A stretch of 64,000 bases of DNA, taken from NCBI GenBank assembly GCA_036382775.1, contig DASVHD010000032.1:1-64000 (forward strand), read 5' to 3'. The notes below the pieces were generated by a model. It did no database searches, was not told the origin of the DNA, and was given only the letters and a program-made list of their open reading frames with translations. Position numbers and translations under genes: made by a program. Shown one piece after another: positions 1 through 64,000 of this stretch (positions are counted from its first letter, which is position 1; every line of letters starts with the position of its first letter). Source of the stretch: a bacterium. GTDB taxonomy: Bacteria > Hydrothermota > Tepidihabitantia > SM23-42 > JAOAFX01.

Positions 1-1223
1 CAAAGCTGTCGCGAGATCACCCAGTCGATAACGTTCTCCAACCAGTGGTTGTAGAGGTTTACCCAGCGCTTGGGGTACATCTTGACAACTCCATCATGAA
101 CTGCTTTTAAGGCCGGTTCGGCGAGCGGCTTCATCTTGACGAACCATTGCTTGGAAACGCGCGGTTCGACCGCGGTATGGCACCGTTCGCATGTCGTCAG
201 CGGCACTTTATAATTTTCAGTTTTGTCGAGCAAGGATATCTCCAGCAGCATCTGCAGGACTTTTTTGCGGGCTTCGACGCGGTCGATGCCCTTAAGTTTA
301 CCCGCATTCTCGTTCAAGGTCGCATCGGAGTTCATTGTATTGATGATACCAAGTTTATGTTTTTTAGCGAGTTCAAAATCGAATTGGTCGTGTGCTGGTG
401 TTACTTTCAAGGCACCCGTGCCGAATTCAGGGTCAACATACTCGTCTGCGATGATCGGGATCTCACGGTCCATGATGGGAAGAAGCGCGGTTTTACCAAC
501 CAAGTGCCGATACCGTTCGTCATTGGGATTGACGCAGACCGCCGTGTCGCCCAGCATTGTTTCCGGCCTCGTGGTTGCAACGGTAATGAATTCATCGCCG
601 TTCTTTAATGGGTATTTTATGTAATAAAGCTTATCCATGGTATCCACGGTCTCGACCTGCTCGTTTGAGATCGCGGTCAAGCACCGCGGGCACCAGTTTA
701 TAATTTTCTCCCCCCGATATATCAATCCCTTGTTGTAAAGGTCGACGAATACCTTGATAACGCTGCGCGAGTACTCTTCCGACAGGGTGAACCTTTCGCG
801 CGTCCAATCCAGGCCGCACCCTATGGTCCTTAGCTGTTCACGGATGATCCGGGCGTAATCCTCTTTCCATTTCCAAACCTCGGCGATGAATTTTTCCCGG
901 CCCAGGGATTCTTTTTTTACCCCTTTTTCCAGGAGCCTTTCTTCAACAACTACCTGGGTCGCGATCCCGGCGTGGTCCATGCCTGGCAGCCACAAGACCT
1001 CAAAACCGCACAGTTTCTTGTAACGGATCAGAATGTCCTGGATCGTGCTGTTCAACACGTGCCCGAGCGTGAGCTTGCCGGTTACGTTCGGCGGCGGGAT
1101 CGATATCGTGTAAGTTTCTTTTTTAGAACTGGCGTCGGGCGTGAAGAGTTTTTCCTTCAGCCAGGTGTCAGACCATTTCTGCTCGATCCCTTTCGGGTCG
1201 TATTTGCTCGAAAAATCATCCAT
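1..1223 (-). CDS. valS: Valine--tRNA ligase, N-terminal part (cut by window edge)
   Basis: Class I aminoacyl-tRNA synthetase that charges tRNA-Val in the cytoplasm. Reading the minus strand from the ATG at 1223 gives MDDFSSKYDPKGIEQKW, then PPPNVTGKLTLGHVLN (the HIGH-type ATP site) and PGMDHAGIATQ, all typical of ValRS. The frame stays open to the window edge, where it reads WLENVIDWVISRQLW, the family sequence just past the editing domain. About 407 codons are present; the KMSKS loop, anticodon-binding domain and C-terminal coiled coil lie outside. There is no Shine-Dalgarno sequence. A promoter at 1230-1257 would place the transcript start on the ATG itself, so translation is probably leaderless. 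Confidence 0.96.
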   Translation of the reverse strand, partial: MDDFSSKYDPKGIEQKWSDTWLKEKLFTPDASSKKETYTISIPPPNVTGKLTLGHVLNSTIQDILIRYKKLCGFEVLWLPGMDHAGIATQVVVEERLLEKGVKKESLGREKFIAEVWKWKEDYARIIREQLRTIGCGLDWTRERFTLSEEYSRSVIKVFVDLYNKGLIYRGEKIINWCPRCLTAISNEQVETVDTMDKLYYIKYPLKNGDEFITVATTRPETMLGDTAVCVNPNDERYRHLVGKTALLPIMDREIPIIADEYVDPEFGTGALKVTPAHDQFDFELAKKHKLGIINTMNSDATLNENAGKLKGIDRVEARKKVLQMLLEISLLDKTENYKVPLTTCERCHTAVEPRVSKQWFVKMKPLAEPALKAVHDGVVKMYPKRWVNLYNHWLENVIDWVISRQL

Positions 1224-1229
1224 GCGTTA

Positions 1230-1257
1230 ACTATATACAATTTTATACTAATGTCAA
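1230..1257 (-). promoter_or_regulatory. Sigma-70-type promoter of valS
   Basis: On the minus strand TTGACA (1257-1252), a 16-bp spacer and TATAGT (1235-1230). The predicted start point, about 7 nt further on, falls at 1223-1224, the A of the valS ATG. This predicts a leaderless mRNA. Motif match only; no transcript data. Confidence 0.7.
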
Positions 1258-1306
1258 TTGAATGGGGGGAGAGCAGTTTGACGAGCCTGAAAGCTCTACT
1301 TCAGTC

Positions 1307-1433
1307 GCCGCAACCTTCAGGATGCGAAATATCTTCAGATTTCGGTCAATTATTACGCAGCCTAAAGCCCCGCTTTGCAGGATCATGACCTGCGGCTACA
1401 GTTCCTGGAGTAGGGCGTTCACGCCCTTGATCA
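1307..1433 (+). repeat. 127-bp dispersed repeat, copy A
   Basis: Differs from 4653-4779 at only 3 of 127 positions. It contains several small palindromes: GCAACC/GGATGC around TTCA, GCAGG-atcatga-CCTGC and GGGCGT-tc-ACGCCC. It lies downstream of the convergent end of the thioredoxin-domain gene. A fragment of the same unit is inside dnaE near 28491-28515. Confidence 0.9.
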
Positions 1434-1484
1434 TAATCCCCCTTCTTTCACCTTTGGTAAAAGGGGATAAAGTGGGGGATTTGT
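1434..1484 (+). repeat. C-run/G-run palindromic repeat
   Basis: AATCCCCCTT and GGGGGATTT arms enclose about 30 bp. It belongs to the same general type as the CCCTCTCCC/GGGAGAGG palindromes elsewhere in the window. Together with copy A above it fills the 293-bp gap 1224-1516, in which no other gene is visible. On the minus strand it could also act as a transcription end for 1517-3307, but the T-run is poor. Confidence 0.6.
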
Positions 1485-1516
1485 ATTTCGAGTGATAAGT
1501 TAATAAATATTTTACG

Positions 1517-3307
1517 CTATTTTATGCCTAATTTTTTCAGTTTGTTTGTTATATCTTTCTCATCATTTTCCTTGTCCGAGCCGTACCACGCATCCGCCAC
1601 TTTCCCGTCACGGTCGATCAGGTATGTCATGGGGCTCGCTCGCCTGCCTGCTTTTGTTTGGTATTGCTTGCATTGTATATCCTGAGCAGCGGGTGATGCG
1701 TCAATAACATTGGGATAAGTGATCGAATTTTCATTGAGAAATCGCTTGGCAATTTCATAATCGTCGTCATTGTCAATGCCGATTACAAGAAAATTTTTGT
1801 TTTTGAAACGGTTATATATGCGCTCAAGTATTTGCAACTCATCGACTGAACAACCAACACTCCAGAAATACAACAATACAACCTTTCCTTGATAATCTGA
1901 TAGCTTTATCGAATTACCTTCGATCGATTGCAATTCAAAATCGGGTGCGATTGTGCCCGGTTTTAGAAGGTCATCTTCCCACGAAGGTTCAAAATATTGA
2001 GTCCAACCAGCAGGCGGCTTCCATTGATATAGAGAGTTGGCAATATTCGCGTTTATTAATACATTGGTCCATAATTCATTATAAATAAAAATATCATTAG
2101 CGCGAATAATTTGACAGATCTTTCTTGGTAACCGGTCGTTTCTCGATACCCAAAAGAATCTGCTCATGGTGTTTTTCTGGATACTCACTTCTATTACGTC
2201 GCAGAGTTCACCATTGACCATTTCAACGCCAACGCTCCGAACCCCATCTATAATTTCGTTGAATTTTTTATAACCTCCTTTAAACCAGCCAAGTTCGTAA
2301 ACCGGTGAAAAATCTGCCCGGAGAAGTTGTACTTGATGAGATAGAGATCTCCCTTCCTCTTGGTATGCCGGTATCCGCATGTATTGTCCGGTTCCAAAAA
2401 TATCAAGGTTTACGCTGTCAAAAGGTGTCTGTTTGCCTCCCCAGTAAATCCAAAAATATTTGCCATCACAGATAAGCGTACCGGTGACCTTATTATCCCT
2501 AATCGCTTCGATGCGCGCAAAATTTGGTTTTTTCAGCCATGCCCTGTAATATGCCTTATTTTGAATAGTCCCCTCGCGCCCACTCCAAACAATTCCTTCA
2601 AAATATATGGCATTGGCATTGTAAAAAGCGTCATTCATTTTATTGAACAGCGCACGAGCAACAGGTTCGTCTTTGAAGTTTGGATCTATGGGGTATTGTG
2701 TTACCGTTTTTCTGCTCGCCTCCGCCAATGCATTATCAAAATCTCTGCCAGCATCATAAGCCGTTGTTTTGCTGAGAGTAACTGTGATTTCCTTGCCGAT
2801 TTCAGGCATGACCGGAATGCACCAGCATATCAGTTCGTCATTTATTTTCCTGACCTTTGTCACCACCCACAATTTTTTATCAGCGACATTTGATGTAAGT
2901 GTTGCCCCGCCCTTTGTGAGCATAAGGACCGCATTTCCGTCAATGTCTTTAAAAACATCATCCCACATATAGCGTATATAGACTTTACGAAATTCTGTTT
3001 TAGCTTCTTCGGTATTCCGGAGCTTTATAAAATCATTGTATATTCGGGCGTAGTTTTTTGCTCTTTCTTTTGCTGCCGGTATGGGGTCATAATCAAAATA
3101 TGCGAACGATATGGCTTGCGGATCCATTTCCGGCACATCAAGCACGACACGGATCGATGCATACTTCTTTTTCATTTCCTCCAGTTCTTTTTCGGAAAAT
3201 GGACTTTTCTTTACATGATCCGCAGCCCACAGGTAGCCGAACGTCGCGATAACCGCCACGTTCAACGCTAAGGAGACGATAATTACGACTAAATGCCATT
3301 TTTTCAT
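1517..3307 (-). CDS. Membrane-anchored LolA/RseB-like protein with C-terminal TlpA-type thioredoxin domain
   Basis: The 596-aa product starts with one membrane or signal segment (VVIIVSLALNVAVIATFGYLW, about residues 7-27). It then has a long periplasmic region resembling the LolA/RseB/DUF2092 lipoprotein-sorting fold (roughly 180-440; weak, pattern-level match). From about residue 452 comes a clear TlpA/AhpC-like domain: APDFELQSIEG, then FWSVGCSVDEL, and cis-Pro in ASPMTYLIDRDG. The usual CxxC is C486-S-V-D489, so the resolving cysteine is missing; another Cys lies near residue 546. Its start overlaps the anti-sigma gene by 4 nt (ATGA). It is probably the third gene of the sigma/anti-sigma operon, as sensor or redox partner; the role is inferred. 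Confidence 0.8.
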   Translation of the reverse strand: MKKWHLVVIIVSLALNVAVIATFGYLWAADHVKKSPFSEKELEEMKKKYASIRVVLDVPEMDPQAISFAYFDYDPIPAAKERAKNYARIYNDFIKLRNTEEAKTEFRKVYIRYMWDDVFKDIDGNAVLMLTKGGATLTSNVADKKLWVVTKVRKINDELICWCIPVMPEIGKEITVTLSKTTAYDAGRDFDNALAEASRKTVTQYPIDPNFKDEPVARALFNKMNDAFYNANAIYFEGIVWSGREGTIQNKAYYRAWLKKPNFARIEAIRDNKVTGTLICDGKYFWIYWGGKQTPFDSVNLDIFGTGQYMRIPAYQEEGRSLSHQVQLLRADFSPVYELGWFKGGYKKFNEIIDGVRSVGVEMVNGELCDVIEVSIQKNTMSRFFWVSRNDRLPRKICQIIRANDIFIYNELWTNVLINANIANSLYQWKPPAGWTQYFEPSWEDDLLKPGTIAPDFELQSIEGNSIKLSDYQGKVVLLYFWSVGCSVDELQILERIYNRFKNKNFLVIGIDNDDDYEIAKRFLNENSITYPNVIDASPAAQDIQCKQYQTKAGRRASPMTYLIDRDGKVADAWYGSDKENDEKDITNKLKKLGIK

Positions 3308-3780
3308 TGCGCACCTCCATTCTGCACGTCATAATTCAATCTATAATTGAGATAATTGGCCAATTCAATGCTAGCCTGTGTTTCAAATATTTCAATTACT
3401 CTTGTGTTATGAGGCAATCGCTTGCCAGTCGTTTCTTTATAAAGTGTCCTGCCGATATGATTACCAAATAATATTGATAACAATATTACTGCTACGCATG
3501 CTGCAGCCATTATGGTCCTGCCAAATACGCTGAATGGCATTGTGATTTCCCGGTTTTTTTCTAATGTCTTGATTTTGCCGATCAACTTCGCGCTGAATTC
3601 GTCAGGGACCGGCATATCATCCAATAGACCGAGTGTGTTGTGAAGCTTTTTTAAAGTTGAAAATTCTGCCTGACAGGTCGCGCAAGTCAGTAAATGATCC
3701 GCAATCACATCTTTTTCGTTATCCGGCAAGGCATTATCCAGATAGTTGGATAGTTTCTTTTGTATTTTAGAGCATTTCAT
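3304..3780 (-). CDS. Anti-sigma factor with zinc-finger (zf-HC2) domain
   Basis: 158 aa. The N-terminus has the anti-sigma zinc-binding pattern: MKCSKIQKKLSNYLDNALP, then HLLTCATCQAEF (HxxxCxxC), about residues 1-45. A single membrane helix follows (about 80-100, TIMAAACVAVILLSILFG), then a short periplasmic tail. It is expected to hold the ECF sigma factor encoded upstream at the inner membrane until a signal releases it. It lies 62 bp downstream of that sigma gene and overlaps the next gene by 4 nt, which fits an operon. Confidence 0.88.
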   Translation of the reverse strand: MKCSKIQKKLSNYLDNALPDNEKDVIADHLLTCATCQAEFSTLKKLHNTLGLLDDMPVPDEFSAKLIGKIKTLEKNREITMPFSVFGRTIMAAACVAVILLSILFGNHIGRTLYKETTGKRLPHNTRVIEIFETQASIELANYLNYRLNYDVQNGGAQ

Positions 3781-3842
3781 TTTTTAGTTCCCCTGATTAT
3801 TTTGACAAAAAATAAACCGATATTTCGCGCGGTATATTCGCA

Positions 3843-4406
3843 TCACAGTAATTCCTTAAGCATCTTTCTGAGGGTGATCCGCGCGCGAAAGATAAGCGAA
3901 TGCACCGAAGAAGGGGAGACCTTCATGATATCGGCTATTTCCTGGTGCGATTTATCCTCAAATTGGGCAAGGATCAATGCTAGACGCTGGCGTTTAGGCA
4001 GGCTCCTGATCGCTTTTTTGATAATTTCGACTTTGACCTTGGAATCACAATCATTTTGTACGATTAATGCAGAAGAGGTGCTGCCTTCTTTTGATACGTC
4101 CTCCAGAGGGATATCCCTTCGTTGTTTTTTAACTTTTATTTTGTAATTAAGGCAGTGATTAACGACAATTCTGTAAAGCCACGTTGAAAATTTGGATCTT
4201 TCCTTAAAACTCTTTGCGTTTTTCCAGACTTTTATAAAGATCTCCTGTGCGAGATCCTCAACGTCTTCCTTGTTACCGGTATAGCGGTATATTGTGCTGA
4301 AAACCGCCTTTTCGTACTTTTTTACAAGCAGGGCAAAAGACTGCTCGTTACCCTCGGCCGATTGCTTGATCAGGTCGTTATCATTATATGAATTATTGTT
4401 ATCCAT
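3843..4406 (-). CDS. ECF-type RNA polymerase sigma factor (sigma-70 family, SigW/RpoE-like)
   Basis: 187 aa with the two ECF domains. Region 2 has DLAQEIFIKVWKNAKSF and FSTWLYRIVVNHCLN (about residues 50-90). Region 4 has LPKRQRLALILAQFEDKSHQEI, then MKVSPSSVHSLIFRARITLRKML (about 130-183). It directs RNA polymerase to an envelope- or stress-type regulon. It is first of three minus-strand genes with an anti-sigma factor and a thioredoxin-domain protein, so it is probably released by an envelope or redox signal. The upstream 80 bp are AT-rich, but I could not fix a convincing promoter. Confidence 0.93.
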   Translation of the reverse strand: MDNNNSYNDNDLIKQSAEGNEQSFALLVKKYEKAVFSTIYRYTGNKEDVEDLAQEIFIKVWKNAKSFKERSKFSTWLYRIVVNHCLNYKIKVKKQRRDIPLEDVSKEGSTSSALIVQNDCDSKVKVEIIKKAIRSLPKRQRLALILAQFEDKSHQEIADIMKVSPSSVHSLIFRARITLRKMLKELL

Positions 4407-4776
4407 GATCCGGTTTATAATATTACACTATTATTCATTAACCTCACCGTTTTGACAATTTCAGCATTATCAAAATTATTTAATACTATTTAATTAGACA
4501 ATGTTTTAACAGGAAATGCGCGCTATTATATACATATGGTATGTCATTTGATACGTCACCCCTCACCCTTACCCTCTCCCACAAGGGGAGAGGAAAAAAA
4601 TGAGAATCTCGCCCACAGAGACACCAGTTATGATTAATATCCTTTTTATGTAGCCGCAACCTTCAGGTTGCGAAATATCTTCAGATTTCGGTCAATTATT
4701 ACGCAGGCTAAAGCCCCGCTTTGCAGGATCATGACCTGCGGCTACAGTTCCTGGAGTAGGGCGTTCACGCCCGTGA
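4407..4776. other. Intergenic stretch filled by repeats
   Basis: No gene is visible in these 370 bp. About 4407-4500 is AT-rich upstream DNA of the ECF sigma gene. 4556-4595 is a CCCTCTCCC/GGGGAGAGG palindrome. 4653-4779 is the second copy of the 127-bp repeat, whose last bases supply the mutM stop codon. Confidence 0.8.
4556..4595 (+). repeat. CCTCACCCTTACCCTCTCCC-type palindrome
   Basis: ACCCTCTCCC-aca-AGGGGAGAGG hairpin. Related copies occur at 15628-15672, 28519-28560 and in the cores of four composite repeats (42257, 43274, 50043, 58759). It does not look like a terminator because no T-run follows. Confidence 0.75.
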
Positions 4777-4779
4777 TCA
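4653..4779 (+). repeat. 127-bp dispersed repeat, copy B
   Basis: 124 of 127 positions match 1307-1433. It begins with GCCGCAACCTTCAGGTTGCG (itself a hairpin) and ends GTGATCA. The last three bases are the mutM stop codon (TGA on the minus strand), so the insertion abuts or trimmed the gene end. High identity suggests recent copying. Confidence 0.9.
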
Positions 4780-5595
4780 CTTCTGGCATTTCGGGCAGTA
4801 GCGCGTGCCGCGGTTGCCGATCTTTTTGACCACGATGGGCGTACCGCAGACTTTACAGGGCTCGCCTTCCCGGCCGTACACGCAAAGCAGTTTCTGGAAA
4901 TTGCCGGTCTGTTCGTTAACCCTTTTGTAATCAGAGACGGTCGTGCCGAGATGTTTTATCCCGAGGTGCAGAACATCCTTGAGCGCCAGGAGGAGCTTAA
5001 AAACTTCAGCGGTCCGCAGGCTGGACGCCCGGCGGAACGGTCTGATACCGGCCTTGAACAGAGCTTCGTCCGAATAGATATTGCCAACTCCGGCGCAAAC
5101 CCTCTGGTCTAAAAGCACCGATTTGATCCTGGTCTTGCGCCCCTTTAGTTTTTTCTTAAAATACGCAAAATCGAATTCAGGTGAAATAGGTTCATGGCTC
5201 AATTCGCGAAAACCCTTCAGGATCCGCGGTCTGTCATTCTGACCGATAAGGTAGACGCGTCCCAGCACGCGCGGTTCGTCAAATACGAGCAGAGAACCGT
5301 CGTTTAACTTAAAGACAATGCGGGCGTGCCTGCTTGGATCTTCTTTTATGAGCAAGGCGCCGGATAAGCGAAGATGAAAGATCAACATTGAACCGCTTTC
5401 CAGATCCATGATCAGATATTTTGCGCGGCGCCGGATCCCGGTAATGACCGCATTCTTGATCCGGCGTTTGAATAATTTAGCAGAAGGATAGCCGATGATA
5501 TCGGAGCGCAGAACGCGGCAGTTTGTTATCGTTTTGCCGGTCAGGAGCGGCTGCAGCTCCCGCTTGATGGTTTCAACTTCGGGAAGTTCGGGCAT
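4777..5595 (-). CDS. mutM: Formamidopyrimidine-DNA glycosylase (Fpg/MutM)
   Basis: A bifunctional glycosylase/AP lyase that removes 8-oxoguanine and formamidopyrimidines. The 272-aa length is normal. The N-terminus MPELPEVETIKREL contains catalytic Pro2 and Glu3. FHLRLSGALL is the conserved core. ICAGVGNIYSDEALF-type sequence (here VCAGVGNIYSDEALF) is the helix-two-turn-helix. The C-terminal zinc finger is CKVCGTPIVVKKIGNRGTRY, then CPKC. An SD-like AAGGA precedes the ATG. It is last in a minus-strand run after an AsmA-type gene. The stop codon comes from a 127-bp repeat copy. Confidence 0.97.
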   Translation of the reverse strand: MPELPEVETIKRELQPLLTGKTITNCRVLRSDIIGYPSAKLFKRRIKNAVITGIRRRAKYLIMDLESGSMLIFHLRLSGALLIKEDPSRHARIVFKLNDGSLLVFDEPRVLGRVYLIGQNDRPRILKGFRELSHEPISPEFDFAYFKKKLKGRKTRIKSVLLDQRVCAGVGNIYSDEALFKAGIRPFRRASSLRTAEVFKLLLALKDVLHLGIKHLGTTVSDYKRVNEQTGNFQKLLCVYGREGEPCKVCGTPIVVKKIGNRGTRYCPKCQK

Positions 5596-5641
5596 GGTTC
5601 CTTAAAATTCTAAATAAACAGGTATCTCGTTATTCGTGATT

Positions 5642-5733
5642 CGGCATCGCCACTCGTATCGTTTTTCGTTTGTCGTTTTAGGTGGTCCTTTACCGTATAG
5701 CAATGCCGTATAACGATACCAGTAGCCACGCCG
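5642..5733 (+). repeat. Inverted-repeat element related to the four-helix-bundle element, gene-less copy 1
   Basis: The left arm (5642-5663) begins CGGCATCGCCACTCGTATCG. The right arm (5712-5733) begins AACGATACCAGTAGCCACGC. They are inverted, 18 of 22 positions pairing, with 48 bp between. The same arms occur at 30153-30244, around the gene at 52924-53355, at 54953-55060 and at 57091-57190. Confidence 0.8.
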
Positions 5734-5745
5734 TAAAACCATTAA

Positions 5746-8031
5746 CTATTTTTTGAACAGATCCTTCAGTTTCTTTTCCAGGTCTTTTTTCTTCTTGTCC
5801 CACTGATCCTGGATCTTGCCCTTAAGGCGCTGCTGGATCTTCTTGGTGTCGAGCGCGAATTTCGGGTCCAGCACTTTGCCGGTGATGTTCATGTCGATGA
5901 CGGCCTTGCCGGCTTTGTCATAGAACAGAACCCAGTCCGCGTGGCGTTTTTTCAACGCATCGGATTCTTTCTTGTTCAGGGTGAACGTGAGGGCAAGGTT
6001 GATCTTGCCGTCGAGTCCGATCGTACCGTTGGTTAACATGTTGCCCATGGATGTTGCCAGCGCCCAGTCATTGACCTGGGTCTTGCCATTGGAGATCTTG
6101 AATGAACAAATGAAGTCGTTGAATGGCAGATTTTTCTGGTCCTTAAAACCGAGCCAGGTAAGAAGTCCTGTGACCAGTGCGAAGTTATTGAACGAGCCGC
6201 TGCCAAATTTGAAATTTCCTGAAGCATTCATGTTAGATATAACCTGCTTCTGATCAAATCCCTTGCCCTGGAAATTGCCAACGCCGTTCAATTTCGCTTC
6301 GAAATTCTCAAACTTGAGAAACCGCTTGAGCACTTTCTGCGCGGACATGTTGGTCATCCGCGAGTTGATCCGGTACGGTTCCGGGCTGTTGATGTTATAG
6401 TACAGGTCGAACTGAACCTTGCCGTCGAAGGCGTCGGCGTTGCAGTCCTTGAGGTCGATGACGCCGTTCTCGTACGTGATATTAGTCTTGACGTTCCTGA
6501 ATTCCATGTCCATGCCGCTGACTTTATTGATCTTCACCGCGCCTTGCAGGGTGATCGGGACCGCGGCACCACCGGTCTTTTTTTGGCCGGCCGCAGGCTT
6601 GGGGAACAACTCGTCGAGATCGATGGCATTCGACGTATTGGATAGCTGGATCACGGGTTTTGCGAAATTCGAAATATTCCCGGTCAGGGCAAAATCGGAA
6701 TTCCCGATGCGGCCGCGGCATACATTGATCTTTGCTCCCTCGTTCTGGAGCGTGCCGTTAAATTGGAAATTAGTGATCGGTTTTGCCAGGCCGATACCGT
6801 CAACCATGCCATTGCTGACCGCGAAATCGCCGTAGTATGAAGGCTTGCCCGCCGCACCTTTAACCGCTGTCTTGACATTCATGATTCCTGCGAGTTTCAT
6901 CGATTTGGTCTCGGACGTCAACCCTTCGAGGTCCTTCAGATCGCCTGCGAGTTTGAGCATAATGTCAAGTAAGGGGTTTTTGGTGAGGTTGGCGATGCTG
7001 CCGGACACGTCGAATTTGGATCCGCCGATCTGCCCCTGTACGAGGATGTTCTTTATCGAATTCTGGTCAAAAGACAGGCTCCCGTTGATCTTCTCTACGG
7101 GTTTGGTAAAACCCTTTGGTTTGACTAATATGTTCTTTAATTCGCAGCGGCCATCAACTTTGGGCTCCTGGACGGTCCCGAGTACGGACGCGACCGCTTT
7201 TATTGCGCCGGTCATCGCCTCGGGTCTGGACTGGGTCGGGATCAGGACCAGTGCTTTGGATACGTCCGGGACATCTATTTCCGCTTTCATGTTCAGGCGC
7301 TCGAGTTTCTCGATGGTTCCGCTGGCCACCAGTACGACCGGCTCGTACACCGCCCTGATGTTATTGATCGAAACGTTCTTTTTTACCGAGTCGTACTCAA
7401 TGTCATTCTCGATCTTGATTATCATTTCCGGCATACTGCCGCTTTTGAGGAGGTAAAGGGTTTGGCTGCCAGAGCAGGATATATTATCACGGGCAAACCT
7501 TATGTTCTGACTTATGTCTTTGACCTGGACCTCGCTCTTTGCTATGGCATCCTGGTAAACGACAGAGCAGTTGTGAAGGCCGATGGAATTCAGGGAAACC
7601 GTCCATCCACTGCCCTTGGCGCCGGTTTTGGGAACGAACAACCCTATGTTCATCTGACCCTGGGTGTTCTTTTCCACTCTCATCTGCATCCGGTTCAGAT
7701 CCACGCTGTTGATGACCACATGCCTGCCCAACAGAGGCAGCAGTTGGAGGTTTAACGAGGTTTTTCGGACGCTGGCGAGCGGGTACGCACTGAATCCCTG
7801 GGCATTGGGGATAGTCAAGTCATCAACGACGATCCCGATCTTCCAGCCCAGTTTGAGATTGACCGCGCCCATCTGTACCGGATGTTGAAGCGCATCTGAT
7901 ACTGCCTTGGTCGCAATAGACCGGAGATAAGCAGGTGTCAGAAAAGCCCGGATCGCGAAAAACCCGATGATGATCACTATCAACACGATGGCGATCACCA
8001 GCAAAACTATCTTTATTCCTTTTTTCAACAT
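5746..8031 (-). CDS. AsmA-family envelope protein
   Basis: 761 aa with an N-terminal membrane anchor (residues 6-30, KIVLLVIAIVLIVIIIGFFA) and a long beta-rich periplasmic body typical of AsmA-like proteins: HPVQMGAVNLKLGWKIGIVV near the start and a C-terminal LTNGTIGLDGKINLALTFTL segment. The extreme C-terminus is very Lys-rich (KDQWDKKKKDLEKKLKDLF-type). Family members act in envelope lipid transport or outer-membrane assembly; the specific role here is unknown. A strong SD (AAGGAGGT) precedes the ATG. It lies 79 bp downstream of the M50 protease gene. Confidence 0.8.
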   Translation of the reverse strand: MLKKGIKIVLLVIAIVLIVIIIGFFAIRAFLTPAYLRSIATKAVSDALQHPVQMGAVNLKLGWKIGIVVDDLTIPNAQGFSAYPLASVRKTSLNLQLLPLLGRHVVINSVDLNRMQMRVEKNTQGQMNIGLFVPKTGAKGSGWTVSLNSIGLHNCSVVYQDAIAKSEVQVKDISQNIRFARDNISCSGSQTLYLLKSGSMPEMIIKIENDIEYDSVKKNVSINNIRAVYEPVVLVASGTIEKLERLNMKAEIDVPDVSKALVLIPTQSRPEAMTGAIKAVASVLGTVQEPKVDGRCELKNILVKPKGFTKPVEKINGSLSFDQNSIKNILVQGQIGGSKFDVSGSIANLTKNPLLDIMLKLAGDLKDLEGLTSETKSMKLAGIMNVKTAVKGAAGKPSYYGDFAVSNGMVDGIGLAKPITNFQFNGTLQNEGAKINVCRGRIGNSDFALTGNISNFAKPVIQLSNTSNAIDLDELFPKPAAGQKKTGGAAVPITLQGAVKINKVSGMDMEFRNVKTNITYENGVIDLKDCNADAFDGKVQFDLYYNINSPEPYRINSRMTNMSAQKVLKRFLKFENFEAKLNGVGNFQGKGFDQKQVISNMNASGNFKFGSGSFNNFALVTGLLTWLGFKDQKNLPFNDFICSFKISNGKTQVNDWALATSMGNMLTNGTIGLDGKINLALTFTLNKKESDALKKRHADWVLFYDKAGKAVIDMNITGKVLDPKFALDTKKIQQRLKGKIQDQWDKKKKDLEKKLKDLFKK

Positions 8032-8110
8032 CGCAGACCTCCTTTTTAGAGATAAGCTGATAAATACAGGTAAATCATTGGTTTTTGTAAGCCTGTGTCA
8101 GAGACGGTCA

Positions 8111-8752
8111 TCAGAACATTCCTGATGTTCCGGCAAACAGCCGGCCGAAGAAAGCAACGAAAGGACCGATCCACCCCCATAGAACCGGCACGCCCGTGAT
8201 CCGGTCGAAGAATATCAAGCCGAGTAGGATTATGACTCCGTAACGTTCGAGCCATAATTCTACTGGCGCGAAGGAGGTCGGCAATAGACTGAAAAGGACC
8301 TTGGATCCGTCAAGCGGCGGCACCGGGATCAAGTTAAAAGCGCAGAGAATTAAATTATAAAGCAGTCCCAGCTGGAGCATGACCGCCAGCGGGTATAAGA
8401 ACTTCACGGCCGTGATATCCGGTAATAAGCGCAACACCAGTCCAAAGGGTACAGCCAGCAGAAAATTAGACAGGGGGCCAGCCAGCGAAGTTATTAATAT
8501 TCCTTTTCGATAGTTATAAAAATTTCTCGGATCCACGGGCACGGGTTTTGCCCAGCCAAAACGGAACAGCAGGAACGCAAGGAATCCAAACCAATCAATG
8601 TGCTTAATGGGGTTAAAGGTCAGGCGTCCGGCATATTTTGCCGTGGGATCGCCCATTTTGAGCGCCGCGTAGCCGTGGCAGAACTCATGTATGGTCAGAG
8701 CCAGCAAAAGGGGCGGCAAAGACATGATCAGGACCGCGATCTCATTGGCCAT
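8111..8752 (-). CDS. Site-2 protease family (M50) membrane metalloprotease
   Basis: 213 aa, about five membrane segments. The zinc site HEFCH is at residues 22-26 (LTIHEFCHGYAALKMGDPTA), and the second metal-ligand motif is NLIPVPPLDGSK near residue 140. This is the short, minimal S2P form often annotated as site-2 protease family protein; it cleaves membrane-embedded substrates, which are not known here. GGAGGCGC upstream is a fair SD. The start overlaps the end of cca by 11 nt, implying translational coupling. Confidence 0.9.
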   Translation of the reverse strand: MANEIAVLIMSLPPLLLALTIHEFCHGYAALKMGDPTAKYAGRLTFNPIKHIDWFGFLAFLLFRFGWAKPVPVDPRNFYNYRKGILITSLAGPLSNFLLAVPFGLVLRLLPDITAVKFLYPLAVMLQLGLLYNLILCAFNLIPVPPLDGSKVLFSLLPTSFAPVELWLERYGVIILLGLIFFDRITGVPVLWGWIGPFVAFFGRLFAGTSGMF

Positions 8753-9914
8753 GTTTTTTCAGCGCCTCCAGCGCTTTGCTTCTGTTCTTTGCGGAGATCT
8801 TGCCGTCAAGCTGAAGTTTAAATGTCTTCGCGAGCAGCCGCTTGTATGCAGGGCCTGGCTTCAATCCTATTTTTTTCAAGTCATTGCCCGTGATAAGAGG
8901 CTTAACGTGCCGCATTTTTTTAAACGCATTGACCTTATTGTTGAGCGTAGGTTTTAATGCCGGGATGACTGACATGATCTCGGGCGGGAGAGTCGCGAGT
9001 ATTTCATAGATCTGGTGATAATGTCGGGCTCGCGACAATCGAGCGATGATCTGGTCCAGACGTCCAACTTCACGTACGAGCTGCGCTTCATGGCTGGGGA
9101 GGGGCAGATGCTTGAAACGAGTGTGCGCCATGAACGCATACAGCTTTAGTTCTCCCATCCGGTCCAGCATTATCAGCTTTGCCCTGGGCAGGCTGACAAT
9201 GCCATAGCGGACAAGGTCTCGTAACACCTGCGCCTCACTTTTTTCAGCGAAGATAAGTCGCAATTCGTTCAAAACGCGCTGGCCCGAAAGCCGCTCGATC
9301 ATGTTCTTGGCGATCGCATCGCGCAGCCTGGCATCGGTCGCTTTATCCAGCCTGAAACCGAAACGATTCTTATACCGCAGCGCCCGAAAGACCCTGGTCG
9401 GATCGTCGACGAAACTCTGGTCATGAAGGATCCTGATCAGTCCCTTCCGGATGTCGTTGACACCCGAGAATGGATCGTATAGTTCACCGAGATCCGCGCG
9501 GTTAAGCGACATGCAGAGCGCATTGATCGTGAAATCCCTGCGCTGAAGGTCTTCCTTGATGGTCGCGGGGATGACCCTGGGTAATTCCGCGGGCGACGGA
9601 TAGGTTTCGGTGCGCGCGCCGGCCAGGTCGACCCTGTTGCCGGTTTTGGTAATGATGGAGGCGGTGTTGAAATCCTTATACGCCAGGAGTTTTCCTTTCA
9701 GGATCTTATTAAGTTCCCTGGCCGCCTTCAGAACATCCCCTTCGATTACGATATCGATATCCACCGGATCGACACCGAGCACCATATCACGCGGGCAGCC
9801 GCCCATGAGGTAGGCGCGGTATCTGGAATGAACAAAGAAATCGGCGATCTTATTTAAAACCGATCTCTTTGGATTCTTTGCCGAATATTTTAATTTTACC
9901 GAACCGCTCTTCAT
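8742..9914 (-). CDS. cca: CCA-adding tRNA nucleotidyltransferase / poly(A) polymerase family
   Basis: A class II nucleotidyltransferase that adds or repairs the tRNA 3' CCA end. 390 aa. The catalytic head is YLMGGCPRDMVLGVDPVDID (DxD, about residues 35-54). RRDFTINALCMSLN and DPTRVFRALRYKNRFGFRLD are the family's ATP/CTP-binding and neck motifs. The C-terminal half is helical body. Taking the ATG at 9914 gives a 65-nt overlap with the upstream gene. No alternative ATG/GTG/TTG lies between it and the MGGCPRD motif, so the overlap looks real. CCA-adding versus A-adding activity cannot be told by eye. Confidence 0.93.
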   Translation of the reverse strand: MKSGSVKLKYSAKNPKRSVLNKIADFFVHSRYRAYLMGGCPRDMVLGVDPVDIDIVIEGDVLKAARELNKILKGKLLAYKDFNTASIITKTGNRVDLAGARTETYPSPAELPRVIPATIKEDLQRRDFTINALCMSLNRADLGELYDPFSGVNDIRKGLIRILHDQSFVDDPTRVFRALRYKNRFGFRLDKATDARLRDAIAKNMIERLSGQRVLNELRLIFAEKSEAQVLRDLVRYGIVSLPRAKLIMLDRMGELKLYAFMAHTRFKHLPLPSHEAQLVREVGRLDQIIARLSRARHYHQIYEILATLPPEIMSVIPALKPTLNNKVNAFKKMRHVKPLITGNDLKKIGLKPGPAYKRLLAKTFKLQLDGKISAKNRSKALEALKKHGQ

Positions 9915-10143
9915 ATTTTTTCAAATTTTCATCGAGCGCATCCCTGAGCAGGCAGGCGTTCTGCGGCGTCATCAGGATGCGCGCGAACACCTTGGCTTTC
10001 TGCAGACCGGGCAGGATCCGCGCGAAATCAAGAATGAATTCCGACGGCGAGTGGGCGATGAGCACGATGTTGGAATAGATCCCTTCGGACTGTTCCGGAC
10101 TGATCTCGACGCTGATCTGCTGCGGCTGTTTTTTCTCATCCAT
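9850..10143 (-). CDS. DUF3467 domain protein
   Basis: 97 aa from the ATG at 10143. I chose this start over an ATG nine codons earlier because AAGGAG lies 5 nt upstream of it. The sequence (QISVEISPEQSEGIYSNIVL, HSPSEFILDFARILPG, ARILMTPQNACLLRDALDEN) matches the small, widespread DUF3467 family, whose function is unknown. It is the first gene of the minus-strand run to cca, M50 protease, AsmA and mutM, and has its own good promoter at 10162-10189. Confidence 0.85.
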   Translation of the reverse strand: MDEKKQPQQISVEISPEQSEGIYSNIVLIAHSPSEFILDFARILPGLQKAKVFARILMTPQNACLLRDALDENLKKYEERFGKIKIFGKESKEIGFK

Positions 10144-10161
10144 GGCATCTCCTTGTGGCCA

Positions 10162-10189
10162 ATTATACACACCGGTCGCGCATAATCAA
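10162..10189 (-). promoter_or_regulatory. Sigma-70-type promoter of the DUF3467-cca run
   Basis: On the minus strand TTGATT (10189-10184), a 16-bp spacer and TATAAT (10167-10162). The expected start is near 10155, leaving a 12-nt leader with the AAGGAG site. Confidence 0.7.
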
Positions 10190-10229
10190 GAACCACGCTT
10201 TAATATGCCTTTCCACCGGTCGGCCATGC

Positions 10230-10257
10230 TTGACTAAACGAACTGGATAAGTATAAT
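10230..10257 (+). promoter_or_regulatory. Sigma-70-type promoter of the GAF/HD-GYP gene
   Basis: TTGACT (10230-10235), a 16-bp spacer and TATAAT (10252-10257). The predicted start is about 10264, only about 3 nt before the ATG at 10267, which has no SD. This is the second near-leaderless arrangement in the window. Confidence 0.72.
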
Positions 10258-10266
10258 GTTCCATTC

Positions 10267-12312
10267 ATGCCGTTACATAACCATCACCGTGATCAATGGA
10301 CGATCAAGAGGCTTACGCAGATCGTTGACCACGCCATCGGCGAGCTGGATGCTGATTCGGGATTGATACGCGGGTTCGACCCCAAGACCAGGACCTTGAA
10401 ACTCATCGCGACCGGCAGCAGCCGGATCCATCTCGACGCGACGGCGTCGGTCAAAGTGGGAGAGGGTATAAGCGGTTACGTCGCGTTGAAGAAAAAGAAC
10501 GTGGTGATCGGTAATGTTGACGGGCACCCGCATCTGGGATCGCGCGAGTTCATACGCAAACACGGGATCAAATCGGTCATCGGCGCGCCGATATTCGTCG
10601 GCCGCAAGTTATACGGCACTTTCACTTTCCATTCGACAAAGAAAAATCATTTCTCAAGCAAACATTTCAAAAGACTGAAGGATGATATCCTTTTCGCCAG
10701 CGTTTTTCTGCATTACCTGTCGCTGCTTGAAACCGCGAGCCGTGAAGCAAACCATTTCAAAGCCCTCGATGAAATGAACCGCGCGGTCGCCGCGGAACTG
10801 ACCACTGAGAGATTATACAAAGAGATCTTCAATCACATTAAGAAGATAGTAGAACCGCAGAACTTCCGTATTGACCTGTACACGGAAGAGGAAGATAAAG
10901 CGCGGATGGTTTTCTGCATCGAGAACGGGAAGCCCAAAAATATCGATTTTCATCCTGTCATCGACTTGAAAGGGTCCAAGGTTGCGAGAAAGATCATAAC
11001 GGAAAGAAAACCCGTGCGGTTCTCCAATTTGAACCGTAGTCTCACCGGGTACGGACGAAAAGTACCCTTGGACATGATGGTCGCGTCGTTTGTCGGGCTG
11101 CCTATGATTGTCCGTAACCGCTGCATTGGCTATATAATGTGCTGGGACCGCGTACGGAAGGATGTTTTTGACAAGCAGACGGTGAAACTGTTATCCCTGG
11201 CAGCGGCCCAGGCCGCGGTGACGATAAACAACGCCCAGTTGTTTGAACAACTGAACAAATCGATCAGTGATCTGACACTCTTATACCAGATCGAATATGT
11301 CATCAGCAGTATCCTCAACCTGGAACCGCTACTCAAAACGATCGTAGACCTTATCGGTCGGGCGTTCGATGGCGTCATCACCGCGATCCTGCTGTCGGAC
11401 GAGAAAGAAGAGAACCTGACGATCGGAGCGATCTCCAAAGGCGTCGAGATCCAGCCGCGTTACGCAGTCGTGCCTTTTCACCAGGGGATCATCGGCGAGG
11501 CGATCAGCAGCAAGCGCGCGGTCTACGCACCGTGCGTGACGGATAACGCTTCGTATGTGGAGGCGATACCGGGGGTAATATGCGAACTCGCCATCCCGCT
11601 TATGGTGGGTACCAAGACGCTTGGCGTCATCGATTTCGAGAGCCGGACCGAGCATTGCTTCAACCGCCAGGCGCTTGACCTGCTTGATGACGTTGCGCAC
11701 CGCATATCGGTTGCGTTGGAAAACGCGCTACTGTATGAAAAACTGGAAAAGAACTATGCGGCGACCGTGCGCGCTCTGGTGTTGGCTGTTGAGGCGAAGG
11801 ACGCCTATACCAGGGGGCATTCGGAACGCGTCACCAGGTTGGCGGTTAAGCTGGCCGAGGGCTTGAAATTGTCCGAGCCGACGGTGCGCCGGCTGTACTG
11901 GGCCGGGTTGCTGCATGATATCGGCAAGATCGGGGTTAGCGAGAAGGTTCTCAACAAGCCAAAGACCCTTAATGATTTCGAATTTGAAGAGATCAAAAGG
12001 CATCCGATCGAAGGCGCGCGAATGCTGGAAGAGATCGAACAAATGAAGGATATAATCCCCATAATCAGGCATCACCACGAGAATTACGACGGAACCGGCT
12101 ATCCTGACAAATTGAAGGGCAGCGATATTCCAATTGAGGCGAGGATATTGGCGGTGTGCGACATGTACGATGCTTTTACCTCGGCCCGGCCATATCGCCG
12201 TCCGTATGTCAAGGTAAAGGCGCTGGACCGTTTAATATCCTTCAAGGGAACCAGGTTGGACCCGAAGATCGTTGAGACGTTCATGGCGTTGTTCAGCGAC
12301 AGTTCTCTCTGA
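10267..12312 (+). CDS. GAF-domain sensor with HD-GYP phosphodiesterase output
   Basis: 681 aa. Three GAF-like regions run from about residue 15 to 490 (for example VGEGISGYVALKKKN, VPLDMMVASFVGLPMIV and GVICELAIPLMVGTKTLGVI). An HD-GYP domain follows (about 505-675) with AYTRGHSERV, the HD pair in GLLHDIGKIG (H550-D551), HHHENYDGTGYP from H602, and DMYDAFTSARPYR. The complete motif set predicts hydrolysis of cyclic di-GMP or a related dinucleotide in the cytoplasm. No membrane segment is seen, so it should sense a soluble ligand. It lies 42 bp before a TPR/BTAD regulator. The start is supported only by the abutting promoter. Confidence 0.92.
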   Translation: MPLHNHHRDQWTIKRLTQIVDHAIGELDADSGLIRGFDPKTRTLKLIATGSSRIHLDATASVKVGEGISGYVALKKKNVVIGNVDGHPHLGSREFIRKHGIKSVIGAPIFVGRKLYGTFTFHSTKKNHFSSKHFKRLKDDILFASVFLHYLSLLETASREANHFKALDEMNRAVAAELTTERLYKEIFNHIKKIVEPQNFRIDLYTEEEDKARMVFCIENGKPKNIDFHPVIDLKGSKVARKIITERKPVRFSNLNRSLTGYGRKVPLDMMVASFVGLPMIVRNRCIGYIMCWDRVRKDVFDKQTVKLLSLAAAQAAVTINNAQLFEQLNKSISDLTLLYQIEYVISSILNLEPLLKTIVDLIGRAFDGVITAILLSDEKEENLTIGAISKGVEIQPRYAVVPFHQGIIGEAISSKRAVYAPCVTDNASYVEAIPGVICELAIPLMVGTKTLGVIDFESRTEHCFNRQALDLLDDVAHRISVALENALLYEKLEKNYAATVRALVLAVEAKDAYTRGHSERVTRLAVKLAEGLKLSEPTVRRLYWAGLLHDIGKIGVSEKVLNKPKTLNDFEFEEIKRHPIEGARMLEEIEQMKDIIPIIRHHHENYDGTGYPDKLKGSDIPIEARILAVCDMYDAFTSARPYRRPYVKVKALDRLISFKGTRLDPKIVETFMALFSDSSL

Positions 12313-12354
12313 AATTGCGTCCGCAGCAACCGAGTATAACATTGGCAAATATTA

Positions 12355-14430
12355 ATGAATACTAAAGACCGTTTTTACGCACTGGGAACAAGATACGCCG
12401 AGCAAGGCAAGATCAAGAACCTTGAAAACCTATTAGAGAAACTAAAACGCAGGAAACCGACCGCCGAGTACTTCTATCTTAGCGCCCGGTTGTGGTACCT
12501 TAAAGGCGGTCTGGCTGAGGCATTGAGTTCTTGTGACCGATCGTACTCGCTCGCGACCCGCACTGGCAGGACATCTCTGCGCTGCCAGATCCTGATCATG
12601 AAATCGGCGATACTGCGCCGCCAGGGTGAATACCTCAGTTCCAACCGCGTCCTATTAGAATGTCTGGGGATCGCCAAAGGCAAGGACCCGGCACTGTGCG
12701 GGGACATCTACAACACTATGGGCGTCAACTATTGGATGATGGCGGAGTTCGAGCAGGCTAAAAAATATTATCGGAAAGCCCACCGGATATCGAAAAATAT
12801 CAATGAAAATATCCTTTTCCTGAAGTCGTCCATTAACCTTGGTATTGTGCCGTTACATCAAGGTAATTTCTTTGAAGCCGAAGTCTACCTGCGCAACGCG
12901 ATCGAGCTGTGCGAAAAAGAAAAACAGGAAAGACTGAAGATCTACGCTATGCTCAACCTTGGCGAGCTTTTCGGTTTCAGCGGAAAATGGGAACTGGGCA
13001 AAAAGGTATTGGACCAGTGCCGCCGCAGCGGATCCAAGCTTGGTCTTGTTTATGAGCAGGGGGCATCCATGTGGCTGCTGGGAAATATTTTCCGGGATGA
13101 CCAGGATTTCATGAAGGCAAGACAGCTCTACACGGCGGCGCTGAAACTGCTGGAAAGGAGTTCCTCCTATTCCGAGTGCCTTTATGTCTATTTCAACCTG
13201 GGCGTACTGGAGCGGTTGTGCAAAGACTATCCGAAAGCGCTCGTGTACATGAACGAAGCGGAAAAGATAATCAACCAGACCAAAGAGCGGCTGGTCCAGG
13301 GTCTATTCCATCTGGAAAAAGGTTACCTGTTGTGGCTGATCGGCGAACACGATGCTGCATTCCTTTACTTGGAAAAGGGCCTGGAAGAAACCGGCGGACG
13401 TCAATACGACCATATGGTCGGCCTTCTCTATTCCTATATTATGCGGAAGGTCGATGGCGGGAAACACCCCCGTGAATTCGAGCGGTTGCTGAAGCTCTGC
13501 GCGAAAAGGGGATACTATACAATATTTATCAGGGAACAGGAGACGCTGCTTGGGCTGCTCAGCGACAGCATGGCGCGTTCCCGAAAAGCCGTGCTGCCCA
13601 GGGTAATCCTGCTCGATCTGGCAACCAGGGATAAACGCATCGTGGACGTACTGCTGCGCCAGGAATCGCGCGCCTGCCGGGAGGCGGCGTTCTACGTCAT
13701 TGAGCGGCTGCAGTTGTTGACATATATCCCGGTCGTAAAGGAGCTTGTGTGGGACCTCAATTCACCCGCGACCCAGAAAGCTGTTGAAATGCTGGAACGG
13801 ATGGACACGGGGGCAAGAGTGCCGCATCTCAAGATCGATCTCATGGGCCGGTTCAAGATCACCAGGGGCGGCGACGTGAACGTGCCGATCAACCGTGAAA
13901 AAGCCCGGAACCTTTTAAAGATCCTTATTCTCCATAATAAACGCGCGCTCGTTAAAGATCAACTCATGGAAATGCTCTGGCCCGGGGATCCGCCTCGGAA
14001 GTCATTCAACTCGTTGCGCCAGACGGTTTTCCTTTTAAGGAGAGATCTGCAACATTACGGTCTGGACGCTGACGAGCTTGTTCATCGGGACCATGGCATG
14101 TATGAATTCCGCCATCCCGACCAGAAGCTCGAAGTTGATTATTTCCAGTTCATCAGCCTGGCAAAAAAGGGTGATCTGCTGATGGATAAGGGCGATACGA
14201 AGCAAGCGCTTGTCACCTATGAACAGGCGCTGGAAAAATACCGCGGGCCTTTGCTGCCGGAAAACATTTACGATGCCTGGATCGAGCCGATCCGACGGCA
14301 TATCAGATCGGTCTTCGCGCAAGTCGCCAGGATCGTGCACAAGAATCTGGAAATAACGGATGCACAGAGGGCGGGGCGATTTTGGCGGGATGTGGTCGAG
14401 CGCGACCATGATGCATTCAATTTAACCTAA
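12355..14430 (+). CDS. TPR-repeat protein with C-terminal BTAD/SARP-like transcription regulator domain
   Basis: 691 aa. About residues 1-400 are tetratricopeptide repeats, for example AEYFYLSARLWYLKGGLAEA and GDIYNTMGVNYWMMAEFEQA. The C-terminus has a winged-helix DNA-binding part (LKIDLMGRFKITRGGDVNVP, REKARNLLKILILHNKR, LWPGDPPRKSFNSLRQTVFL) followed by a bacterial transcriptional activator domain (DYFQFISLAKKGDLLM onward). This is the AfsR/SARP plan with TPRs placed first and no NTPase. It probably controls nearby genes, perhaps the secretion block that starts 62 bp downstream; that link is inference. No SD; a TATAAC at 12335-12340 could be a -10. Confidence 0.85.
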   Translation: MNTKDRFYALGTRYAEQGKIKNLENLLEKLKRRKPTAEYFYLSARLWYLKGGLAEALSSCDRSYSLATRTGRTSLRCQILIMKSAILRRQGEYLSSNRVLLECLGIAKGKDPALCGDIYNTMGVNYWMMAEFEQAKKYYRKAHRISKNINENILFLKSSINLGIVPLHQGNFFEAEVYLRNAIELCEKEKQERLKIYAMLNLGELFGFSGKWELGKKVLDQCRRSGSKLGLVYEQGASMWLLGNIFRDDQDFMKARQLYTAALKLLERSSSYSECLYVYFNLGVLERLCKDYPKALVYMNEAEKIINQTKERLVQGLFHLEKGYLLWLIGEHDAAFLYLEKGLEETGGRQYDHMVGLLYSYIMRKVDGGKHPREFERLLKLCAKRGYYTIFIREQETLLGLLSDSMARSRKAVLPRVILLDLATRDKRIVDVLLRQESRACREAAFYVIERLQLLTYIPVVKELVWDLNSPATQKAVEMLERMDTGARVPHLKIDLMGRFKITRGGDVNVPINREKARNLLKILILHNKRALVKDQLMEMLWPGDPPRKSFNSLRQTVFLLRRDLQHYGLDADELVHRDHGMYEFRHPDQKLEVDYFQFISLAKKGDLLMDKGDTKQALVTYEQALEKYRGPLLPENIYDAWIEPIRRHIRSVFAQVARIVHKNLEITDAQRAGRFWRDVVERDHDAFNLT

Positions 14431-14492
14431 ATAACACAAAAATAACATAATTAGATATATTATATACTAGTGGATATAGTGAAGGAGGAACT

Positions 14493-15881
14493 ATGATCTC
14501 ATGTTTTGCGGTATTATGCATTTTCTCTCAGATCGTATGGCAGAACACCGGCGAGCTCACAGGTGCAGCGAGGGTAGGGGATATTACCCAGGGGCTGGGA
14601 GGATATATCTACGCCGGTACCAGGGCCGGTCCGATCCCCGGTTCGCAGGACAGCGGTTGGGTCTATGTTTCGCAGGATTTCTGGAACTGGAGCGTGACCG
14701 CCGACCTGCCCGGCAACCAGGAAGGCGTTTATTGTTTGATCAATGGACAGGGCGATACTCTTTTTGCCGGTACCGGCATGTGGGGAGATCTGCCGCGCGT
14801 GTTCAAATCCAGCGACGGCGGGTCAAGCTGGGCGGTTTTGAATTCCTACGGCACATACCGGCCCGGTTCACGGGTCACTGCTTTTCTTGAAGATAACCTG
14901 GGCATGCTCCATCTCGGGAATGATTACATGGGGATGTCGTCGGCGATACCCCGCCGGTCGCTGGACCGCGGTTCAATCTGGCTTGTGGACAGCGGCACGA
15001 TATATTACAACAGCATGCATTACTGCCTTTATCAGAGTTCAGACAATACCATCTATTTCGGGAGTTGGGGCACGGGCGGAGGGATCCACCGCTCAACCAA
15101 CAATGGCCAGGCCTGGAGTCCTTGCACCGCATTACCGGGTTTCAGCGACAGCTACGCGATCATTGAAGTCGGCGCCGATACGGTCTTCGTGGGTCTTGAT
15201 TCGGCAGGTATCGGCAGGATAAAGAAAACCGCTGACCAGGGTACGACATGGTCGGATGTCGGAGCCGGTTATTTTTCTACGACCACGAGTATACGATCCC
15301 TGCTGCTGGCTTCCGACGGCATGATCTTCGCAGGAACCACGCCCAACGCCGAGGTGTTCGTGTCCAATGACCGCGGCAACACGTGGATCAGCACGGGCGC
15401 ATTGAGCGGCGCGACGACCGTTTACAAAATGATCGAAGCCCGGAAGACCACCGGATACGGCGACAGCGTCTTTATTTTTGCCGCCACCGGCGCGAACGGC
15501 GATGTTTTCAGGGCCCTGCTATACACTGTCGGCATTGAGGAGGACCATGCTCCCGGACAAACTTGCCAGGGGATCACGGTCGCACCCAATCCGGCTAGCG
15601 GTAAGACCACGATTAAATTTCAAATTCACCCCTACCCTTACCTTACCCCCTCAAGGGGGAGGATTGAGGAGGGGGGGACCAAATCTCAAATGTCAATGAA
15701 GATTTACAATGCTGCTGGTCGACTAGTAAAGCAATTTAACTATTTAACCATTCAACTATTTAACCAAGTCATCTGGGACGGCTCAGATGACATTGGCCGC
15801 AAACTTCCTGCCGGCGTTTATGTGTTCCGGCATGAGCATGACGGTGGAGTGGATGCCGGAAAACTTGTCATTGTGGAATAG
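14493..15881 (+). CDS. Secreted BNR/sialidase-like beta-propeller protein with C-terminal sorting domain
   Basis: 462 aa, with a strong SD (GAAGGAGGA) and a short signal peptide (MISCFAVLCIFSQIVWQ). The body has repeated BNR-like blades (VFKSSDGGSSWAVL, GIHRSTNNGQAWSP, VFVSNDRGNTWISTG), a plan seen in glycan-binding or sialidase-like proteins. The catalytic residues of sialidases were not recognised, so no enzyme activity is claimed. The C-terminus is a type-IX or FlgD-like sorting domain (VAPNPASGKTTIKF, then MKIYNAAGRLVK and PAGVYVFRHEHDGG). Between the two halves of that domain an in-frame repeat encodes about 23 extra residues (about 15621-15693). Confidence 0.8.
   Translation: MISCFAVLCIFSQIVWQNTGELTGAARVGDITQGLGGYIYAGTRAGPIPGSQDSGWVYVSQDFWNWSVTADLPGNQEGVYCLINGQGDTLFAGTGMWGDLPRVFKSSDGGSSWAVLNSYGTYRPGSRVTAFLEDNLGMLHLGNDYMGMSSAIPRRSLDRGSIWLVDSGTIYYNSMHYCLYQSSDNTIYFGSWGTGGGIHRSTNNGQAWSPCTALPGFSDSYAIIEVGADTVFVGLDSAGIGRIKKTADQGTTWSDVGAGYFSTTTSIRSLLLASDGMIFAGTTPNAEVFVSNDRGNTWISTGALSGATTVYKMIEARKTTGYGDSVFIFAATGANGDVFRALLYTVGIEEDHAPGQTCQGITVAPNPASGKTTIKFQIHPYPYLTPSRGRIEEGGTKSQMSMKIYNAAGRLVKQFNYLTIQLFNQVIWDGSDDIGRKLPAGVYVFRHEHDGGVDAGKLVIVE
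15621..15693 (+). repeat. Palindromic repeat embedded in frame in a coding sequence
   Basis: CCTACCCTTACCTTACCCCC and its partner GGGGGAGGATTGAGGAGG form the same hairpin type as at 4556-4595 and 42330-42380. Here it is read through as PYPYLTPSRGRIEEGG within the C-terminal sorting domain of the preceding gene. Confidence 0.8.
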
Positions 15882-15908
15882 AGGTAGATAAAGGCCTAAG
15901 GAGGTGCT

Positions 15909-17072
15909 ATGAGCCGCGTCGACAGTGTTCTGCGTTTGGGTGTCACTCTTGTTTTTTTATCCGCTGCACTTTTCCCGATCTCATGGCAGGTAAAATCCGA
16001 AATGCTCACGCCGCGCAGTTTCCTGGGGATCGCATCGGTAGGGGGCAAGCTGTACGCGATCGGCGGCAGGAACAGCGCCGGAACGCTCGATACGCTGGAA
16101 ATATATGACCAGTCATCCGATACCTGGTCGACCGGCAATTCGATGCCATCAATTAGACGCGAGTTCGGGACCGCCGCGGTCCAGGACAAGATCTACGTTC
16201 TTGGCGGATATAATGGCACCGCTGTACTATCATCGGTCCTTGAATTCGATCCCGAGTCGGGTAACTGGACAGCGAAATCAGACATGCCGGCCCCGCGGGA
16301 AGACATGGCAACAGCCGTTATCAATGACCGTATCTATGTGATCGGCGGCGACAATGGTTCGATTTGCGTGGACACGGTATACGAATATGATCCAGTCGGA
16401 GATGTTTGGACTACGAAGGCACCTCTTCCAACGCCGCGCAATTGTTTGACGGCGCAGCAGGTCAACGGCAAAATTTACGCGATCGGTGGGTGTCTGGATA
16501 CCGGGAGCGCGAGCAGCGCAGTTGAGGAATACGACACGGTCACCGGGTTGTGGGTTGCAAAAACACCGATGCCCACGGCAAGATTAGGTATTGCTTCTGC
16601 TGCCGTCAACGGCAGGATCTATGTCATGGGCGGATTTGCGCCAGTCAACTATTTTTATTCAACGGTCGAGTCATATGACGAGGGTGCGGATTCATGGACC
16701 ACAGATGCTTCCATGTCTGTTGCGCGCTGGGCATTGGCCGCGGACACCGCCGCTCAAAACATCTATGCGGTGGGCGGTCAGACTCTATATCACAGCGGCT
16801 GGACCGGTTTGAACGAAGAAGCCTTGGTGATAGTATCGGTCAAGGAGTACAACGTAGAGGCCAGCGATGAAAGACGGCCGCGACAGGTTTTGTTCGCAGA
16901 TCGCATGGTCATTCCGGGTCTTGAACATGAGTGGCTGGCTGTTTATGACGTGCATGGTTCACTGGTTGCAAAGCAGAGGGGCAGCGAGATCGGTCTGGGA
17001 CTGGCTCCCGGCGTCTATTTTGTCGTCGGCACGCAGTCCGAAAAACCGTTTAGAGTCATTAAGATCAGATAA
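15909..17072 (+). CDS. Secreted Kelch-repeat beta-propeller protein
   Basis: 387 aa with an N-terminal hydrophobic signal (LGVTLVFLSAALFPISW). About six Kelch repeats follow; each has a GG pair and a distal Trp (LYAIGGRNSAGTLDTLEIYD, IYVLGGYNGTAVLSSVLEFD, IYVIGGDNGSICVDTVYEYD, IYAIGGCLDTGSASSAVEEYD, IYVMGGFAPVNYFY). The last ~60 residues resemble a short C-terminal sorting tail (ydvhGslVakq, GLAPGVYFVVG). It is probably an extracellular or surface binding protein; the ligand is unknown. AAGGAGGTG upstream is a strong SD, and it follows the BNR-like gene by 27 bp. Confidence 0.83.
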   Translation: MSRVDSVLRLGVTLVFLSAALFPISWQVKSEMLTPRSFLGIASVGGKLYAIGGRNSAGTLDTLEIYDQSSDTWSTGNSMPSIRREFGTAAVQDKIYVLGGYNGTAVLSSVLEFDPESGNWTAKSDMPAPREDMATAVINDRIYVIGGDNGSICVDTVYEYDPVGDVWTTKAPLPTPRNCLTAQQVNGKIYAIGGCLDTGSASSAVEEYDTVTGLWVAKTPMPTARLGIASAAVNGRIYVMGGFAPVNYFYSTVESYDEGADSWTTDASMSVARWALAADTAAQNIYAVGGQTLYHSGWTGLNEEALVIVSVKEYNVEASDERRPRQVLFADRMVIPGLEHEWLAVYDVHGSLVAKQRGSEIGLGLAPGVYFVVGTQSEKPFRVIKIR

Positions 17073-17120
17073 CCATGCAATGATGGCGGAGCGGTTATCT
17101 GTACGATGATCAATTAATCA

Positions 17121-17148
17121 TTGATTTAGCATCCCGGGTAATTATAAT
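17121..17148 (+). promoter_or_regulatory. Sigma-70-type promoter of the TonB-receptor operon
   Basis: TTGATT (17121-17126), a 16-bp spacer and TATAAT (17143-17148), giving a leader of about 60 nt before the receptor gene at 17214. Confidence 0.65.
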
Positions 17149-17213
17149 ATATTCAGTATTTTAAGCGCATGGTGATGCCTTTTGAACGATAAAAGGTAAA
17201 AGGAGCAGAAGAT

Positions 17214-19763
17214 ATGAAAAGATCAAAGATAATGCCGGTCATATTACTCTTGATGCTAATGACGCTGTTCGCTGGCGCCGGGACGGTCGGTAAAATAAGC
17301 GGCTGGGTAAGTGACGCGGCGACCACCGAACCGTTGATAAACGCCAATGTCATTATCAAAAGCCTTGAGATCGGAACTTCAGCCGACGTGGACGGGAGTT
17401 ATTTCATACTCAACGTGCCGCCTGGCATCTATGAGATCGAAGCGAGCATGCTCGGCTATCAGTCGGAGATTATGAAAGGCGTCCAGGTCTATGCCGACCG
17501 GACGACTTTTCTGGATTTTGACCTTACGGAAACCGTTCTATGGATTGAACCGGTGACCGCGGTCGCAACAAGACCGGTCATTGAGATCGCGATGACCTCG
17601 AAGGAAACCCGGGTGACGGGAAGTGAATTGGACCTCATGCCGGTGGAAAAACTTAGCGAGGCGATAATCATCCAGGGCGGCGTTACAACCGACGCTTCGG
17701 GCGACATCCATGTCCGGGGCGGCCGCAGCGGCGAAGTTGCATATTACATTGACGGGATTGAAGCATCTAACCCGTTGCTCGGCAACGCGCCCTTGCTGTC
17801 GAAGAACCTGGTATCCGAGATGTCCTTGCTGAGCGGGACGTTCAATGCCGAATACGGAAATGTCATGAGCGGCGTGGTTAATGTCGTGACGCCTGAAGGG
17901 CAGAGCAAATTTTCGTCGCAGATCGAGTACACATCCCTGATGGTTAACTCGTCCCCTTATCGGAAAAAAGACTGGATGTCGGGCGGGATCCCTCCGGCAT
18001 ACGATAGTCATCGGGATTCTGCCGATAATTCACTTTACAGTCCGCCGAATGTCATGGATGCCAATGACCTTCCTTTTCTGGGTGAGGTCAGTGGTCATAT
18101 GGAAGGACCTTTATTCTTCGACAAGAGCACGAGATTTTTTGTCGGCGGTAATTATTCGAACCAGAACTCAGTCCTGCCTTTCGGCTATGAGCTTGTGCGT
18201 ACGATAAACGGCAAGATCACTAAAAAGCTGGGACCATACCTGAAGTTATTCGCTGACCTGCAGTATGCGGAGAATGAAAGCCAGGGTTACAGCCATGTGT
18301 ACAAGTACATCCCCGAGAATTATCTGGTCAGCGACAACAGCGACAGCCGGGTTCTGACCGGTATCAACCACGCACCCGGAAAGAATTTTTATTACAACCT
18401 GCGTTTCGGCTATATGAGATCCACGATCAACATTAAAGTCCCGGACCTGCCTGACAGCGTGATCGAAGAACCGGTCTATGACAATTATTCCGAGTTCTAT
18501 ATATCGGGTTACCCGATCTTTCGGCAGACCGTTGAGACCAAAAAGTACGTGGCCAAGGCGGACTTCAATCTGTTGACCCGCTCGATCCACAACTTCAAAT
18601 TCGGTCTGGAGAACAATATCTATTCGTTCGCGCAGAACAACCGGCAGCAGCTTTTTACCCGCGGACCGATCGTCTATCAGGATTACACAAAACAGCCGGT
18701 TGCAGGAGCGGTTTTCATCCAGGATAATATCGAACATCGGTACATGATATTGAACCTGGGCCTGAGGTTCGACTATAATTATCCCAACGCGGTGATGTGG
18801 GAGGATGTCGAAAATCCCAATTCTGAAACGACCGAGGTAAAACCGAGTTATCAGCTTTCCCCCAGGTTCGGGTTGTCCCATCCGATCACTGACCAGGCAA
18901 TGCTTCATTTCGCGTACGGGCATTTTTTCCAGAACCCGCCTTACGAGATCATGTACTTTAACAATAACTATGTCCTGCATCCGGAAAGCATCCCGAGGTA
19001 TGGTCTGGTCGGGAACCCCAGGATCCTGCCGGAACGGACAACGACCTACGAGGTTGGCGTGAAGTACGCGATCGCCGAGATCTACGGTCTTGACCTGACG
19101 CTGTTCCTGAAGGACATCAAAGACCTGCTCTCAACCACCGAAGTCCGGCTGTTCCCCTACGACTACATTGTTTATACGAACGAGGACTTCGGCAGCGTCC
19201 AGGGGTTTGACCTGACGATCACCCGGCAGCTCATTTCCAGGTTCGGGTTCGATATCAATTACACGTACCAGGTCGCGCGCGGCAACCGGTCTTTCGCGAT
19301 GCAGGGTTTCTACGATGTCTACACCGGTTTACCGGAGCGCATGGAGGAATATTACCTCGATTTTGACCGGCGGCACACGCTGGCGACCAACGTCGATCTT
19401 CTCTTTAACGATTTGGGCGGGTTCGTGGCGAATTTCCGGCTGGCCAGCGGTCTGCCGTATACACCATACATCAGCGAGGGCCTGGTCGTCGAGGCAAATT
19501 CAGGCCGCATGGCATGGGAATATTCTCTGGACCTGATGATCCATCAAGGAGTGCGAACCGGTTTTGGTACGGTCACACTATTCGCTAAGGGTCTTAATTT
19601 GACGGATCACATCAATCCGCGTTATGTCTATTCCCGTACCGGTGATCCCTGGGATTCAGGCGAAGAATCGGGCGGCTTGATGGGTTCGCGCGACTACGTT
19701 GTCGATCCAGCCAATGTCGGGCAGCGTCGGACGATCAAAGCCGGCTTGAGGATCGCGATTTGA
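17214..19763 (+). CDS. TonB-dependent outer-membrane receptor with carboxypeptidase-regulatory-like N-terminal domain
   Basis: 849 aa with a signal peptide (MPVILLLMLMTLFAGAGTVG region). An Ig-like CarboxypepD_reg domain follows (about 25-110, GWVSDAATTEPLINANVIIK, DGSYFILNVPPGIYEIEAS). The plug domain (about 130-240) has IHVRGGRSGEVAYYIDGIEA and AEYGNVMSGVVNVVTPEGQS. A beta-barrel runs to the C-terminus. It imports a substrate across the outer membrane using TonB energy; the substrate is unknown, and no SusD partner is next to it. SD AAAAGGAG. It heads a run with a large secreted protein and a PorV-like protein. Confidence 0.92.
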   Translation: MKRSKIMPVILLLMLMTLFAGAGTVGKISGWVSDAATTEPLINANVIIKSLEIGTSADVDGSYFILNVPPGIYEIEASMLGYQSEIMKGVQVYADRTTFLDFDLTETVLWIEPVTAVATRPVIEIAMTSKETRVTGSELDLMPVEKLSEAIIIQGGVTTDASGDIHVRGGRSGEVAYYIDGIEASNPLLGNAPLLSKNLVSEMSLLSGTFNAEYGNVMSGVVNVVTPEGQSKFSSQIEYTSLMVNSSPYRKKDWMSGGIPPAYDSHRDSADNSLYSPPNVMDANDLPFLGEVSGHMEGPLFFDKSTRFFVGGNYSNQNSVLPFGYELVRTINGKITKKLGPYLKLFADLQYAENESQGYSHVYKYIPENYLVSDNSDSRVLTGINHAPGKNFYYNLRFGYMRSTINIKVPDLPDSVIEEPVYDNYSEFYISGYPIFRQTVETKKYVAKADFNLLTRSIHNFKFGLENNIYSFAQNNRQQLFTRGPIVYQDYTKQPVAGAVFIQDNIEHRYMILNLGLRFDYNYPNAVMWEDVENPNSETTEVKPSYQLSPRFGLSHPITDQAMLHFAYGHFFQNPPYEIMYFNNNYVLHPESIPRYGLVGNPRILPERTTTYEVGVKYAIAEIYGLDLTLFLKDIKDLLSTTEVRLFPYDYIVYTNEDFGSVQGFDLTITRQLISRFGFDINYTYQVARGNRSFAMQGFYDVYTGLPERMEEYYLDFDRRHTLATNVDLLFNDLGGFVANFRLASGLPYTPYISEGLVVEANSGRMAWEYSLDLMIHQGVRTGFGTVTLFAKGLNLTDHINPRYVYSRTGDPWDSGEESGGLMGSRDYVVDPANVGQRRTIKAGLRIAI

Positions 19764-19802
19764 CCATGAGATCAATATTGCGGAATAACAGATAAAGGAG
19801 CG

Positions 19803-22514
19803 ATGATGCTACTTATTATTTTCTTGCTCGCCTATCCTGAAGCTGACAAGGCGGTCGGGATATCGGATAAAGGCGAACTGTCCAATGTGTCTTCGAACTT
19901 CGGTCTGATCGCCAATCTTCACTATTTTACGCCCGCCTTTCACTGGCCCAGTTCCGCGCCATTCCAGCATCAGTACTGCCCCGGCCTGGGCATTCTGGCG
20001 GCCCGAAACGATACAATGATCGAATCCTTTTTGAACCTTGCCGCGCCGGAATGGGCGCCCAAAGTCGGTTCCTTCGGTACTCTCTATTCAGGCGAAGTCA
20101 TGGCTCCGGACGGAACCCCGGTGACCGCGACCTCGGATAATGAGGAGACCTGGCCCAAGGACGGGACCGGCGAAAGGTTCTGGCCAGGCCCGTTTCGGAA
20201 AGATCCGGCAACGGGCGATGAAGTCGCGGGTGAGTTTACATCCGACCAGGACTTGTACTGCGTCTTCAATGACCAGGGTGCGTTCGGCCTGCAAGTCGAC
20301 CAGTCGACCTATTCCTACGGCCGGATCTACGGACAGGATTTTATCTTTTATGATTTTCATATTTACAATTCGGGCACGGCACCAGTCGACAGCGTGTATC
20401 TCGGATTCCGCGGGAATTTCAGGTGCGACTATGACATGCAGGATTACATCGGTCTGTACCGAGATTCCAGCGTGAGCTTTGTCTATTACTGGGATGCGGA
20501 CGGCATACCGCAGGATCCGTGGGTGTCCGTGGGCATGATCGGTGTCGGGTTCCTTAACCAGAGAATCGAAAATTTCCATTACTACCGCAAAGAGGACGAG
20601 CCGGTGGAAGATTTCAGGTTCTATCCGATCATTACTTCCGACCCAACCGACCCTGATATCGATTCATCGCTGTATTTCCACGGTAATGACATGCACATCG
20701 ATGATTGCGGTTTGGTGCAATCGCTGCCGCCGGAATCGACCAGCGCTTATGACTTCATCGTTTCGACCGCGCCGAATACTGTCGGTCCGGCGGACACATT
20801 GCAGTTCACCATGGTCGTGGTCTGCGGCGGTGATTCCGCAGACCTGTTCGCCAACCTCGACATGGCGCTGGTGATGGCAAACAATTACTTTCTCGGCAGC
20901 GGCCCTCCCAAAACGCCGATACTTTCCGGCGTGCCCGGGTCCAGGAAGGTCACGCTTTACTGGGAGCGTGAGCCATCCGAGTCGTCGACCGATATTATAA
21001 CCGGCAAAGCCGACTTTGAAGGTTACAAAATATATAGAAGCGAAAACCAGGGACAGACCTGGGGCAAGAAGATCACTGATTACAACGGCGAATTAGCGGG
21101 CTACGTGCCATTGGCCCAGTTCGACCTCAAGGATTCGATATCCGGTATTGATCCAGCTTTTCCATACCAAACACTGGGCAGCGAGACCGGCATAGTTCAT
21201 ACGTTCGTCGATTCCACGGTTTACAACGGCATTGAGTACTGGTATTGCGTTTCGGCCTATGATAAAGGCAACCAGCAGGTAGATTCGCTGGAACCATCGT
21301 ATGAGAACCCCCGGGGCCGGCCGCAGTCGCCAAATGTCGTTTCGGTAATTCCCGCGCCCGATCCATCCGGCTACAATCCTGCAGCGATCCAGGGCGGCGA
21401 TACTCTACAGCCGGCCGGCGGTCAGTGCGAGGGGCTGGCAATGGTAAAGATCCTGAACCAGTCGGAGATCATTGACCACACTTACGAGGTATCGTTCAAC
21501 GATTCGGTCATGACGGACAGCGTTCATACCACTTTCAACCTGTACGATATAACAGACCAGGAAACGCTGGTTACTCATGGGTCGCTGTCAGATTCCTCGC
21601 TGGATAACATACCGGTGACCGATGGATACCGGCTGACCCTGCTGAATTGCGGCAGCGGCGTGAAATCAATGGGCTGGACGACCGTAAGCGCCGATACCTG
21701 CACGTTTTTGTGGTGGACGGGGAATGTCGGTTCAATGTCCGGTAACACTTATATCAGCGGAACCGCCGATTTCAGGATCGTTGTCGATCACGCCAATCCG
21801 GCAACGGCACAGGTCGACGATGGTTTCGGAGGTTCATACCCGCCGATTCAGATACCGATCAGGGTCTATGATATTTCCGATTCGACAAATCCAGTTGATG
21901 TCAGTGATTCGACCTGGCTCGTGGATTTTGCGTACGCGTTCCCGGGTAACCCGCTCTTCGGTCCTGAAGGCTGGGACCTGATCCCGGGCGGCGCGGGTTA
22001 TAATCCCGACGCAACCGGACAGGAATACGGGTTTATCGACCAGATCGGCTGCTGGAACAACGAAGAGGAGGCGGTGTATTTCGCGACCCAGAACGGTCCC
22101 GGCACCGCGACCCCTCCGTCCGAAGGCGATGCATATACGATCAGGACTTTCAAGCCGTTCTCCATGGCAATAAAGTACCAATTCGACATGATCGCTTCTT
22201 TCATTGATACTGCTGGGGTAGACCTTGCCCGGGTGCGGGTCGTACCCAATCCTTATATCCTGCATTCCAAGTACGAGAGCACGCCCTACGACCGCAGGCT
22301 CATGTTCACGAATCTGCCGGCGCGGTGCGAAATACAGATCTATAATGTCGCCGGCGAGCATATAAAAACCATCGATCACACGAGCAGCCTCGGATATGAA
22401 TTCTGGGATCTGCGTACCAAGCATGGTCTGGAAGTCGCTTACGGCATGTATGTCTACGTGGTCAAAACCGAAACGGGAACAAAAGCCAAAGGCAAATTCG
22501 TGATCATAAAATAA
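19803..22514 (+). CDS. Large secreted protein with fibronectin-like region and C-terminal sorting domain
   Basis: 903 aa. The very short hydrophobic start (MMLLIIFLLAYP) acts as a signal. I recognise no enzyme family in the first 370 residues. A fibronectin type III-like stretch follows (PPKTPILSGVPGSRKVTLYW, DFEGYKIYRSENQGQTWG), then beta-rich sequence, and a C-terminal sorting-type domain (VRVVPNPYILHSKYES, RCEIQIYNVAGEHIKTID, MYVYVVKTETGTKAKGKFVI). SD AAAGGAG. It sits between the TonB receptor (40 bp) and a PorV-like gene (14 bp), so it is probably exported to the surface together with them. Function unknown. Confidence 0.75.
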   Translation: MMLLIIFLLAYPEADKAVGISDKGELSNVSSNFGLIANLHYFTPAFHWPSSAPFQHQYCPGLGILAARNDTMIESFLNLAAPEWAPKVGSFGTLYSGEVMAPDGTPVTATSDNEETWPKDGTGERFWPGPFRKDPATGDEVAGEFTSDQDLYCVFNDQGAFGLQVDQSTYSYGRIYGQDFIFYDFHIYNSGTAPVDSVYLGFRGNFRCDYDMQDYIGLYRDSSVSFVYYWDADGIPQDPWVSVGMIGVGFLNQRIENFHYYRKEDEPVEDFRFYPIITSDPTDPDIDSSLYFHGNDMHIDDCGLVQSLPPESTSAYDFIVSTAPNTVGPADTLQFTMVVVCGGDSADLFANLDMALVMANNYFLGSGPPKTPILSGVPGSRKVTLYWEREPSESSTDIITGKADFEGYKIYRSENQGQTWGKKITDYNGELAGYVPLAQFDLKDSISGIDPAFPYQTLGSETGIVHTFVDSTVYNGIEYWYCVSAYDKGNQQVDSLEPSYENPRGRPQSPNVVSVIPAPDPSGYNPAAIQGGDTLQPAGGQCEGLAMVKILNQSEIIDHTYEVSFNDSVMTDSVHTTFNLYDITDQETLVTHGSLSDSSLDNIPVTDGYRLTLLNCGSGVKSMGWTTVSADTCTFLWWTGNVGSMSGNTYISGTADFRIVVDHANPATAQVDDGFGGSYPPIQIPIRVYDISDSTNPVDVSDSTWLVDFAYAFPGNPLFGPEGWDLIPGGAGYNPDATGQEYGFIDQIGCWNNEEEAVYFATQNGPGTATPPSEGDAYTIRTFKPFSMAIKYQFDMIASFIDTAGVDLARVRVVPNPYILHSKYESTPYDRRLMFTNLPARCEIQIYNVAGEHIKTIDHTSSLGYEFWDLRTKHGLEVAYGMYVYVVKTETGTKAKGKFVIIK

Positions 22515-22528
22515 GAGGAGAAACGCAA

Positions 22529-23605
22529 ATGACCGATTCCATAAAGAAACACCAAATCACGGCAAACCTTCGCTATCCGGGTGCTTGTTCCGGGCGTTCG
22601 GCCGTCGCCTGCATCATATCGCTGCTCATCGTTACGTTCGCATTTTCGTTCACTAAGGTCGGCACGACCGCGGCGCCTTTTTTGAAGATCGAATTCGGCG
22701 CCAGGGCCGCGGCCATGGCTGGTTCCTTTGTTGCTCTGGCCGATGACCCTTCTGGCGTGTATTACAATCCGGCCGGGATCGCGGAGTTGGACAAGACCTA
22801 TTTGATGGGCGGACATACCGTGTGGTTCGCAGGATTGATGTATGACTACGCCGCATTCGTCCTGCCTTCGAAGAGATTGAATTTCTGCATGTGGAGTTCG
22901 TTCCTTTCGAGCGAAGCCATTGAAGTGACGACGGTCGAAAAACCAGACAGTTCCGGCCTGTATTACCGCTACCTTGACGGCCTGGTCGGATTCACCGTGT
23001 CGGCGTTCTTGTCAGACCGACTTTCCATTGGTCTCAGCGGTAAATATATCCAGCAGCAACTGTATCACGAGAACGCAGCGACCGCCGCTCTCGATATCGG
23101 CACCATACTGCGGACGCCTTTAAAGGGAGCCCGGCTCGGCATGTGCCTGGTTAACTACGGCGGCCGGATGCAGCTGAGCGGGAATGACCTGCTGGTCCAG
23201 ACCGATCCCTGGCCCGAATACGAGGGGAACCCGGACGCCGAAGCGCGCTTGACGACCGAGTCGTTCCCGCTGCCGTTGGCTTTCAAAATGGGGATCGCGC
23301 TGGACGTGATCGCCCGCCAGGGCGACGGACTGTTCATAAACCCGAGCCACAGCCTGAGCATCGCCATTGACGGAATCCATCCTAATGACGGCGAAGAAAA
23401 ACTGCAGGTCGGAGCCGAATATGGGTTATATGACATGCTGTTCCTGAGGGCCGGGTATAAGGTAAATTACGATATTCAGAATATAACCGCCGGTTTTGGT
23501 CTTAAAGCCGGTATTGGACACCGGGAAATAAAGATCGACTATGCTTACGTGAACATGGGTATTCTTGATGCTACCCATCGAGTCTGTTTGGGTATCGGAT
23601 TCTAA
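22529..23605 (+). CDS. PorV/PorQ-family outer-membrane beta-barrel protein
   Basis: 358 aa. After an N-terminal signal segment (about residues 28-48, AVACIISLLIVTFAFSF) comes the family hallmark: LKIEFGARAAAMAGSFVALA, then DDPSGVYYNPAGIAEL. A predicted barrel ends in HRVCLGIGF. In Bacteroidota, PorV shuttles type IX secretion cargo at the outer membrane, and related proteins are common in WOR-3 and allied phyla. Directly after a sorting-domain protein this location supports a cargo-handling role (inference). SD GAGGAG. Which PorV/PorQ subgroup it belongs to is not decided. Confidence 0.85.
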   Translation: MTDSIKKHQITANLRYPGACSGRSAVACIISLLIVTFAFSFTKVGTTAAPFLKIEFGARAAAMAGSFVALADDPSGVYYNPAGIAELDKTYLMGGHTVWFAGLMYDYAAFVLPSKRLNFCMWSSFLSSEAIEVTTVEKPDSSGLYYRYLDGLVGFTVSAFLSDRLSIGLSGKYIQQQLYHENAATAALDIGTILRTPLKGARLGMCLVNYGGRMQLSGNDLLVQTDPWPEYEGNPDAEARLTTESFPLPLAFKMGIALDVIARQGDGLFINPSHSLSIAIDGIHPNDGEEKLQVGAEYGLYDMLFLRAGYKVNYDIQNITAGFGLKAGIGHREIKIDYAYVNMGILDATHRVCLGIGF

Positions 23606-23623
23606 CCGCCTCAAGGAGGCAAA

Positions 23624-24487
23624 ATGGCAATGACGAGAAGAAGTTTTTTAAAAGCGATCGGTTTTGCCGGACCGCTGATCGTTTTTTTGGGAAAGATCCC
23701 CAGGTTATTATGGGGCGGCAAACTGGAACATTCGGAAATGAATTTCTGGGAGAACAAAAAGTTTTTCCAGAAATCGGTTGACATGTCGGGTTATGCCAAA
23801 GGAGTGATCAAGGCGAAGATCGACGGGGCATGGAACGAATATCCAATAAGAAGCGCCAGCAAAGAGTTTATCGACTGGAATGTCAAGAAACGCCAGGAGT
23901 TCATCGACGCGATAAAGACCGGAGAGATGCCGGGTTTTGGCGGACCTCATTCGGGCGCGGTCGCGACCTATGGGCTGGGACGCAAGGATTCGAGCTTCAC
24001 CCTCAATAACGCGATCAAAGGCATCGGCCTCGCGCCCAAGGACGAGAACCTGGACAAGACGATAAAACTGCTAAAGGACACGTACAACAAGACGATGCCC
24101 GAAAAAATGGATATCCTAAAATCCCTGTACACGGATCCCGAATATTTCGACTGGCGCAAACAGACATCGCTTGAGCTGTATTCGACGCCCGATTTCGAGA
24201 CGCACACATTCTTGAATATAATGGAAAATCCGATATCCACGATCGTGTTCCTCGATATCCCGTCGTACGAACTGCGCGCCATCGGCCGCGTCGTACATCC
24301 GGATGACAATACGGCTTTGGAATCGGAAAAAAAGCTCCTGGAGTTCGTCAACCTGGCCCATGAATACATGCACGGCAAGTTCAGTAAGGTTTTTCCCTTG
24401 CTGCTGTTCTATATCGTCGAGGAATTCGATAATACCCCGGGTTCGAAACTTGGAATACGGACTGTGCCGGAAAGACCGGTGGAATAG
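23624..24487 (+). CDS. Unknown protein with Tat-type signal peptide
   Basis: 287 aa. The N-terminus MAMTRRSFLKAIGFAGPLIV has the twin-arginine pattern (RRSFLK), predicting folded export by Tat, often with a cofactor or as a metal protein. The rest is soluble and matches no family I can name. Near residue 248 there is HEYMH (LAHEYMHGKF), which fits HExxH, with EE about 18 residues later; it may be a zinc site or chance. SD AAGGAGG just before the first ATG; the third codon is a second possible start. It is the sixth gene in the envelope block. Confidence 0.6.
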   Translation: MAMTRRSFLKAIGFAGPLIVFLGKIPRLLWGGKLEHSEMNFWENKKFFQKSVDMSGYAKGVIKAKIDGAWNEYPIRSASKEFIDWNVKKRQEFIDAIKTGEMPGFGGPHSGAVATYGLGRKDSSFTLNNAIKGIGLAPKDENLDKTIKLLKDTYNKTMPEKMDILKSLYTDPEYFDWRKQTSLELYSTPDFETHTFLNIMENPISTIVFLDIPSYELRAIGRVVHPDDNTALESEKKLLEFVNLAHEYMHGKFSKVFPLLLFYIVEEFDNTPGSKLGIRTVPERPVE

Positions 24488-24568
24488 GGAAGGAAAGGAC
24501 GCAGGAGGCGCAGGAAATGCAGGAATCGCAGAAGAAATGAAAGAAAAAGAGATGAAAGGGAGGTTATT
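24488..24568 (+). other. Purine-rich spacer
   Basis: Almost entirely A and G on the plus strand, built of GCAGGA-like units, and ends in the SD AAAGGGAGG of the next gene. No gene seen in it. Confidence 0.6.
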
Positions 24569-25549
24569 ATGAAGAAAAAAATCATCATTATGAGCATGGT
24601 GCTGGCTGGTTTGATGTTCGGTCAGATCCTTTACGAGGATCATTTTACCGGCGGCGCCACGCAGCTTACCTGGCACGCCTGGTTCAGGGACAGCGCCGGT
24701 GTCGGCGACAGCATGGGGGTTATCAACGACCCGACAACGCCGGGCGGCGATAACTGGGCGGGCAGGATCTCTAACGAATGGATGGGCGCGGCCGGCCTGA
24801 CTTATGCCGGGCTGGACACGCTGAAGGACTATTCGGTCGATGCCTGGATTTATACGCGGGTGACGAACGCAAACGGACCATACAACGGGATCTCCATCAG
24901 GATGAATCTGTCATCGCGCTATTTTTACCGGCTGGTCTCGGATTTCGATAATAGTGCCCGCCTGCGTTTGGGTTTCGTCGGCAGCGGGGGAATGCCCGTG
25001 GCGATCAGGGACTGGAACGCGGGGGAGATCCCAGGCGGCGTGCCGGCTACTTCATCCTGGCACAAGTTCAAACTCGTAACGGTCGGCGACCAGATATGGG
25101 CTTACTATGACAGTGTCCTGTTGCCTTCGTGCCCGATCACGTATGACAGCATCGCGAACGGATGTTTTGGCGTTTACACTTTCAACATGGCGGACACGTC
25201 AGGCACAAAGTGCGACGATATCATCGTGCGCGCGGAAACGTGGGGCGTCGAAGAGCAGGGGAGGACGATGACGAGTCGATTAGCAGTCTATCCGAATCCA
25301 TTCGGTGGAAATCTCACGATTAAATTTCAAAGTTCAAATACCAAATACCAAATGAATGCCAAATCCCAGATCTCAATCTACAATGCTTCCGGCCGATTGG
25401 TGAAACAATTTAACCATATAACCAGTCAACCAATTAACCAAGTCACCTGGGACGGTACCGACGATTCGGGCGAACGGCTGGTTCCGGGGATCTATTTCGT
25501 GACCGACCGGCAGAACGGTGCCATGGCGAAAGCGATCAAGATCGATTAG
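24569..25549 (+). CDS. Secreted concanavalin/LamG-like protein with C-terminal sorting domain
   Basis: 326 aa with a signal peptide (MKKKIIIMSMVLAGLMFGQ). The main domain looks like a jelly-roll lectin or DUF1080-type fold (DYSVDAWIYTRVTNANGPYN, SWHKFKLVTVGDQIWAYYDS); this is pattern recognition, without named catalytic residues. The C-terminus is a sorting domain (LAVYPNPFGGNLTIKF, SIYNASGRLVKQF, VTWDGTDDSGERLVPGIYF). As in the gene at 14493, repeat-type sequence is inserted between TIKF and the SIYNASGR strand (about residues 254-267). It is last of the block, before a strong terminator. Confidence 0.75.
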   Translation: MKKKIIIMSMVLAGLMFGQILYEDHFTGGATQLTWHAWFRDSAGVGDSMGVINDPTTPGGDNWAGRISNEWMGAAGLTYAGLDTLKDYSVDAWIYTRVTNANGPYNGISIRMNLSSRYFYRLVSDFDNSARLRLGFVGSGGMPVAIRDWNAGEIPGGVPATSSWHKFKLVTVGDQIWAYYDSVLLPSCPITYDSIANGCFGVYTFNMADTSGTKCDDIIVRAETWGVEEQGRTMTSRLAVYPNPFGGNLTIKFQSSNTKYQMNAKSQISIYNASGRLVKQFNHITSQPINQVTWDGTDDSGERLVPGIYFVTDRQNGAMAKAIKID

Positions 25550-25576
25550 CTGTTTTGCGTAAAGGTTTCGTTATTT

Positions 25577-25608
25577 GGGCGCTGGTTGTCTTGCCAGCGC
25601 CCTTTTTT
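25577..25608 (+). terminator. Rho-independent terminator closing the secretion block
   Basis: Perfect 9-bp stem GGGCGCTGG / CCAGCGCCC (25577-25585 and 25594-25602), 8-nt loop, followed by six T. It lies 28 bp after the last gene of the block. Confidence 0.93.
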
Positions 25609-25625
25609 CATTCTCGCAGTTATCC

Positions 25626-25712
25626 GTCATTCCCATGAAAATGGGAATCCAGTCTTTTGTTCCTGGACTCCTGCTGGAGTTTACCCCGTACTCTGATACG
25701 GGGTGAGTGACA
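25626..25712 (+). repeat. Double-hairpin repeat with GTCATT ends
   Basis: TTCCCAT-gaaa-ATGGGAA and CCCCGTA-ctctga-TACGGGG hairpins, bordered by GTCATT and AGTGAC. It is similar to the small non-coding palindromic repeats found in many genomes. It lies between the terminator and the 3' end of dnaE. Confidence 0.65.
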
Positions 25713-25741
25713 AAACAATTCGCTATCATTTTATGTTATCG

Positions 25742-28700
25742 TCAGGCCGCCAGCAGGCCGGGCATATTCGCGCACCGGTAGGCGATCAGGTTCTGGTCTT
25801 TTATGACACCGCCGATCTTCATGATCGGGCCGGAGAGACCGGGCGCGTAAACTCGTGGAAAAACGACCGCCTCGAGGATCCCGGTTTCATCGTCAAGGGT
25901 GAGAAAGGACATGAGCTGTTTTGTTTTGGTCATAACGACGCGGCGGGTGATGAGCAGGCCGGTCAGTTCAATCGGTCTGCCTTCGACCGCATCGGCGATC
26001 CGCGCCTTTCTTTGCGGATATAAAAATTCCAGAGGATGGTATGCCGGGAAAAACCCGAGGGTCTTGAATTGTTCCTGAAGCTTGATCTTGTCGTCAAAGT
26101 CGGGGAGATCAGGGATTTTATCGGACAGCAAGATGAGATTGCTTCGTCGCTCCTTCGGAACTCCTCGCAATGACAAAGGGACTTGATCCCCGCAATGACG
26201 GTCCTCTTTTGTCATTCTGAGTTTCGCGGAGCGAAACGAAGAATCTCTCAGTAATATGTAATACATCCTCGGCCAGGATTCCCCAAGGCAGTTCAGGGCG
26301 CCGGATTTTATCAGAGCCGTGCCTTCGTCGATCGCCGGCCGCGCGTGGCGAAAAAGATCTTCAGCCGACCTGAAGGGACGGTGTTTGAGTATTCTTTTCA
26401 TCGTTGTTAAGGAAAGATCCTTGATCTCGGTAAGACCGGTGAGCAGGGCGCTATCGCCAAGATCACAGTGATGAAAAGAGAGATTGCTTCGTCGCTCTCG
26501 CTCCTCGCAATGACCTGTCACTCTGTCATTGCGAGCCCCGACTTCACGGAGGGGCGAAGCAATCTCCTCTGCATGACTGCCGCATCTGTTTTGCACCACC
26601 GAAAACCCGATATCGCTCCTGTTTATGTCCGGACCAAGGATCTTTATGCCCCACCGTCTTGCGTCGTTGATATAGGCATGGGACGGGTAATAGCCGCCCT
26701 TGTTATTGATCACCAGGCGGAAAAAATCATGCGGGTAATACAATTTTTGGTAAGCGGACAGATACGCAAGCGTCGCGTAGGTCGTGCTGTGCGCCTTATT
26801 GAACCCGAAAGACGAAAAGGCTGCGACGCGCTGCCAAACCTTCTCGATATCTTTATTGTCGTAACCCAGGCCCCGGGCGCGGGAGAAGAACAACTCTTCT
26901 ACTTCCTTCATCCGCAGGGGATTCCTTTCCTTGGTCATGGTGCGGCGTAGCAGGTCACCCTCGCTCAATGAAAAGTCGGCGAATTTCTGGGCGATCTGCA
27001 GTATCTGCTCCTGGTATACGGGGATGCCGAGCGTGTCCTTGAGCGTATCGGCAAGCGATGGATGCAGGCATTCGATCGCTTCTTCGCCGTGAAGTCGTTT
27101 CCAGAACCTTTCTTTCATGCCACCCTGTGCCGGGCCCGGTCTGATAATGGCGATCGCGTTGGCGATATCCATGATCGTCCGGGGTTTGATATTGCCGATC
27201 ATGTGCCGGACCGCCGGGCTTTCGATCTGGAAACAACCCAAACTTTTCCCGCTGCTGATGAATTCGTAGACCCTTTTGTCTTCCAGGCTTATTTTTTCCC
27301 TTTTAAGATACAGCGCCGGGAAACCGCGGACGCCGAGAATGTCGATCTTGACCAGCCCTGTGATCTCGATGCCGTCCTTGTCATAGTGCACGATATTGCC
27401 GGCCGGGCTGGGATAGAGCGGCGCGTAACTGGTTACGGGCTGAGGGGCGATCACGATGCCGCTGGGATGGCAGGAAAAATAATGGGGGAAACCATCGATC
27501 CGGTCGGCCACATTGTTGATCCTCTTGATCAGGTATTCGCCGGTATGGTCGCGGATCGTTTTGAGCTCGAGCGGCGACACGCCGTACGCCCGCGCCGTGT
27601 CGCGGAAGCGCGCCCGGCGCTGGAAACGGTTTATGACCGCGATGTGGGCGACGCGATCAATGCCGAAACGGCCGTATATCTCGCGGATCAGTCTGTCGCG
27701 CTGGTTGAATTCGACATCGACGTCGATGTCCGGTGGTTCTGTCCGCTGGGGGTTGAGGAAGCGTTCAAAGGGCAGATCGAACTTGAGCGGATCCACGACC
27801 GACAACCCGAGCAAGTACAGGATATAGGACGAAGCGGCTGAACCGCGCACGTTCATCCCGATGTTCTTCCCGAGCGCGTATTCTTTGAGCCGGTGCACCA
27901 GGATAAAATACGGTTCAAAGCCCATGGCTTTTATGATCCGGTATTCGTAATCGGCCCGTTCTTTTTGAAGACGCGTGAGATTTCGGCAGCGCGGTCCGAT
28001 GATATCCAGGAGTTTTTCGCTGGAACCGGGGAACACCCAATTGGAGTTTTCCGGGACAAAACCGCAGATACCAGCGAGTTCCCGGTTGTTCTGTACTGCC
28101 CGGGGATATCCGGCAAAGCACGCGGAAAATTCACGGATCGTCATCAGGTGGCCGAAAACCCGGGGGTTTGTTTCGTGCTGGTGTTTCTTGATAGCGCACA
28201 TCAGGCGGTAGATGGTTTTTTCTTCGGGCGTGACATAAAAGACTTCGTTCGCCGCGGCGGCCGGAAAATCCGCGCAGTACACGTCGTGGCCCGGAGTGAG
28301 GAGATAGAAAATATCCTTAAAACATATTTTCAGTTCTTTGAGCGCGGGGATTGAATCGGACAAAAGCACCAGGCCCGCGGCGTGGTCCTTTACGGTCTGC
28401 AGATCGAGTTTCCCGAACGCGCGGGCGGTAAGGATGGCGCAGAGGTTCTCGTAGCCACCCCGGTCTTTCATGAAAAGATAGAGGTATTGACGCACCCTGA
28501 AGGGTGCGGCTACATCTTTATCCTCTCCCTTGGCGGGAGAGGGAAGGGTGAGGGGTGAAGAAACGGGGACTCTCGCTCCGATCACCGGTTTTACGCCGTA
28601 CGCTTTGGCGAACTTCAGGAACTCGGGCAAGCCGAAGAAATTATCGTCGACGATCCCGCAGGTCGTGATCCGGTATTTCAGCAGACATTCGAAGAGCGTC

Positions 28701-28756
28701 TTGAGATCGGAGCCGCCAAGGCCGTAGTTGGTATGAAAAAATGGGATATGGGACAT
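25742..28756 (-). CDS. DNA polymerase III alpha-subunit homologue, DnaE2/ImuC-like
   Basis: 1004 aa. Order: PHP domain (1-250), polymerase palm with PDIDVDVEF (the DxD pair), LRRTMTKERNPLRMKEVEEL and FGFNKAHSTTYATLAYLSAY, a helix-hairpin-helix region, and an OB-fold near the C-terminus. The PHP metal ligands are lost: HTN replaces HxH (residues 8-10) and DDN replaces DHG (37-39), as in translesion-type DnaE2. Length and location beside dinB and lexA also fit an SOS mutasome polymerase. Three in-frame palindromic insertions encode about residues 66-90, 727-760 and 835-873. A replicative DnaE is not excluded. No clear SD. Confidence 0.85.
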   Translation of the reverse strand: MSHIPFFHTNYGLGGSDLKTLFECLLKYRITTCGIVDDNFFGLPEFLKFAKAYGVKPVIGARVPVSSPLTLPSPAKGEDKDVAAPFRVRQYLYLFMKDRGGYENLCAILTARAFGKLDLQTVKDHAAGLVLLSDSIPALKELKICFKDIFYLLTPGHDVYCADFPAAAANEVFYVTPEEKTIYRLMCAIKKHQHETNPRVFGHLMTIREFSACFAGYPRAVQNNRELAGICGFVPENSNWVFPGSSEKLLDIIGPRCRNLTRLQKERADYEYRIIKAMGFEPYFILVHRLKEYALGKNIGMNVRGSAASSYILYLLGLSVVDPLKFDLPFERFLNPQRTEPPDIDVDVEFNQRDRLIREIYGRFGIDRVAHIAVINRFQRRARFRDTARAYGVSPLELKTIRDHTGEYLIKRINNVADRIDGFPHYFSCHPSGIVIAPQPVTSYAPLYPSPAGNIVHYDKDGIEITGLVKIDILGVRGFPALYLKREKISLEDKRVYEFISSGKSLGCFQIESPAVRHMIGNIKPRTIMDIANAIAIIRPGPAQGGMKERFWKRLHGEEAIECLHPSLADTLKDTLGIPVYQEQILQIAQKFADFSLSEGDLLRRTMTKERNPLRMKEVEELFFSRARGLGYDNKDIEKVWQRVAAFSSFGFNKAHSTTYATLAYLSAYQKLYYPHDFFRLVINNKGGYYPSHAYINDARRWGIKILGPDINRSDIGFSVVQNRCGSHAEEIASPLREVGARNDRVTGHCEERERRSNLSFHHCDLGDSALLTGLTEIKDLSLTTMKRILKHRPFRSAEDLFRHARPAIDEGTALIKSGALNCLGESWPRMYYILLRDSSFRSAKLRMTKEDRHCGDQVPLSLRGVPKERRSNLILLSDKIPDLPDFDDKIKLQEQFKTLGFFPAYHPLEFLYPQRKARIADAVEGRPIELTGLLITRRVVMTKTKQLMSFLTLDDETGILEAVVFPRVYAPGLSGPIMKIGGVIKDQNLIAYRCANMPGLLAA
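26135..26250 (-). repeat. Palindromic repeats inside dnaE (site 3)
   Basis: Contains GAGATTGCTTCGTCGCTCC with CTCGCAATGAC, then GTCATTCTGAG and TTTCGC-ggagc-GAAACGAAGAA. The same type occurs at 26479-26576. It is read in frame and encodes low-complexity charged sequence between the polymerase body and the OB-fold. Confidence 0.85.
26479..26576 (-). repeat. Large palindromic repeat inside dnaE (site 2)
   Basis: The left arm starts GAGATTGCTTCGTCGC and ends CGCAATGAC. The right arm runs GTCATTGCGAG to GCGAAGCAATCTC, giving a long imperfect hairpin. It is read in frame as VTGHCEERERRSNLSF and neighbours. Confidence 0.85.
28491..28560 (-). repeat. Two palindromic repeats inside dnaE (site 1)
   Basis: CGCACCCTGAAGGGTGCGGC (a relative of the start of the 127-bp repeat) is followed by CCTCTCCCttggcGGGAGAGG. 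Read in frame they encode about residues 66-90, in a loop of the PHP domain. Confidence 0.85.
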
Positions 28757-28789
28757 GATCGTCTCGCGGGCGCCGCAGTTAAATCCTAA

Positions 28790-28920
28790 TATCTAATATC
28801 GAAATCCCGCTTCGTGTCGAATACTCAGCATGAGACATAAACAATATCAAAATCATAAATTTCAATGTTCTAAACTCAGCATCTTCTGTTTTTGTATTTT
28901 GGTATTTGTTTAGAGTTTAG
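28790..28920. repeat. Part-copy of the composite intergenic repeat
   Basis: ATCCCGCTTCGTGTCGAATA and CTCAGCATGAGACATAAACA match the arms of the composite repeats at 50043 and 58759. The adjoining GTTTAGAGTTTAGGATTTCG forms the 3' end of dinB. Confidence 0.75.
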
Positions 28921-30108
28921 GATTTCGGATTTAGGATTTGCATTTTGGGGTTTACGCCCCAAAATGTATGCGTTCCCCGAGAACAGGCAGGCGGATCCGA
29001 GTTTATCCCGCGCCCGGTCCAGTGCGTGATTGACATGGCTCCACCGTTCTTCCTTGACCGCGAACAGGGATGGTTGCTGCCCGTCATATTCAAGCCGGGA
29101 AAGCGCGATGCCGATGAGTCTTACCCTTTTCTTTTCCTGCATCAGGTTTGCCAGCAAGGGCGCGGCGTAGGCGTACACTTTTTGCTGGCAGTTGGTGGGT
29201 TCGGGGATCGAGGCTTGCTTTGATATCGTTTTGAAATCGGAGAACCGGATCTTTACGCTCGCGACGCGGGCGATCAGGTTCTTGCTGCGTAGTGAAGCGC
29301 AGGCTTTTTCGGTCAGGCGGTAGAGCAAAGCGTTCAGGAGGTCTTTGTTCAGCGTGTCCTCGTTCAGCGTCGTGTCCCGGCTCACGGACCGGACCGGCGG
29401 ACCGCCGATGCCGCGAGCCGGAGCGTCATCGGCGAATAAAAACGGCCTCATCGTTTTGCAGTAGTTGCCCAGGGCCGTGCTCAGGATCTGTTCCGGGGTT
29501 TCGAACAGTTCTTTCACGGTTTTTATGTTCAGGTTGTTCAGGATCTCGCAGTGCTTGGGGCCGATGCCGGGTAACGCGCTGACCGAAAGCGGCGACAGGA
29601 ATTCCATTTCTTCGCCCGGTTCGAGTATGAGCAGCCCGTCGGGTTTTGACTGGTCGCAGGCGATTTTGGAAAGCGCCCTGGTGCGGGCGATGCCGACGGA
29701 AGTCGGCAGTTTGAGTTCATCTCTAATTTGGTCTTTCAATCTGCGGGCAATAACGGGCGGCGGTCCGAAGAGCCGTTCAGTGCCTTTGATGTTTATGTAG
29801 GCCTCGTCGATGGAAACCATTCTAACGTCCGGCGAGTAGGTTTCGATTATGCTTTTGAACCGGCGGGAAAATTTTTCATATTCCCTGAAATGCGATGGCA
29901 CGAACAGACCCCGGGGGCATAACCGGTAAGCCTTTGACACCGGCATCCCCGCGCGGATCCCGAAGACCCGCGCCTCGTAAGACGCCGACGTCACCACGCC
30001 GCGCTGGCCCGGCAGAGCGCCGACGATCACGGGTTTACCCTTCAGCGAAGGGTCCAGGATCTGCTCGACCGATACGAAAAAAGCGTCAATGTCAATGCAG
30101 AGGTACAT
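28876..30108 (-). CDS. dinB: DNA polymerase IV / Y-family translesion polymerase
   Basis: 410 aa from the ATG at 30108 (MYLCIDIDAFFVSVEQ). I prefer it to an ATG 12 codons upstream because family members start right at this strand. Catalytic acids are in IDIDAFF and SIDEAY. YEARVFGIRAGMP and LPGIGPKHCEILNNL (helix-hairpin-helix) are family motifs. QQPSLF near the C-terminus fits a beta-clamp-binding motif. The last ~25 residues (PQNANPKSEILNSKQ and after) are encoded by intergenic-repeat sequence and look like an accidental extension. It lies between lexA and the DnaE2-like gene, so it may fill the DinB or ImuB role in SOS mutagenesis. Confidence 0.93.
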   Translation of the reverse strand: MYLCIDIDAFFVSVEQILDPSLKGKPVIVGALPGQRGVVTSASYEARVFGIRAGMPVSKAYRLCPRGLFVPSHFREYEKFSRRFKSIIETYSPDVRMVSIDEAYINIKGTERLFGPPPVIARRLKDQIRDELKLPTSVGIARTRALSKIACDQSKPDGLLILEPGEEMEFLSPLSVSALPGIGPKHCEILNNLNIKTVKELFETPEQILSTALGNYCKTMRPFLFADDAPARGIGGPPVRSVSRDTTLNEDTLNKDLLNALLYRLTEKACASLRSKNLIARVASVKIRFSDFKTISKQASIPEPTNCQQKVYAYAAPLLANLMQEKKRVRLIGIALSRLEYDGQQPSLFAVKEERWSHVNHALDRARDKLGSACLFSGNAYILGRKPQNANPKSEILNSKQIPKYKNRRC

Positions 30109-30120
30109 GGTCGTTAAATC

Positions 30121-30140
30121 CGAAACACAGTTGTGTTTCG
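30121..30140. promoter_or_regulatory. 20-bp perfect palindrome upstream of dinB
   Basis: CGAAACACA-GT-TGTGTTTCG, 13 nt before the chosen dinB start. It could be an operator (for example for LexA) or an mRNA hairpin at the ribosome site. Its half-sites are spaced differently from the palindrome at lexA, so a shared regulator is uncertain. Confidence 0.4.
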
Positions 30141-30152
30141 TCATACGTTATT

Positions 30153-30244
30153 CGGCGTCGCCGCTCGTATCGTTTTTCGTTTACCGTCACAGGCGATTCT
30201 TTGCCGTATGACAATGCCGTATAACGATACGGGCCGCCAGGACG
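30153..30244 (+). repeat. Inverted-repeat element related to the four-helix-bundle element, gene-less copy 2
   Basis: The left arm starts CGGCGTCGCCGCTCGTATCG (30153), and the right arm AACGATACGGGCCGCCAGGA (30223). The inner distance is 48 bp, as in copy 1. Pairing extends outward through CGTTAT/ATAACG. It fills the gap between lexA and dinB. Confidence 0.8.
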
Positions 30245-30267
30245 TATAACGTTTGCCATGATCTGGG

Positions 30268-30828
30268 TCAGATCTTCCTTATCACCCCTATCACCTTTCC
30301 GATGACCTCGAACGGCCTGGTGAGCAGGGGGTAGGAGTCGTTCTCCGGTTTCAGGGCAAAATTTCCGTTGAGTTTCTTGAACCGTTTGACCGTTGTCTCG
30401 CCCTCGATATTGGCGACGACGATCTCGCCGTCAGAGGCTTCTTTGTTGGGTTTCACGACCACCATGTCGCCGTCATAGATCCGGGCGTTCACCATGCTGT
30501 CGCCTTTCACCTTGAGCAAAAAACAACCCTGCCAGTTCAGCGGATCGAAATAGCCTTCCACTTCCTCAAAGGCGAGTTCAGGCAGACCAGCGGCTACCCT
30601 GCCGATTATGGGAAGCTTTACAGGTTCGATCTTTATTCCCCTCGCTTTGGTGGGGATCTTTTTGATGAGGCCTTCTCTGGTCAGATTGTCAAGGTGAACT
30701 TTTATTGCTTTGGTGCTCTTAAACCCCAGAATCCGCGCGATCTCACGGATGGTCGGCGGATAACCGTAGTCATGCACAAAATCCTGGATTATCCTCAGGA
30801 TCTCATCCTTGGTCTTTGTTTTGCGCAT
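30268..30828 (-). CDS. lexA: LexA repressor (SOS regulator, S24 autoprotease)
   Basis: 186 aa. The N-terminal winged helix has YGYPPTIREIARILGFKSTK (residues 21-40). The self-cleavage site is Ala80-Gly81 (RVAAGLP). The Ser/Lys dyad is S111 (VKGDSMVNARIYDGD) and K148 (GETTVKRF). It represses DNA-damage genes until RecA triggers cleavage. A strong SD (GGAGG) follows a CCCCTGC-tat-GCAGGGG hairpin. Promoter at 30969-30996, with palindrome GTAAAC-N4-GTTTAC at the predicted start point, a candidate autoregulatory operator. dinB and a DnaE2-like gene follow on the same strand. Confidence 0.97.
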   Translation of the reverse strand: MRKTKTKDEILRIIQDFVHDYGYPPTIREIARILGFKSTKAIKVHLDNLTREGLIKKIPTKARGIKIEPVKLPIIGRVAAGLPELAFEEVEGYFDPLNWQGCFLLKVKGDSMVNARIYDGDMVVVKPNKEASDGEIVVANIEGETTVKRFKKLNGNFALKPENDSYPLLTRPFEVIGKVIGVIRKI

Positions 30829-30859
30829 AAAACCTCCTTCCCCTGCTATGCAGGGGATA

Positions 30860-30917
30860 GATTACAGTGATAAAAGTACCGGTAAATCGTTGTAATCTAT
30901 CTGTTATCACCGTAATC
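30860..30917. repeat. GATTACAGTGAT hairpin repeat in the lexA leader
   Basis: GATTACAGTGATAA (30860-30873) faces TTATCACCGTAATC (30904-30917), 13 of 14 bases pairing. More boxes are at 31035, 31057, 31281, 31302, 38510, 38532 and 39746. Confidence 0.7.
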
Positions 30918-30946
30918 AAGCACGTTAGGGATTTATTACTAACGTG

Positions 30947-30962
30947 GTAAACATTTGTTTAC
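30947..30962. promoter_or_regulatory. Candidate operator at the lexA transcription start
   Basis: Perfect inverted repeat GTAAAC-ATTT-GTTTAC. Its edge coincides with the start point predicted from the lexA promoter, an expected place for LexA self-repression. The motif differs from known LexA boxes of Proteobacteria and Firmicutes, so the call rests on position and symmetry. Confidence 0.45.
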
Positions 30963-30968
30963 ATAGTC

Positions 30969-30996
30969 ATTATAAGCACCAAACCGGTTTTGTCAA
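30969..30996 (-). promoter_or_regulatory. Sigma-70-type promoter of lexA
   Basis: On the minus strand TTGACA (30996-30991), 16-bp spacer, TATAAT (30974-30969): a full consensus match. Predicted start near 30962, leader about 134 nt. Confidence 0.85.
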
Positions 30997-31034
30997 GGGG
31001 TGAAATGCATTTTTCTGCCAAGGCAGAAAAATAC

Positions 31035-31068
31035 GATTACAGTGATTGAAGCACAAGATTACAGTGAT
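31035..31068 (+). repeat. Paired GATTACAGTGAT boxes, 22 bp apart
   Basis: Boxes at 31035-31046 and 31057-31068, same orientation, start-to-start distance 22 bp. Located between the lexA and rpsU promoters. Confidence 0.7.
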
Positions 31069-31147
31069 AAAATAACAAAATATGTATTATTTACTAATCA
31101 ATAATTACCAATTACCAGTTACCAGTTACCAAGAGCTATTTGACCTC

Positions 31148-31175
31148 TTGACAAATGCCCAATTTTCAATATAAT
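31148..31175 (+). promoter_or_regulatory. Sigma-70-type promoter of the rpsU-mutS2-dnaG-rpoD operon
   Basis: TTGACA (31148-31153), 16-bp spacer, TATAAT (31170-31175). Predicted start near 31182, leaving a leader of about 185 nt with a TCCGCC-N8-GGCGGA hairpin followed by TTTT (31231-31254) and two GATTACAGTGAT-type boxes (31281, 31302). Confidence 0.85.
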
Positions 31176-31366
31176 ATAGTGTATAGTGATGGCTAACCTA
31201 AAGATCAAAGATCATATTCATGTTAGCACATCCGCCATAATAGTGGCGGATTTTCATTGCTTATACTACGTACAGGTATAGATGACAGTGATTCACAATA
31301 CGATTACCGTGATAAAAACGTCGCTAATTCGTTGTTATCAGTCTAATGAAAGGGGGTGTAAACTAA

Positions 31367-31561
31367 ATGACAAAGATCACCGTTTACGAAGGTGAATCAT
31401 TCGAGAACGCAATGCGCCGGTTTCGTAAAACAGTCGAACGCGCCGGTATTTTAAGGGCCATAAAAAAGCACGAAGTGTACGAAAAACCGAGCGAAAAAAG
31501 AAAAAGGCGGTTTATTGCCGCCCGTAAAAAGGAATGGAAACGGCAGCGAGAGGAATTATAG
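31367..31561 (+). CDS. rpsU: 30S ribosomal protein S21
   Basis: 64 aa, basic, normal S21 length. MTKITVYEGESFENAMRRFR and the Arg/Lys-rich C-terminal helix (EKRKRRFIAARKKEWKRQRE) are family-typical. It sits on the 30S subunit near the anti-SD region and aids initiation. SD-like AGGGGGTG lies 12 nt upstream of the ATG. It heads the same operon order as in Escherichia coli (rpsU-dnaG-rpoD), with mutS2 inserted. The mutS2 start lies inside its last codons. Confidence 0.95.
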   Translation: MTKITVYEGESFENAMRRFRKTVERAGILRAIKKHEVYEKPSEKRKRRFIAARKKEWKRQREEL

Positions 31562-33543
31562 AAAGAACACATGCCGAAGAGGTTTTAGAACTGCCTAAAG
31601 TCCTTAATATTCTATCCGATTATTGCCAGACCGAACCAGCAAAGAGCCTGGCCCTGGCGATCGCCCCAAGAAAAAGTTTGGATGATGTCGAATATGAATT
31701 GAACAGGATAGATGAAGTAAGGAGTTTCAGCGATGTTCCTCAATTTTTCGTGCCATTTGAGCCGGGTAGTTTAAGGACATCTTCAGCTGTTCAGTCCTGC
31801 TTATCGATAGATAATATATGTTCAGTGAAGTTGTTTCTTATTCATGTTGGTACTTTAAAGGAAAAATTCAAGAAGACCAGTATTTATAAGTATTTTGATG
31901 GGGTTGGCGAATACCGGGATGTTATTGATAAGATTGAACACATGATCGATCAAAGCAACCAGATAAAAGATGATGCGACACCTGCCCTGTACAAAATAAG
32001 GCAAAGAAAGAAAACCGTGAACAATATGATAGGCGAAACTTTGAGGCGCATACTGGCCGAGCGGTCCAATATGTTCAGTGATCAGAATATCGTTAGCCGT
32101 AATGGCCGGTATGTTTTGCCGGTTAAAAACAATTTTAAAAAGGACATGTCCGGCATTGTGCACTCCTATTCAAACTCGGGCGAAACGATCTTCATTGAAC
32201 CGATCGAGATCACGGACCTGAGTGCTGAACTGGTTGACCTGGAAAGCAGGGAAGCGAAAGAGATCGAACTGATCTTGCAAATGCTGACCGCGATCATAAA
32301 CGAAAGGCTTGAAGATATCGAAGCCGATATCAAAAGGGTCGTTGATCTCGATCTATTGTTCGGAAAAGCCATCTATGCCCGCGAGTCTAATTCAGTGAGG
32401 CCTGAGTTTTCCAACCGATTGAACATAGTGGACGGGTATCACCCGGTCCTGAAGAGGATAAAGAATGATGCCGTCGCTTTGAACCTGATCATGGATGGCG
32501 ATAAACGAGTATTGCTGATCAGCGGCCCAAATGCCGGCGGGAAAACGGTTGTTTTGAAGACTGCCGGGCTGCTGGTGCTGATGGCTAAGTGCGGCATGTT
32601 CATTCCCGCTGCCGAAGGCTCGGCGATGCCGTTCTTTGATGAGGTTTACGCAGACATCGGCGATGAACAGAGCCTTGAATCCGACCTTTCGACCTTTGCT
32701 GGTCATATCAAGCAAATCAATGCCGCCCTGCGTTCCAGCAAGGCTTCGTGCCTTGTCCTGCTCGACGAACTTATGAACCAGACATCGGTTGAAGAGGGTT
32801 CTGCATTGGCGCAGGCGATCCTTGATGACCTGGCATCCAGGAACCGGTTCGTGATCGCAACTACTCATAATGAGAACCTGAAGATATACGTGAGCCAGCA
32901 GAATAACATGCTGAATGCCGGCATGGAATACACTGACCATCCTACCTACCGTCTGATCACGGGTATTCCCCAGCCCAGTAACGCGATCAAGCTTGCCGGT
33001 TCAATGGGCGTTGACCCGGCGATCATTAAAAAAGCAATATCATACATGGACAAGGAAAAGGTCTCGCTCAACACGATATTCGAGGACCTGTCTAGCAAAC
33101 TCCAGGCCATCGATGAAGAGCGCAAGACGCTTGCCCGGCTGACCGCTGAGTATGATTCCAAACTGACCGAGTTGAAGACCCGAAAGAAAAAAGAGATCGA
33201 CGACTTCAAGGAACAGCACAAAAAAGAAATGATCCAGGCGAAACGGACGGTCGAGCGGTTGATAAAAGCGCTGAAAAAAGAGGGGCCGAAAAAGGATACG
33301 GTCCAGAAAGCCAATGAATTTTTTGAAAAAAATGTGGTCGAAGAAAAACACGAGCCCTATGTTCCAGAGATCGGGGAGCTCGTTCGGATCCATGGTCTGC
33401 AAAGGGCCGGCCAGGTGATCGCAGAGCGCCAGGGGAAGTTCAAGATCAGTTTGGATAACATGTTCTTCTGGGCGGTACCGGCGGAGATCGAAAAGCTGGG
33501 ACCGGCTGACAGCGAAAAGACAAAGAACAAAAAGATGCCATGA
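31534..33543 (+). CDS. mutS2: MutS2-family ATPase lacking the Smr domain
   Basis: 669 aa. Conserved MutS core: Walker A GPNAGGKT at residues 331-338, then SCLVLLDELMNQTSVEEGSA (Walker B and D-loop region, where the usual GAGTDP is replaced by MNQTSV). A coiled coil follows (about 510-610, KTRKKKEIDDFKEQHKKE), then a KOW-like end (PEIGELVRIHGLQRAGQVIA). Typical MutS2 (~780 aa) ends in an Smr nuclease domain, which is absent. Members suppress recombination or rescue collided ribosomes. The start overlaps rpsU by 28 nt, and its end overlaps dnaG by 4, so translation is probably coupled. Confidence 0.9.
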   Translation: METAARGIIERTHAEEVLELPKVLNILSDYCQTEPAKSLALAIAPRKSLDDVEYELNRIDEVRSFSDVPQFFVPFEPGSLRTSSAVQSCLSIDNICSVKLFLIHVGTLKEKFKKTSIYKYFDGVGEYRDVIDKIEHMIDQSNQIKDDATPALYKIRQRKKTVNNMIGETLRRILAERSNMFSDQNIVSRNGRYVLPVKNNFKKDMSGIVHSYSNSGETIFIEPIEITDLSAELVDLESREAKEIELILQMLTAIINERLEDIEADIKRVVDLDLLFGKAIYARESNSVRPEFSNRLNIVDGYHPVLKRIKNDAVALNLIMDGDKRVLLISGPNAGGKTVVLKTAGLLVLMAKCGMFIPAAEGSAMPFFDEVYADIGDEQSLESDLSTFAGHIKQINAALRSSKASCLVLLDELMNQTSVEEGSALAQAILDDLASRNRFVIATTHNENLKIYVSQQNNMLNAGMEYTDHPTYRLITGIPQPSNAIKLAGSMGVDPAIIKKAISYMDKEKVSLNTIFEDLSSKLQAIDEERKTLARLTAEYDSKLTELKTRKKKEIDDFKEQHKKEMIQAKRTVERLIKALKKEGPKKDTVQKANEFFEKNVVEEKHEPYVPEIGELVRIHGLQRAGQVIAERQGKFKISLDNMFFWAVPAEIEKLGPADSEKTKNKKMP

Positions 33544-35207
33544 TCGAGCGCGAACAGATCGAAGAGATCAAGCGGCAGACCGACATCGTGGACGTTATTT
33601 CGCAGTTCGTCCAGCTGAAGAAAGTGGGGAAGAACTACCGCGCGCTGTGCCCTTTCCACACGGAGAAGGCGCCTTCGTTCTACGTCAGCCCGGACAAGGG
33701 TATTTACTATTGTTTCGGGTGCAAGAAAGGCGGCAACGCGATCAGCTTCCTCATGGAGTATGAACACCTGGATTTTCCCGATGCCCTGCGCAGGCTGGCA
33801 AAGGCGGCCGGCATCGAGATCGACACTTCCAAAGGTCTTAAACACAAAGAATTATACGAAGTGAACGAACTCGCGTGCCAGTACTACTCCATGGTTTTGA
33901 CCAAAGAGATTGGGCGCCGGGGCATGAATTATTTGAACGAACGCAAGGCTAACCTTGAAAAACTAAAAGATTTCAGGCTGGGATACGCGCCGAGTTCGGG
34001 TCAGTTAGTGACCTACATGAAGCAGCAGAACGTCAGCGCTGACCGTCTTAATCAGGTCGGCCTTACCTCGTCGGGACGGGAGGTGTTCCATGACCGTATT
34101 ATTTTTCCGCTCATCAACCTGTCCGGACGCGTGATCGGTTTTGGCGGCCGCGGCATTGACGATTATATCCAGCCGAAATACCTTAACAGCCCGGAAACGC
34201 CGATATTCAGGAAAGGCGATAACCTATACGGGTTGTTCCAGGCGAAGGAAACGATGAGGCTCAAGAACGAGTCGATCCTGGTCGAAGGTTACTTCGATCT
34301 GCTCAGCCTATACCAGCACGGGATCAAGAACATATGCGCTCCGCTGGGAACGGCGCTGACCGAAAAGCAGGCCGTACTGATCTCGCGGTACGGGCATAAG
34401 GTTCACCTGCTGTTCGACGGCGATATGTCGGGGATAAAGGCCGCGCTACGCGCCATCGGCCTGTTGATCAACGCGCAGGTCGACGTGCACGTGGCATCGC
34501 TGCCTCGGGATACGGACCCTGATGATTACATCAAGAAACACGGCGCCGATAGTCTGAATACGCTGATCGGAGAATCGCCGGACTTTTTCCATTTTTATAA
34601 GAACGCGGTGAAGATCCAGACGGTCGAAGACGAGATAACGCTGATAAAGGATTTGATGCAGATCATCAACACGATCCAGGATCCGATCAGGTATGACCGT
34701 TACTTGAAACACATTGAAACAGTATTCAATCTGTCGCCAGAGACGATCAGGAAAACGGCGGCAAAAAAAGAAGCACCGGTCGGTCTAAGCGAAAGCCCGA
34801 AACCGATAAAAGCCACTGATGAAGAGCAAATGATGGCGATGATCATCAACAACCGAGAATATGCTGAAAAGATCAAGGACATATTAACCGAAAAGGATTT
34901 CAATAGTGAAAAAGTAAGGAAGCTTTTCAATCATATTATAAAGAACAAAGACGTTGGGATCGACAGCCTTTCCGGTGTGGTTGATGCCGATCTCGAACAC
35001 ACTATGATGGAACTTGTATTGAAAAAAGACGAACGTTTATCAGAAGAAGATTTCTTGAAAGCTGTAAAAAAATTTAAAAATAAAATAGAAAATAAACGGT
35101 TGACTTTCCTCATTGCTGAGGCAAATAAGAAGCACGATGACGATGAGGTCACACGATTACAAAAAGAACATAAGGAGCTTAGAAATAACGAAGGGGTGAC
35201 AAAGTGA
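33540..35207 (+). CDS. dnaG: DNA primase DnaG
   Basis: 555 aa; makes RNA primers at the replication fork. The CHC2 zinc finger has C37, H40, C58 and C61 ([26 protein letters not shown]). The catalytic TOPRIM core has [18 protein letters not shown] and [18 protein letters not shown]. The C-terminal helicase-binding part is short and diverged. ATGA overlap with mutS2 and a GTGA-type overlap with rpoD show a tightly coupled operon. Confidence 0.97.
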
Positions 35208-36772
35208 AATATTCCCAGGCAGTATTCGATAAGGCGAAGGAGAAGGGGAAGATAACAATTAATGAGATCAACAAGTTGATCCCGGATAATGTTTCGCCGG
35301 AAGAGATCGATGAAATACTTGATCTGCTCGCGCGGTACGGTATCAGTATCGTTCAGGAAGAAACAGCACCGGCAGTCAAACCGCAGCCAGTGGCCAAGGC
35401 GTCGGTAAAGCCTGACGAGCCGATCCGCGCGTATTTCCGCGAACTTGCGCGGTACGACCTGCTGACCAAGGATGAGGAATACGAGCTCGCGGTCAAGATC
35501 GAGACCGGTTACCGGATGATCGAGCGGCAGTTCCTGCCGTTCCCCTGTACGGTCCGGAAGCTGATCGAGGTCTGCAAGCAGGTGGAAGAAAGCCGCAAGA
35601 GCCTGGACCAGGTGTCGCGCGTCGAGATCGAAGCCATGATGGACAAACACGCATTCTGGGCAGAACGCCAGCGGTTCATCCGGCGCGTAAAATCGATCGA
35701 GAAAGATTATAATTCGCTCCTTAACCTGTACAAAAAAACACGGCACGAAAAGGCGAGAGCGCTGGAATGGAGAGTTTTCGAGAAAGAAGAACGGATATTG
35801 AGAAAACTCGCGATCCTATCGCTCCAGCACGGCGCCGTGAACAACGCGATCACGGCTTTTAAGGACAAGGCTGCGCGGCTCGAAAAAGTGGAAAAAACGA
35901 TTCCTAGATTGCGCAATGAAAGCGAGATCTCGCTCTTCGAGAAGGAAAGACGTGTGCTGTTCGGTGATCTCGGTCATGAGACAGAGCGGATCAAGGAATC
36001 GCTGAATATCGTGGACGCGTGGGAAGACCTGATCAACCGCGCGCGGCAGAGGATGATCGAGGGCAATATGCGTCTGGTCATTTCCATTGCCAAAAAATAC
36101 GTCAACCGTGGTCTGGAATTCGCCGACCTGGTCGGCGAGGGCAACAATGGTCTGATCAAGGCGGTAGAAAAATTCGATTACCGCAAGGGTTACAAGTTCT
36201 CCACATACGCAACATGGTGGATCCGGCAGGCGATCACTCGGGCGATCGGCGACCAGGCCCGGACCGTGCGCGTGCCCGCCCACATTCTCGACACCATGAA
36301 CAAGGTTGCCCGCGCGCAACGCGATATGATCCAGGATCTGGGCCGGGAGCCGACCGTTGAAGAGATCGCCGACCATCTTGACCTGCCAACCGACAAGGTC
36401 AGGATGGCACAGAACATATCGCTCATACCGATATCGCTCGACAAACCGATCGACGACGAGGAGTCGAGTTTTGTCGGTGATTTTATCAGCGACCCGATGG
36501 CGGATTCGCCGTCGCGCAGAGCCGCGATCTCGATCCTCAAAGACCGTTTCAGCGACGTGCTGAGGGATTTGCCAAAAAGAGAGGAAAAGATCATCCGGCT
36601 GCGTTTTGGCCTGAACGACGGCTTGCCCCGGACGCTCGAGGAAGTCGGGAGAATGTTTAACATCACAAGGGAACGCGTGCGTCAGATCGAAGCCAAGGCG
36701 TTGCGTAAACTAAGACACCCGACGCGCATTCGCAAGCTCCAGATGTTCAAGGATTTGATAGAAATGGAATGA
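35204..36772 (+). CDS. rpoD: Primary sigma factor RpoD (sigma-70)
   Basis: 522 aa, starting with GTG at 35204 after AAGGGGTGAC. Region 1.1 is at residues 1-55; region 1.2 is [20 protein letters not shown]. Region 2 has [20 protein letters not shown], then [20 protein letters not shown] and [20 protein letters not shown]. Region 3 has [20 protein letters not shown]. Region 4 has [20 protein letters not shown] and [17 protein letters not shown] spacer of about 190 residues separates 1.2 from 2. It would recognise the TTGACA/TATAAT promoters found in this window. Confidence 0.97.
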
Positions 36773-36844
36773 ACTTCATGTAATGCCAAATATCAAATGT
36801 CAAATACCAAATGAATTTCAAATTACAATTCCTAAAACTGGATA
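36773..36844 (+). repeat. CAAATACCAAATG-type AT-rich repeat
   Basis: Contains CAAATACCAAATGAAT, also found exactly inside the gene at 24569-25549. No promoter or SD is clear before the following gene. Confidence 0.55.
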
Positions 36845-38263
36845 ATGGGCAATAATCATTACGATACTATAATCATCGGCGCCGGGTCGGCCGGCTATCC
36901 ATGCGCGATCAGGCTGGGACAGCTTGGCAAGAAAGTGCTCGTCATCGAGGAGAAAGAACTCGGGGGAGTGTGCTTGAACCGGGGCTGCATTCCAACAAAG
37001 GCGCTGAGTTTCGCGGCTGAAATGAAAGACAACCTGAAAAAAGCCAGGATCATGGGCTACCGGATAGATGATCAGGGATTAGACCTGGCGGTCCTGCGCG
37101 ACTGGAAGGATAGTGTCGTGCAAAGGCTGCGCAGCGGTGTTATTTATCTTTTCAAGCAAAACAACGTGGAAGTTAAAAACGGCAAAGCGCAGATCCTTTC
37201 CGAACACAAAGTTGAATGCGCGATCAAAGATGGCGAAGGCAGCGGCACCGCGGCTGTTTTTGAAGCTGAAAATATCGTTGTCGCCACGGGCACCGAGATC
37301 ATGCCCCTGCCCGGGCTTGATTTTGACCATAAGTTTATTATTGATACTGACGACGCGCTGGAGCTGAAGGAAATACCGGGACGACTGCTCGTCGTGGGCG
37401 CGGGCGCGAGCGGGCTTGAGCTCAGCAGCATTTACAGCCGCCTGGGTTCGAAGGTAGCGGTCGTGGAGATCATGGAGCAGATCCTGCCGGGCATGGAACA
37501 TGAGCTCTGTGGACAGCTTTTTAAAATCTTAAAAAAGTCAGGGATCGAGATCTTTTTGAATTCCCGGGTCAGCGGTTATGAAATGATAGGGACTGGCGAT
37601 GAAGGACTCGTGGCGACGATTAAAAAAGTCGATGGCGAAACGAAAATGACCTTTGACAAGATCCTGGTGACCGTGGGCAGGAGACCGGTGGATCACGCGC
37701 TTAAAAAATTCGGCCTTGCGACGGACAAAAAAGGGTATTTGACGGTTGATGGATCTTTGCGGACCAGCGTCAAGAATATCTACGCCATTGGCGATATGAT
37801 CGGACCGCCGCTGCTCGCGCACAAGGCCACCAAGCAGGGGGTTGTGTGCGCCGAGATACTCGGCGGAGAAAGAGCAAAATTTGAACCGCGCAAGGTTCCT
37901 TCGTGCGTTTTCACCATCCCGCCGCTGTCGACGGTCGGCATGACCGAGAATGAAGCAGTGGCCAAGGGATTGAAAATAAAGATCGGTCGCTTCCCGTACC
38001 GCGCTTCAGGCAAAGCCCTGGCAATGGGAGAGACCGAGGGACTGGTCAAGATCATCGGTGACGAGAAAGACCGCCTGATCGGGCTGCATATCCTTGGCGC
38101 CGAGTCGCCGAGCCTGATCGCCGGAGGCATGCTTGAGGTCGAGCAGAGCGTTCCGATCCGTGACCTTACCGAGATCATCTATCCGCACCCGACCTTGACC
38201 GAGATCATCGGCGAAGCCGCAGAAAACTACTTCAAAAAAGCCACGCATATAGCCAATAAATAA
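36845..38263 (+). CDS. lpdA: Dihydrolipoyl dehydrogenase (E3)
   Basis: 472 aa flavoprotein disulfide reductase. FAD-binding IIIGAGSAGYPCAIRLGQLG is at the N-terminus. The redox-active disulfide C43-LNRG-C48 (GGVCLNRGCIPTKAL) is intact. NAD-binding LLVVGAGASGLELSSIYSRL follows, and the C-terminal catalytic His-Glu is in YPHPTLTEIIGEAAENYF. It reoxidises dihydrolipoamide of 2-oxoacid dehydrogenase or glycine-cleavage complexes. No E1/E2 genes are in view, but its position before acyl-CoA dehydrogenases fits branched-chain 2-oxoacid oxidation (inference). It may still be read from the rpoD operon. Confidence 0.93.
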   Translation: MGNNHYDTIIIGAGSAGYPCAIRLGQLGKKVLVIEEKELGGVCLNRGCIPTKALSFAAEMKDNLKKARIMGYRIDDQGLDLAVLRDWKDSVVQRLRSGVIYLFKQNNVEVKNGKAQILSEHKVECAIKDGEGSGTAAVFEAENIVVATGTEIMPLPGLDFDHKFIIDTDDALELKEIPGRLLVVGAGASGLELSSIYSRLGSKVAVVEIMEQILPGMEHELCGQLFKILKKSGIEIFLNSRVSGYEMIGTGDEGLVATIKKVDGETKMTFDKILVTVGRRPVDHALKKFGLATDKKGYLTVDGSLRTSVKNIYAIGDMIGPPLLAHKATKQGVVCAEILGGERAKFEPRKVPSCVFTIPPLSTVGMTENEAVAKGLKIKIGRFPYRASGKALAMGETEGLVKIIGDEKDRLIGLHILGAESPSLIAGGMLEVEQSVPIRDLTEIIYPHPTLTEIIGEAAENYFKKATHIANK

Positions 38264-38358
38264 AACGCATTTTCATTCGGCATTCGTTCCATTCATCACG
38301 GAAATCAGCCATTTTATCGCAGTAATCGATACAAAAGGACTAATCCTTTCGTATTGTA

Positions 38359-38386
38359 TTGACTTCCATCCTTAATAGTATATAAT
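38359..38386 (+). promoter_or_regulatory. Sigma-70-type promoter of the acyl-CoA catabolism block
   Basis: TTGACT (38359-38364), 16-bp spacer, TATAAT (38381-38386). Predicted start about 38393, leader about 240 nt. Confidence 0.82.
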
Positions 38387-38393
38387 ATTAGGT

Positions 38394-38443
38394 TGCGCAT
38401 CCTAAAAAAAGCCAACATTTTATGGTCAATGCGCACTTTTTTT
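38394..38443 (+). terminator. Possible leader attenuator
   Basis: TGCGCAT (38394-38400) pairs with ATGCGCA (38429-38435), followed by C and seven T. It begins at the predicted transcript start, so it could stop transcription early. The long loop (28 nt) makes it weaker than a classical terminator. Confidence 0.4.
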
Positions 38444-38632
38444 ATCAAAAACAGCGTAATTGACAAGGGCGGTAGCTTACTTGTTTGCCTTAAAAGGCAC
38501 ACTAATATAGATTACAGTGATTAAAATCGGTGATTACCGTGATACCAGACCAGACAATATACAAACATACACTATTCGTTAATTACCAATTACCAATAGC
38601 CAATTACTTTTTTATGCAATGATGGAGGTATT

Positions 38633-39736
38633 ATGCCATTGATAACACTGGATAATGAACAGAAGATGATCATGAGCGAAGTAAGAAAATTCGCAATTTC
38701 TTCACTTGAACCGATTTCTTCAGATATTGACAAAAAAGCCGTAATTTCGGATGAAATATTCAAAAAACTCAATGATCTTGGTTTGTTGTATCCGATTATA
38801 CCCGCACAATACAACGGCGCAGGAATGAACGCGACAAGCCTTTGCATTATTGTCGAGGAGATATCCAAATCGCTCGCTTCCTTAGGCGCGATACTGGTCG
38901 TTAACAACAGTATCTGCGCTTTTTTTATTGACCAATGTGCCGGGGATAGTCAGAAAAAGAAGTACTTTGACCTGATGAATTCCGGAAAGATAATGGGTTA
39001 TATCATGGAACCCCAGGTCGATCCGTCAGGGGCAGACGCATCCATTGATAACGCGGGTGTGATATCTGGCAAAAGGAATTTCGCTTTGAATGCTTTGTAT
39101 GCCGACAGCATGTTTATTCCTTTTACCGGCAAAGAGGGCGTGGTTGCTGCTATCTTCAATAAGAAAGACAGGGGCGTTAGACTGTCCCGGATAGATCTGC
39201 TGGGTTTGAACGCGGCCGGTATTATGAGTGCCGAATTCATGGGATTGTCAGTGAATCCTGAAGCGCAAATAAAGCCGTCAGCTGCAAAAGCAGCCAGTCA
39301 CTTCACCGCTTTTGCGCAGCTTGGGTTTTCCGCGGTCCTCCTTGGTATCAGTCAGGCCGGATTGGACGCCGCGGTAAAATATTCGAAGGAGCGCAAGCAG
39401 TTCGGTCGTGCGATCTGTGAATTTTACATGGTCCAGGAAATGCTGGTTAATATGAAAGTTCGGATCGAAGCAGCGCGAAACCTTGTGTACGATGCGGCGT
39501 TCAAGTACGACCACAAGGAGGATTTCACGCTGGCATCCATGCTGTGCTTTATTCACGCGTGCGATACCGCAGTATACTGTGGCCTGAATGCGATACAAGT
39601 GCACGGCGGCTACGGCTATACCAAAGACTATCCAGTGGAACGATACCTGAGGGATGCCAAAACTATTCAGAATATCGCAGGAGTGCAGTATACGGTCAAG
39701 GAGCAGGTGGCGCGGGATTTACTTGGAAAATCTTAG
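38633..39736 (+). CDS. Acyl-CoA dehydrogenase paralogue lacking the catalytic glutamate
   Basis: 367 aa with the overall acyl-CoA dehydrogenase fold (LYPIIPAQYNGAGMNATSLC, AVKYSKERKQFGRAICEFYM, IQVHGGYGYTKDYPVERYLR). Two hallmarks are broken. The base Glu of the EGTSEIQ motif is Ala (A349, in NIAGVQYTV), and the TEPNAGSDAA motif reads MEPQVDPSGADA. The alternative base position of isovaleryl-CoA dehydrogenase is also not Glu by my alignment. It is either inactive alone or a partner subunit for the canonical enzyme encoded 147 bp downstream, as in two-subunit dehydrogenases of actinobacterial steroid degradation (inference). SD GGAGGT. Confidence 0.85.
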   Translation: MPLITLDNEQKMIMSEVRKFAISSLEPISSDIDKKAVISDEIFKKLNDLGLLYPIIPAQYNGAGMNATSLCIIVEEISKSLASLGAILVVNNSICAFFIDQCAGDSQKKKYFDLMNSGKIMGYIMEPQVDPSGADASIDNAGVISGKRNFALNALYADSMFIPFTGKEGVVAAIFNKKDRGVRLSRIDLLGLNAAGIMSAEFMGLSVNPEAQIKPSAAKAASHFTAFAQLGFSAVLLGISQAGLDAAVKYSKERKQFGRAICEFYMVQEMLVNMKVRIEAARNLVYDAAFKYDHKEDFTLASMLCFIHACDTAVYCGLNAIQVHGGYGYTKDYPVERYLRDAKTIQNIAGVQYTVKEQVARDLLGKS

Positions 39737-39883
39737 GATTTTCCTGATGACAGTGATAAGAGGATAAAAATTGATCACTCCGTTCTGCATCATGAAAGTC
39801 ATAAATGATGAAACAGGACGCAGAAATCAGCGCCGTGATTGCAAGAAAAATTTCGGTGATAAAGAAAATAAAAGGGAGCTGAC

Positions 39884-41026
39884 ATGTCGATGTTCTTGAA
39901 CGAAGCGCATAAAAAATTTAGAGAAAAGATAATAGCGTTCGCGCAGAACGAGGTCCGTCCCCGCGCGAAAGAGATCGACCAGAAAAGCGAATTTCCCGCC
40001 GACCTGGTAAAGCGGATGGCCGAGCTGCAACTGCTTGCCCTGTACGTGCCGAAGGAATACGGCGGCGCCGGACTGGACGTGACATCGTACGCGATCGCGG
40101 TCGAGGAGATCGGTCGGGTGTGCGGTTCCACCGGGATATTTCTCGCCGCGCATTCGTCGCTTGGCGTGTTCCCGGTCTGGTATGCCGGTACCGAGGAGCA
40201 GAAGCAGAAGTGGCTCATACCGCTCGCCCGGGGTGAAAAGATCGGATCCTTCGGTTTGACCGAGCCCAACGCCGGTTCGGATGCGGCCGGTACCCAGACC
40301 ACGGCAAAATTGGTCGGCGACAAATACGTTATCAACGGCGCCAAGCGGTTCATCACTTCCGGGCACGTGGCCGACGTGCTGATCATAACCGCGACCAAGG
40401 ATCCTAAACTCGGGTACAACGGCATATCGGCGTTCATCGTGGAAAAAGGTATGACCGGGTTTTCCTGCGGAAAAGAAGAAGACAAGATGGGTCTGCGCGG
40501 TTCGATTACTTCGGAGTTGAGCTTTGAGGACTGCGCGGTGCCAAAAGATAATTTGTTGGGCAACGAAGGCGACGGGTTCAGGATCTTCATGGAGACGCTC
40601 GACGGAGGAAGGATCTCGATCGGCGCGCTCGCGCTGGGAATAGGCCAGGGCGCTCTCGATTCGGTCTTGGAGTTCGTGAACAAGGGCACCAAGGGCGGCA
40701 AACCGCTGAGCAAGTTCCAGCAGTACCAATCCGTGATCGCCGAGATCGCGACGGAGATCGAGGCGGCGCGACTGTTGGTTTACCAGGCCGCCTATCTCAA
40801 GGATAACGGGCAGCCTTACGTCAAGGAGTCGGCAATGGCCAAATACTATGCATCGACTGCCGGCATGAAAGCGACCAGTTTAGCCATTGACGTGCACGGC
40901 GCGCTGGGTATCACTAAAGAATACCCGGTCGAGCGGTACTTGCGAGATGAGAAATTAATGGAGATCGGCGAAGGCACAAGCGAGATCCAGAAGATCGTCA
41001 TCGCGAGGCAGATGCTGGAGAAATGA
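39884..41026 (+). CDS. Acyl-CoA dehydrogenase
   Basis: 380 aa, complete FAD enzyme: YVPKEYGGAGLDVTSYAIAV, then SFGLTEPNAGSDAAGTQTTA and GTSEIQKIVIAR with catalytic Glu363. It oxidises a short or branched acyl-CoA to the enoyl-CoA and passes electrons to ETF, encoded downstream. The exact chain length cannot be read by eye. SD GGGAG before ATG (MSMFLNEAHKKFREK). A GATGACAGTGAT box lies upstream at 39746. Confidence 0.93.
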   Translation: MSMFLNEAHKKFREKIIAFAQNEVRPRAKEIDQKSEFPADLVKRMAELQLLALYVPKEYGGAGLDVTSYAIAVEEIGRVCGSTGIFLAAHSSLGVFPVWYAGTEEQKQKWLIPLARGEKIGSFGLTEPNAGSDAAGTQTTAKLVGDKYVINGAKRFITSGHVADVLIITATKDPKLGYNGISAFIVEKGMTGFSCGKEEDKMGLRGSITSELSFEDCAVPKDNLLGNEGDGFRIFMETLDGGRISIGALALGIGQGALDSVLEFVNKGTKGGKPLSKFQQYQSVIAEIATEIEAARLLVYQAAYLKDNGQPYVKESAMAKYYASTAGMKATSLAIDVHGALGITKEYPVERYLRDEKLMEIGEGTSEIQKIVIARQMLEK

Positions 41027-41113
41027 TACTGGTTAAAAGGTTAAATAATTAAATGGTTAAATATTCAACCATTCACCAATTACCAATGTAAATTTTCTGT
41101 GGAAGGAGGTATA

Positions 41114-42256
41114 ATGGATTTTGATTTGACCAAAGACCAGAAAATGCTGCAGGATCAGGTGAAGAAATTCGCGGACGCGGAGATAGCGCCATTGGCGGCT
41201 GAGATCGATATCTCGCGGGAGTTCCCGTGGAAATCAATAAAGAAAATGGCGAACCTGGGATTGCTGGGGATCGTTGTTCCGGAGAAATACGGCGGCGCGG
41301 GTTTTGACTTTGTGTCCCTGGCGATCGCGATCGAGGAGATCTCCAGGGTTTGTTCGTCCACCGGCGTGATCGTAGCAGTGAATAATTCGCTGACCACATA
41401 TCCGATACTGCAGTTCGGTAGCGAAGAGCAAAAAATGAAATACCTGCCGCCTTTGTGCGACGGGTCAAAGCTGGGCGCTTTTGCGCTGACCGAACCCAAT
41501 GCTGGATCTGATGCCGCGGCGATCGAAACCATGGCCCGCCTTGAAGGCGACAACTACATCCTGAACGGAACAAAGAGGTTCATCACCAATGGCACTGAAG
41601 CGACTATTTTCGTGGTCTTTGCCGTAACGAACAAGGAATTGAAGCATAAAGGCATCAGCGCGTTCATCGTAGAAAAAGGCATGCCCGGGTTCACCGCCGG
41701 AAAGCATGAAGATCTGATGGGTATCAGAGCGACCGGCAATTGCGAGCTGACATTCGAGGACTGCAAAGTACCAAAAGCGAACCTGCTCGGTAAGGAAGGC
41801 GACGGGTTTAAGATCAGCATGAACACGATCGATGTTTCGCGGGTCGATATCGGAGCTCAGGCAGTTGGCGTCGCCCAGGGTGCGTTGGACGCCGCGGTGA
41901 AATATTCAAAAGAGCGCAAGACGTTCGGTGTGCCCATATGCAACCACGAAATGGTACAGTCAATGCTTGCCGAGATGGCGACCAAGATCCAGGCAGCGCG
42001 CTTGCTGGTGTACTTCGCTGGTCAGTGCAAGGACAAGGGCATGCCCAGGTTCTCGAAAGAGTCGGCCATGGCAAAATATTATGCCGCCGATATCGCGGTT
42101 GAAGTGACGAGGATGGCGGTTCAGATCCACGGCGGTTATGGTTTTTCCAAAGAATACGCCGTTGAGAGAATGTATCGCGACGCCAAGATCCTCGAACTTT
42201 ATGAGGGAACCCGCGAGATCCAGAAGATCGTGATCGCGAGAGAGTTGACAAGATAA
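41114..42256 (+). CDS. Acyl-CoA dehydrogenase (short-chain/butyryl type)
   Basis: 380 aa from the ATG at 41114 (MDFDLTKDQKMLQDQ), chosen because AAGGAGG lies just upstream and inside the longer frame. Motifs intact: GIVVPEKYGGAGFDFVSLAI, FALTEPNAGSDAAAIETMAR, ELYEGTREIQKIVIAREL with catalytic Glu364. It resembles butyryl- and short-branched-chain dehydrogenases. It is adjacent to etfB/etfA (its electron acceptor) and upstream of an isobutyryl-CoA-mutase-like gene, consistent with C4 acyl-CoA metabolism. A composite repeat follows. Confidence 0.94.
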   Translation: MDFDLTKDQKMLQDQVKKFADAEIAPLAAEIDISREFPWKSIKKMANLGLLGIVVPEKYGGAGFDFVSLAIAIEEISRVCSSTGVIVAVNNSLTTYPILQFGSEEQKMKYLPPLCDGSKLGAFALTEPNAGSDAAAIETMARLEGDNYILNGTKRFITNGTEATIFVVFAVTNKELKHKGISAFIVEKGMPGFTAGKHEDLMGIRATGNCELTFEDCKVPKANLLGKEGDGFKISMNTIDVSRVDIGAQAVGVAQGALDAAVKYSKERKTFGVPICNHEMVQSMLAEMATKIQAARLLVYFAGQCKDKGMPRFSKESAMAKYYAADIAVEVTRMAVQIHGGYGFSKEYAVERMYRDAKILELYEGTREIQKIVIARELTR

Positions 42257-42478
42257 AACCTAAGCACTAAATCCTAAACTCTAAACTCTAAACAATTTCA
42301 AATGACCAAAATCCAAAATTCAAAAGATATCCCCCCCACCTTAATCCTCCCCCTCGAGGGGGGAGGGAATGGGAGAGGGTGTGTTTGGGATTTAGAATTT
42401 TGATTTTGTTTATGTTTCATGCTGAGGATTCGACACGAAGCGGGATTTAGATATTGGGATTTCGAATTTTCCACTGAA
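42257..42478. repeat. Composite intergenic repeat, copy 1
   Basis: About 220 bp: AAGCACTAAATCCTAAACTC arm, a CCTCCCCCTCGAGGGGGG core hairpin, then TTTATGTTTCATGCTGAGGA and TTCGACACGAAGCGGGATTT. Nearly the same as 43274-43485. It ends just before the SD of etfB. Confidence 0.88.
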
Positions 42479-42493
42479 GGAGGTTTTTTGAGC

Positions 42494-43273
42494 ATGAACA
42501 TTATCGTCTGCATTAAAAGGGTCCCCCAGACTGCGGAGGCCGAGGTCAAGGTCGATCCCTCGGGCAAGAATATCATTAAGGACCGTTTGACTTTCGATAC
42601 CAACGAATCCGATACCTACGCGTTGGAAGAGGCGATCCTGCTCAAGGAAAGGTGCGGTGCCGGCAGCACCGTGACCGCCGTTAGTGTGGGTAATGCCGAT
42701 GCTGAGGATTCGCTCCGCATCGCGCTTGCCAAAGGCGCGGATACGGCGATTCTGGTCAAGGCCGAGGATTTCGGGGAACTGGACGGGTTCAAAACCGCCC
42801 AGCTGCTGCGCGCCGTGATCAAAGACCTGCCGCACGATATCATATTGACCGGCTGCGTGGCGACCGATGACGGATATTATCAGGTCGGTCCGGTACTCGC
42901 GGAATTGCTGGGTATACCGCACGCAACGCTGGTGACCAAGGTCGAGGTTGCCGGAAACAAAGCGCAGGTCCACCGGGAATTGGAAGGCGGTTTAATCGAG
43001 CACCTCGAAGCGACCTTGCCGGTGCTGGTCACGACCCAGACCGGTATCAATGAACCGCGGTACGCTTCGCTGATCGCGATCCGACGCGCTGCGAGCAAGG
43101 AAATAAAAATCGTCGGCAATGCGGAACTGGGCGGATACGAATTGCTGGACAACTCGACGCTCGATTCCCTATTCACGCCACCGGTCGGCAAACGGGCCGA
43201 GATCCTGACGGGCGCGGCTGACGAGGTCGCGGCAAAAGTGACGGGAATCATTAAGGACAAAGGACTCATTTAA
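42494..43273 (+). CDS. etfB: Electron transfer flavoprotein beta subunit
   Basis: 259 aa from the ATG at 42494 (MNIIVCIKRVPQTAEAEVKV). AAGGAGG lies 10 nt upstream, and a TTG two codons earlier is also possible. The family signature VTTQTGINEPRYASLIAIRR and the AMP-binding region VSVGNADAEDSLRIALAKGA are present. With EtfA it accepts electrons from the acyl-CoA dehydrogenases. It is bracketed by two nearly identical composite repeats. Both subunits have the usual one-FAD layout; nothing marks it as a bifurcating ETF. Confidence 0.95.
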   Translation: MNIIVCIKRVPQTAEAEVKVDPSGKNIIKDRLTFDTNESDTYALEEAILLKERCGAGSTVTAVSVGNADAEDSLRIALAKGADTAILVKAEDFGELDGFKTAQLLRAVIKDLPHDIILTGCVATDDGYYQVGPVLAELLGIPHATLVTKVEVAGNKAQVHRELEGGLIEHLEATLPVLVTTQTGINEPRYASLIAIRRAASKEIKIVGNAELGGYELLDNSTLDSLFTPPVGKRAEILTGAADEVAAKVTGIIKDKGLI

Positions 43274-43485
43274 TATCTAAGCACTAAATCCTAAACTCTA
43301 AACAGTCTCAAATGACCAAAACCCAAAATTCAAAAAATATCCCCCCCACCTTAATCCTCCCCCTCGAGGGGGGAGGGAATGGGAGGGGGTGTGTTTGGGA
43401 TTTAGAATTTAGAATTTGTTTATGTTTCATGCTGAGGATTCGACACGAAGCGGGATTTAGATATTAGGATTTCGGATTTCTCATG
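43274..43485. repeat. Composite intergenic repeat, copy 2
   Basis: Close copy of 42257-42478, with the same order and orientation. It ends at the AAGGGAG ribosome site of etfA. Confidence 0.88.
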
Positions 43486-43496
43486 AAGGGAGCCAG

Positions 43497-44492
43497 ATGA
43501 ATGATATTTTCGCATTGATCGAGCATCGCCAGGGAACGATCAGGGATATATCATATGAAATACTCGCCGCCGGCCGGAAGCTTGCCTCACAATCTAAGGG
43601 GAAATTGACCGCTGTGCTCTGCGGCCATCAGATCGGAGCTTTTGCTGAAAAGATAAAGACGCAGGCGGACCGTCTCGCGGTTATGGATAGCGAATTATTC
43701 AAAAATTTCAACGCTGAAATATACCAGATGGCTATGGTCGAACTTATCAAACAGGAAAAACCCTTGCTTGTGCTCCTGGGGCATTCGGCGTCGGGGATGG
43801 ATATCGGGCCGTCGCTGGCAGTGCAGCTGAACATGCCATTTGCGACCGATTGCTGTGATCTCCAGATCGATACCGGCAGCGGCGCTGCCAGCATCTCGGT
43901 CACGAGAACCATGTATGACGGGAAGCTTAACGCAAAGGTACGACTGCGCCAGCACGGATCATACCTCGTTACCTTGCGCAGCGGCTGTTTCCCGGCCGAA
44001 GAAGGAAAACTCAACGCCGAGATGGTCAGTTTTCTGCCATCGTTCAAGACTGAACCTGAATATCGCCGGTTCGTTGAATATATTGAAGCTGCGCTGGGAG
44101 AGGTGGATATCACTAAATCCGATATCATAATTGGCATCGGCCGCGGCGTGAAGGAACAGGCTAATCTTGCACTGATCGAGGATTTTGCCAAAACCGTGGG
44201 CGGTGTCGTGGCTTGTTCAAGGCCGATCGTTGACGCCGGGTGGCTACCCAAGGACCGGCAGGTTGGTTCTTCCGGCAAAACGGTCAAACCAAAACTGTAT
44301 ATTGCCCTGGGCATATCTGGCGCATTTCAGCATCTCGTCGGTATGAAGAGCTCGGACCTCATCATCGCCGTTAACAAGGATCCAAATGCGCCCATTTTCA
44401 ACGAGGCCGATTACGGCATCGTGGACGATCTCTTCAAAGTCGTGCCGGTCCTGAAGAACAAGATAATTGAAGTGAAACAAGCGAAAGCATGA
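43497..44492 (+). CDS. etfA: Electron transfer flavoprotein alpha subunit
   Basis: 331 aa. The C-terminal FAD-binding half has IGIGRGVKEQANLALIEDFA, GWLPKDRQVGSSGKTVKPKL and YIALGISGAFQHLVGMKSSD, all diagnostic of EtfA. NKDPNAPIFNEADYGIVDDL is the usual C-terminal motif. It works with EtfB, feeding electrons to the Fe-S oxidoreductase encoded next, which probably takes the place of ETF:quinone oxidoreductase (inference). SD AAGGGAG. Confidence 0.96.
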   Translation: MNDIFALIEHRQGTIRDISYEILAAGRKLASQSKGKLTAVLCGHQIGAFAEKIKTQADRLAVMDSELFKNFNAEIYQMAMVELIKQEKPLLVLLGHSASGMDIGPSLAVQLNMPFATDCCDLQIDTGSGAASISVTRTMYDGKLNAKVRLRQHGSYLVTLRSGCFPAEEGKLNAEMVSFLPSFKTEPEYRRFVEYIEAALGEVDITKSDIIIGIGRGVKEQANLALIEDFAKTVGGVVACSRPIVDAGWLPKDRQVGSSGKTVKPKLYIALGISGAFQHLVGMKSSDLIIAVNKDPNAPIFNEADYGIVDDLFKVVPVLKNKIIEVKQAKA

Positions 44493-44579
44493 TTTTCGAA
44501 TATTCCGAATTACAAATGATAATCCGCCAAACAGTGTGGCGGACCGAATAAATGCCGAATATCAAAATTCAGGAAAACG

Positions 44580-45758
44580 ATGAGCAGCCTGATCACGATC
44601 AATAACGAGATCCGCGATATCCTGATGGAACAGGGCGCCCAAGACGCGGTAAAATGCTATCAGTGCGGCCGGTGCATGGCGGCGTGTCCATGGAATATGC
44701 TGCAACCGGTGAATTACGCCGTGTACCAGTTCCCGCAGAGCGTCAAACTTGGCACGATGACGAGCAGCGAGAAGAAAGAAGACATTGAACGGGAGACGAT
44801 CGATGTCTTCAGGTGCATTGGCTGTGATAGCTGCAGGTATGAATGTCCTCGCGGAGTGAACATCTCCGATGTACTGCGCGCCGTACGCAGGATCCTCGTG
44901 GATTTCGGGTCCTATCCGACCGACCTGAAGAGTTTTATTACGCGTCTTTTCAATACCGGCAATCCTCTGGGCGAACCCGCCCTTAAACGGATCGAATGGA
45001 TGAACGAAACAGGCATCCCAAAATTCACGGTATCGCACGAGTTGCTCTATTTCCCGTGTTGCATCCCTTCATACGACAGCCGGGTGAAGAAAGTGGCTCT
45101 TGCCACGGCCAGGATATTACAGACCGCCGGCGTAAGTTTTGGCGTGATCGGCGAAGATGAATTTTGCTGCGGCGAAGCCGTGCGCCGGGCAGGCGCCGAA
45201 AAGGTCTTCCAATTGGCGGTAAAGAGAAACAGCGAGACATTCCAGAAAGTAAAAGCCCGCAACGTCCTCACGACCTCTCCGCACTGCCATACGATATTTG
45301 CGAAAGAATATGTCCGTTATTACAGCGGTCTTAAATCAACGCACGCGACTGAGTTTTTCAGTCAACTTATCAAGGACAAAAAGATAGTGCCGCGAAAAAG
45401 GTTCGAAAAAAAGGTCGTGTACCATGATCCGTGCACGCTGGGCCGGCAGATGAACGTATATGACGAGCCGCGGCACGTGCTTAAGAGCATACCTGGTCTT
45501 GAATTAATGGAAGTGGCGGTGTTCAACCGCAAGTACAGCTTGTGCTGCGGAGGCGGTGCCATGGGTTTGTGGCGTGAATGGTCGCACGACGAACGACTGG
45601 CAACGGTCCGGCTGGAACAGCTAATGAAAACCGGCGCCGATGTTATCGCCGTCGCCTGTCCGTACTGCCTGCAGATGTTCGAGGAAACCCTGAAATCGAT
45701 GGGCAAGGAAGTGCCGGTGATGGACGTAGCTGAAATACTGAACGAGAGTTTAGGTTAG
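44580..45758 (+). CDS. Fe-S oxidoreductase with two 4Fe-4S clusters and two CCG domains (HdrD/GlcF-like)
   Basis: 392 aa, soluble. Two ferredoxin motifs: C26-C29-C32-C36 (CYQCGRCMAACPW) and C79-C82-C85-C89 (CIGCDSCRYECP). Two cysteine-rich CCG domains follow (FPCCIPSYDSR with DEFCCGEA; HDPCTLGRQ with SLCCGGGAMG and CPYCLQMF), as in heterodisulfide reductase HdrD and glycolate oxidase GlcF. It lies directly after etfA, so it probably passes electrons between ETF and a membrane or thiol carrier. No membrane segment is present, so a separate anchor is needed. Weak SD (AGGAAAAC). Confidence 0.88.
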   Translation: MSSLITINNEIRDILMEQGAQDAVKCYQCGRCMAACPWNMLQPVNYAVYQFPQSVKLGTMTSSEKKEDIERETIDVFRCIGCDSCRYECPRGVNISDVLRAVRRILVDFGSYPTDLKSFITRLFNTGNPLGEPALKRIEWMNETGIPKFTVSHELLYFPCCIPSYDSRVKKVALATARILQTAGVSFGVIGEDEFCCGEAVRRAGAEKVFQLAVKRNSETFQKVKARNVLTTSPHCHTIFAKEYVRYYSGLKSTHATEFFSQLIKDKKIVPRKRFEKKVVYHDPCTLGRQMNVYDEPRHVLKSIPGLELMEVAVFNRKYSLCCGGGAMGLWREWSHDERLATVRLEQLMKTGADVIAVACPYCLQMFEETLKSMGKEVPVMDVAEILNESLG

Positions 45759-45764
45759 TGGCCC

Positions 45765-47435
45765 ATGGGTAAAGATTTTATAAGGGAAATAATAGACGAA
45801 CACAACCGCACCGGCAGGTTTGGCGGAAAGGTCCGCACGCGATTTCCACCCGAACCCAACGGATACCTGCATATAGGCCACGCCAAAGCCATCTGCATCA
45901 ATTTCGGGATCGCGTCCGAGTACGGCGGTAAGTGCAACCTGCGCTACGACGATACCAATCCCGCGAAGGAAGAGACCGAGTATGTTGATTCCATAAAGCG
46001 GGATATCCGCTGGCTGGGATTTAACTGGGAAGACAGGGAATTTTACGCGTCGGACTATTTTGAACAGTTGTACGAGTTCGCCGTTAAGCTCATCAAAAAG
46101 GAAAAAGCGTACGTATGTGATTGTTCGCCGGACGAGGTCCGCGAGATGCGCGGCACCCTTACGGCGCCTGGACGGGTATGCCCGCACCGTTCGCGTACGG
46201 TCGAAGAGAACCTGAAGCTTTTCGATAGCATGAGAAAAGGCGCGTTCGCCGATGGCTCAAAGATCTTGCGCGCGAAGATCGATATGGCGTCAGGTAATAT
46301 CAACCTTCGCGATCCGGTCATGTACCGCGTCCTCAGGGCGGCGCATCACCGCACCGGTGACGCCTGGTGCATTTATCCCACCTATGATTTCACGCACGGC
46401 GAATCTGATTCGATTGAAGGGATCACTCATTCTATATGCACTTTGGAATTCGAGGACCATCGTCCTTTGTATGATTGGTTCCTCGATGAACTTGATGTCC
46501 ATCACCCGCAACAGATTGAATTTGCGCGGCTGGACATGACGTACACCATGATGAGCAAGAGAAAACTGCTCGCTCTCGTCGACAAGGGCATCGTGAGTAG
46601 CTGGGACGATCCCAGGATGCCGACATTGTCGGGCTTGCGCCGACGCGGTTGTACGGCTGAAGCCATCAGGATATTCTGCGACACCATCGGCATCGCCAAG
46701 AACAATACGGTGGTGGATATCGAACTTTTTGAACACTGCCTCCGCGATGACCTGAACAAGCACGCGGCAAGGATGTTCGCCGTGCTGCGCCCCTTAAAGG
46801 TCGTTATCACCAATTACCCACAAGACGCGGAAGAAGAGCTGGATTGCATCAATAATCCCGAGGATCCGGCCGCTGGTGCGCGAAAGGTCCCGTTTTCACG
46901 CGAATTGTTCATTGAAAGAGACGATTTTATGGAAGAACCGCCTAAAGAATTCTTCCGGCTCGCGCCGGGGAGGGAAGTGCGGCTGCGGTACGCATATTTC
47001 CTGCGCTGCACTGATGTTATAAAGGATGCATCCGGTATGGTCACGGAACTGCGCTGCACTTATGATCCCGCGACCAAAGGCGGCGATGCACCGGATGGAA
47101 GAAAAGTAAAAAGCACCCTGCACTGGGTGTCGGCGAAGCATGCGATAAAAGCCGAGATGAGATTGTACGACCGGCTGTTCACCCGGTCCGACCCCAACGA
47201 GGGCGGTGATTATATGATGAATCTTAACAGCCGTTCGCTTGAGGTTCTGAACGACTGCCGCATTGAACCGGGACTGGCCGGTGTGCAGCCGGGAGCGCGT
47301 TTCCAGTTCGAACGGCTCGGTTATTTCTGTGCTGACCTCGACACGAAACCGGACCTTCCTGTTTTTAACCGCACTATCACGCTGCGCGATACGTGGGCCA
47401 AGATCCAGAAAAAAATGAAGGCCGGTGTCGGATAA
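45765..47435 (+). CDS. glnS: Glutamine--tRNA ligase
   Basis: 556 aa class I synthetase. [20 protein letters not shown] contains HIGH (36-39). [20 protein letters not shown] and [20 protein letters not shown] are GlnRS signatures, and the KMSKS equivalent is MMSKRKLL. The Gln-type, not Glu-type, motifs ([26 protein letters not shown]) separate it from gltX. GlnRS is limited to some bacterial lineages; most others make Gln-tRNA by amidation. It starts 7 bp after the Fe-S gene and overlaps meaB by 11 nt, which is an odd position for a tRNA ligase. Confidence 0.96.
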
Positions 47436-48414
47436 TGCGGCTGGGATTGTTCTGAACATGGATACGATCAAGCGTTTACGGCAGGGTGACAAGAGAACCA
47501 TCGGTCAGGTCATGAGCGAGGTCGAGAACGGCGATTCCCGAAAGACCCTTGAAAGATTATATGTTTTTTCCGGTCGCGCTTTTCAGATCGGCATCACCGG
47601 CCCGCCGGGTGCTGGCAAGTCGACCCTGGTGAACGCGCTTGCGGAAAAGTTGTTGCGGGACAACAAAAAGGTTGGTATCATCGCGGTCGATCCCACATCA
47701 CCGTTTTCAGGCGGGGCCTTGCTCGGCGACCGCGTGCGGATGACTGCGCTTGGACAAAACCCCAATGCTTTTATCAGGAGCATGGCTTCGCGGGGCAGTC
47801 TCGGCGGGCTTGCCCGCAAGACCAAGGATATTGCCCTGGTTTTGGACGCGGCGGGCATGGACTATATCGTGATCGAGACGATCGGTGTGGGGCAGGTGGA
47901 ATTGGATATCGCCCAGGTCTGCGATACGACGATCGTCGTGCTCGTGCCGGAATTCGGGGATTCGATCCAGGCATTGAAGGCCGGTTTGCTTGAGATCGCC
48001 GACATTATCACGGTCAACAAGGGCGACCGGGACGGCAGCGACCAGCTGGTCATGGAGCTCAAGTTCGCATTTGACCTTAGACCGCAAAAACTTCAGTGGC
48101 AGTGTCCCATCATTAAAACCGTCGCAACCGAAGACAAGGGCGTTGCAGAATTGCTGTCAGCGGTTATCCAACATAAAGATTACCTGTTCAGGACCGGCGA
48201 ATTCGAAAAAAGACGCAAGGCCAGGATTACTGTCCAGATCAATGATCTGATCCATGATCGGATAAAGGATCACCTGGAAAAAAATATTATAAGCAGCGAC
48301 GAGCTGAGCAAGATCATTGATGCAATCTATCAGCGCAAAACAAACCCGTATCAAATAGCGGACCGGATCGCTATGAAGATCATCAGACCCGGGTATCGAG
48401 GAGGATCGGCATGA
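47425..48414 (+). CDS. meaB: MeaB/ArgK-type GTPase, chaperone of B12 acyl-CoA mutase
   Basis: 329 aa from a GTG at 47425 (an ATG 11 codons in is also possible). The G3E GTPase P-loop is GPPGAGKST (59-67). [37 protein letters not shown] and [10 protein letters not shown] are family motifs. It loads and protects adenosylcobalamin in methylmalonyl- or isobutyryl-CoA mutase. ATGA overlap with the mutase large-subunit gene fits a dedicated chaperone, mirroring the domain order of fused IcmF proteins. Confidence 0.95.
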
Positions 48415-50042
48415 AAAAAGAAGCTTGGGAAGAAAAGTTAAAGGCATGCAAGGAGCGGTACCATAAGTTCACGACCGTGTCCGGCATGCCGGTAAAACCC
48501 CTGTACGCTCCTGATGACCTGCCAAATTTTTCTTACGAGAACGATCTCGGTTATCCCGGCGAATTCCCGTATACCCGCGGGGTTCAGACCAACATGTACC
48601 GGGGACGGCTGTGGACGATGCGCCAGTTCTCGGGTTTTGGTACACCGGTGGATACGAACAAACGTTACAAGTATCTTATGAAGCACGGGCAAACCGGCCT
48701 TTCCGTAGCGTTTGATTTTCCCACACTTTATGGCCGCGACTCGGACGATCCTTTTGCCCATGGTGAAGTGGGAAAATGCGGGGTCGCCATTGACACGCTC
48801 AGGGATATGGAGATCCTGTTCGACGGGATCCCCCTTGACCGGATATCGACGTCCATGACCATCAACCCGCCCGCGGCGATGCTTTTGGCCATGTATATCG
48901 TGGTTGGTGAAAAACAGGGCGTTCCAGCCGATGTACTGACCGGCACGATCCAGAATGACATGCTCAAAGAATACCAGGCGCAAAAAACCTGGATCTACCC
49001 GCCCGAACCTTCGATGAGGATAATCACCGACACGATGGCTTACTGCGCAGAGAAAGTACCAAAGTGGAATACGATCTCCATTTCGGGGTATCATATCCGG
49101 GAAGCCGGGTCCACGGCGCTACAGGAACTGGCGTTTACGCTGGCGAATGGTTTTACTTATGTTGATTATGGTATAAAAGCGGGGCTCGTGGTCGATACTT
49201 TCGCGCCGCGGCTCTCGTTTTTCTTCAATTCCCATCTTGATTTTTTCGAGGAGATCGCAAAGTACCGGGCGGCGCGCCGCATATGGGCTCGGGTTATGAG
49301 GGATAAGTACGGCGCAAAAGATCCGAGATCGTGTTTGTGCAGGTTTCATACGCAGACTGCAGGTTGTACCCTGACGGCTCAGCAGCCGGAGAACAACATT
49401 GTCCGGACCGCCTTCCAAGCCCTGGCCGCGGTCCTCGGTGGCACGCAGTCCCTGCATACCAACTCGATGGATGAAACCTATGCGCTGCCGACCGAACGCG
49501 CCGTGAAGATCGCCTTGCGGACCCAACAGCTTATCGCTTACGAGACCGGAGCCAGCCATTCCATGGACCCGCTCGGCGGTTCTTATCTCGTCGAGTCGCT
49601 TACTAACGAAATGGAAAAAGGCGCCAATGAATACTTTGAAAAAATAAACAGCCTGGGCGGCGTTGTGCCGGCGATCCAGAAAGGTTTTTTCCAGAAGGAG
49701 ATCTCGCGTAGCGCTTACGATTATCAAAAGGCGCTGGAGCGGAAAGAGAAATATCATGTCGGGGTTAATGTCCTTGAGGAAGAGGAAAAGTCGACTATGG
49801 AGCTGCTGAAGATACCCGCCGCGGTTGAGCGCGAGCAGGTCAAAGCCCTGAACAAGATCAAAAAGGAACGGAACAATGCCAAAGTCAAGGAGTCGCTGGA
49901 ACAGCTGCGCAAAGCCGCGGCCGGCAATGAGAATTTGATGCCCAGGCTCCTTGAATGCGTCCGTGTCTACGCGACGCTGGGCGAGATGTGCAGCACGTTG
50001 AAAGAAGAGTTCGGCGTTTATCAGGAACCGATCATATTTTAA
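48411..50042 (+). CDS. icmA: B12-dependent acyl-CoA mutase large subunit, isobutyryl-CoA mutase type
   Basis: 543-aa catalytic TIM-barrel subunit ([63 protein letters not shown]). Specificity positions: methylmalonyl-CoA mutase has Tyr89 and Arg207 (Propionibacterium numbering), isobutyryl-CoA mutase has Phe and Gln. Here they are F73 and Q191 ([16 protein letters not shown]), so interconversion of isobutyryl- and butyryl-CoA is predicted. It has no B12 domain of its own; the cobalamin-binding subunit follows at 50266 after a composite repeat. Overlaps meaB by 4 nt. Most annotation would simply call it methylmalonyl-CoA mutase. Confidence 0.85.
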
Positions 50043-50250
50043 ATTCGAAGCACGAAATCCTAAATCCCGCTTCGTGTCGAATACTCAGCATGAGACATAA
50101 ACAAATCCCAATGACCGAAATCCCGAAAATATCCCCCCCACCTCAATCCTCCCCCTCGAGGGGGGAGGGAAAGGGAGGGGGTGCGTTTGGAATTCGGGTG
50201 TTTGAATTTTGAATTTGTTTCGGATTTAGATATTAGAATTTAGGATTTTC
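50043..50250. repeat. Composite intergenic repeat, copy 3
   Basis: About 210 bp. AAATCCCGCTTCGTGTCGAA and CTCAGCATGAGACATAAACA at the left are the reverse complement of the right arm of copies 1 and 2. The core hairpin CCTCCCCCTCGAGGGGGG is unchanged. Very close to 58759-58970. It ends before the AAGGAGG of the B12-subunit gene. Confidence 0.9.
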
Positions 50251-50265
50251 CCGGAAGGAGGTTTT

Positions 50266-50727
50266 ATGGATAAAAAGATCCGCGTCTTAGTCGCTAAACC
50301 GGGGCTCGACGGTCATGATCGCGGAGCCAAGGTTGTCGCGGCTGCCCTCAGGGATGCTGGCATGGAGGTAATTTACACCGGTCTCCATCAGACATGCGAA
50401 AGCATCGTCGAAGCCGCTGTCCAGGAAGATGTCGACATCGTCGGGCTTTCGATCTTGTCGGGTGCGCACATGACGCTTTTCCCGAAAATATTGAAGCTCT
50501 TAAAGGAAAAACGCGCGTCCAGGATAAAGGTCATCGGCGGCGGGATTATACCGCTGGGCGATATGAAAAAGTTGGAAAAAATTGGTGTTAAGAAGATCTT
50601 TGGACCAGGTACCCCGACCGGCAAGATCATCGAATGGATAAACCATAGCACTGGTAAGAATTTAGCAAAACCCGCGGCAAAAAAAGCGGTTGACAAACGA
50701 CCGCGGCGTAAAAAACGCACGAAGTGA
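50266..50727 (+). CDS. Cobalamin-binding small subunit of acyl-CoA mutase
   Basis: 153 aa B12-binding Rossmann domain. The DxHxxG motif is D15-G-H17-D-R-G20 ([18 protein letters not shown]); His17 should be the lower cobalt ligand. [40 protein letters not shown] and [13 protein letters not shown] complete the fold. The Lys/Arg-rich tail ([16 protein letters not shown]) is unusual. It is the only B12 subunit in the window and may serve both large subunits (48411 and 57211). SD GGAAGGAGG. Confidence 0.94.
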
Positions 50728-50770
50728 AAAGCGCGGCCAAGTGTTCATCCCGGCAACATGAGATCATGAT

Positions 50771-51988
50771 ATGACAACCGACCAGCCATTGAGGGTATAC
50801 GGATACCGCTGGGCCGTACTCGCGGCTTTCATGTGGATTGCGGCCATGACTCAATTGCTGTGGATAACGTTCGCGCCCGTTACCAGTATGGCCGCCCGGT
50901 TTTATGCGACATCCGATCTGATGATCGGTTTTCTGTCCATGAGTTTCATGATCATTTTCATAATAATGGTCATTCCGTCGGCATGGGTAATAGACACGTA
51001 CGGGTTCTCTTTTGCGGTCAAAGTAGGCGCCGTATTGACCGCGGTTTTTGCACTGTCGAGGGGGATCTTTGCTTCGAGTTTTACAGCCGTATTTTCGTCC
51101 CAGATGGGGATCGCCATCGGCCAGCCATTCGTGGTCGGATCGATCACCAAACTTGCTGCCCGATGGTTCCCTTCCAATGAACGGGCCACGGCCGTGGGAC
51201 TAGGGACGCTTGCCGTCTACCTTGGCATACTGGCTGCCATGCTGTTAACCCCTCATCTCACTATCCATCATGGTCTGAAAGGGATGTTGATGATCTATGG
51301 GATAACTGCCGTCATCTCTGCCGGCGCTTTCGCCATCATCGCCAGAGAACACCCGCCAACGCCGCCATGCCCTGCCGAACAGGAGACTCGCAGCCTGATG
51401 TTCGATGGTCTTAAAAAGATGCTGAAACAGAAGGACTTTATCCTGCTATTGATAATATTTTTCATTGGACTGGGCATGTTCAATGGTATTTCAACATGGA
51501 TCGAGAATATTATCAGGGCGAGGGGATTTTCCATATCCCAGGCCGGAGTGCTTGGTGGACTGATGCTGATTGGAGGCATAATCGGCGCGATAATCATGCC
51601 GCTGTTATCCGACCGGTATCGAAAGAGAAAAGTATTTATGCTGATATCATTGATCGGACTGACACCTGGTCTTATCGGCATGACCTTTACCACGAGTTAC
51701 TGGATCTTGTTGGCCGCGGGATTTGTCTTCGGATTCTTTTTGCTTAGCTCAGGTCCGATAGGATTCCAGTACGGCGCGGAGATCACATACCCCGCACCTG
51801 AAGGAACTTCCAACAGCCTGCTTCTGCTCATGGGGCAGATCTCCGGCATTATTTTTATTGTCGGCATGGACATGTTCAAGTCACGCGAAACCGGCGCCAT
51901 GACCAGTTCACTGCTGATGCTTTGCGGGTTAACGATATTGAGCGTCATCCTCTGCTCGGTGCTGAAGGATTCACTCAAGCGCAGTTAA
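50771..51988 (+). CDS. Major facilitator superfamily transporter
   Basis: 405 aa, about 12 membrane helices. It has a short loop after helix 2 (VIDTYGFSFAVKVGA) and the MFS cytoplasmic motif LLSDRYRKRKVFM between the seventh and ninth helices, plus AARWFPSNERATAVGLG as in FLVCR-like and oxalate/formate-type members. The substrate is unknown; within this block a carboxylate or amino-acid-derived acid is plausible (inference). No SD seen. It lies 43 bp after the B12-subunit gene. Confidence 0.85.
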   Translation: MTTDQPLRVYGYRWAVLAAFMWIAAMTQLLWITFAPVTSMAARFYATSDLMIGFLSMSFMIIFIIMVIPSAWVIDTYGFSFAVKVGAVLTAVFALSRGIFASSFTAVFSSQMGIAIGQPFVVGSITKLAARWFPSNERATAVGLGTLAVYLGILAAMLLTPHLTIHHGLKGMLMIYGITAVISAGAFAIIAREHPPTPPCPAEQETRSLMFDGLKKMLKQKDFILLLIIFFIGLGMFNGISTWIENIIRARGFSISQAGVLGGLMLIGGIIGAIIMPLLSDRYRKRKVFMLISLIGLTPGLIGMTFTTSYWILLAAGFVFGFFLLSSGPIGFQYGAEITYPAPEGTSNSLLLLMGQISGIIFIVGMDMFKSRETGAMTSSLLMLCGLTILSVILCSVLKDSLKRS

Positions 51989-52023
51989 GCGAAGACGGCA
52001 GTGATCAAGGGAGAGGTCGAATT

Positions 52024-52869
52024 ATGAAGGATAATTCATTACGGCTGGGTGGATTCAAACTCACGCCATTGTCCGACGGGACCTTCTGGCTTGACGGCGG
52101 AGCGATGTTCGGGGTCGTGCCAAAAGCACTTTGGAACAAGCTCAATCCCGCCGATGAATTGAACCGGATCGAGCTGGCGCTGAACACGCTGCTGATACAG
52201 ACGGGCAATGCGAACGTGCTTGTCGATACCGGGATCGGCGCCAAGGTCGACGCGAAATTCACCGAGATGTACCGGTTCGAGCGCGCGGAAACACTCGTCG
52301 ATTCTCTCAAACGATGCGGTCTTGATGTAAATGATATCGACTACGTGATCAACACGCATCTTCATTTCGATCACTGCGGCGGCAACACGGTAGCGATCGA
52401 TGGCAGGTCGGTGCCGACGTTCCCGCGTGCGAAATATATCATCCAGAAACTTGAATGGGAAGATGCATTGAATCCCAATGAAAGAACCCGGGCAAGCTAT
52501 TTAAAGGAGAACTTCATTTCACTTGAGGAAAAGGGGCAGTTGAACCTGGTCGAAGGCGGCCTTGAGGTTACGCCAGGGATAAAGGTTATGAGAACACCGG
52601 GACATACGGCCGGTCATCAGTCGGTTTTGATCGAATCTGTAGGCAAGAAGGCGATGTACTTGGGCGACCTTATGCCCACGACATCGCATTTCAAAATCCC
52701 GTATGTCATGGGATATGACCTCTATCCCTTGGAGATCATGGAGACCAAGAAAAAAATTATCGACCAGGCGATCAATGAAAAATGGCTATTTATCTTTGAA
52801 CACGATCCGAAAGTGATATTCGCTTACCCCGTTGAGGAAAACGGAAAACGAATGTTGAAAGAAATTTAG
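52024..52869 (+). CDS. Metallo-beta-lactamase-fold hydrolase
   Basis: 281 aa from the ATG at 52024 (MKDNSLRLGGFKLTPLSDGT), chosen because GGGAGAGG lies 8 nt upstream; a longer reading would run far into the transporter gene. Metal motifs: THLHFDHCGG (HxHxDH), TPGHTAGHQS (His), YLGDLMPTTSHF (Asp) and EHDPKV. The lactonase-like subgroup (AiiA/YtnP type) is most similar by motif, so a thioester or lactone substrate is possible; not decided. A repeat arm begins 2 bp after the stop. Confidence 0.87.
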   Translation: MKDNSLRLGGFKLTPLSDGTFWLDGGAMFGVVPKALWNKLNPADELNRIELALNTLLIQTGNANVLVDTGIGAKVDAKFTEMYRFERAETLVDSLKRCGLDVNDIDYVINTHLHFDHCGGNTVAIDGRSVPTFPRAKYIIQKLEWEDALNPNERTRASYLKENFISLEEKGQLNLVEGGLEVTPGIKVMRTPGHTAGHQSVLIESVGKKAMYLGDLMPTTSHFKIPYVMGYDLYPLEIMETKKKIIDQAINEKWLFIFEHDPKVIFAYPVEENGKRMLKEI

Positions 52870-52871
52870 TT

Positions 52872-53364
52872 TTACGGCTTCGCCACTCGTATCGTCAAAA
52901 AAGCAAAAAGGCGTCGATAACATATGATAAAAAAACCTATAAGAAGTTTTAAAGATTTGGATGTCTATCAAAGTACTTATCGCGCATCTTTGACAATCGC
53001 CGGTAAAATTTTGCCGAAGTTACCTGATAGTGAAAAACATGATCTACGTAGTCAATTAAGCAGGTCGTCAAAAGCAGTTCCACGATTAATCGCTGAAGGG
53101 TTTGCTAAAAAACACCAGAAGCTAGGTTTTCAGAAGTATCTTGATGATGCAATGGCTGAATGTAACGAGACAATTGTCAGCCTTGAACACACTAAAGATA
53201 TTTACTCATTGGAAACTGAACTATGTATTGTTCTTGTTGACGTTTATGATAAAGCCGCCCGCCAACTATTTAATCTAGCCGAAGCATGGGATTTGTTCAA
53301 GAATAGAAGACGAACGACGAAGCCGTATAACGATACGGGCAGCGATGCCGTTTAACGTTCAACG
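52872..53364 (+). mobile_element. Inverted-repeat-bounded element carrying a four-helix-bundle gene
   Basis: The left arm (52872-52894, TACGGCTTCGCCACTCGTAT...) and right arm (from 53329, AACGATACGGGCAGCGATGC...) are inverted copies of the same sequence that forms gene-less elements at 5642, 30153, 54953 and 57091. The gene at 52924-53355 fills the space between the arms and takes its last codons and stop from the right arm. This resembles 23S rRNA intervening sequences, which also have terminal inverted repeats around a four-helix-bundle gene. Movement is inferred; no target duplication was found. Confidence 0.65.
52924..53355 (+). CDS. Four-helix-bundle protein (23S rRNA intervening-sequence / S23 family)
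   Basis: 143 aa. IRSFKDLDVYQSTYRASLTI, DLRSQLSRSSKAVPRLIAEG and FQKYLDDAMAECNETIVSLE are characteristic of the TIGR02436 four-helix-bundle family, known from intervening sequences in 23S rRNA of Leptospira and Coxiella and related to Avd of diversity-generating retroelements. Function is unresolved; RNA or DNA binding is suspected for the family. The last residues (KPYNDTGSDAV) are translated from the right repeat arm. No SD. It is wedged between the hydrolase and pccB genes, with AT-richer codon use than either neighbour. Confidence 0.88.
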   Translation: MIKKPIRSFKDLDVYQSTYRASLTIAGKILPKLPDSEKHDLRSQLSRSSKAVPRLIAEGFAKKHQKLGFQKYLDDAMAECNETIVSLEHTKDIYSLETELCIVLVDVYDKAARQLFNLAEAWDLFKNRRRTTKPYNDTGSDAV

Positions 53365-53387
53365 TATTTAACAGATAAGGAGTACTT

Positions 53388-54935
53388 ATGAAAATCAAGG
53401 ACAAGCTAAAACATCTTGAGCAGCTAGAGAAAGAGGCCCGTCTCGGCGGTGGCGAAGCGCGGATAAAAGCACAACACGACAAAGGCAAGCTGACGGCGCG
53501 CGAGCGCATTGACCTGTTACTGGACAAAGGAACTTTCCGGGAGACCGACATGTTCGTCACGCACCGGTGCAGTGATTTTGAGATGGAAAAGACCCGGATC
53601 CTTGGCGACGGTGTGGTTACGGGTTACGGACGGATCAACGGGCGTCCCATATGCATATTTGCCGAGGATTTTACCGTCTTCGGCGGCTCGCTTTCTATCA
53701 CATATGCGCAAAAGATCTGCAAGCTTCAGGATTTAGCGGTGAAGACGGGGTGTCCAGTCATCGGCCTGAAGGATTCCGGCGGCGCCAGGATCCAGGAGGG
53801 AGTGGACAGCCTTGCCGGATATACCGACGTATTCCTGCGTAATGTCCTCAGTTCGGGTGTGGTGCCTCAGATATCGGCCGTTATGGGGCCATGCGCAGGC
53901 GGTGCCGTCTACTCTCCAGCCATGACCGATTTTGTCATTATGGCGGGTGGTTCCTACATGTTCTTGACCGGACCGGATGTCGTCAAAGCCGCGACCCACG
54001 AGGACGTGACATTCGATGAGCTGGGCGGTGCGATGGTCCATAACGAAAAGTCCGGAGTGGCGCATTTTGCCGTTGACACCGAGATAGAGTGCATCGAACT
54101 GATAAAAAAATTAATGTCCTACATCCCGCAGAATAATCTTGAAGATCCGCCGAAGGTAAGCTGCAGCGATGATGTTAACCGGGGCGACAAGGAGCTTGAC
54201 ACTGTGGTCCCTGACAGCCCCAACAAGCCCTATGACATGCTGGACGTCATTCATAAGGTCGTGGACAACGGTGATTTTCTGGAAGTGCACAAGCACTATG
54301 CGCGGAACATGATCGTCGGTTTTGCGCGGTTCAACGGGCAGTCGGTAGGTATTGTCGCTAACCAGCCGGCGGTCCTGGCCGGCGTTCTGGATTGCGATTC
54401 CGCAATGAAGGGCGGACGGTTCGTAAGATTTTGCGACTGCTTCAATATACCGATCGTCACCTTCGTTGACGTGCCTGGGTTCCTGCCGGGGACGGCACAA
54501 GAATGGGGGGGCGTGATCAAGAACGGTGCTAAACTGCTTTACGCGTTCTGCGAAGCGACCGTTCCCAGGGTGACCGTGATCACACGCAAGGCCTATGGCG
54601 GCGCCTACTGCGTCATGAGCTCGAAGCATACCCGCGCCGACATAAATTTCGCGTGGCCCAGCGCCGAGATAGCGGTGATGGGTCCGGATGGGGCCGTGAA
54701 AATATTGTATCGCAAGGAACTCAAGGAAGCAAAGGCGCCGCGCGATCTTGAAAAATCACTGATCGATGACTACACCGATAAATTCGCGAATCCCTTCGTG
54801 ACCGCGAGCAAAGGATACATTGATGCAATCATCCGACCGTCAGAGACAAGACCGCGCATCATCGAATCGCTGGCGATGATCGAGAACAAACGGGATAAGA
54901 ACCCTCCTCGAAAGCACGGGAATATACCGTTATAA
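53388..54935 (+). CDS. pccB: Acyl-CoA carboxylase carboxyltransferase subunit (propionyl-CoA carboxylase beta type)
   Basis: 515 aa, two crotonase-like halves. [20 protein letters not shown] with [17 protein letters not shown] is the CoA site. [33 protein letters not shown] and [15 protein letters not shown] form the biotin side. It carboxylates propionyl-CoA to methylmalonyl-CoA with the biotin carboxylase and carrier genes downstream. Odd: the specificity position that is Asp422 in Streptomyces PccB is Cys408 here (GGAYCVM), so acyl preference may be shifted. SD AAGGAG. Repeat elements lie on both sides of the gene. Confidence 0.93.
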
Positions 54936-54952
54936 AGATCGTCTGTCGTTAT

Positions 54953-55060
54953 GGGGCATAGCCGCTCGTTTCATTTTATTCAATTTTTTTGGTTCAGATC
55001 GTTGACGTATAACGAAGCCGTACAACCATACAGGCAGCGATGCCGTAGAACGTTCAACGG
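54953..55060 (+). repeat. Inverted-repeat element, gene-less copy 3, close relative of the gene-bearing element
   Basis: The right half 55014-55060 matches 53318-53364 of the gene-bearing element at 42 of 47 positions (CGAAGCCGTACAACCATACA... to ...AACGTTCAACG). The left arm starts GGGCATAGCCGCTCGTTTCA. It lies directly before the biotin carboxylase start, which has no SD. Confidence 0.8.
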
Positions 55061-55074
55061 AATTCATAAAAGCT

Positions 55075-56568
55075 ATGTTTAAAAAGATCCTGATCGCTAA
55101 CCGCGGCGAGATCGCGGTAAGGATATTAAGGGCATGCCGGGAAATGGGTATCGCCACTGTGGCTGTTTATTCGGAAGCCGATCAAACAGGGCTTCATGTG
55201 ATCTATGCGGATGAGTCATATTACCTGGGGCCGGCGCCGGCACGCGACAGCTACCTCAAGATCGAGGCCTTAATCGCCATTGCCCGGGAAAGTGGCGCTG
55301 AAGCCATTCACCCGGGGTACGGGTTCCTGGCCGAAAATGAGGATTTTGCACAAGCCTGCGCCGATAACCGGATCGTGTTCATCGGTCCGAGCGCCCGCGC
55401 GATCCGACTGCTGGGAGACAAGATCGCTTCCAAAAAAACGATGGTATCGGCCGGCGTTCCCGTCGTTCCAGGCAGCCCGGGTGCCGTAACCGGCGATGCC
55501 GAAGCGTTGAAACTCGCCGGATCAATCGGCCTGCCTGTTCTCATAAAGGCATCGGGCGGGGGCGGCGGCAAGGGAATGAGAGTCGTGCGGGGTGAAAAGG
55601 ATCTGCCGGCAGCCCTGAAACAGGCACGCGGCGAAGCGCAGTCCGCCTTCGGTAATCCAACCATCTTTATCGAGAAATTTCTCGATGCTCCCAGGCACAT
55701 AGAATTCCAGATCCTGGCGGATGAACACGGCAATGTCATACACCTGGGGGAACGCGAATGCTCGGTCCAGCGGCGGCATCAAAAACTGATCGAAGAATCG
55801 CCATCCGCGATCATGAACGGTAAGCTCAGAGCCACGATGGGTGAAGCCGCCGTAAAAGCAGTAAAGGCGTCTGGTTATACCAACGCCGGGACCGTCGAGT
55901 TCATGGTCGACAAAGGTAAAAAATTCTATTTCCTGGAGATGAACACGCGGCTTCAGGTCGAACACCCGGTTACCGAGCTGGTTACTGGTGTCGATATCGT
56001 GAAAGAACAGCTGAGGATCGCTGCCGGCGAAAAGTTGAGCTTGCATCAGGAACAGGTACAGATCACGGGCGCGGCTATCGAGTGCCGCATATCGGCCGAA
56101 GATCCGGCGGCTAATTTCGCTCCCTCAACGGGCAGGATCAAGCACTGGCTGGGACCAGGAGGGCCGGGGGTCAGGTTGGACAGCGGAGTTTATGAAGGAT
56201 TCGAAGTCCCGGTCTATTACGATCCACTCATCGCCAAGCTGCTGGTGTGGGCGTCCAGCAGGGAAGAGGCGATCGAAAGGATGGAACGAGCGCTCGGCGA
56301 ATTCAATATTGATGGTATAAAAACGACCGTGCCTTTTCATCGTCTGGTAATGGCGAACGAAAAATTTAGAAGCGGCAATTATGATACGACGTTCATTGAC
56401 AGCGAATTGGGAGCCATTGTATACGAAAAGAAAGATCAGGAAATCGCCGCGATGGCAGCGGTCGTGTTCAAGGTCAGAAAAGAACATGAAGCTTCGGCCG
56501 GCATATCGGGCGCTGACCACGGACCGGGGATAAATCCCTGGAAACAGGCCGGAAGGCCGGTCCTATAA
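55075..56568 (+). CDS. Biotin carboxylase subunit of acyl-CoA carboxylase
   Basis: 497 aa ATP-grasp enzyme that carboxylates biotin. KILIANRGEIAVRILRACRE is the N-terminus. The Gly-rich loop is KASGGGGGKGMRVV. EKFLDAPRHIEFQILADEHG, ERECSVQRRHQKLIEESPS and FLEMNTRLQVEHPVTELVTG are catalytic. It is about 45 residues longer than AccC; the tail (after SGNYDTTFID) resembles the linker after the BC domain in fused propionyl-CoA carboxylase alpha chains. One nt separates it from the biotin-carrier gene. No SD; a repeat element sits immediately upstream. Confidence 0.94.
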   Translation: MFKKILIANRGEIAVRILRACREMGIATVAVYSEADQTGLHVIYADESYYLGPAPARDSYLKIEALIAIARESGAEAIHPGYGFLAENEDFAQACADNRIVFIGPSARAIRLLGDKIASKKTMVSAGVPVVPGSPGAVTGDAEALKLAGSIGLPVLIKASGGGGGKGMRVVRGEKDLPAALKQARGEAQSAFGNPTIFIEKFLDAPRHIEFQILADEHGNVIHLGERECSVQRRHQKLIEESPSAIMNGKLRATMGEAAVKAVKASGYTNAGTVEFMVDKGKKFYFLEMNTRLQVEHPVTELVTGVDIVKEQLRIAAGEKLSLHQEQVQITGAAIECRISAEDPAANFAPSTGRIKHWLGPGGPGVRLDSGVYEGFEVPVYYDPLIAKLLVWASSREEAIERMERALGEFNIDGIKTTVPFHRLVMANEKFRSGNYDTTFIDSELGAIVYEKKDQEIAAMAAVVFKVRKEHEASAGISGADHGPGINPWKQAGRPVL

Positions 56569-56569
56569 C

Positions 56570-57067
56570 ATGGCTTACAGCGTAAAGATCGATAACCTGG
56601 AATTCAAAGTCGATGTTAAGGCGACGGACGCGGGTTACTCGTGTACCGTTAACGGGAAAGAACTCGCGGTCCGGGTTCTTGAGAAGGGGCGTCATGGTGA
56701 ACTCTTATTTATGATCCAGAACCACCCCTTTATCGTGTCTTCAAGTCCTGACGGCGATCTCATCGTAGTCAATGGCATGGAATACGCTTGCGATGTCATC
56801 GACGAGCAGATCAAAAAACTACTCATGGCGAGCCCGGATGCATTGCATAAAAAGGAACTGGTCATTGTGGCGCCCATGCCGGGTTTGGTCATTGATATCG
56901 AAGTGCAGGAAGGAAACCCGGTAAAGCAAAGCCAGGGGCTGCTCATCGTTGAAGCGATGAAGATGCAGAACGAGATCAAAGCGCCAAGAGAAGGCGTTGT
57001 AAAAAAGATCTTTGTCCAGAAAGGGCAGACCGTGAATAGTAAAGACAAACTGGTAATAATAGAGTAA
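56570..57067 (+). CDS. Biotin carboxyl carrier subunit of acyl-CoA carboxylase
   Basis: 165 aa. The C-terminal biotinyl domain (about 95-165) has APMPGLVIDIEVQEGNPVKQ and VEAMKMQNEIKAP, with Lys131 as the biotin site. The N-terminal ~90 residues (DNLEFKVDVKATDAGYSCTV, NGKELAVRVLEKGRHGELLF) look like the small BT-type domain found next to biotinyl domains of propionyl-CoA carboxylase alpha chains. Together with 55075 it is a split alpha subunit. Starts one nt after the biotin carboxylase stop. Confidence 0.93.
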   Translation: MAYSVKIDNLEFKVDVKATDAGYSCTVNGKELAVRVLEKGRHGELLFMIQNHPFIVSSSPDGDLIVVNGMEYACDVIDEQIKKLLMASPDALHKKELVIVAPMPGLVIDIEVQEGNPVKQSQGLLIVEAMKMQNEIKAPREGVVKKIFVQKGQTVNSKDKLVIIE

Positions 57068-57090
57068 TTGAGTAAAAAAAAGGAGTTATA

Positions 57091-57190
57091 CGGCATGGCC
57101 ACTCGTTTCGATTTACGGCATCGTCATACGGGGATTAAACAAACATATAACGACAAACGTCTTACGATACGAGCGGCGACGCCTTATAAC
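57091..57190 (+). repeat. Inverted-repeat element, gene-less copy 4
   Basis: The left arm starts CGGCATGGCCACTCGTTTCG (57091), and the right arm ACGATACGAGCGGCGACGCC (57163). Inner distance about 50 bp. It separates the ribosome site AAGGAG (57080-57085) from the mutase gene at 57211. Confidence 0.75.
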
Positions 57191-57211
57191 GTAAAACAAA
57201 TGATATCGTAA
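57095..57211 (+). CDS. Repeat-encoded 38-codon leader ORF before the mutase gene
   Basis: ATG at 57095 lies 9 nt after AAGGAG and opens 38 codons ([20 protein letters not shown]...) that lie almost wholly in the repeat element. Its TAA (57209-57211) overlaps the mutase ATG at 57211 (TAATG). The mutase has no SD of its own, so re-initiation after this ORF could be how it is translated. It has no known homology; it may be only a by-product of the insertion. Confidence 0.5.
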
Positions 57212-58758
57212 TGCTATTCACTCCTGATAACATTAAAGATCTCGAATACACGCGGGATCTCGGCGATCCGGGCGAATATCCCTTCACGCGCGGCATCTAC
57301 CCATCGATGTACTCGGGCCGCTTGTGGACAATGAGGCAGTATGCCGGTTTTGGCACGGCCAAAGAATCGAACAAACGATATAAATACCTGATAGAACACG
57401 GCCAGACCGGATTATCAGTCGCATTCGATCTGCCGACCCAGATGGGCTACGATTCCGACCACCCTTGCAGTGAAGGTGAAGTGGGTAAGTGCGGTGTCGC
57501 GATCGATACGCTCGGCGACATGGAGACCTTATTCGACAGCATACCCCTTGACCGCGTAAGTACATCAATGACCATAAACGCAACCGCTTCAATCATCCTG
57601 GCCATGTATGTTGCCGTCGCCGAGAAACAGGGCGCGTCGCCGGCGGTTCTTGAAGGCACGGTGCAGAATGACATTCTAAAAGAATATATAGCCCGCGGAG
57701 CATACATATATCCGCCAGCAGCTTCGCTGAAGCTGACGGTTGACATAATTACCCATTGCAGCAAATACCATCCCAAATGGAACACGATATCGATCTCGGG
57801 TTATCATATCAGGGAGGCCGGCGCGACCGCTGCTCAGGAAATTGCTTTTACCATCGCCAATGGCATCGCTTATGTTGATGCCGTTGTTCAACGCGGAGGA
57901 CTTGATGTTGATTCATTCGCTCCGCGCATCTCGTTCTTTTTCAACGCTCATAATAATTTTTTCGAAGAGATCGCAAAATTCCGCGCGGCGCGCAGGCTGT
58001 GGGCCAAAATAATGAAGGAGCAGTTCCTGGCAAAAAACCCTAGATCATGGATGCTCCGTTTCCACACTCAGACCGCGGGTTGCACGTTGACTGCGCAGGA
58101 GCCTGAAAACAATATCGTGCGCGTTGCCCTGCAGGCACTCGCGGCCGTTTTTGGGGGAACGCAAAGTCTGCACACGAATTCTTATGATGAAGCGCTGTCT
58201 TTGCCGAGCGAACAGGCAGTAAAATTGGCGCTGCGCACGCAGCAGTTGATCGGTTATGAAAGCGGGGTTTCCGAATTTGTAGACCCGCTGGGCGGCGCTT
58301 ATTGCATCGAATCCATGACCAATGACCTGGCGCACGAAGCACTGGATTACTTGGCAGAGATCAAGGCTATGGGGGGTGCCATAAGCGCAGTCGAGAACGG
58401 TTATTTCCAAAAAGAGATCCACCAGAGCGCCCGTCAGTATCAAAAGCGGATCGAAAGCGGCGAGATAAATGTTGTCAGTGTCAACAAATTTGCCGGCGAG
58501 AAGACGAATGGATACCCGGTCATGCGCATTCCCGCAAAAGCGATTGGGAAGCAGTTGAACGCGCTTAAAAAGATCAGGCTGAAAAGGGACAGGGCGCGCG
58601 TTGGATCGGTATTAAGCAAACTGTCAAAAGCTGCAATAAATAATGAAAATCTGATGCCCCCGATCCTGGATTGCGTCAGGGCATACGCAACTGTCGGTGA
58701 GATTTCTGACTCGCTGAGAGAAGTATACGGGGAATATAAAGAGAAAAATATATTTTAA
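57211..58758 (+). CDS. Methylmalonyl-CoA mutase large subunit
   Basis: 515-aa catalytic subunit that rearranges (R)-methylmalonyl-CoA to succinyl-CoA. [13 protein letters not shown] with Y44 and [13 protein letters not shown] with R162 are the Tyr/Arg pair diagnostic for methylmalonyl-CoA. [15 protein letters not shown] and [20 protein letters not shown] are typical. No B12 domain; it probably uses the subunit encoded at 50266. The N-terminus ([20 protein letters not shown]) lacks about 30 residues seen in the paralogue at 48411 and in most relatives, and a repeat lies exactly there, suggesting truncation by insertion. A composite repeat follows. Confidence 0.93.
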
Positions 58759-58970
58759 ATCCGAAGCACTAAATCCGAAATCCCGCTTCGTGTCGAATAC
58801 TCAGCATGAGACATAAACAAATTCTAATGACCGAAATCCCAAAAATATCCCCCCCACCTCAATCCTCCCCCTCGAGGGGGGAGGGAAAGGGAGGGGGTGC
58901 GTTTGGAATTCGGGTGTTTGAATTTTGGATTTGTTTAGGATTTAGATATTAGAATTTAGAATTTACTGAG
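58759..58970. repeat. Composite intergenic repeat, copy 4
   Basis: Nearly the same as 50043-50250, including both arms and the CCTCCCCCTCGAGGGGGG core. Like that copy, it follows a mutase large-subunit gene and ends before the SD (AAGGAGG) of the next gene. Confidence 0.9.
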
Positions 58971-58981
58971 AAGGAGGTAAA

Positions 58982-60070
58982 ATGATATTTGGGATTCCCA
59001 AGGAGCTGCCGCCATTCAAGGAGACGCCCGAATACCGGGTGGGTCTTTCGCCGATGGCGGCGAAAGAGCTGATATTATGCGGAGCTCAGGTCTATGTCGA
59101 GAGCAAAGCCGGCGAAGGCGCTGGTTTTTCCGATGATGAATACCAGAAAGCCGGAGCCAAAGTAGTTTTTTCGAAAGAGGAAGCATATATACGTTCGGAC
59201 ATCATCCTGAAGGTCCGGAGGCCGCAACAGGAAGAATACCAGTTCATTAAGGAGAACCAGGTGATCATGGGGTTCATGCATCTTGTGACGGCGCGCAAGG
59301 AATTTTGTACCATGGTGAACGAAAAAAAGATCACGCTCGTCGGATATGAGATCATTCAGAGGAGTGATGGCAGGCTGCCGATCGTGATCCCAATGAGCGA
59401 GATGGCCGGAAAACTGGCGGTGCAGCTGGCCGCAAGGTTACTGGAATCGCCAGGTGGAGGGCGAGGAATCCTTTTGGGCGGTCTGCCCGGCATCCCGCCG
59501 GCAGAGGTCGTCATTCTCGGTGCCGGAACGCTTGGCCGCACAGCCGCAAAATGCTTTGCCGGGATCGGCGCCAATGTCTATGTAGTGGATGTCATCCGCG
59601 ACCGTCTTGATACCCTTGCCCGGCACTCTGAAGGCAGCAAGATAACGACCATGTTCGCGACCAGGCACAATATTGAAAAACTGGTCAAATTTGCCGATGT
59701 TCTGATCGGCGCCGTATTGCTGCCTGGCAAACGGTCGCCGATCCTCGTCACCAATGATATGGTGCCGACAATGAGGAAGGGTTCAGTAATTATCGATTTC
59801 TCGATCGACCAGGGCGGGTGCATTGAGACCGCCCAGGTCACGCCGACCGGTAAGTTCATATACACGGTCCATGATGTCATTCATTTCTGCATGCCCAATG
59901 CCACCACGCTGGTCGCCAGGACTGCCACTCACGCGATCTCCTCCGGCATCTACCCGTATTTAAAGATCATGACCGAACTCGGTTTTGAAAGGACGATCCG
60001 GGAATACCCGGAGATAAACCTGGGTATCTACGCTGAACAGGGTGAGATCAAGAAGGAGTACCTCGTATGA
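58982..60070 (+). CDS. ald: Alanine dehydrogenase
   Basis: 362 aa of the alanine dehydrogenase/transhydrogenase-alpha family. GIPKELPPFKETPEYRVGLS is the substrate-arginine region; ILKVRRPQQEEYQFI carries the catalytic Lys; FMHLVTAR the His; VVILGAGTLGRTAAKCFAGI the NAD site; IIDFSIDQGGCIETAQ the catalytic Asp. It interconverts alanine and pyruvate with NAD. A role as a nitrogen or redox sink during amino-acid fermentation fits the block (inference). SD AAGGAGG; 4-nt overlap with the CoA-transferase gene. Confidence 0.88.
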   Translation: MIFGIPKELPPFKETPEYRVGLSPMAAKELILCGAQVYVESKAGEGAGFSDDEYQKAGAKVVFSKEEAYIRSDIILKVRRPQQEEYQFIKENQVIMGFMHLVTARKEFCTMVNEKKITLVGYEIIQRSDGRLPIVIPMSEMAGKLAVQLAARLLESPGGGRGILLGGLPGIPPAEVVILGAGTLGRTAAKCFAGIGANVYVVDVIRDRLDTLARHSEGSKITTMFATRHNIEKLVKFADVLIGAVLLPGKRSPILVTNDMVPTMRKGSVIIDFSIDQGGCIETAQVTPTGKFIYTVHDVIHFCMPNATTLVARTATHAISSGIYPYLKIMTELGFERTIREYPEINLGIYAEQGEIKKEYLV

Positions 60071-61362
60071 GCTGGTTCAATGACTATAAAAACAAAAGAT
60101 GTTCGCTGACGGAAGCCGTCTCTGTTGTCAACAGCGGGAACCGCGTGTATATCAGCGGGAACGCTGCTACCCCGTTTAGCCTTATGGAAGCGTTATCGCA
60201 GCGAAGAGATGAGCTCAAGGACGTGGAGATCACGCACGTACTGCTCTTCGGCGATGATCCTCTTTCAAAACCCGGCATGGAAGGGCATTTCCGTCACAAC
60301 TCGCTGTTTGTTGGGCCAGCTGACCGCAAAGCGGTCAACGAGGGCAGGGCTGATTACATACCGGTCTTCCTGTACGAGATACCGGACCTGTTCTATTCGG
60401 GATTGCTGCCGCTCGATGTCGCCTTCCTGCATCTTTCACCACCGGACGAGCACGGCTTCATGAGTTTGGGCGTCGAGTGCCTGTGTTCCAAGGCGGCGGC
60501 AGAGACGGCCAAGATCGTTGTTGCCCAGGTGAACGACCGGATGCCGAGGACGCTTGGAGATTCCTTCATGCATATTTCACGGGTTGCAAAAATCGTAGAG
60601 ATCTCGAGGGACCTTCCCGAACTCGAGAGCGCTCCTTTTACCGAAGTGGAAAAGAAGATCGGACAGAATATCGCCGACCTGGTCGAGGATGGAAGTACGC
60701 TGCAGCTTGGGATCGGGGGTATTCCCAACGCCGCCCTGAAAGCGATGTTCAGTAAAAAAGACCTTGGTGTGCACACGGAAATGGTGTCCGACAGCATTAT
60801 CGAAGCGATCGAGGCGGGGGTCGTGACCGGCGCCAAGAAAGTTCTGCATCCTTACAAGGTGGTCGCTACCTTCTATCTAGGATCCCGGAAAATGTACGAG
60901 TTCATCGATAACAACCCCACGTTCGAAACGCATCCTTCCAATTATACAAACCTGCCTTATATTGTTTCGCAGAACGAAAAAATGGTGGCGATAAACTCAG
61001 CGATCGAGGTCGACATTACGGGCCAGGTTTGCGCGGATTCGATCGGAACAAAGATCTACTCGGGGTTCGGCGGACAGGTCGATTTTATCCGGGGCGCAGC
61101 GCAGTCAAAGAACGGCAAACCCATAATCGCCTTGCCCACGACCGCGAAGAACGACACGGTCACGAAGATCGTTCCGACACTGCAGGTGGGCGCCGGAGTT
61201 GTAACCACGCGAGCGGATATTCACTACTTGGTGACCGAATACGGAGTGGCGTATCTGCATGGAAAGAACCTGAGGGAAAGAGCGCAGCTGATCATCGGAA
61301 TCGCTCATCCCAATTTCAGACCAATGCTGGAAGAAGAGGCGAAGAAACGAAAGATCTTATGA
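60067..61362 (+). CDS. Acetyl-CoA hydrolase/transferase family CoA-transferase (butyrate/4-hydroxybutyrate type)
   Basis: 431 aa. TLQLGIGGIPNAALKAMFSK (the CoA-side glycine motif), GVHTEMVSDSIIEAIEAG with E238 (the position of the catalytic Glu in Clostridium 4-hydroxybutyrate CoA-transferase), INSAIEVDITGQVCADSIG and SGFGGQVDFIRGAAQSKNG are family motifs. It moves CoA between acetate and another short acid. Next to C4 and C3 acyl-CoA enzymes it could release butyrate, isobutyrate or propionate. Starts and ends with ATGA overlaps, so it is coupled to ald and mce. Confidence 0.88.
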   Translation: MSWFNDYKNKRCSLTEAVSVVNSGNRVYISGNAATPFSLMEALSQRRDELKDVEITHVLLFGDDPLSKPGMEGHFRHNSLFVGPADRKAVNEGRADYIPVFLYEIPDLFYSGLLPLDVAFLHLSPPDEHGFMSLGVECLCSKAAAETAKIVVAQVNDRMPRTLGDSFMHISRVAKIVEISRDLPELESAPFTEVEKKIGQNIADLVEDGSTLQLGIGGIPNAALKAMFSKKDLGVHTEMVSDSIIEAIEAGVVTGAKKVLHPYKVVATFYLGSRKMYEFIDNNPTFETHPSNYTNLPYIVSQNEKMVAINSAIEVDITGQVCADSIGTKIYSGFGGQVDFIRGAAQSKNGKPIIALPTTAKNDTVTKIVPTLQVGAGVVTTRADIHYLVTEYGVAYLHGKNLRERAQLIIGIAHPNFRPMLEEEAKKRKIL

Positions 61363-61751
61363 AGCTGGAGCATATCGGCATCGCGGTCAGGAGCATCGAG
61401 GCTGCGTTGCGGACATGGCGGGACGCGATCGGCCTCAAGGTAGTCAGCGTCCAGGAGGTCCCGAACCAGAAAGTACGAGTCGCCATGCTGCAGTTCGGCA
61501 CGTCGCACATTGAACTTCTTGAGGCGATATCCGAAGACAGCACGATAAGTAAGTTCATTGAAAAAAAAGGCGAGGGGCTTCATCATATCTGCATCGAAGT
61601 GACCGATATCGAAGAGAAGCTCCGACAGTTGAAAAAACGCGGGGTCCTGTTGATCGATGAAGCTCCGCGTCCCGGCGTAATGGCGTCAAAAGTCGCATTC
61701 GTGCACCCCCGTGACACGGGTGGTGTGTTGATCGAGTTGTGTGAAAAATAG
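61359..61751 (+). CDS. mce: Methylmalonyl-CoA epimerase
   Basis: 130 aa from the ATG at 61359; a longer in-frame reading from 61029 lies inside the CoA-transferase gene and is not used. The vicinal-oxygen-chelate fold is clear: MKLEHIGIAVRSIEAALRTW, GTSHIELLEAISEDSTISKF, GEGLHHICIEVTDIEEKLRQ, FVHPRDTGGVLIELCEK, with metal ligands His5, the His of GLHHI and the Glu of LIELCE. It converts (S)- to (R)-methylmalonyl-CoA between the carboxylase and the mutase. ATGA overlap with the CoA-transferase gene. Confidence 0.95.
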   Translation: MKLEHIGIAVRSIEAALRTWRDAIGLKVVSVQEVPNQKVRVAMLQFGTSHIELLEAISEDSTISKFIEKKGEGLHHICIEVTDIEEKLRQLKKRGVLLIDEAPRPGVMASKVAFVHPRDTGGVLIELCEK

Positions 61752-61782
61752 GCAATGATGTTATGTACGCAGAGGAGGCATT

Positions 61783-63177
61783 ATGAATGACGGCGTCAAG
61801 AAATACGTTGACCAGGCGAAGAAAGCACTGGGCGAACGCGAACGTTATATCAGGGAAGAGGTTAAAAAGTGGCGTTTTGACACGATCGCCGTTCATGGCG
61901 CGTATTCGGTCAAGGAAGCGATCGAGAACAACCAGGGTGCGATCATCGAACCCATCTTCCTCAGTTCAGCGCAGGCATACCGGGACAGCGATGAAATGGA
62001 AGCCGCGCAGTCATATCTGATCCCGAGCTGGGCGTACAGCCGGATCCATAATCCATCAGTCGGTTATCTCGAGGACACGCTGGCGCTGCTCGATGGATAC
62101 GGTTATAAGGGTGATACGGGCTGCTGCGCAGCATCCTCCGGCATGTCGGCTATCGCCAGTGTTACTGATCCATTGCTGGTAAAATTGACGGATAAACCAG
62201 CCGAAGCGATAAATTTTGTCGCCAGCTGCCAGGTGTACGGCGGCACGTTCCAGCAGTTCAATGTGCGAAAAATGCAGGAACGGGGGATCGAATGCCGTTG
62301 GGTCAAAGATCCGAACGATCGCGACGAATGGGCCTCAAAGATCGACAAGAACACCCGTTTTCTATTCGGCGAACTGCCATCCAACCCGGGATTGGCTTTC
62401 TTCGATCTGAAGAAAATGATCGATCTCGCGCATGAAAACGGCGTACCGTTCATTACGGATTCCACGATCGCCACGCCGGCGCTGCTGCGGCCTATTACGT
62501 TCGGCGCGGATATTGTCGTGCATTCAGTGACCAAAACGATGACGGCAGGCGGGTTAACTATCGCCGGTGCCGCCATTGCCCGTAAGAATATCATGTCCAG
62601 GATACCAAATGATCAGCTGAAAGCGGATTTTACCAGCTATATCAAGCTGTACCCTAATCGCGATATGGGATGGAGTTTATCGCCGTTACAGGCGATCCTG
62701 TCGTTGAATGAGATCCGCACGCTCCGCACCAGGGTCGATGTCTTGAGCCAGAGTGCAATGAAGGTCGCAAAATTTCTCGAAAAGCATCCCAAGGTTGCAC
62801 GGGTCAATTACCTCGGTCTTGAAAGCCATCACTTGCATGAGATCGCCCGAAAGTACCTCTGGCTGGTCGACGCGGAATATGACGAGCGGTACCAGAAGCC
62901 GGTCAACCGGTACGGTCACCTGCTTTCGTTTCAGTTAAAGGGCGGCGTCGCTGCGGCGCGCGCCACGCTTGACGGTCTGAAGAGGATATGGCGCGCCACT
63001 GATCTGGGCCGGATAAAATCGATCGCGACGATCCCCTCGATCTCGACCCATCAGCAAATGGGCGAAAGTTGCCGTTCCCTCGCTTCGATCCCGCCTGATC
63101 TGTTCCGCCTTTGTGTCGGCGCAGAACATCCCGATGATCTGATCGCGGACCTTGACCAGGCGATCGGGAAAGCCTGA
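61783..63177 (+). CDS. Cys/Met-metabolism PLP enzyme (methionine gamma-lyase / cystathionine lyase family)
   Basis: 464 aa fold-type I PLP enzyme. PLP Lys251 is in IVVHSVTKTMTAGGLTIAGA. YSRIHNPSVGYLEDTLALLD supplies the phosphate-binding Tyr/Arg. SSGMSAIASV and FITDSTIATPALLRP are family motifs. Lyase versus sulfhydrylase cannot be fixed by eye. Beside the propionyl-CoA pathway a methionine gamma-lyase, giving 2-oxobutyrate and then propionyl-CoA, is an attractive reading (inference). The N-terminus is about 40 residues longer than usual. SD GAGGAGG. Confidence 0.85.
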   Translation: MNDGVKKYVDQAKKALGERERYIREEVKKWRFDTIAVHGAYSVKEAIENNQGAIIEPIFLSSAQAYRDSDEMEAAQSYLIPSWAYSRIHNPSVGYLEDTLALLDGYGYKGDTGCCAASSGMSAIASVTDPLLVKLTDKPAEAINFVASCQVYGGTFQQFNVRKMQERGIECRWVKDPNDRDEWASKIDKNTRFLFGELPSNPGLAFFDLKKMIDLAHENGVPFITDSTIATPALLRPITFGADIVVHSVTKTMTAGGLTIAGAAIARKNIMSRIPNDQLKADFTSYIKLYPNRDMGWSLSPLQAILSLNEIRTLRTRVDVLSQSAMKVAKFLEKHPKVARVNYLGLESHHLHEIARKYLWLVDAEYDERYQKPVNRYGHLLSFQLKGGVAAARATLDGLKRIWRATDLGRIKSIATIPSISTHQQMGESCRSLASIPPDLFRLCVGAEHPDDLIADLDQAIGKA

Positions 63178-63190
63178 TACCCGCCTCGAT

Positions 63191-64000
63191 ATGGCATCAC
63201 CGTTTTATTACAGTACAAACAAGAAAGCGCCGTTGGTCTCTTTGAAAGAGGCGCTTTTGAAAGGGCAGGCGCCCGATAAAGGTCTGTACATGCCATTGCG
63301 TTTCGAACCGATCCCGCTGGATGAAATATTCGCGTTCAAGGCTATGCCTTACTCCGAGATCGCTTTTAACGTGCTCAAGCGGTACACGCGCGAATTGATC
63401 CCGGATGAAAAACTGCTCCAGCTTTGCCACGAATGTTATGATTATGATGTCCCGCTGGAACACGTTCGTGATGAATGCTATATAATGAGGCTCGACCAGG
63501 GTCCAACCGCTTCTTTCAAGGATTTTGCGGCGCGCATGATGGCGCGGTTGATGCGGTATTTTCTCATGGAGGATAAGAGCCGGCTCGTCATTCTCACCGC
63601 GACATCGGGAGATACCGGCAGCGCAGTCGCGCATGCGTTCCATAATGTTGACGGTATGTCCATGGTCGTCCTGTTCCCCCAGAAAGAAGTGAGCGACCGA
63701 CAGCGCAAACAGATGACCACGCTGGGGGGAAACGTTTCGGTCATCAGCGTCGCAGGAAAGTTCGACGATTGCCAGGCCATGGTCAAACGCGCGTTCACGG
63801 ATCCGGACCTTGCCACGGTCCGTTTCTCATCCGCCAATTCCATCAACATCGGAAGGCTGCTGCCCCAGGCGGTGTATTATTTCTACGCTTTCGCGCGTCT
63901 TTCAAAAAAAGAGAGGGGAAAGGATCGAACCGTCGTCTATGCCGTTCCTTCCGGAAATTTTGGCGACATGATGGGCGGGCTCATCGCGTGGCGCATGGGT
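63191..64000 (+). CDS. thrC: Threonine synthase, N-terminal part (cut by window edge)
   Basis: 270 codons from the ATG at 63191 (MASPFYYSTNKKAPLVSLKE), open to the window end. PLP Lys110 is in LDQGPTASFKDFAARMMARL. LTATSGDTGSAVAHAF and VPSGNFGDMMGGLIAWRMG are threonine-synthase motifs. It makes threonine from O-phosphohomoserine. It lies 13 bp after the PLP lyase gene, so the two may be expressed together. No SD is seen. The C-terminal third is outside the window. Confidence 0.95.
   Translation, partial: MASPFYYSTNKKAPLVSLKEALLKGQAPDKGLYMPLRFEPIPLDEIFAFKAMPYSEIAFNVLKRYTRELIPDEKLLQLCHECYDYDVPLEHVRDECYIMRLDQGPTASFKDFAARMMARLMRYFLMEDKSRLVILTATSGDTGSAVAHAFHNVDGMSMVVLFPQKEVSDRQRKQMTTLGGNVSVISVAGKFDDCQAMVKRAFTDPDLATVRFSSANSINIGRLLPQAVYYFYAFARLSKKERGKDRTVVYAVPSGNFGDMMGGLIAWRMG

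Follow-up and report, generated by a model that had tools for sequence, protein, structure and literature searches.

An IVP (S23) gene between inverted, iterated arms: a probable small mobile element among the protein genes of a bacterial operon

The window analyzed here is the whole 64,000-nucleotide stretch of DNA, in which we investigated a small element at positions 52869–53366. The element consists of an arm, a gene for a 143-residue IVP (S23, four-helix-bundle) protein, and a second, inverted arm, and it lies between two genes of a host operon. Upstream is the gene of an MBL-fold hydrolase (a metallo-hydrolase; 52024–52869, + strand) and downstream a pccB-like carboxyltransferase gene (53388–54935, + strand), both identified as open reading frames. 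The left arm (52869–52897, + strand) starts at the hydrolase stop codon, and the right arm (53310–53366, − strand) overlaps the 3′ end of the IVP gene (52924–53355, + strand). The arms read GTTTTACGGCTTCGCCACTCGTATCG on the left and AACGATACGGGCAGCGATGCCGTTTAACG on the right, where they are inverted. The left arm is 82% complementary to positions 53310–53331 over 22 nt, and an inverted match is also found at 53331–53350. The arm pattern CGGCATCGCCACTCGTATCG matches at 52875–52894 (+ strand, one mismatch) and 53331–53350 (− strand, three mismatches), with six matches in the window as a whole and none in shuffled sequence. Together with the profile scores given below, these matches bear out the initial annotation of a four-helix-bundle gene within inverted arms. 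That annotation also placed the stop codon and about 11 codons of the gene in the right arm; the stop (53353–53355) is indeed there, and the arm encodes the final ~16 codons (RRRTTKPYNDTGSDAV, residues ~128–143). We considered the ATTTA that flanks the element on both sides as a target duplication and rejected it as chance, since 61% of shuffles have such a 5-mer. A search for Rfam families found none in the 64-kb window.

The protein scores 57.2 bits against PF05635 (23S_rRNA_IVP; cut-off, 33.8) and 45.1 bits against TIGR02436 (four helix bundle protein; cut-off, 24). AlphaFold2 gave a model with a pLDDT of 92.9, in which the tail encoded by the right arm has lower confidence; structure prediction without an alignment was poor. 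A Foldseek search with the model indicates that the best structural match is 2gsc (Xcc0516), followed by 2rld (BT_0352), with TM-scores by target length of 0.84–0.89 and 0.73–0.84, respectively. The model is therefore a four-helix bundle of the Xcc0516/BT_0352 type, and structures of Avd, the accessory protein of diversity-generating retroelements (8ube and 4dwl), rank lower among the matches. Xcc0516 itself is pentameric, and the title of its structure paper, cited in PMC3936711, describes five four-helix bundles. In the family motif GxxRxxxSxxxNxxE, the window protein keeps R42 and E53 (alignment numbering), has A in place of S, and has L in place of N. E53 and E77 are 99% conserved across 156 IVPs, which could reflect a part in either structure or catalysis.

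The same arms also form copies that contain no gene. The initial annotation reported four such elements elsewhere in the window, and the arm pattern and alignment recovered all of them: at 5630–5735 (+ strand), at 30140–30256 (+ strand), at 57084–57195 (− strand), and, in degenerate form, at the pccB-accC junction (54945–55055, + strand). Narrower limits for the same copies are 5642–5735, 30153–30250, 57091–57184, and, for the degenerate one, ~54948–55050. As RNA, these four fold with z scores of −2.6, −4.3, −4.8, and −0.2, respectively. Searching the whole genome with the arm pattern, as had been proposed, revealed a spread in copy number, with 16 matches against none for a reversed control pattern. 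Ten gene-less copies of ~110–120 bp align with a mean column identity of 80%, and their heptamers are present only in degenerate form (CGTATCG-TTTTTCG-TTTATCG). Their inverted ends are shared with the gene-bearing element and the copies are dispersed, as in miniature inverted-repeat elements (MITEs); the best reading is that they are miniatures of the IVP element. The genome also holds 57 matches to a second arm family, GAAGTTAnGAAGTTA (control, 0); among them, only the C19 pair has both arms around an IVP gene. Arms of a further locus (L018) were considered as a dispersed family and dismissed, as they occur in three places only, all inside 8 kb. Separately, further iterated arrays of the AAATCCTAAA type lie outside CGTATCG-type miniatures at five loci (L001, L003, L005, L009, and L013), suggesting nested insertions.

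The genome that carries the window has eight IVP genes, and the first flanks that we read had other inverted arms. The expectation of a single arm consensus therefore had to be abandoned: the arms are an open set of iterated 7–9-nt arrays that differ by IVP subfamily. We scored a gene as bracketed if its upstream and downstream flanks gave an inverted match with a score of at least 24. In this genome and 40 relatives, 54% of 83 IVP genes are bracketed, compared with 5.7% of 159 control open reading frames, a control figure that is slightly too high because the window IVP gene remained in the control set. In the GTDB collection, the proportions are 72% of 78 IVP loci and 7.1% of 126 controls; these 78 loci are not a random sample, as they were found with patterns of one IVP branch, the first alignment being too diverse for a genome scan. 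Their sources include Chloroflexi, Nitrospirae, Acidobacteria, Bacteroidetes, Verrucomicrobia, and a Heimdallarchaeota metagenome-assembled genome (MAG). For plasmids from cultured bacteria, predominantly Nostocales, the counts of bracketed genes are 14 of 16 for IVP and 2 of 16 for controls; the set includes two near-identical loci (L239 and L249) and two obtained with a hand-written, consensus-like IVP query (L254 and L255). No arms could be detected at between a quarter and one half of IVP genes, and phages and viral contigs gave no IVP match with the queries used here. As a side observation, the IVP genes of an Atribacteria MAG (L164) and of a Heimdallarchaeota MAG (L165) are 76% identical over 418 nt, with homology that stops near the element; either transfer or contamination would account for this likeness. 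Another contig (G015:C68, L060) holds three related IVP genes at a spacing of about 3 kb.

Among 109 loci with significant arms, 99 are periodic, being tandem arrays of 7–9-nt units; the best period is 7 in 49 loci, 8 in 22, and 9 in 13. The arms lie at a median of 27 nt upstream of the start codon and 13 nt downstream of the stop codon, and in 19% of these loci an arm overlaps the 3′ end of the gene, as in the window. Units vary by locus and include AGGGAGT, AGTCAGG, GGGAAAA, GTTCAAG, GAAGTTAG, AGCTAATGG, and CGTATTCGT, among others. On the plasmids, the arms are tandem arrays of 7-nt units (AGGGAGT, AGTCAGG, GGGAAAA, and TGTAGGG). Similarity between arms read in the same sense climbs with protein identity from about 40% upward, and antisense similarity does so much less. 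A Mantel test of arm similarity against protein identity gave a rho of 0.15, where the maximum of 500 permutations was 0.09. Vertical descent of whole elements adds to this correlation, which therefore speaks for linkage and shared orientation and does not on its own indicate binding. In 81 of 99 cases, G outnumbers C on the sense strand of the upstream arm. By these comparisons of arms and proteins, both the arm unit and its orientation track the IVP subfamily.

Next, we compared filled and empty sites. The hydrolase and pccB genes adjoin in 19 relatives, and none of the 19 has an IVP gene or the element between them, which answers the earlier call to compare these junctions. The closest IVP found, at 72% identity, belongs to a relative (G004) that carries a full element at the pccB-accC junction, where the window has its degenerate gene-less copy. 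The cleanest insertion is on plasmid C of Trichormus variabilis, whose empty counterpart is in Tolypothrix PCC 7601; the upstream proteins of the two have the same accession. The empty site reads AAAAAGTAATTAACAAAT (also given as AAAAAGTAATTAACAAATAAATATG). The filled site reads AAAAAGTAAT, followed by the element (AAATCAG...TTCTTT) and then GTAATTAACAAATAAATATG, the right flank being also given as GTAATTAACAAAT; it has 428 nt extra and a clean 5-bp target duplication. Further plasmids, at 97% identity, are empty at the same site. Nine Nostoc plasmids have in common an operon, A-B-C, in which an AGTCAGG-armed element occupies the A-B junction in three, in the region of the A stop codon. One plasmid carries a GGGAAAA-armed element at the B-C junction, exactly at a TAATG stop-start overlap and with an ATG on both sides. 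Both junctions are empty on other plasmids, and in one filled/empty pair gene B is 99.7% identical. The nrdB-nrdA and cas10-cmr3 junctions are each occupied in one species, with an empty counterpart in a second.

Other pairs separate the element from its surroundings. Two of the loci (L255 and L252) are 82% identical over 416 nt, with homology that stops at the element and flanks that are unrelated. In two relatives, G021 and G005, different IVP elements with different arms occupy one site, with flanks about 92% identical. A tRNA site is occupied by arms plus gene in G021 and by the arms alone in G005, and identity of the flanks there is 93% to the left and 82% to the right; the G021 assembly is 67% complete and lacks two of the G005 loci. 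Of the target duplications, one is a clean 5 bp (the gene-bearing element of Trichormus plasmid C), one is 3 bp, one is 4–5 bp with a 1-nt ambiguity, and two sites give no length; the gene-less copies gave none either. Judged from these comparisons, the gene is found and moves together with its arms, and the element enters at gene borders, duplicating a few base pairs of the target.

Some sites may be used repeatedly. In eight genomes (L017, L031, L041, L046, L058, L060, L075, and L084), different IVP genes lie beside homologous neighboring DNA, an apparent insertion hotspot. In one relative (G001, L176), the hydrolase-pccB spacer is 615 nt long and contains an open reading frame whose end looks Y1-transposase-like by eye, along with other palindromes; this junction too may be a hotspot. 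Two Nostoc plasmids carry broken IVP genes annotated as fragments (L245 and L234), consistent with decay after insertion.

The window locus is probably a copy of a compact mobile DNA element in which one IVP gene is enclosed by two inverted arrays of 7–9-nt units. Here, the element would have inserted between the hydrolase and pccB genes, leaving both intact, with its right arm completing the reading frame of the IVP gene. An IVP oligomer would recognize its own repeated unit, of which each array offers several copies, and would bring both ends of the element together; cutting and joining of the ends would follow, carried out either by the IVP or by an enzyme of the host. Binding of the arms and any DNA-cutting activity are thus putative properties of the protein. 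Gene-less copies would retain the arms and depend for movement on an IVP of their own subfamily acting in trans. The initial annotation had suggested a non-autonomous mobile element. Mobility agrees with the empty sites and relocation, and the term non-autonomous suits the gene-less copies; the gene-bearing form more likely carries the trans-acting protein.

An alternative that we regard as unlikely is an RNA route, in which a transcript folded by its arms is excised or stabilized, with RNase III involved, and then re-integrated by a reverse transcriptase acting in trans, with the IVP as an Avd-like partner. The IVP does share the fold of the retroelement protein Avd, excision of rRNA intervening sequences by RNase III is known (PMC4990558), and RNA folding is strong in most miniatures: five of seven window-family gene-less copies have z scores of −2.6 to −4.8, the others being at −1.5 and −0.2. 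However, for the full 511-nt element, folding is no stronger than in shuffled sequence (z = −0.16), so the long transcript stem proposed in the initial annotation is plausible for the miniatures and not for the full element. Covariation among the miniatures is also weak (2 of 22 pairs), and no PF00078 reverse transcriptase was found in the window's own genome, which is 95.6% complete. The locus accordingly does not belong with diversity-generating retroelements, in that its genome offers no such partner.

A second alternative, somewhat less probable again, is that another enzyme or process moves the palindromes (a REP-associated Y1 transposase, host recombination, or replication slippage) and that the IVP is a passenger with some other function that settled in the loop. 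The genome has nine Y1_Tnp matches, and for some array families no IVP bearing those arms was found in this genome. Against this, among four Y1 genes examined of the nine, the two intact ones have non-iterated 27-bp inverted ends unlike the arrays, and the other two have no significant inverted ends; assignment to REP/RAYT systems, where a Y1 transposase is bounded by the same palindromes, was therefore rejected. Nor would a passenger be expected to have arms that track its protein subfamily and orientation. The 27-bp repeats, perfect at L215 (TGGGGTCAAATCTTCACATTATACATT) and with one mismatch at L218 (GGGGCAGGCGTTAAC...), mark a separate type of element. Finally, these genomes abound in iterated intergenic repeats, but the idea that the arms are chance or low-complexity repeats beside an ordinary, vertically inherited gene is very improbable, as it is contradicted by the shuffles, by control genes of the same loci (armed in only 6–7%), by clean empty/filled pairs, and by homology limited to the element in L255 and L252.

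The mobile element favored here shares its plan with the intervening sequences of 23S rRNA that hold an S23/IVP gene in Leptospira, Coxiella, and Salmonella: stem-capable inverted ends with one IVP in the loop, a sporadic distribution, and suspected mobility. Those rRNA sequences are suspected to be remnants of transposition or of mobile elements (PMC4990558), and inserts in 16S and 23S rRNA genes of CPR bacteria are also reported to carry IVP genes (PMC11270868). The window locus has the complementary ends around an IVP reading frame, but it sits between hydrolase and pccB rather than in a 23S helix, and the only 23S rRNA gene found in its genome (~3028 nt) has no insert the size of an intervening sequence, which lends no support to descent of the element from a 23S insert. 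In contrast to the rRNA forms, the elements described here lie between protein genes of operons, have iterated 7–9-nt arms that vary by IVP subfamily, and show gene-less dispersed copies, empty sites, and target duplication. The proposal that the rRNA plan has spread into intergenic DNA is supported, with copies that are dispersed and mobile, and the initial reading was sound at heart but too narrow; the plan itself was already known in rRNA. REP/REPIN-RAYT systems and MITEs are alike in being short dispersed palindromes with gene-bearing and gene-less forms, whereas the IVP element has no recognized transposase and its ends are arrays instead of a single conserved palindrome. Avd shares the four-helix-bundle fold, but neither the IVP element nor the searched genome has a reverse transcriptase.

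Heptamer repeats are a further point of comparison. The cyanobacterial STRR repeats are heptamers (PMC4692102). GGGAATC heptamers occur in Xanthomonas and Nostoc, and X. campestris has 70 inverted pairs of them (PMC4692102). Heptamer arrays are also described in Beggiatoaceae (TAACTGA) and others, where the mobile element was suggested to be, perhaps, a protein that binds the repeats (PMC4679880). Both reports leave the origin of the arrays unexplained. Like the arms, these are intergenic 7-nt arrays that vary between relatives, in Xanthomonas often as inverted pairs; the portions of both reports drawn on here name no IVP gene or element, whereas the arrays described here bracket IVP genes. 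X. campestris is also the species of the solved IVP Xcc0516. The IVP element may be related both to the intervening sequences of rRNA and to the heptamers seen in cyanobacteria and Xanthomonas. More broadly, and with doubt slightly outweighing confidence, we propose that IVPs mobilize a widespread and so far undescribed class of transposable elements without a recognized transposase, that each subfamily reads its own 7–9-nt array, that the class spawned the heptamers of cyanobacteria, Xanthomonas, and others, and that the intervening sequences of 23S rRNA arose when copies inserted there. In the open-access literature searched, no paper was found to link IVP genes with iterated inverted arms, and a mobile element of this kind apparently has not been described before. 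If the IVP proves to be a mobility protein, the class would be new, with self-matching iterated ends. The reading assigns a testable role to the common, mostly uncharacterized IVP/S23 family and points to a candidate source for intergenic heptamer repeats; it also raises anew the question of whether the intervening sequences of rRNA are mobile elements that settled there.

The element also offers an explanation for IVP genes within cas operons. Such genes have been noted in cas loci (PMC3936711; PMC10910872), and the reported associations with CRISPR may be insertions. We observed IVP genes in CRISPR operons of Picosynechococcus PCC 7003 (L240), Pseudanabaena (L250), and Anabaena sp. 90 (L253), once at cas10-cmr3 and twice at cas6-cas4; L250 is without inverted arrays, and the other two have them.
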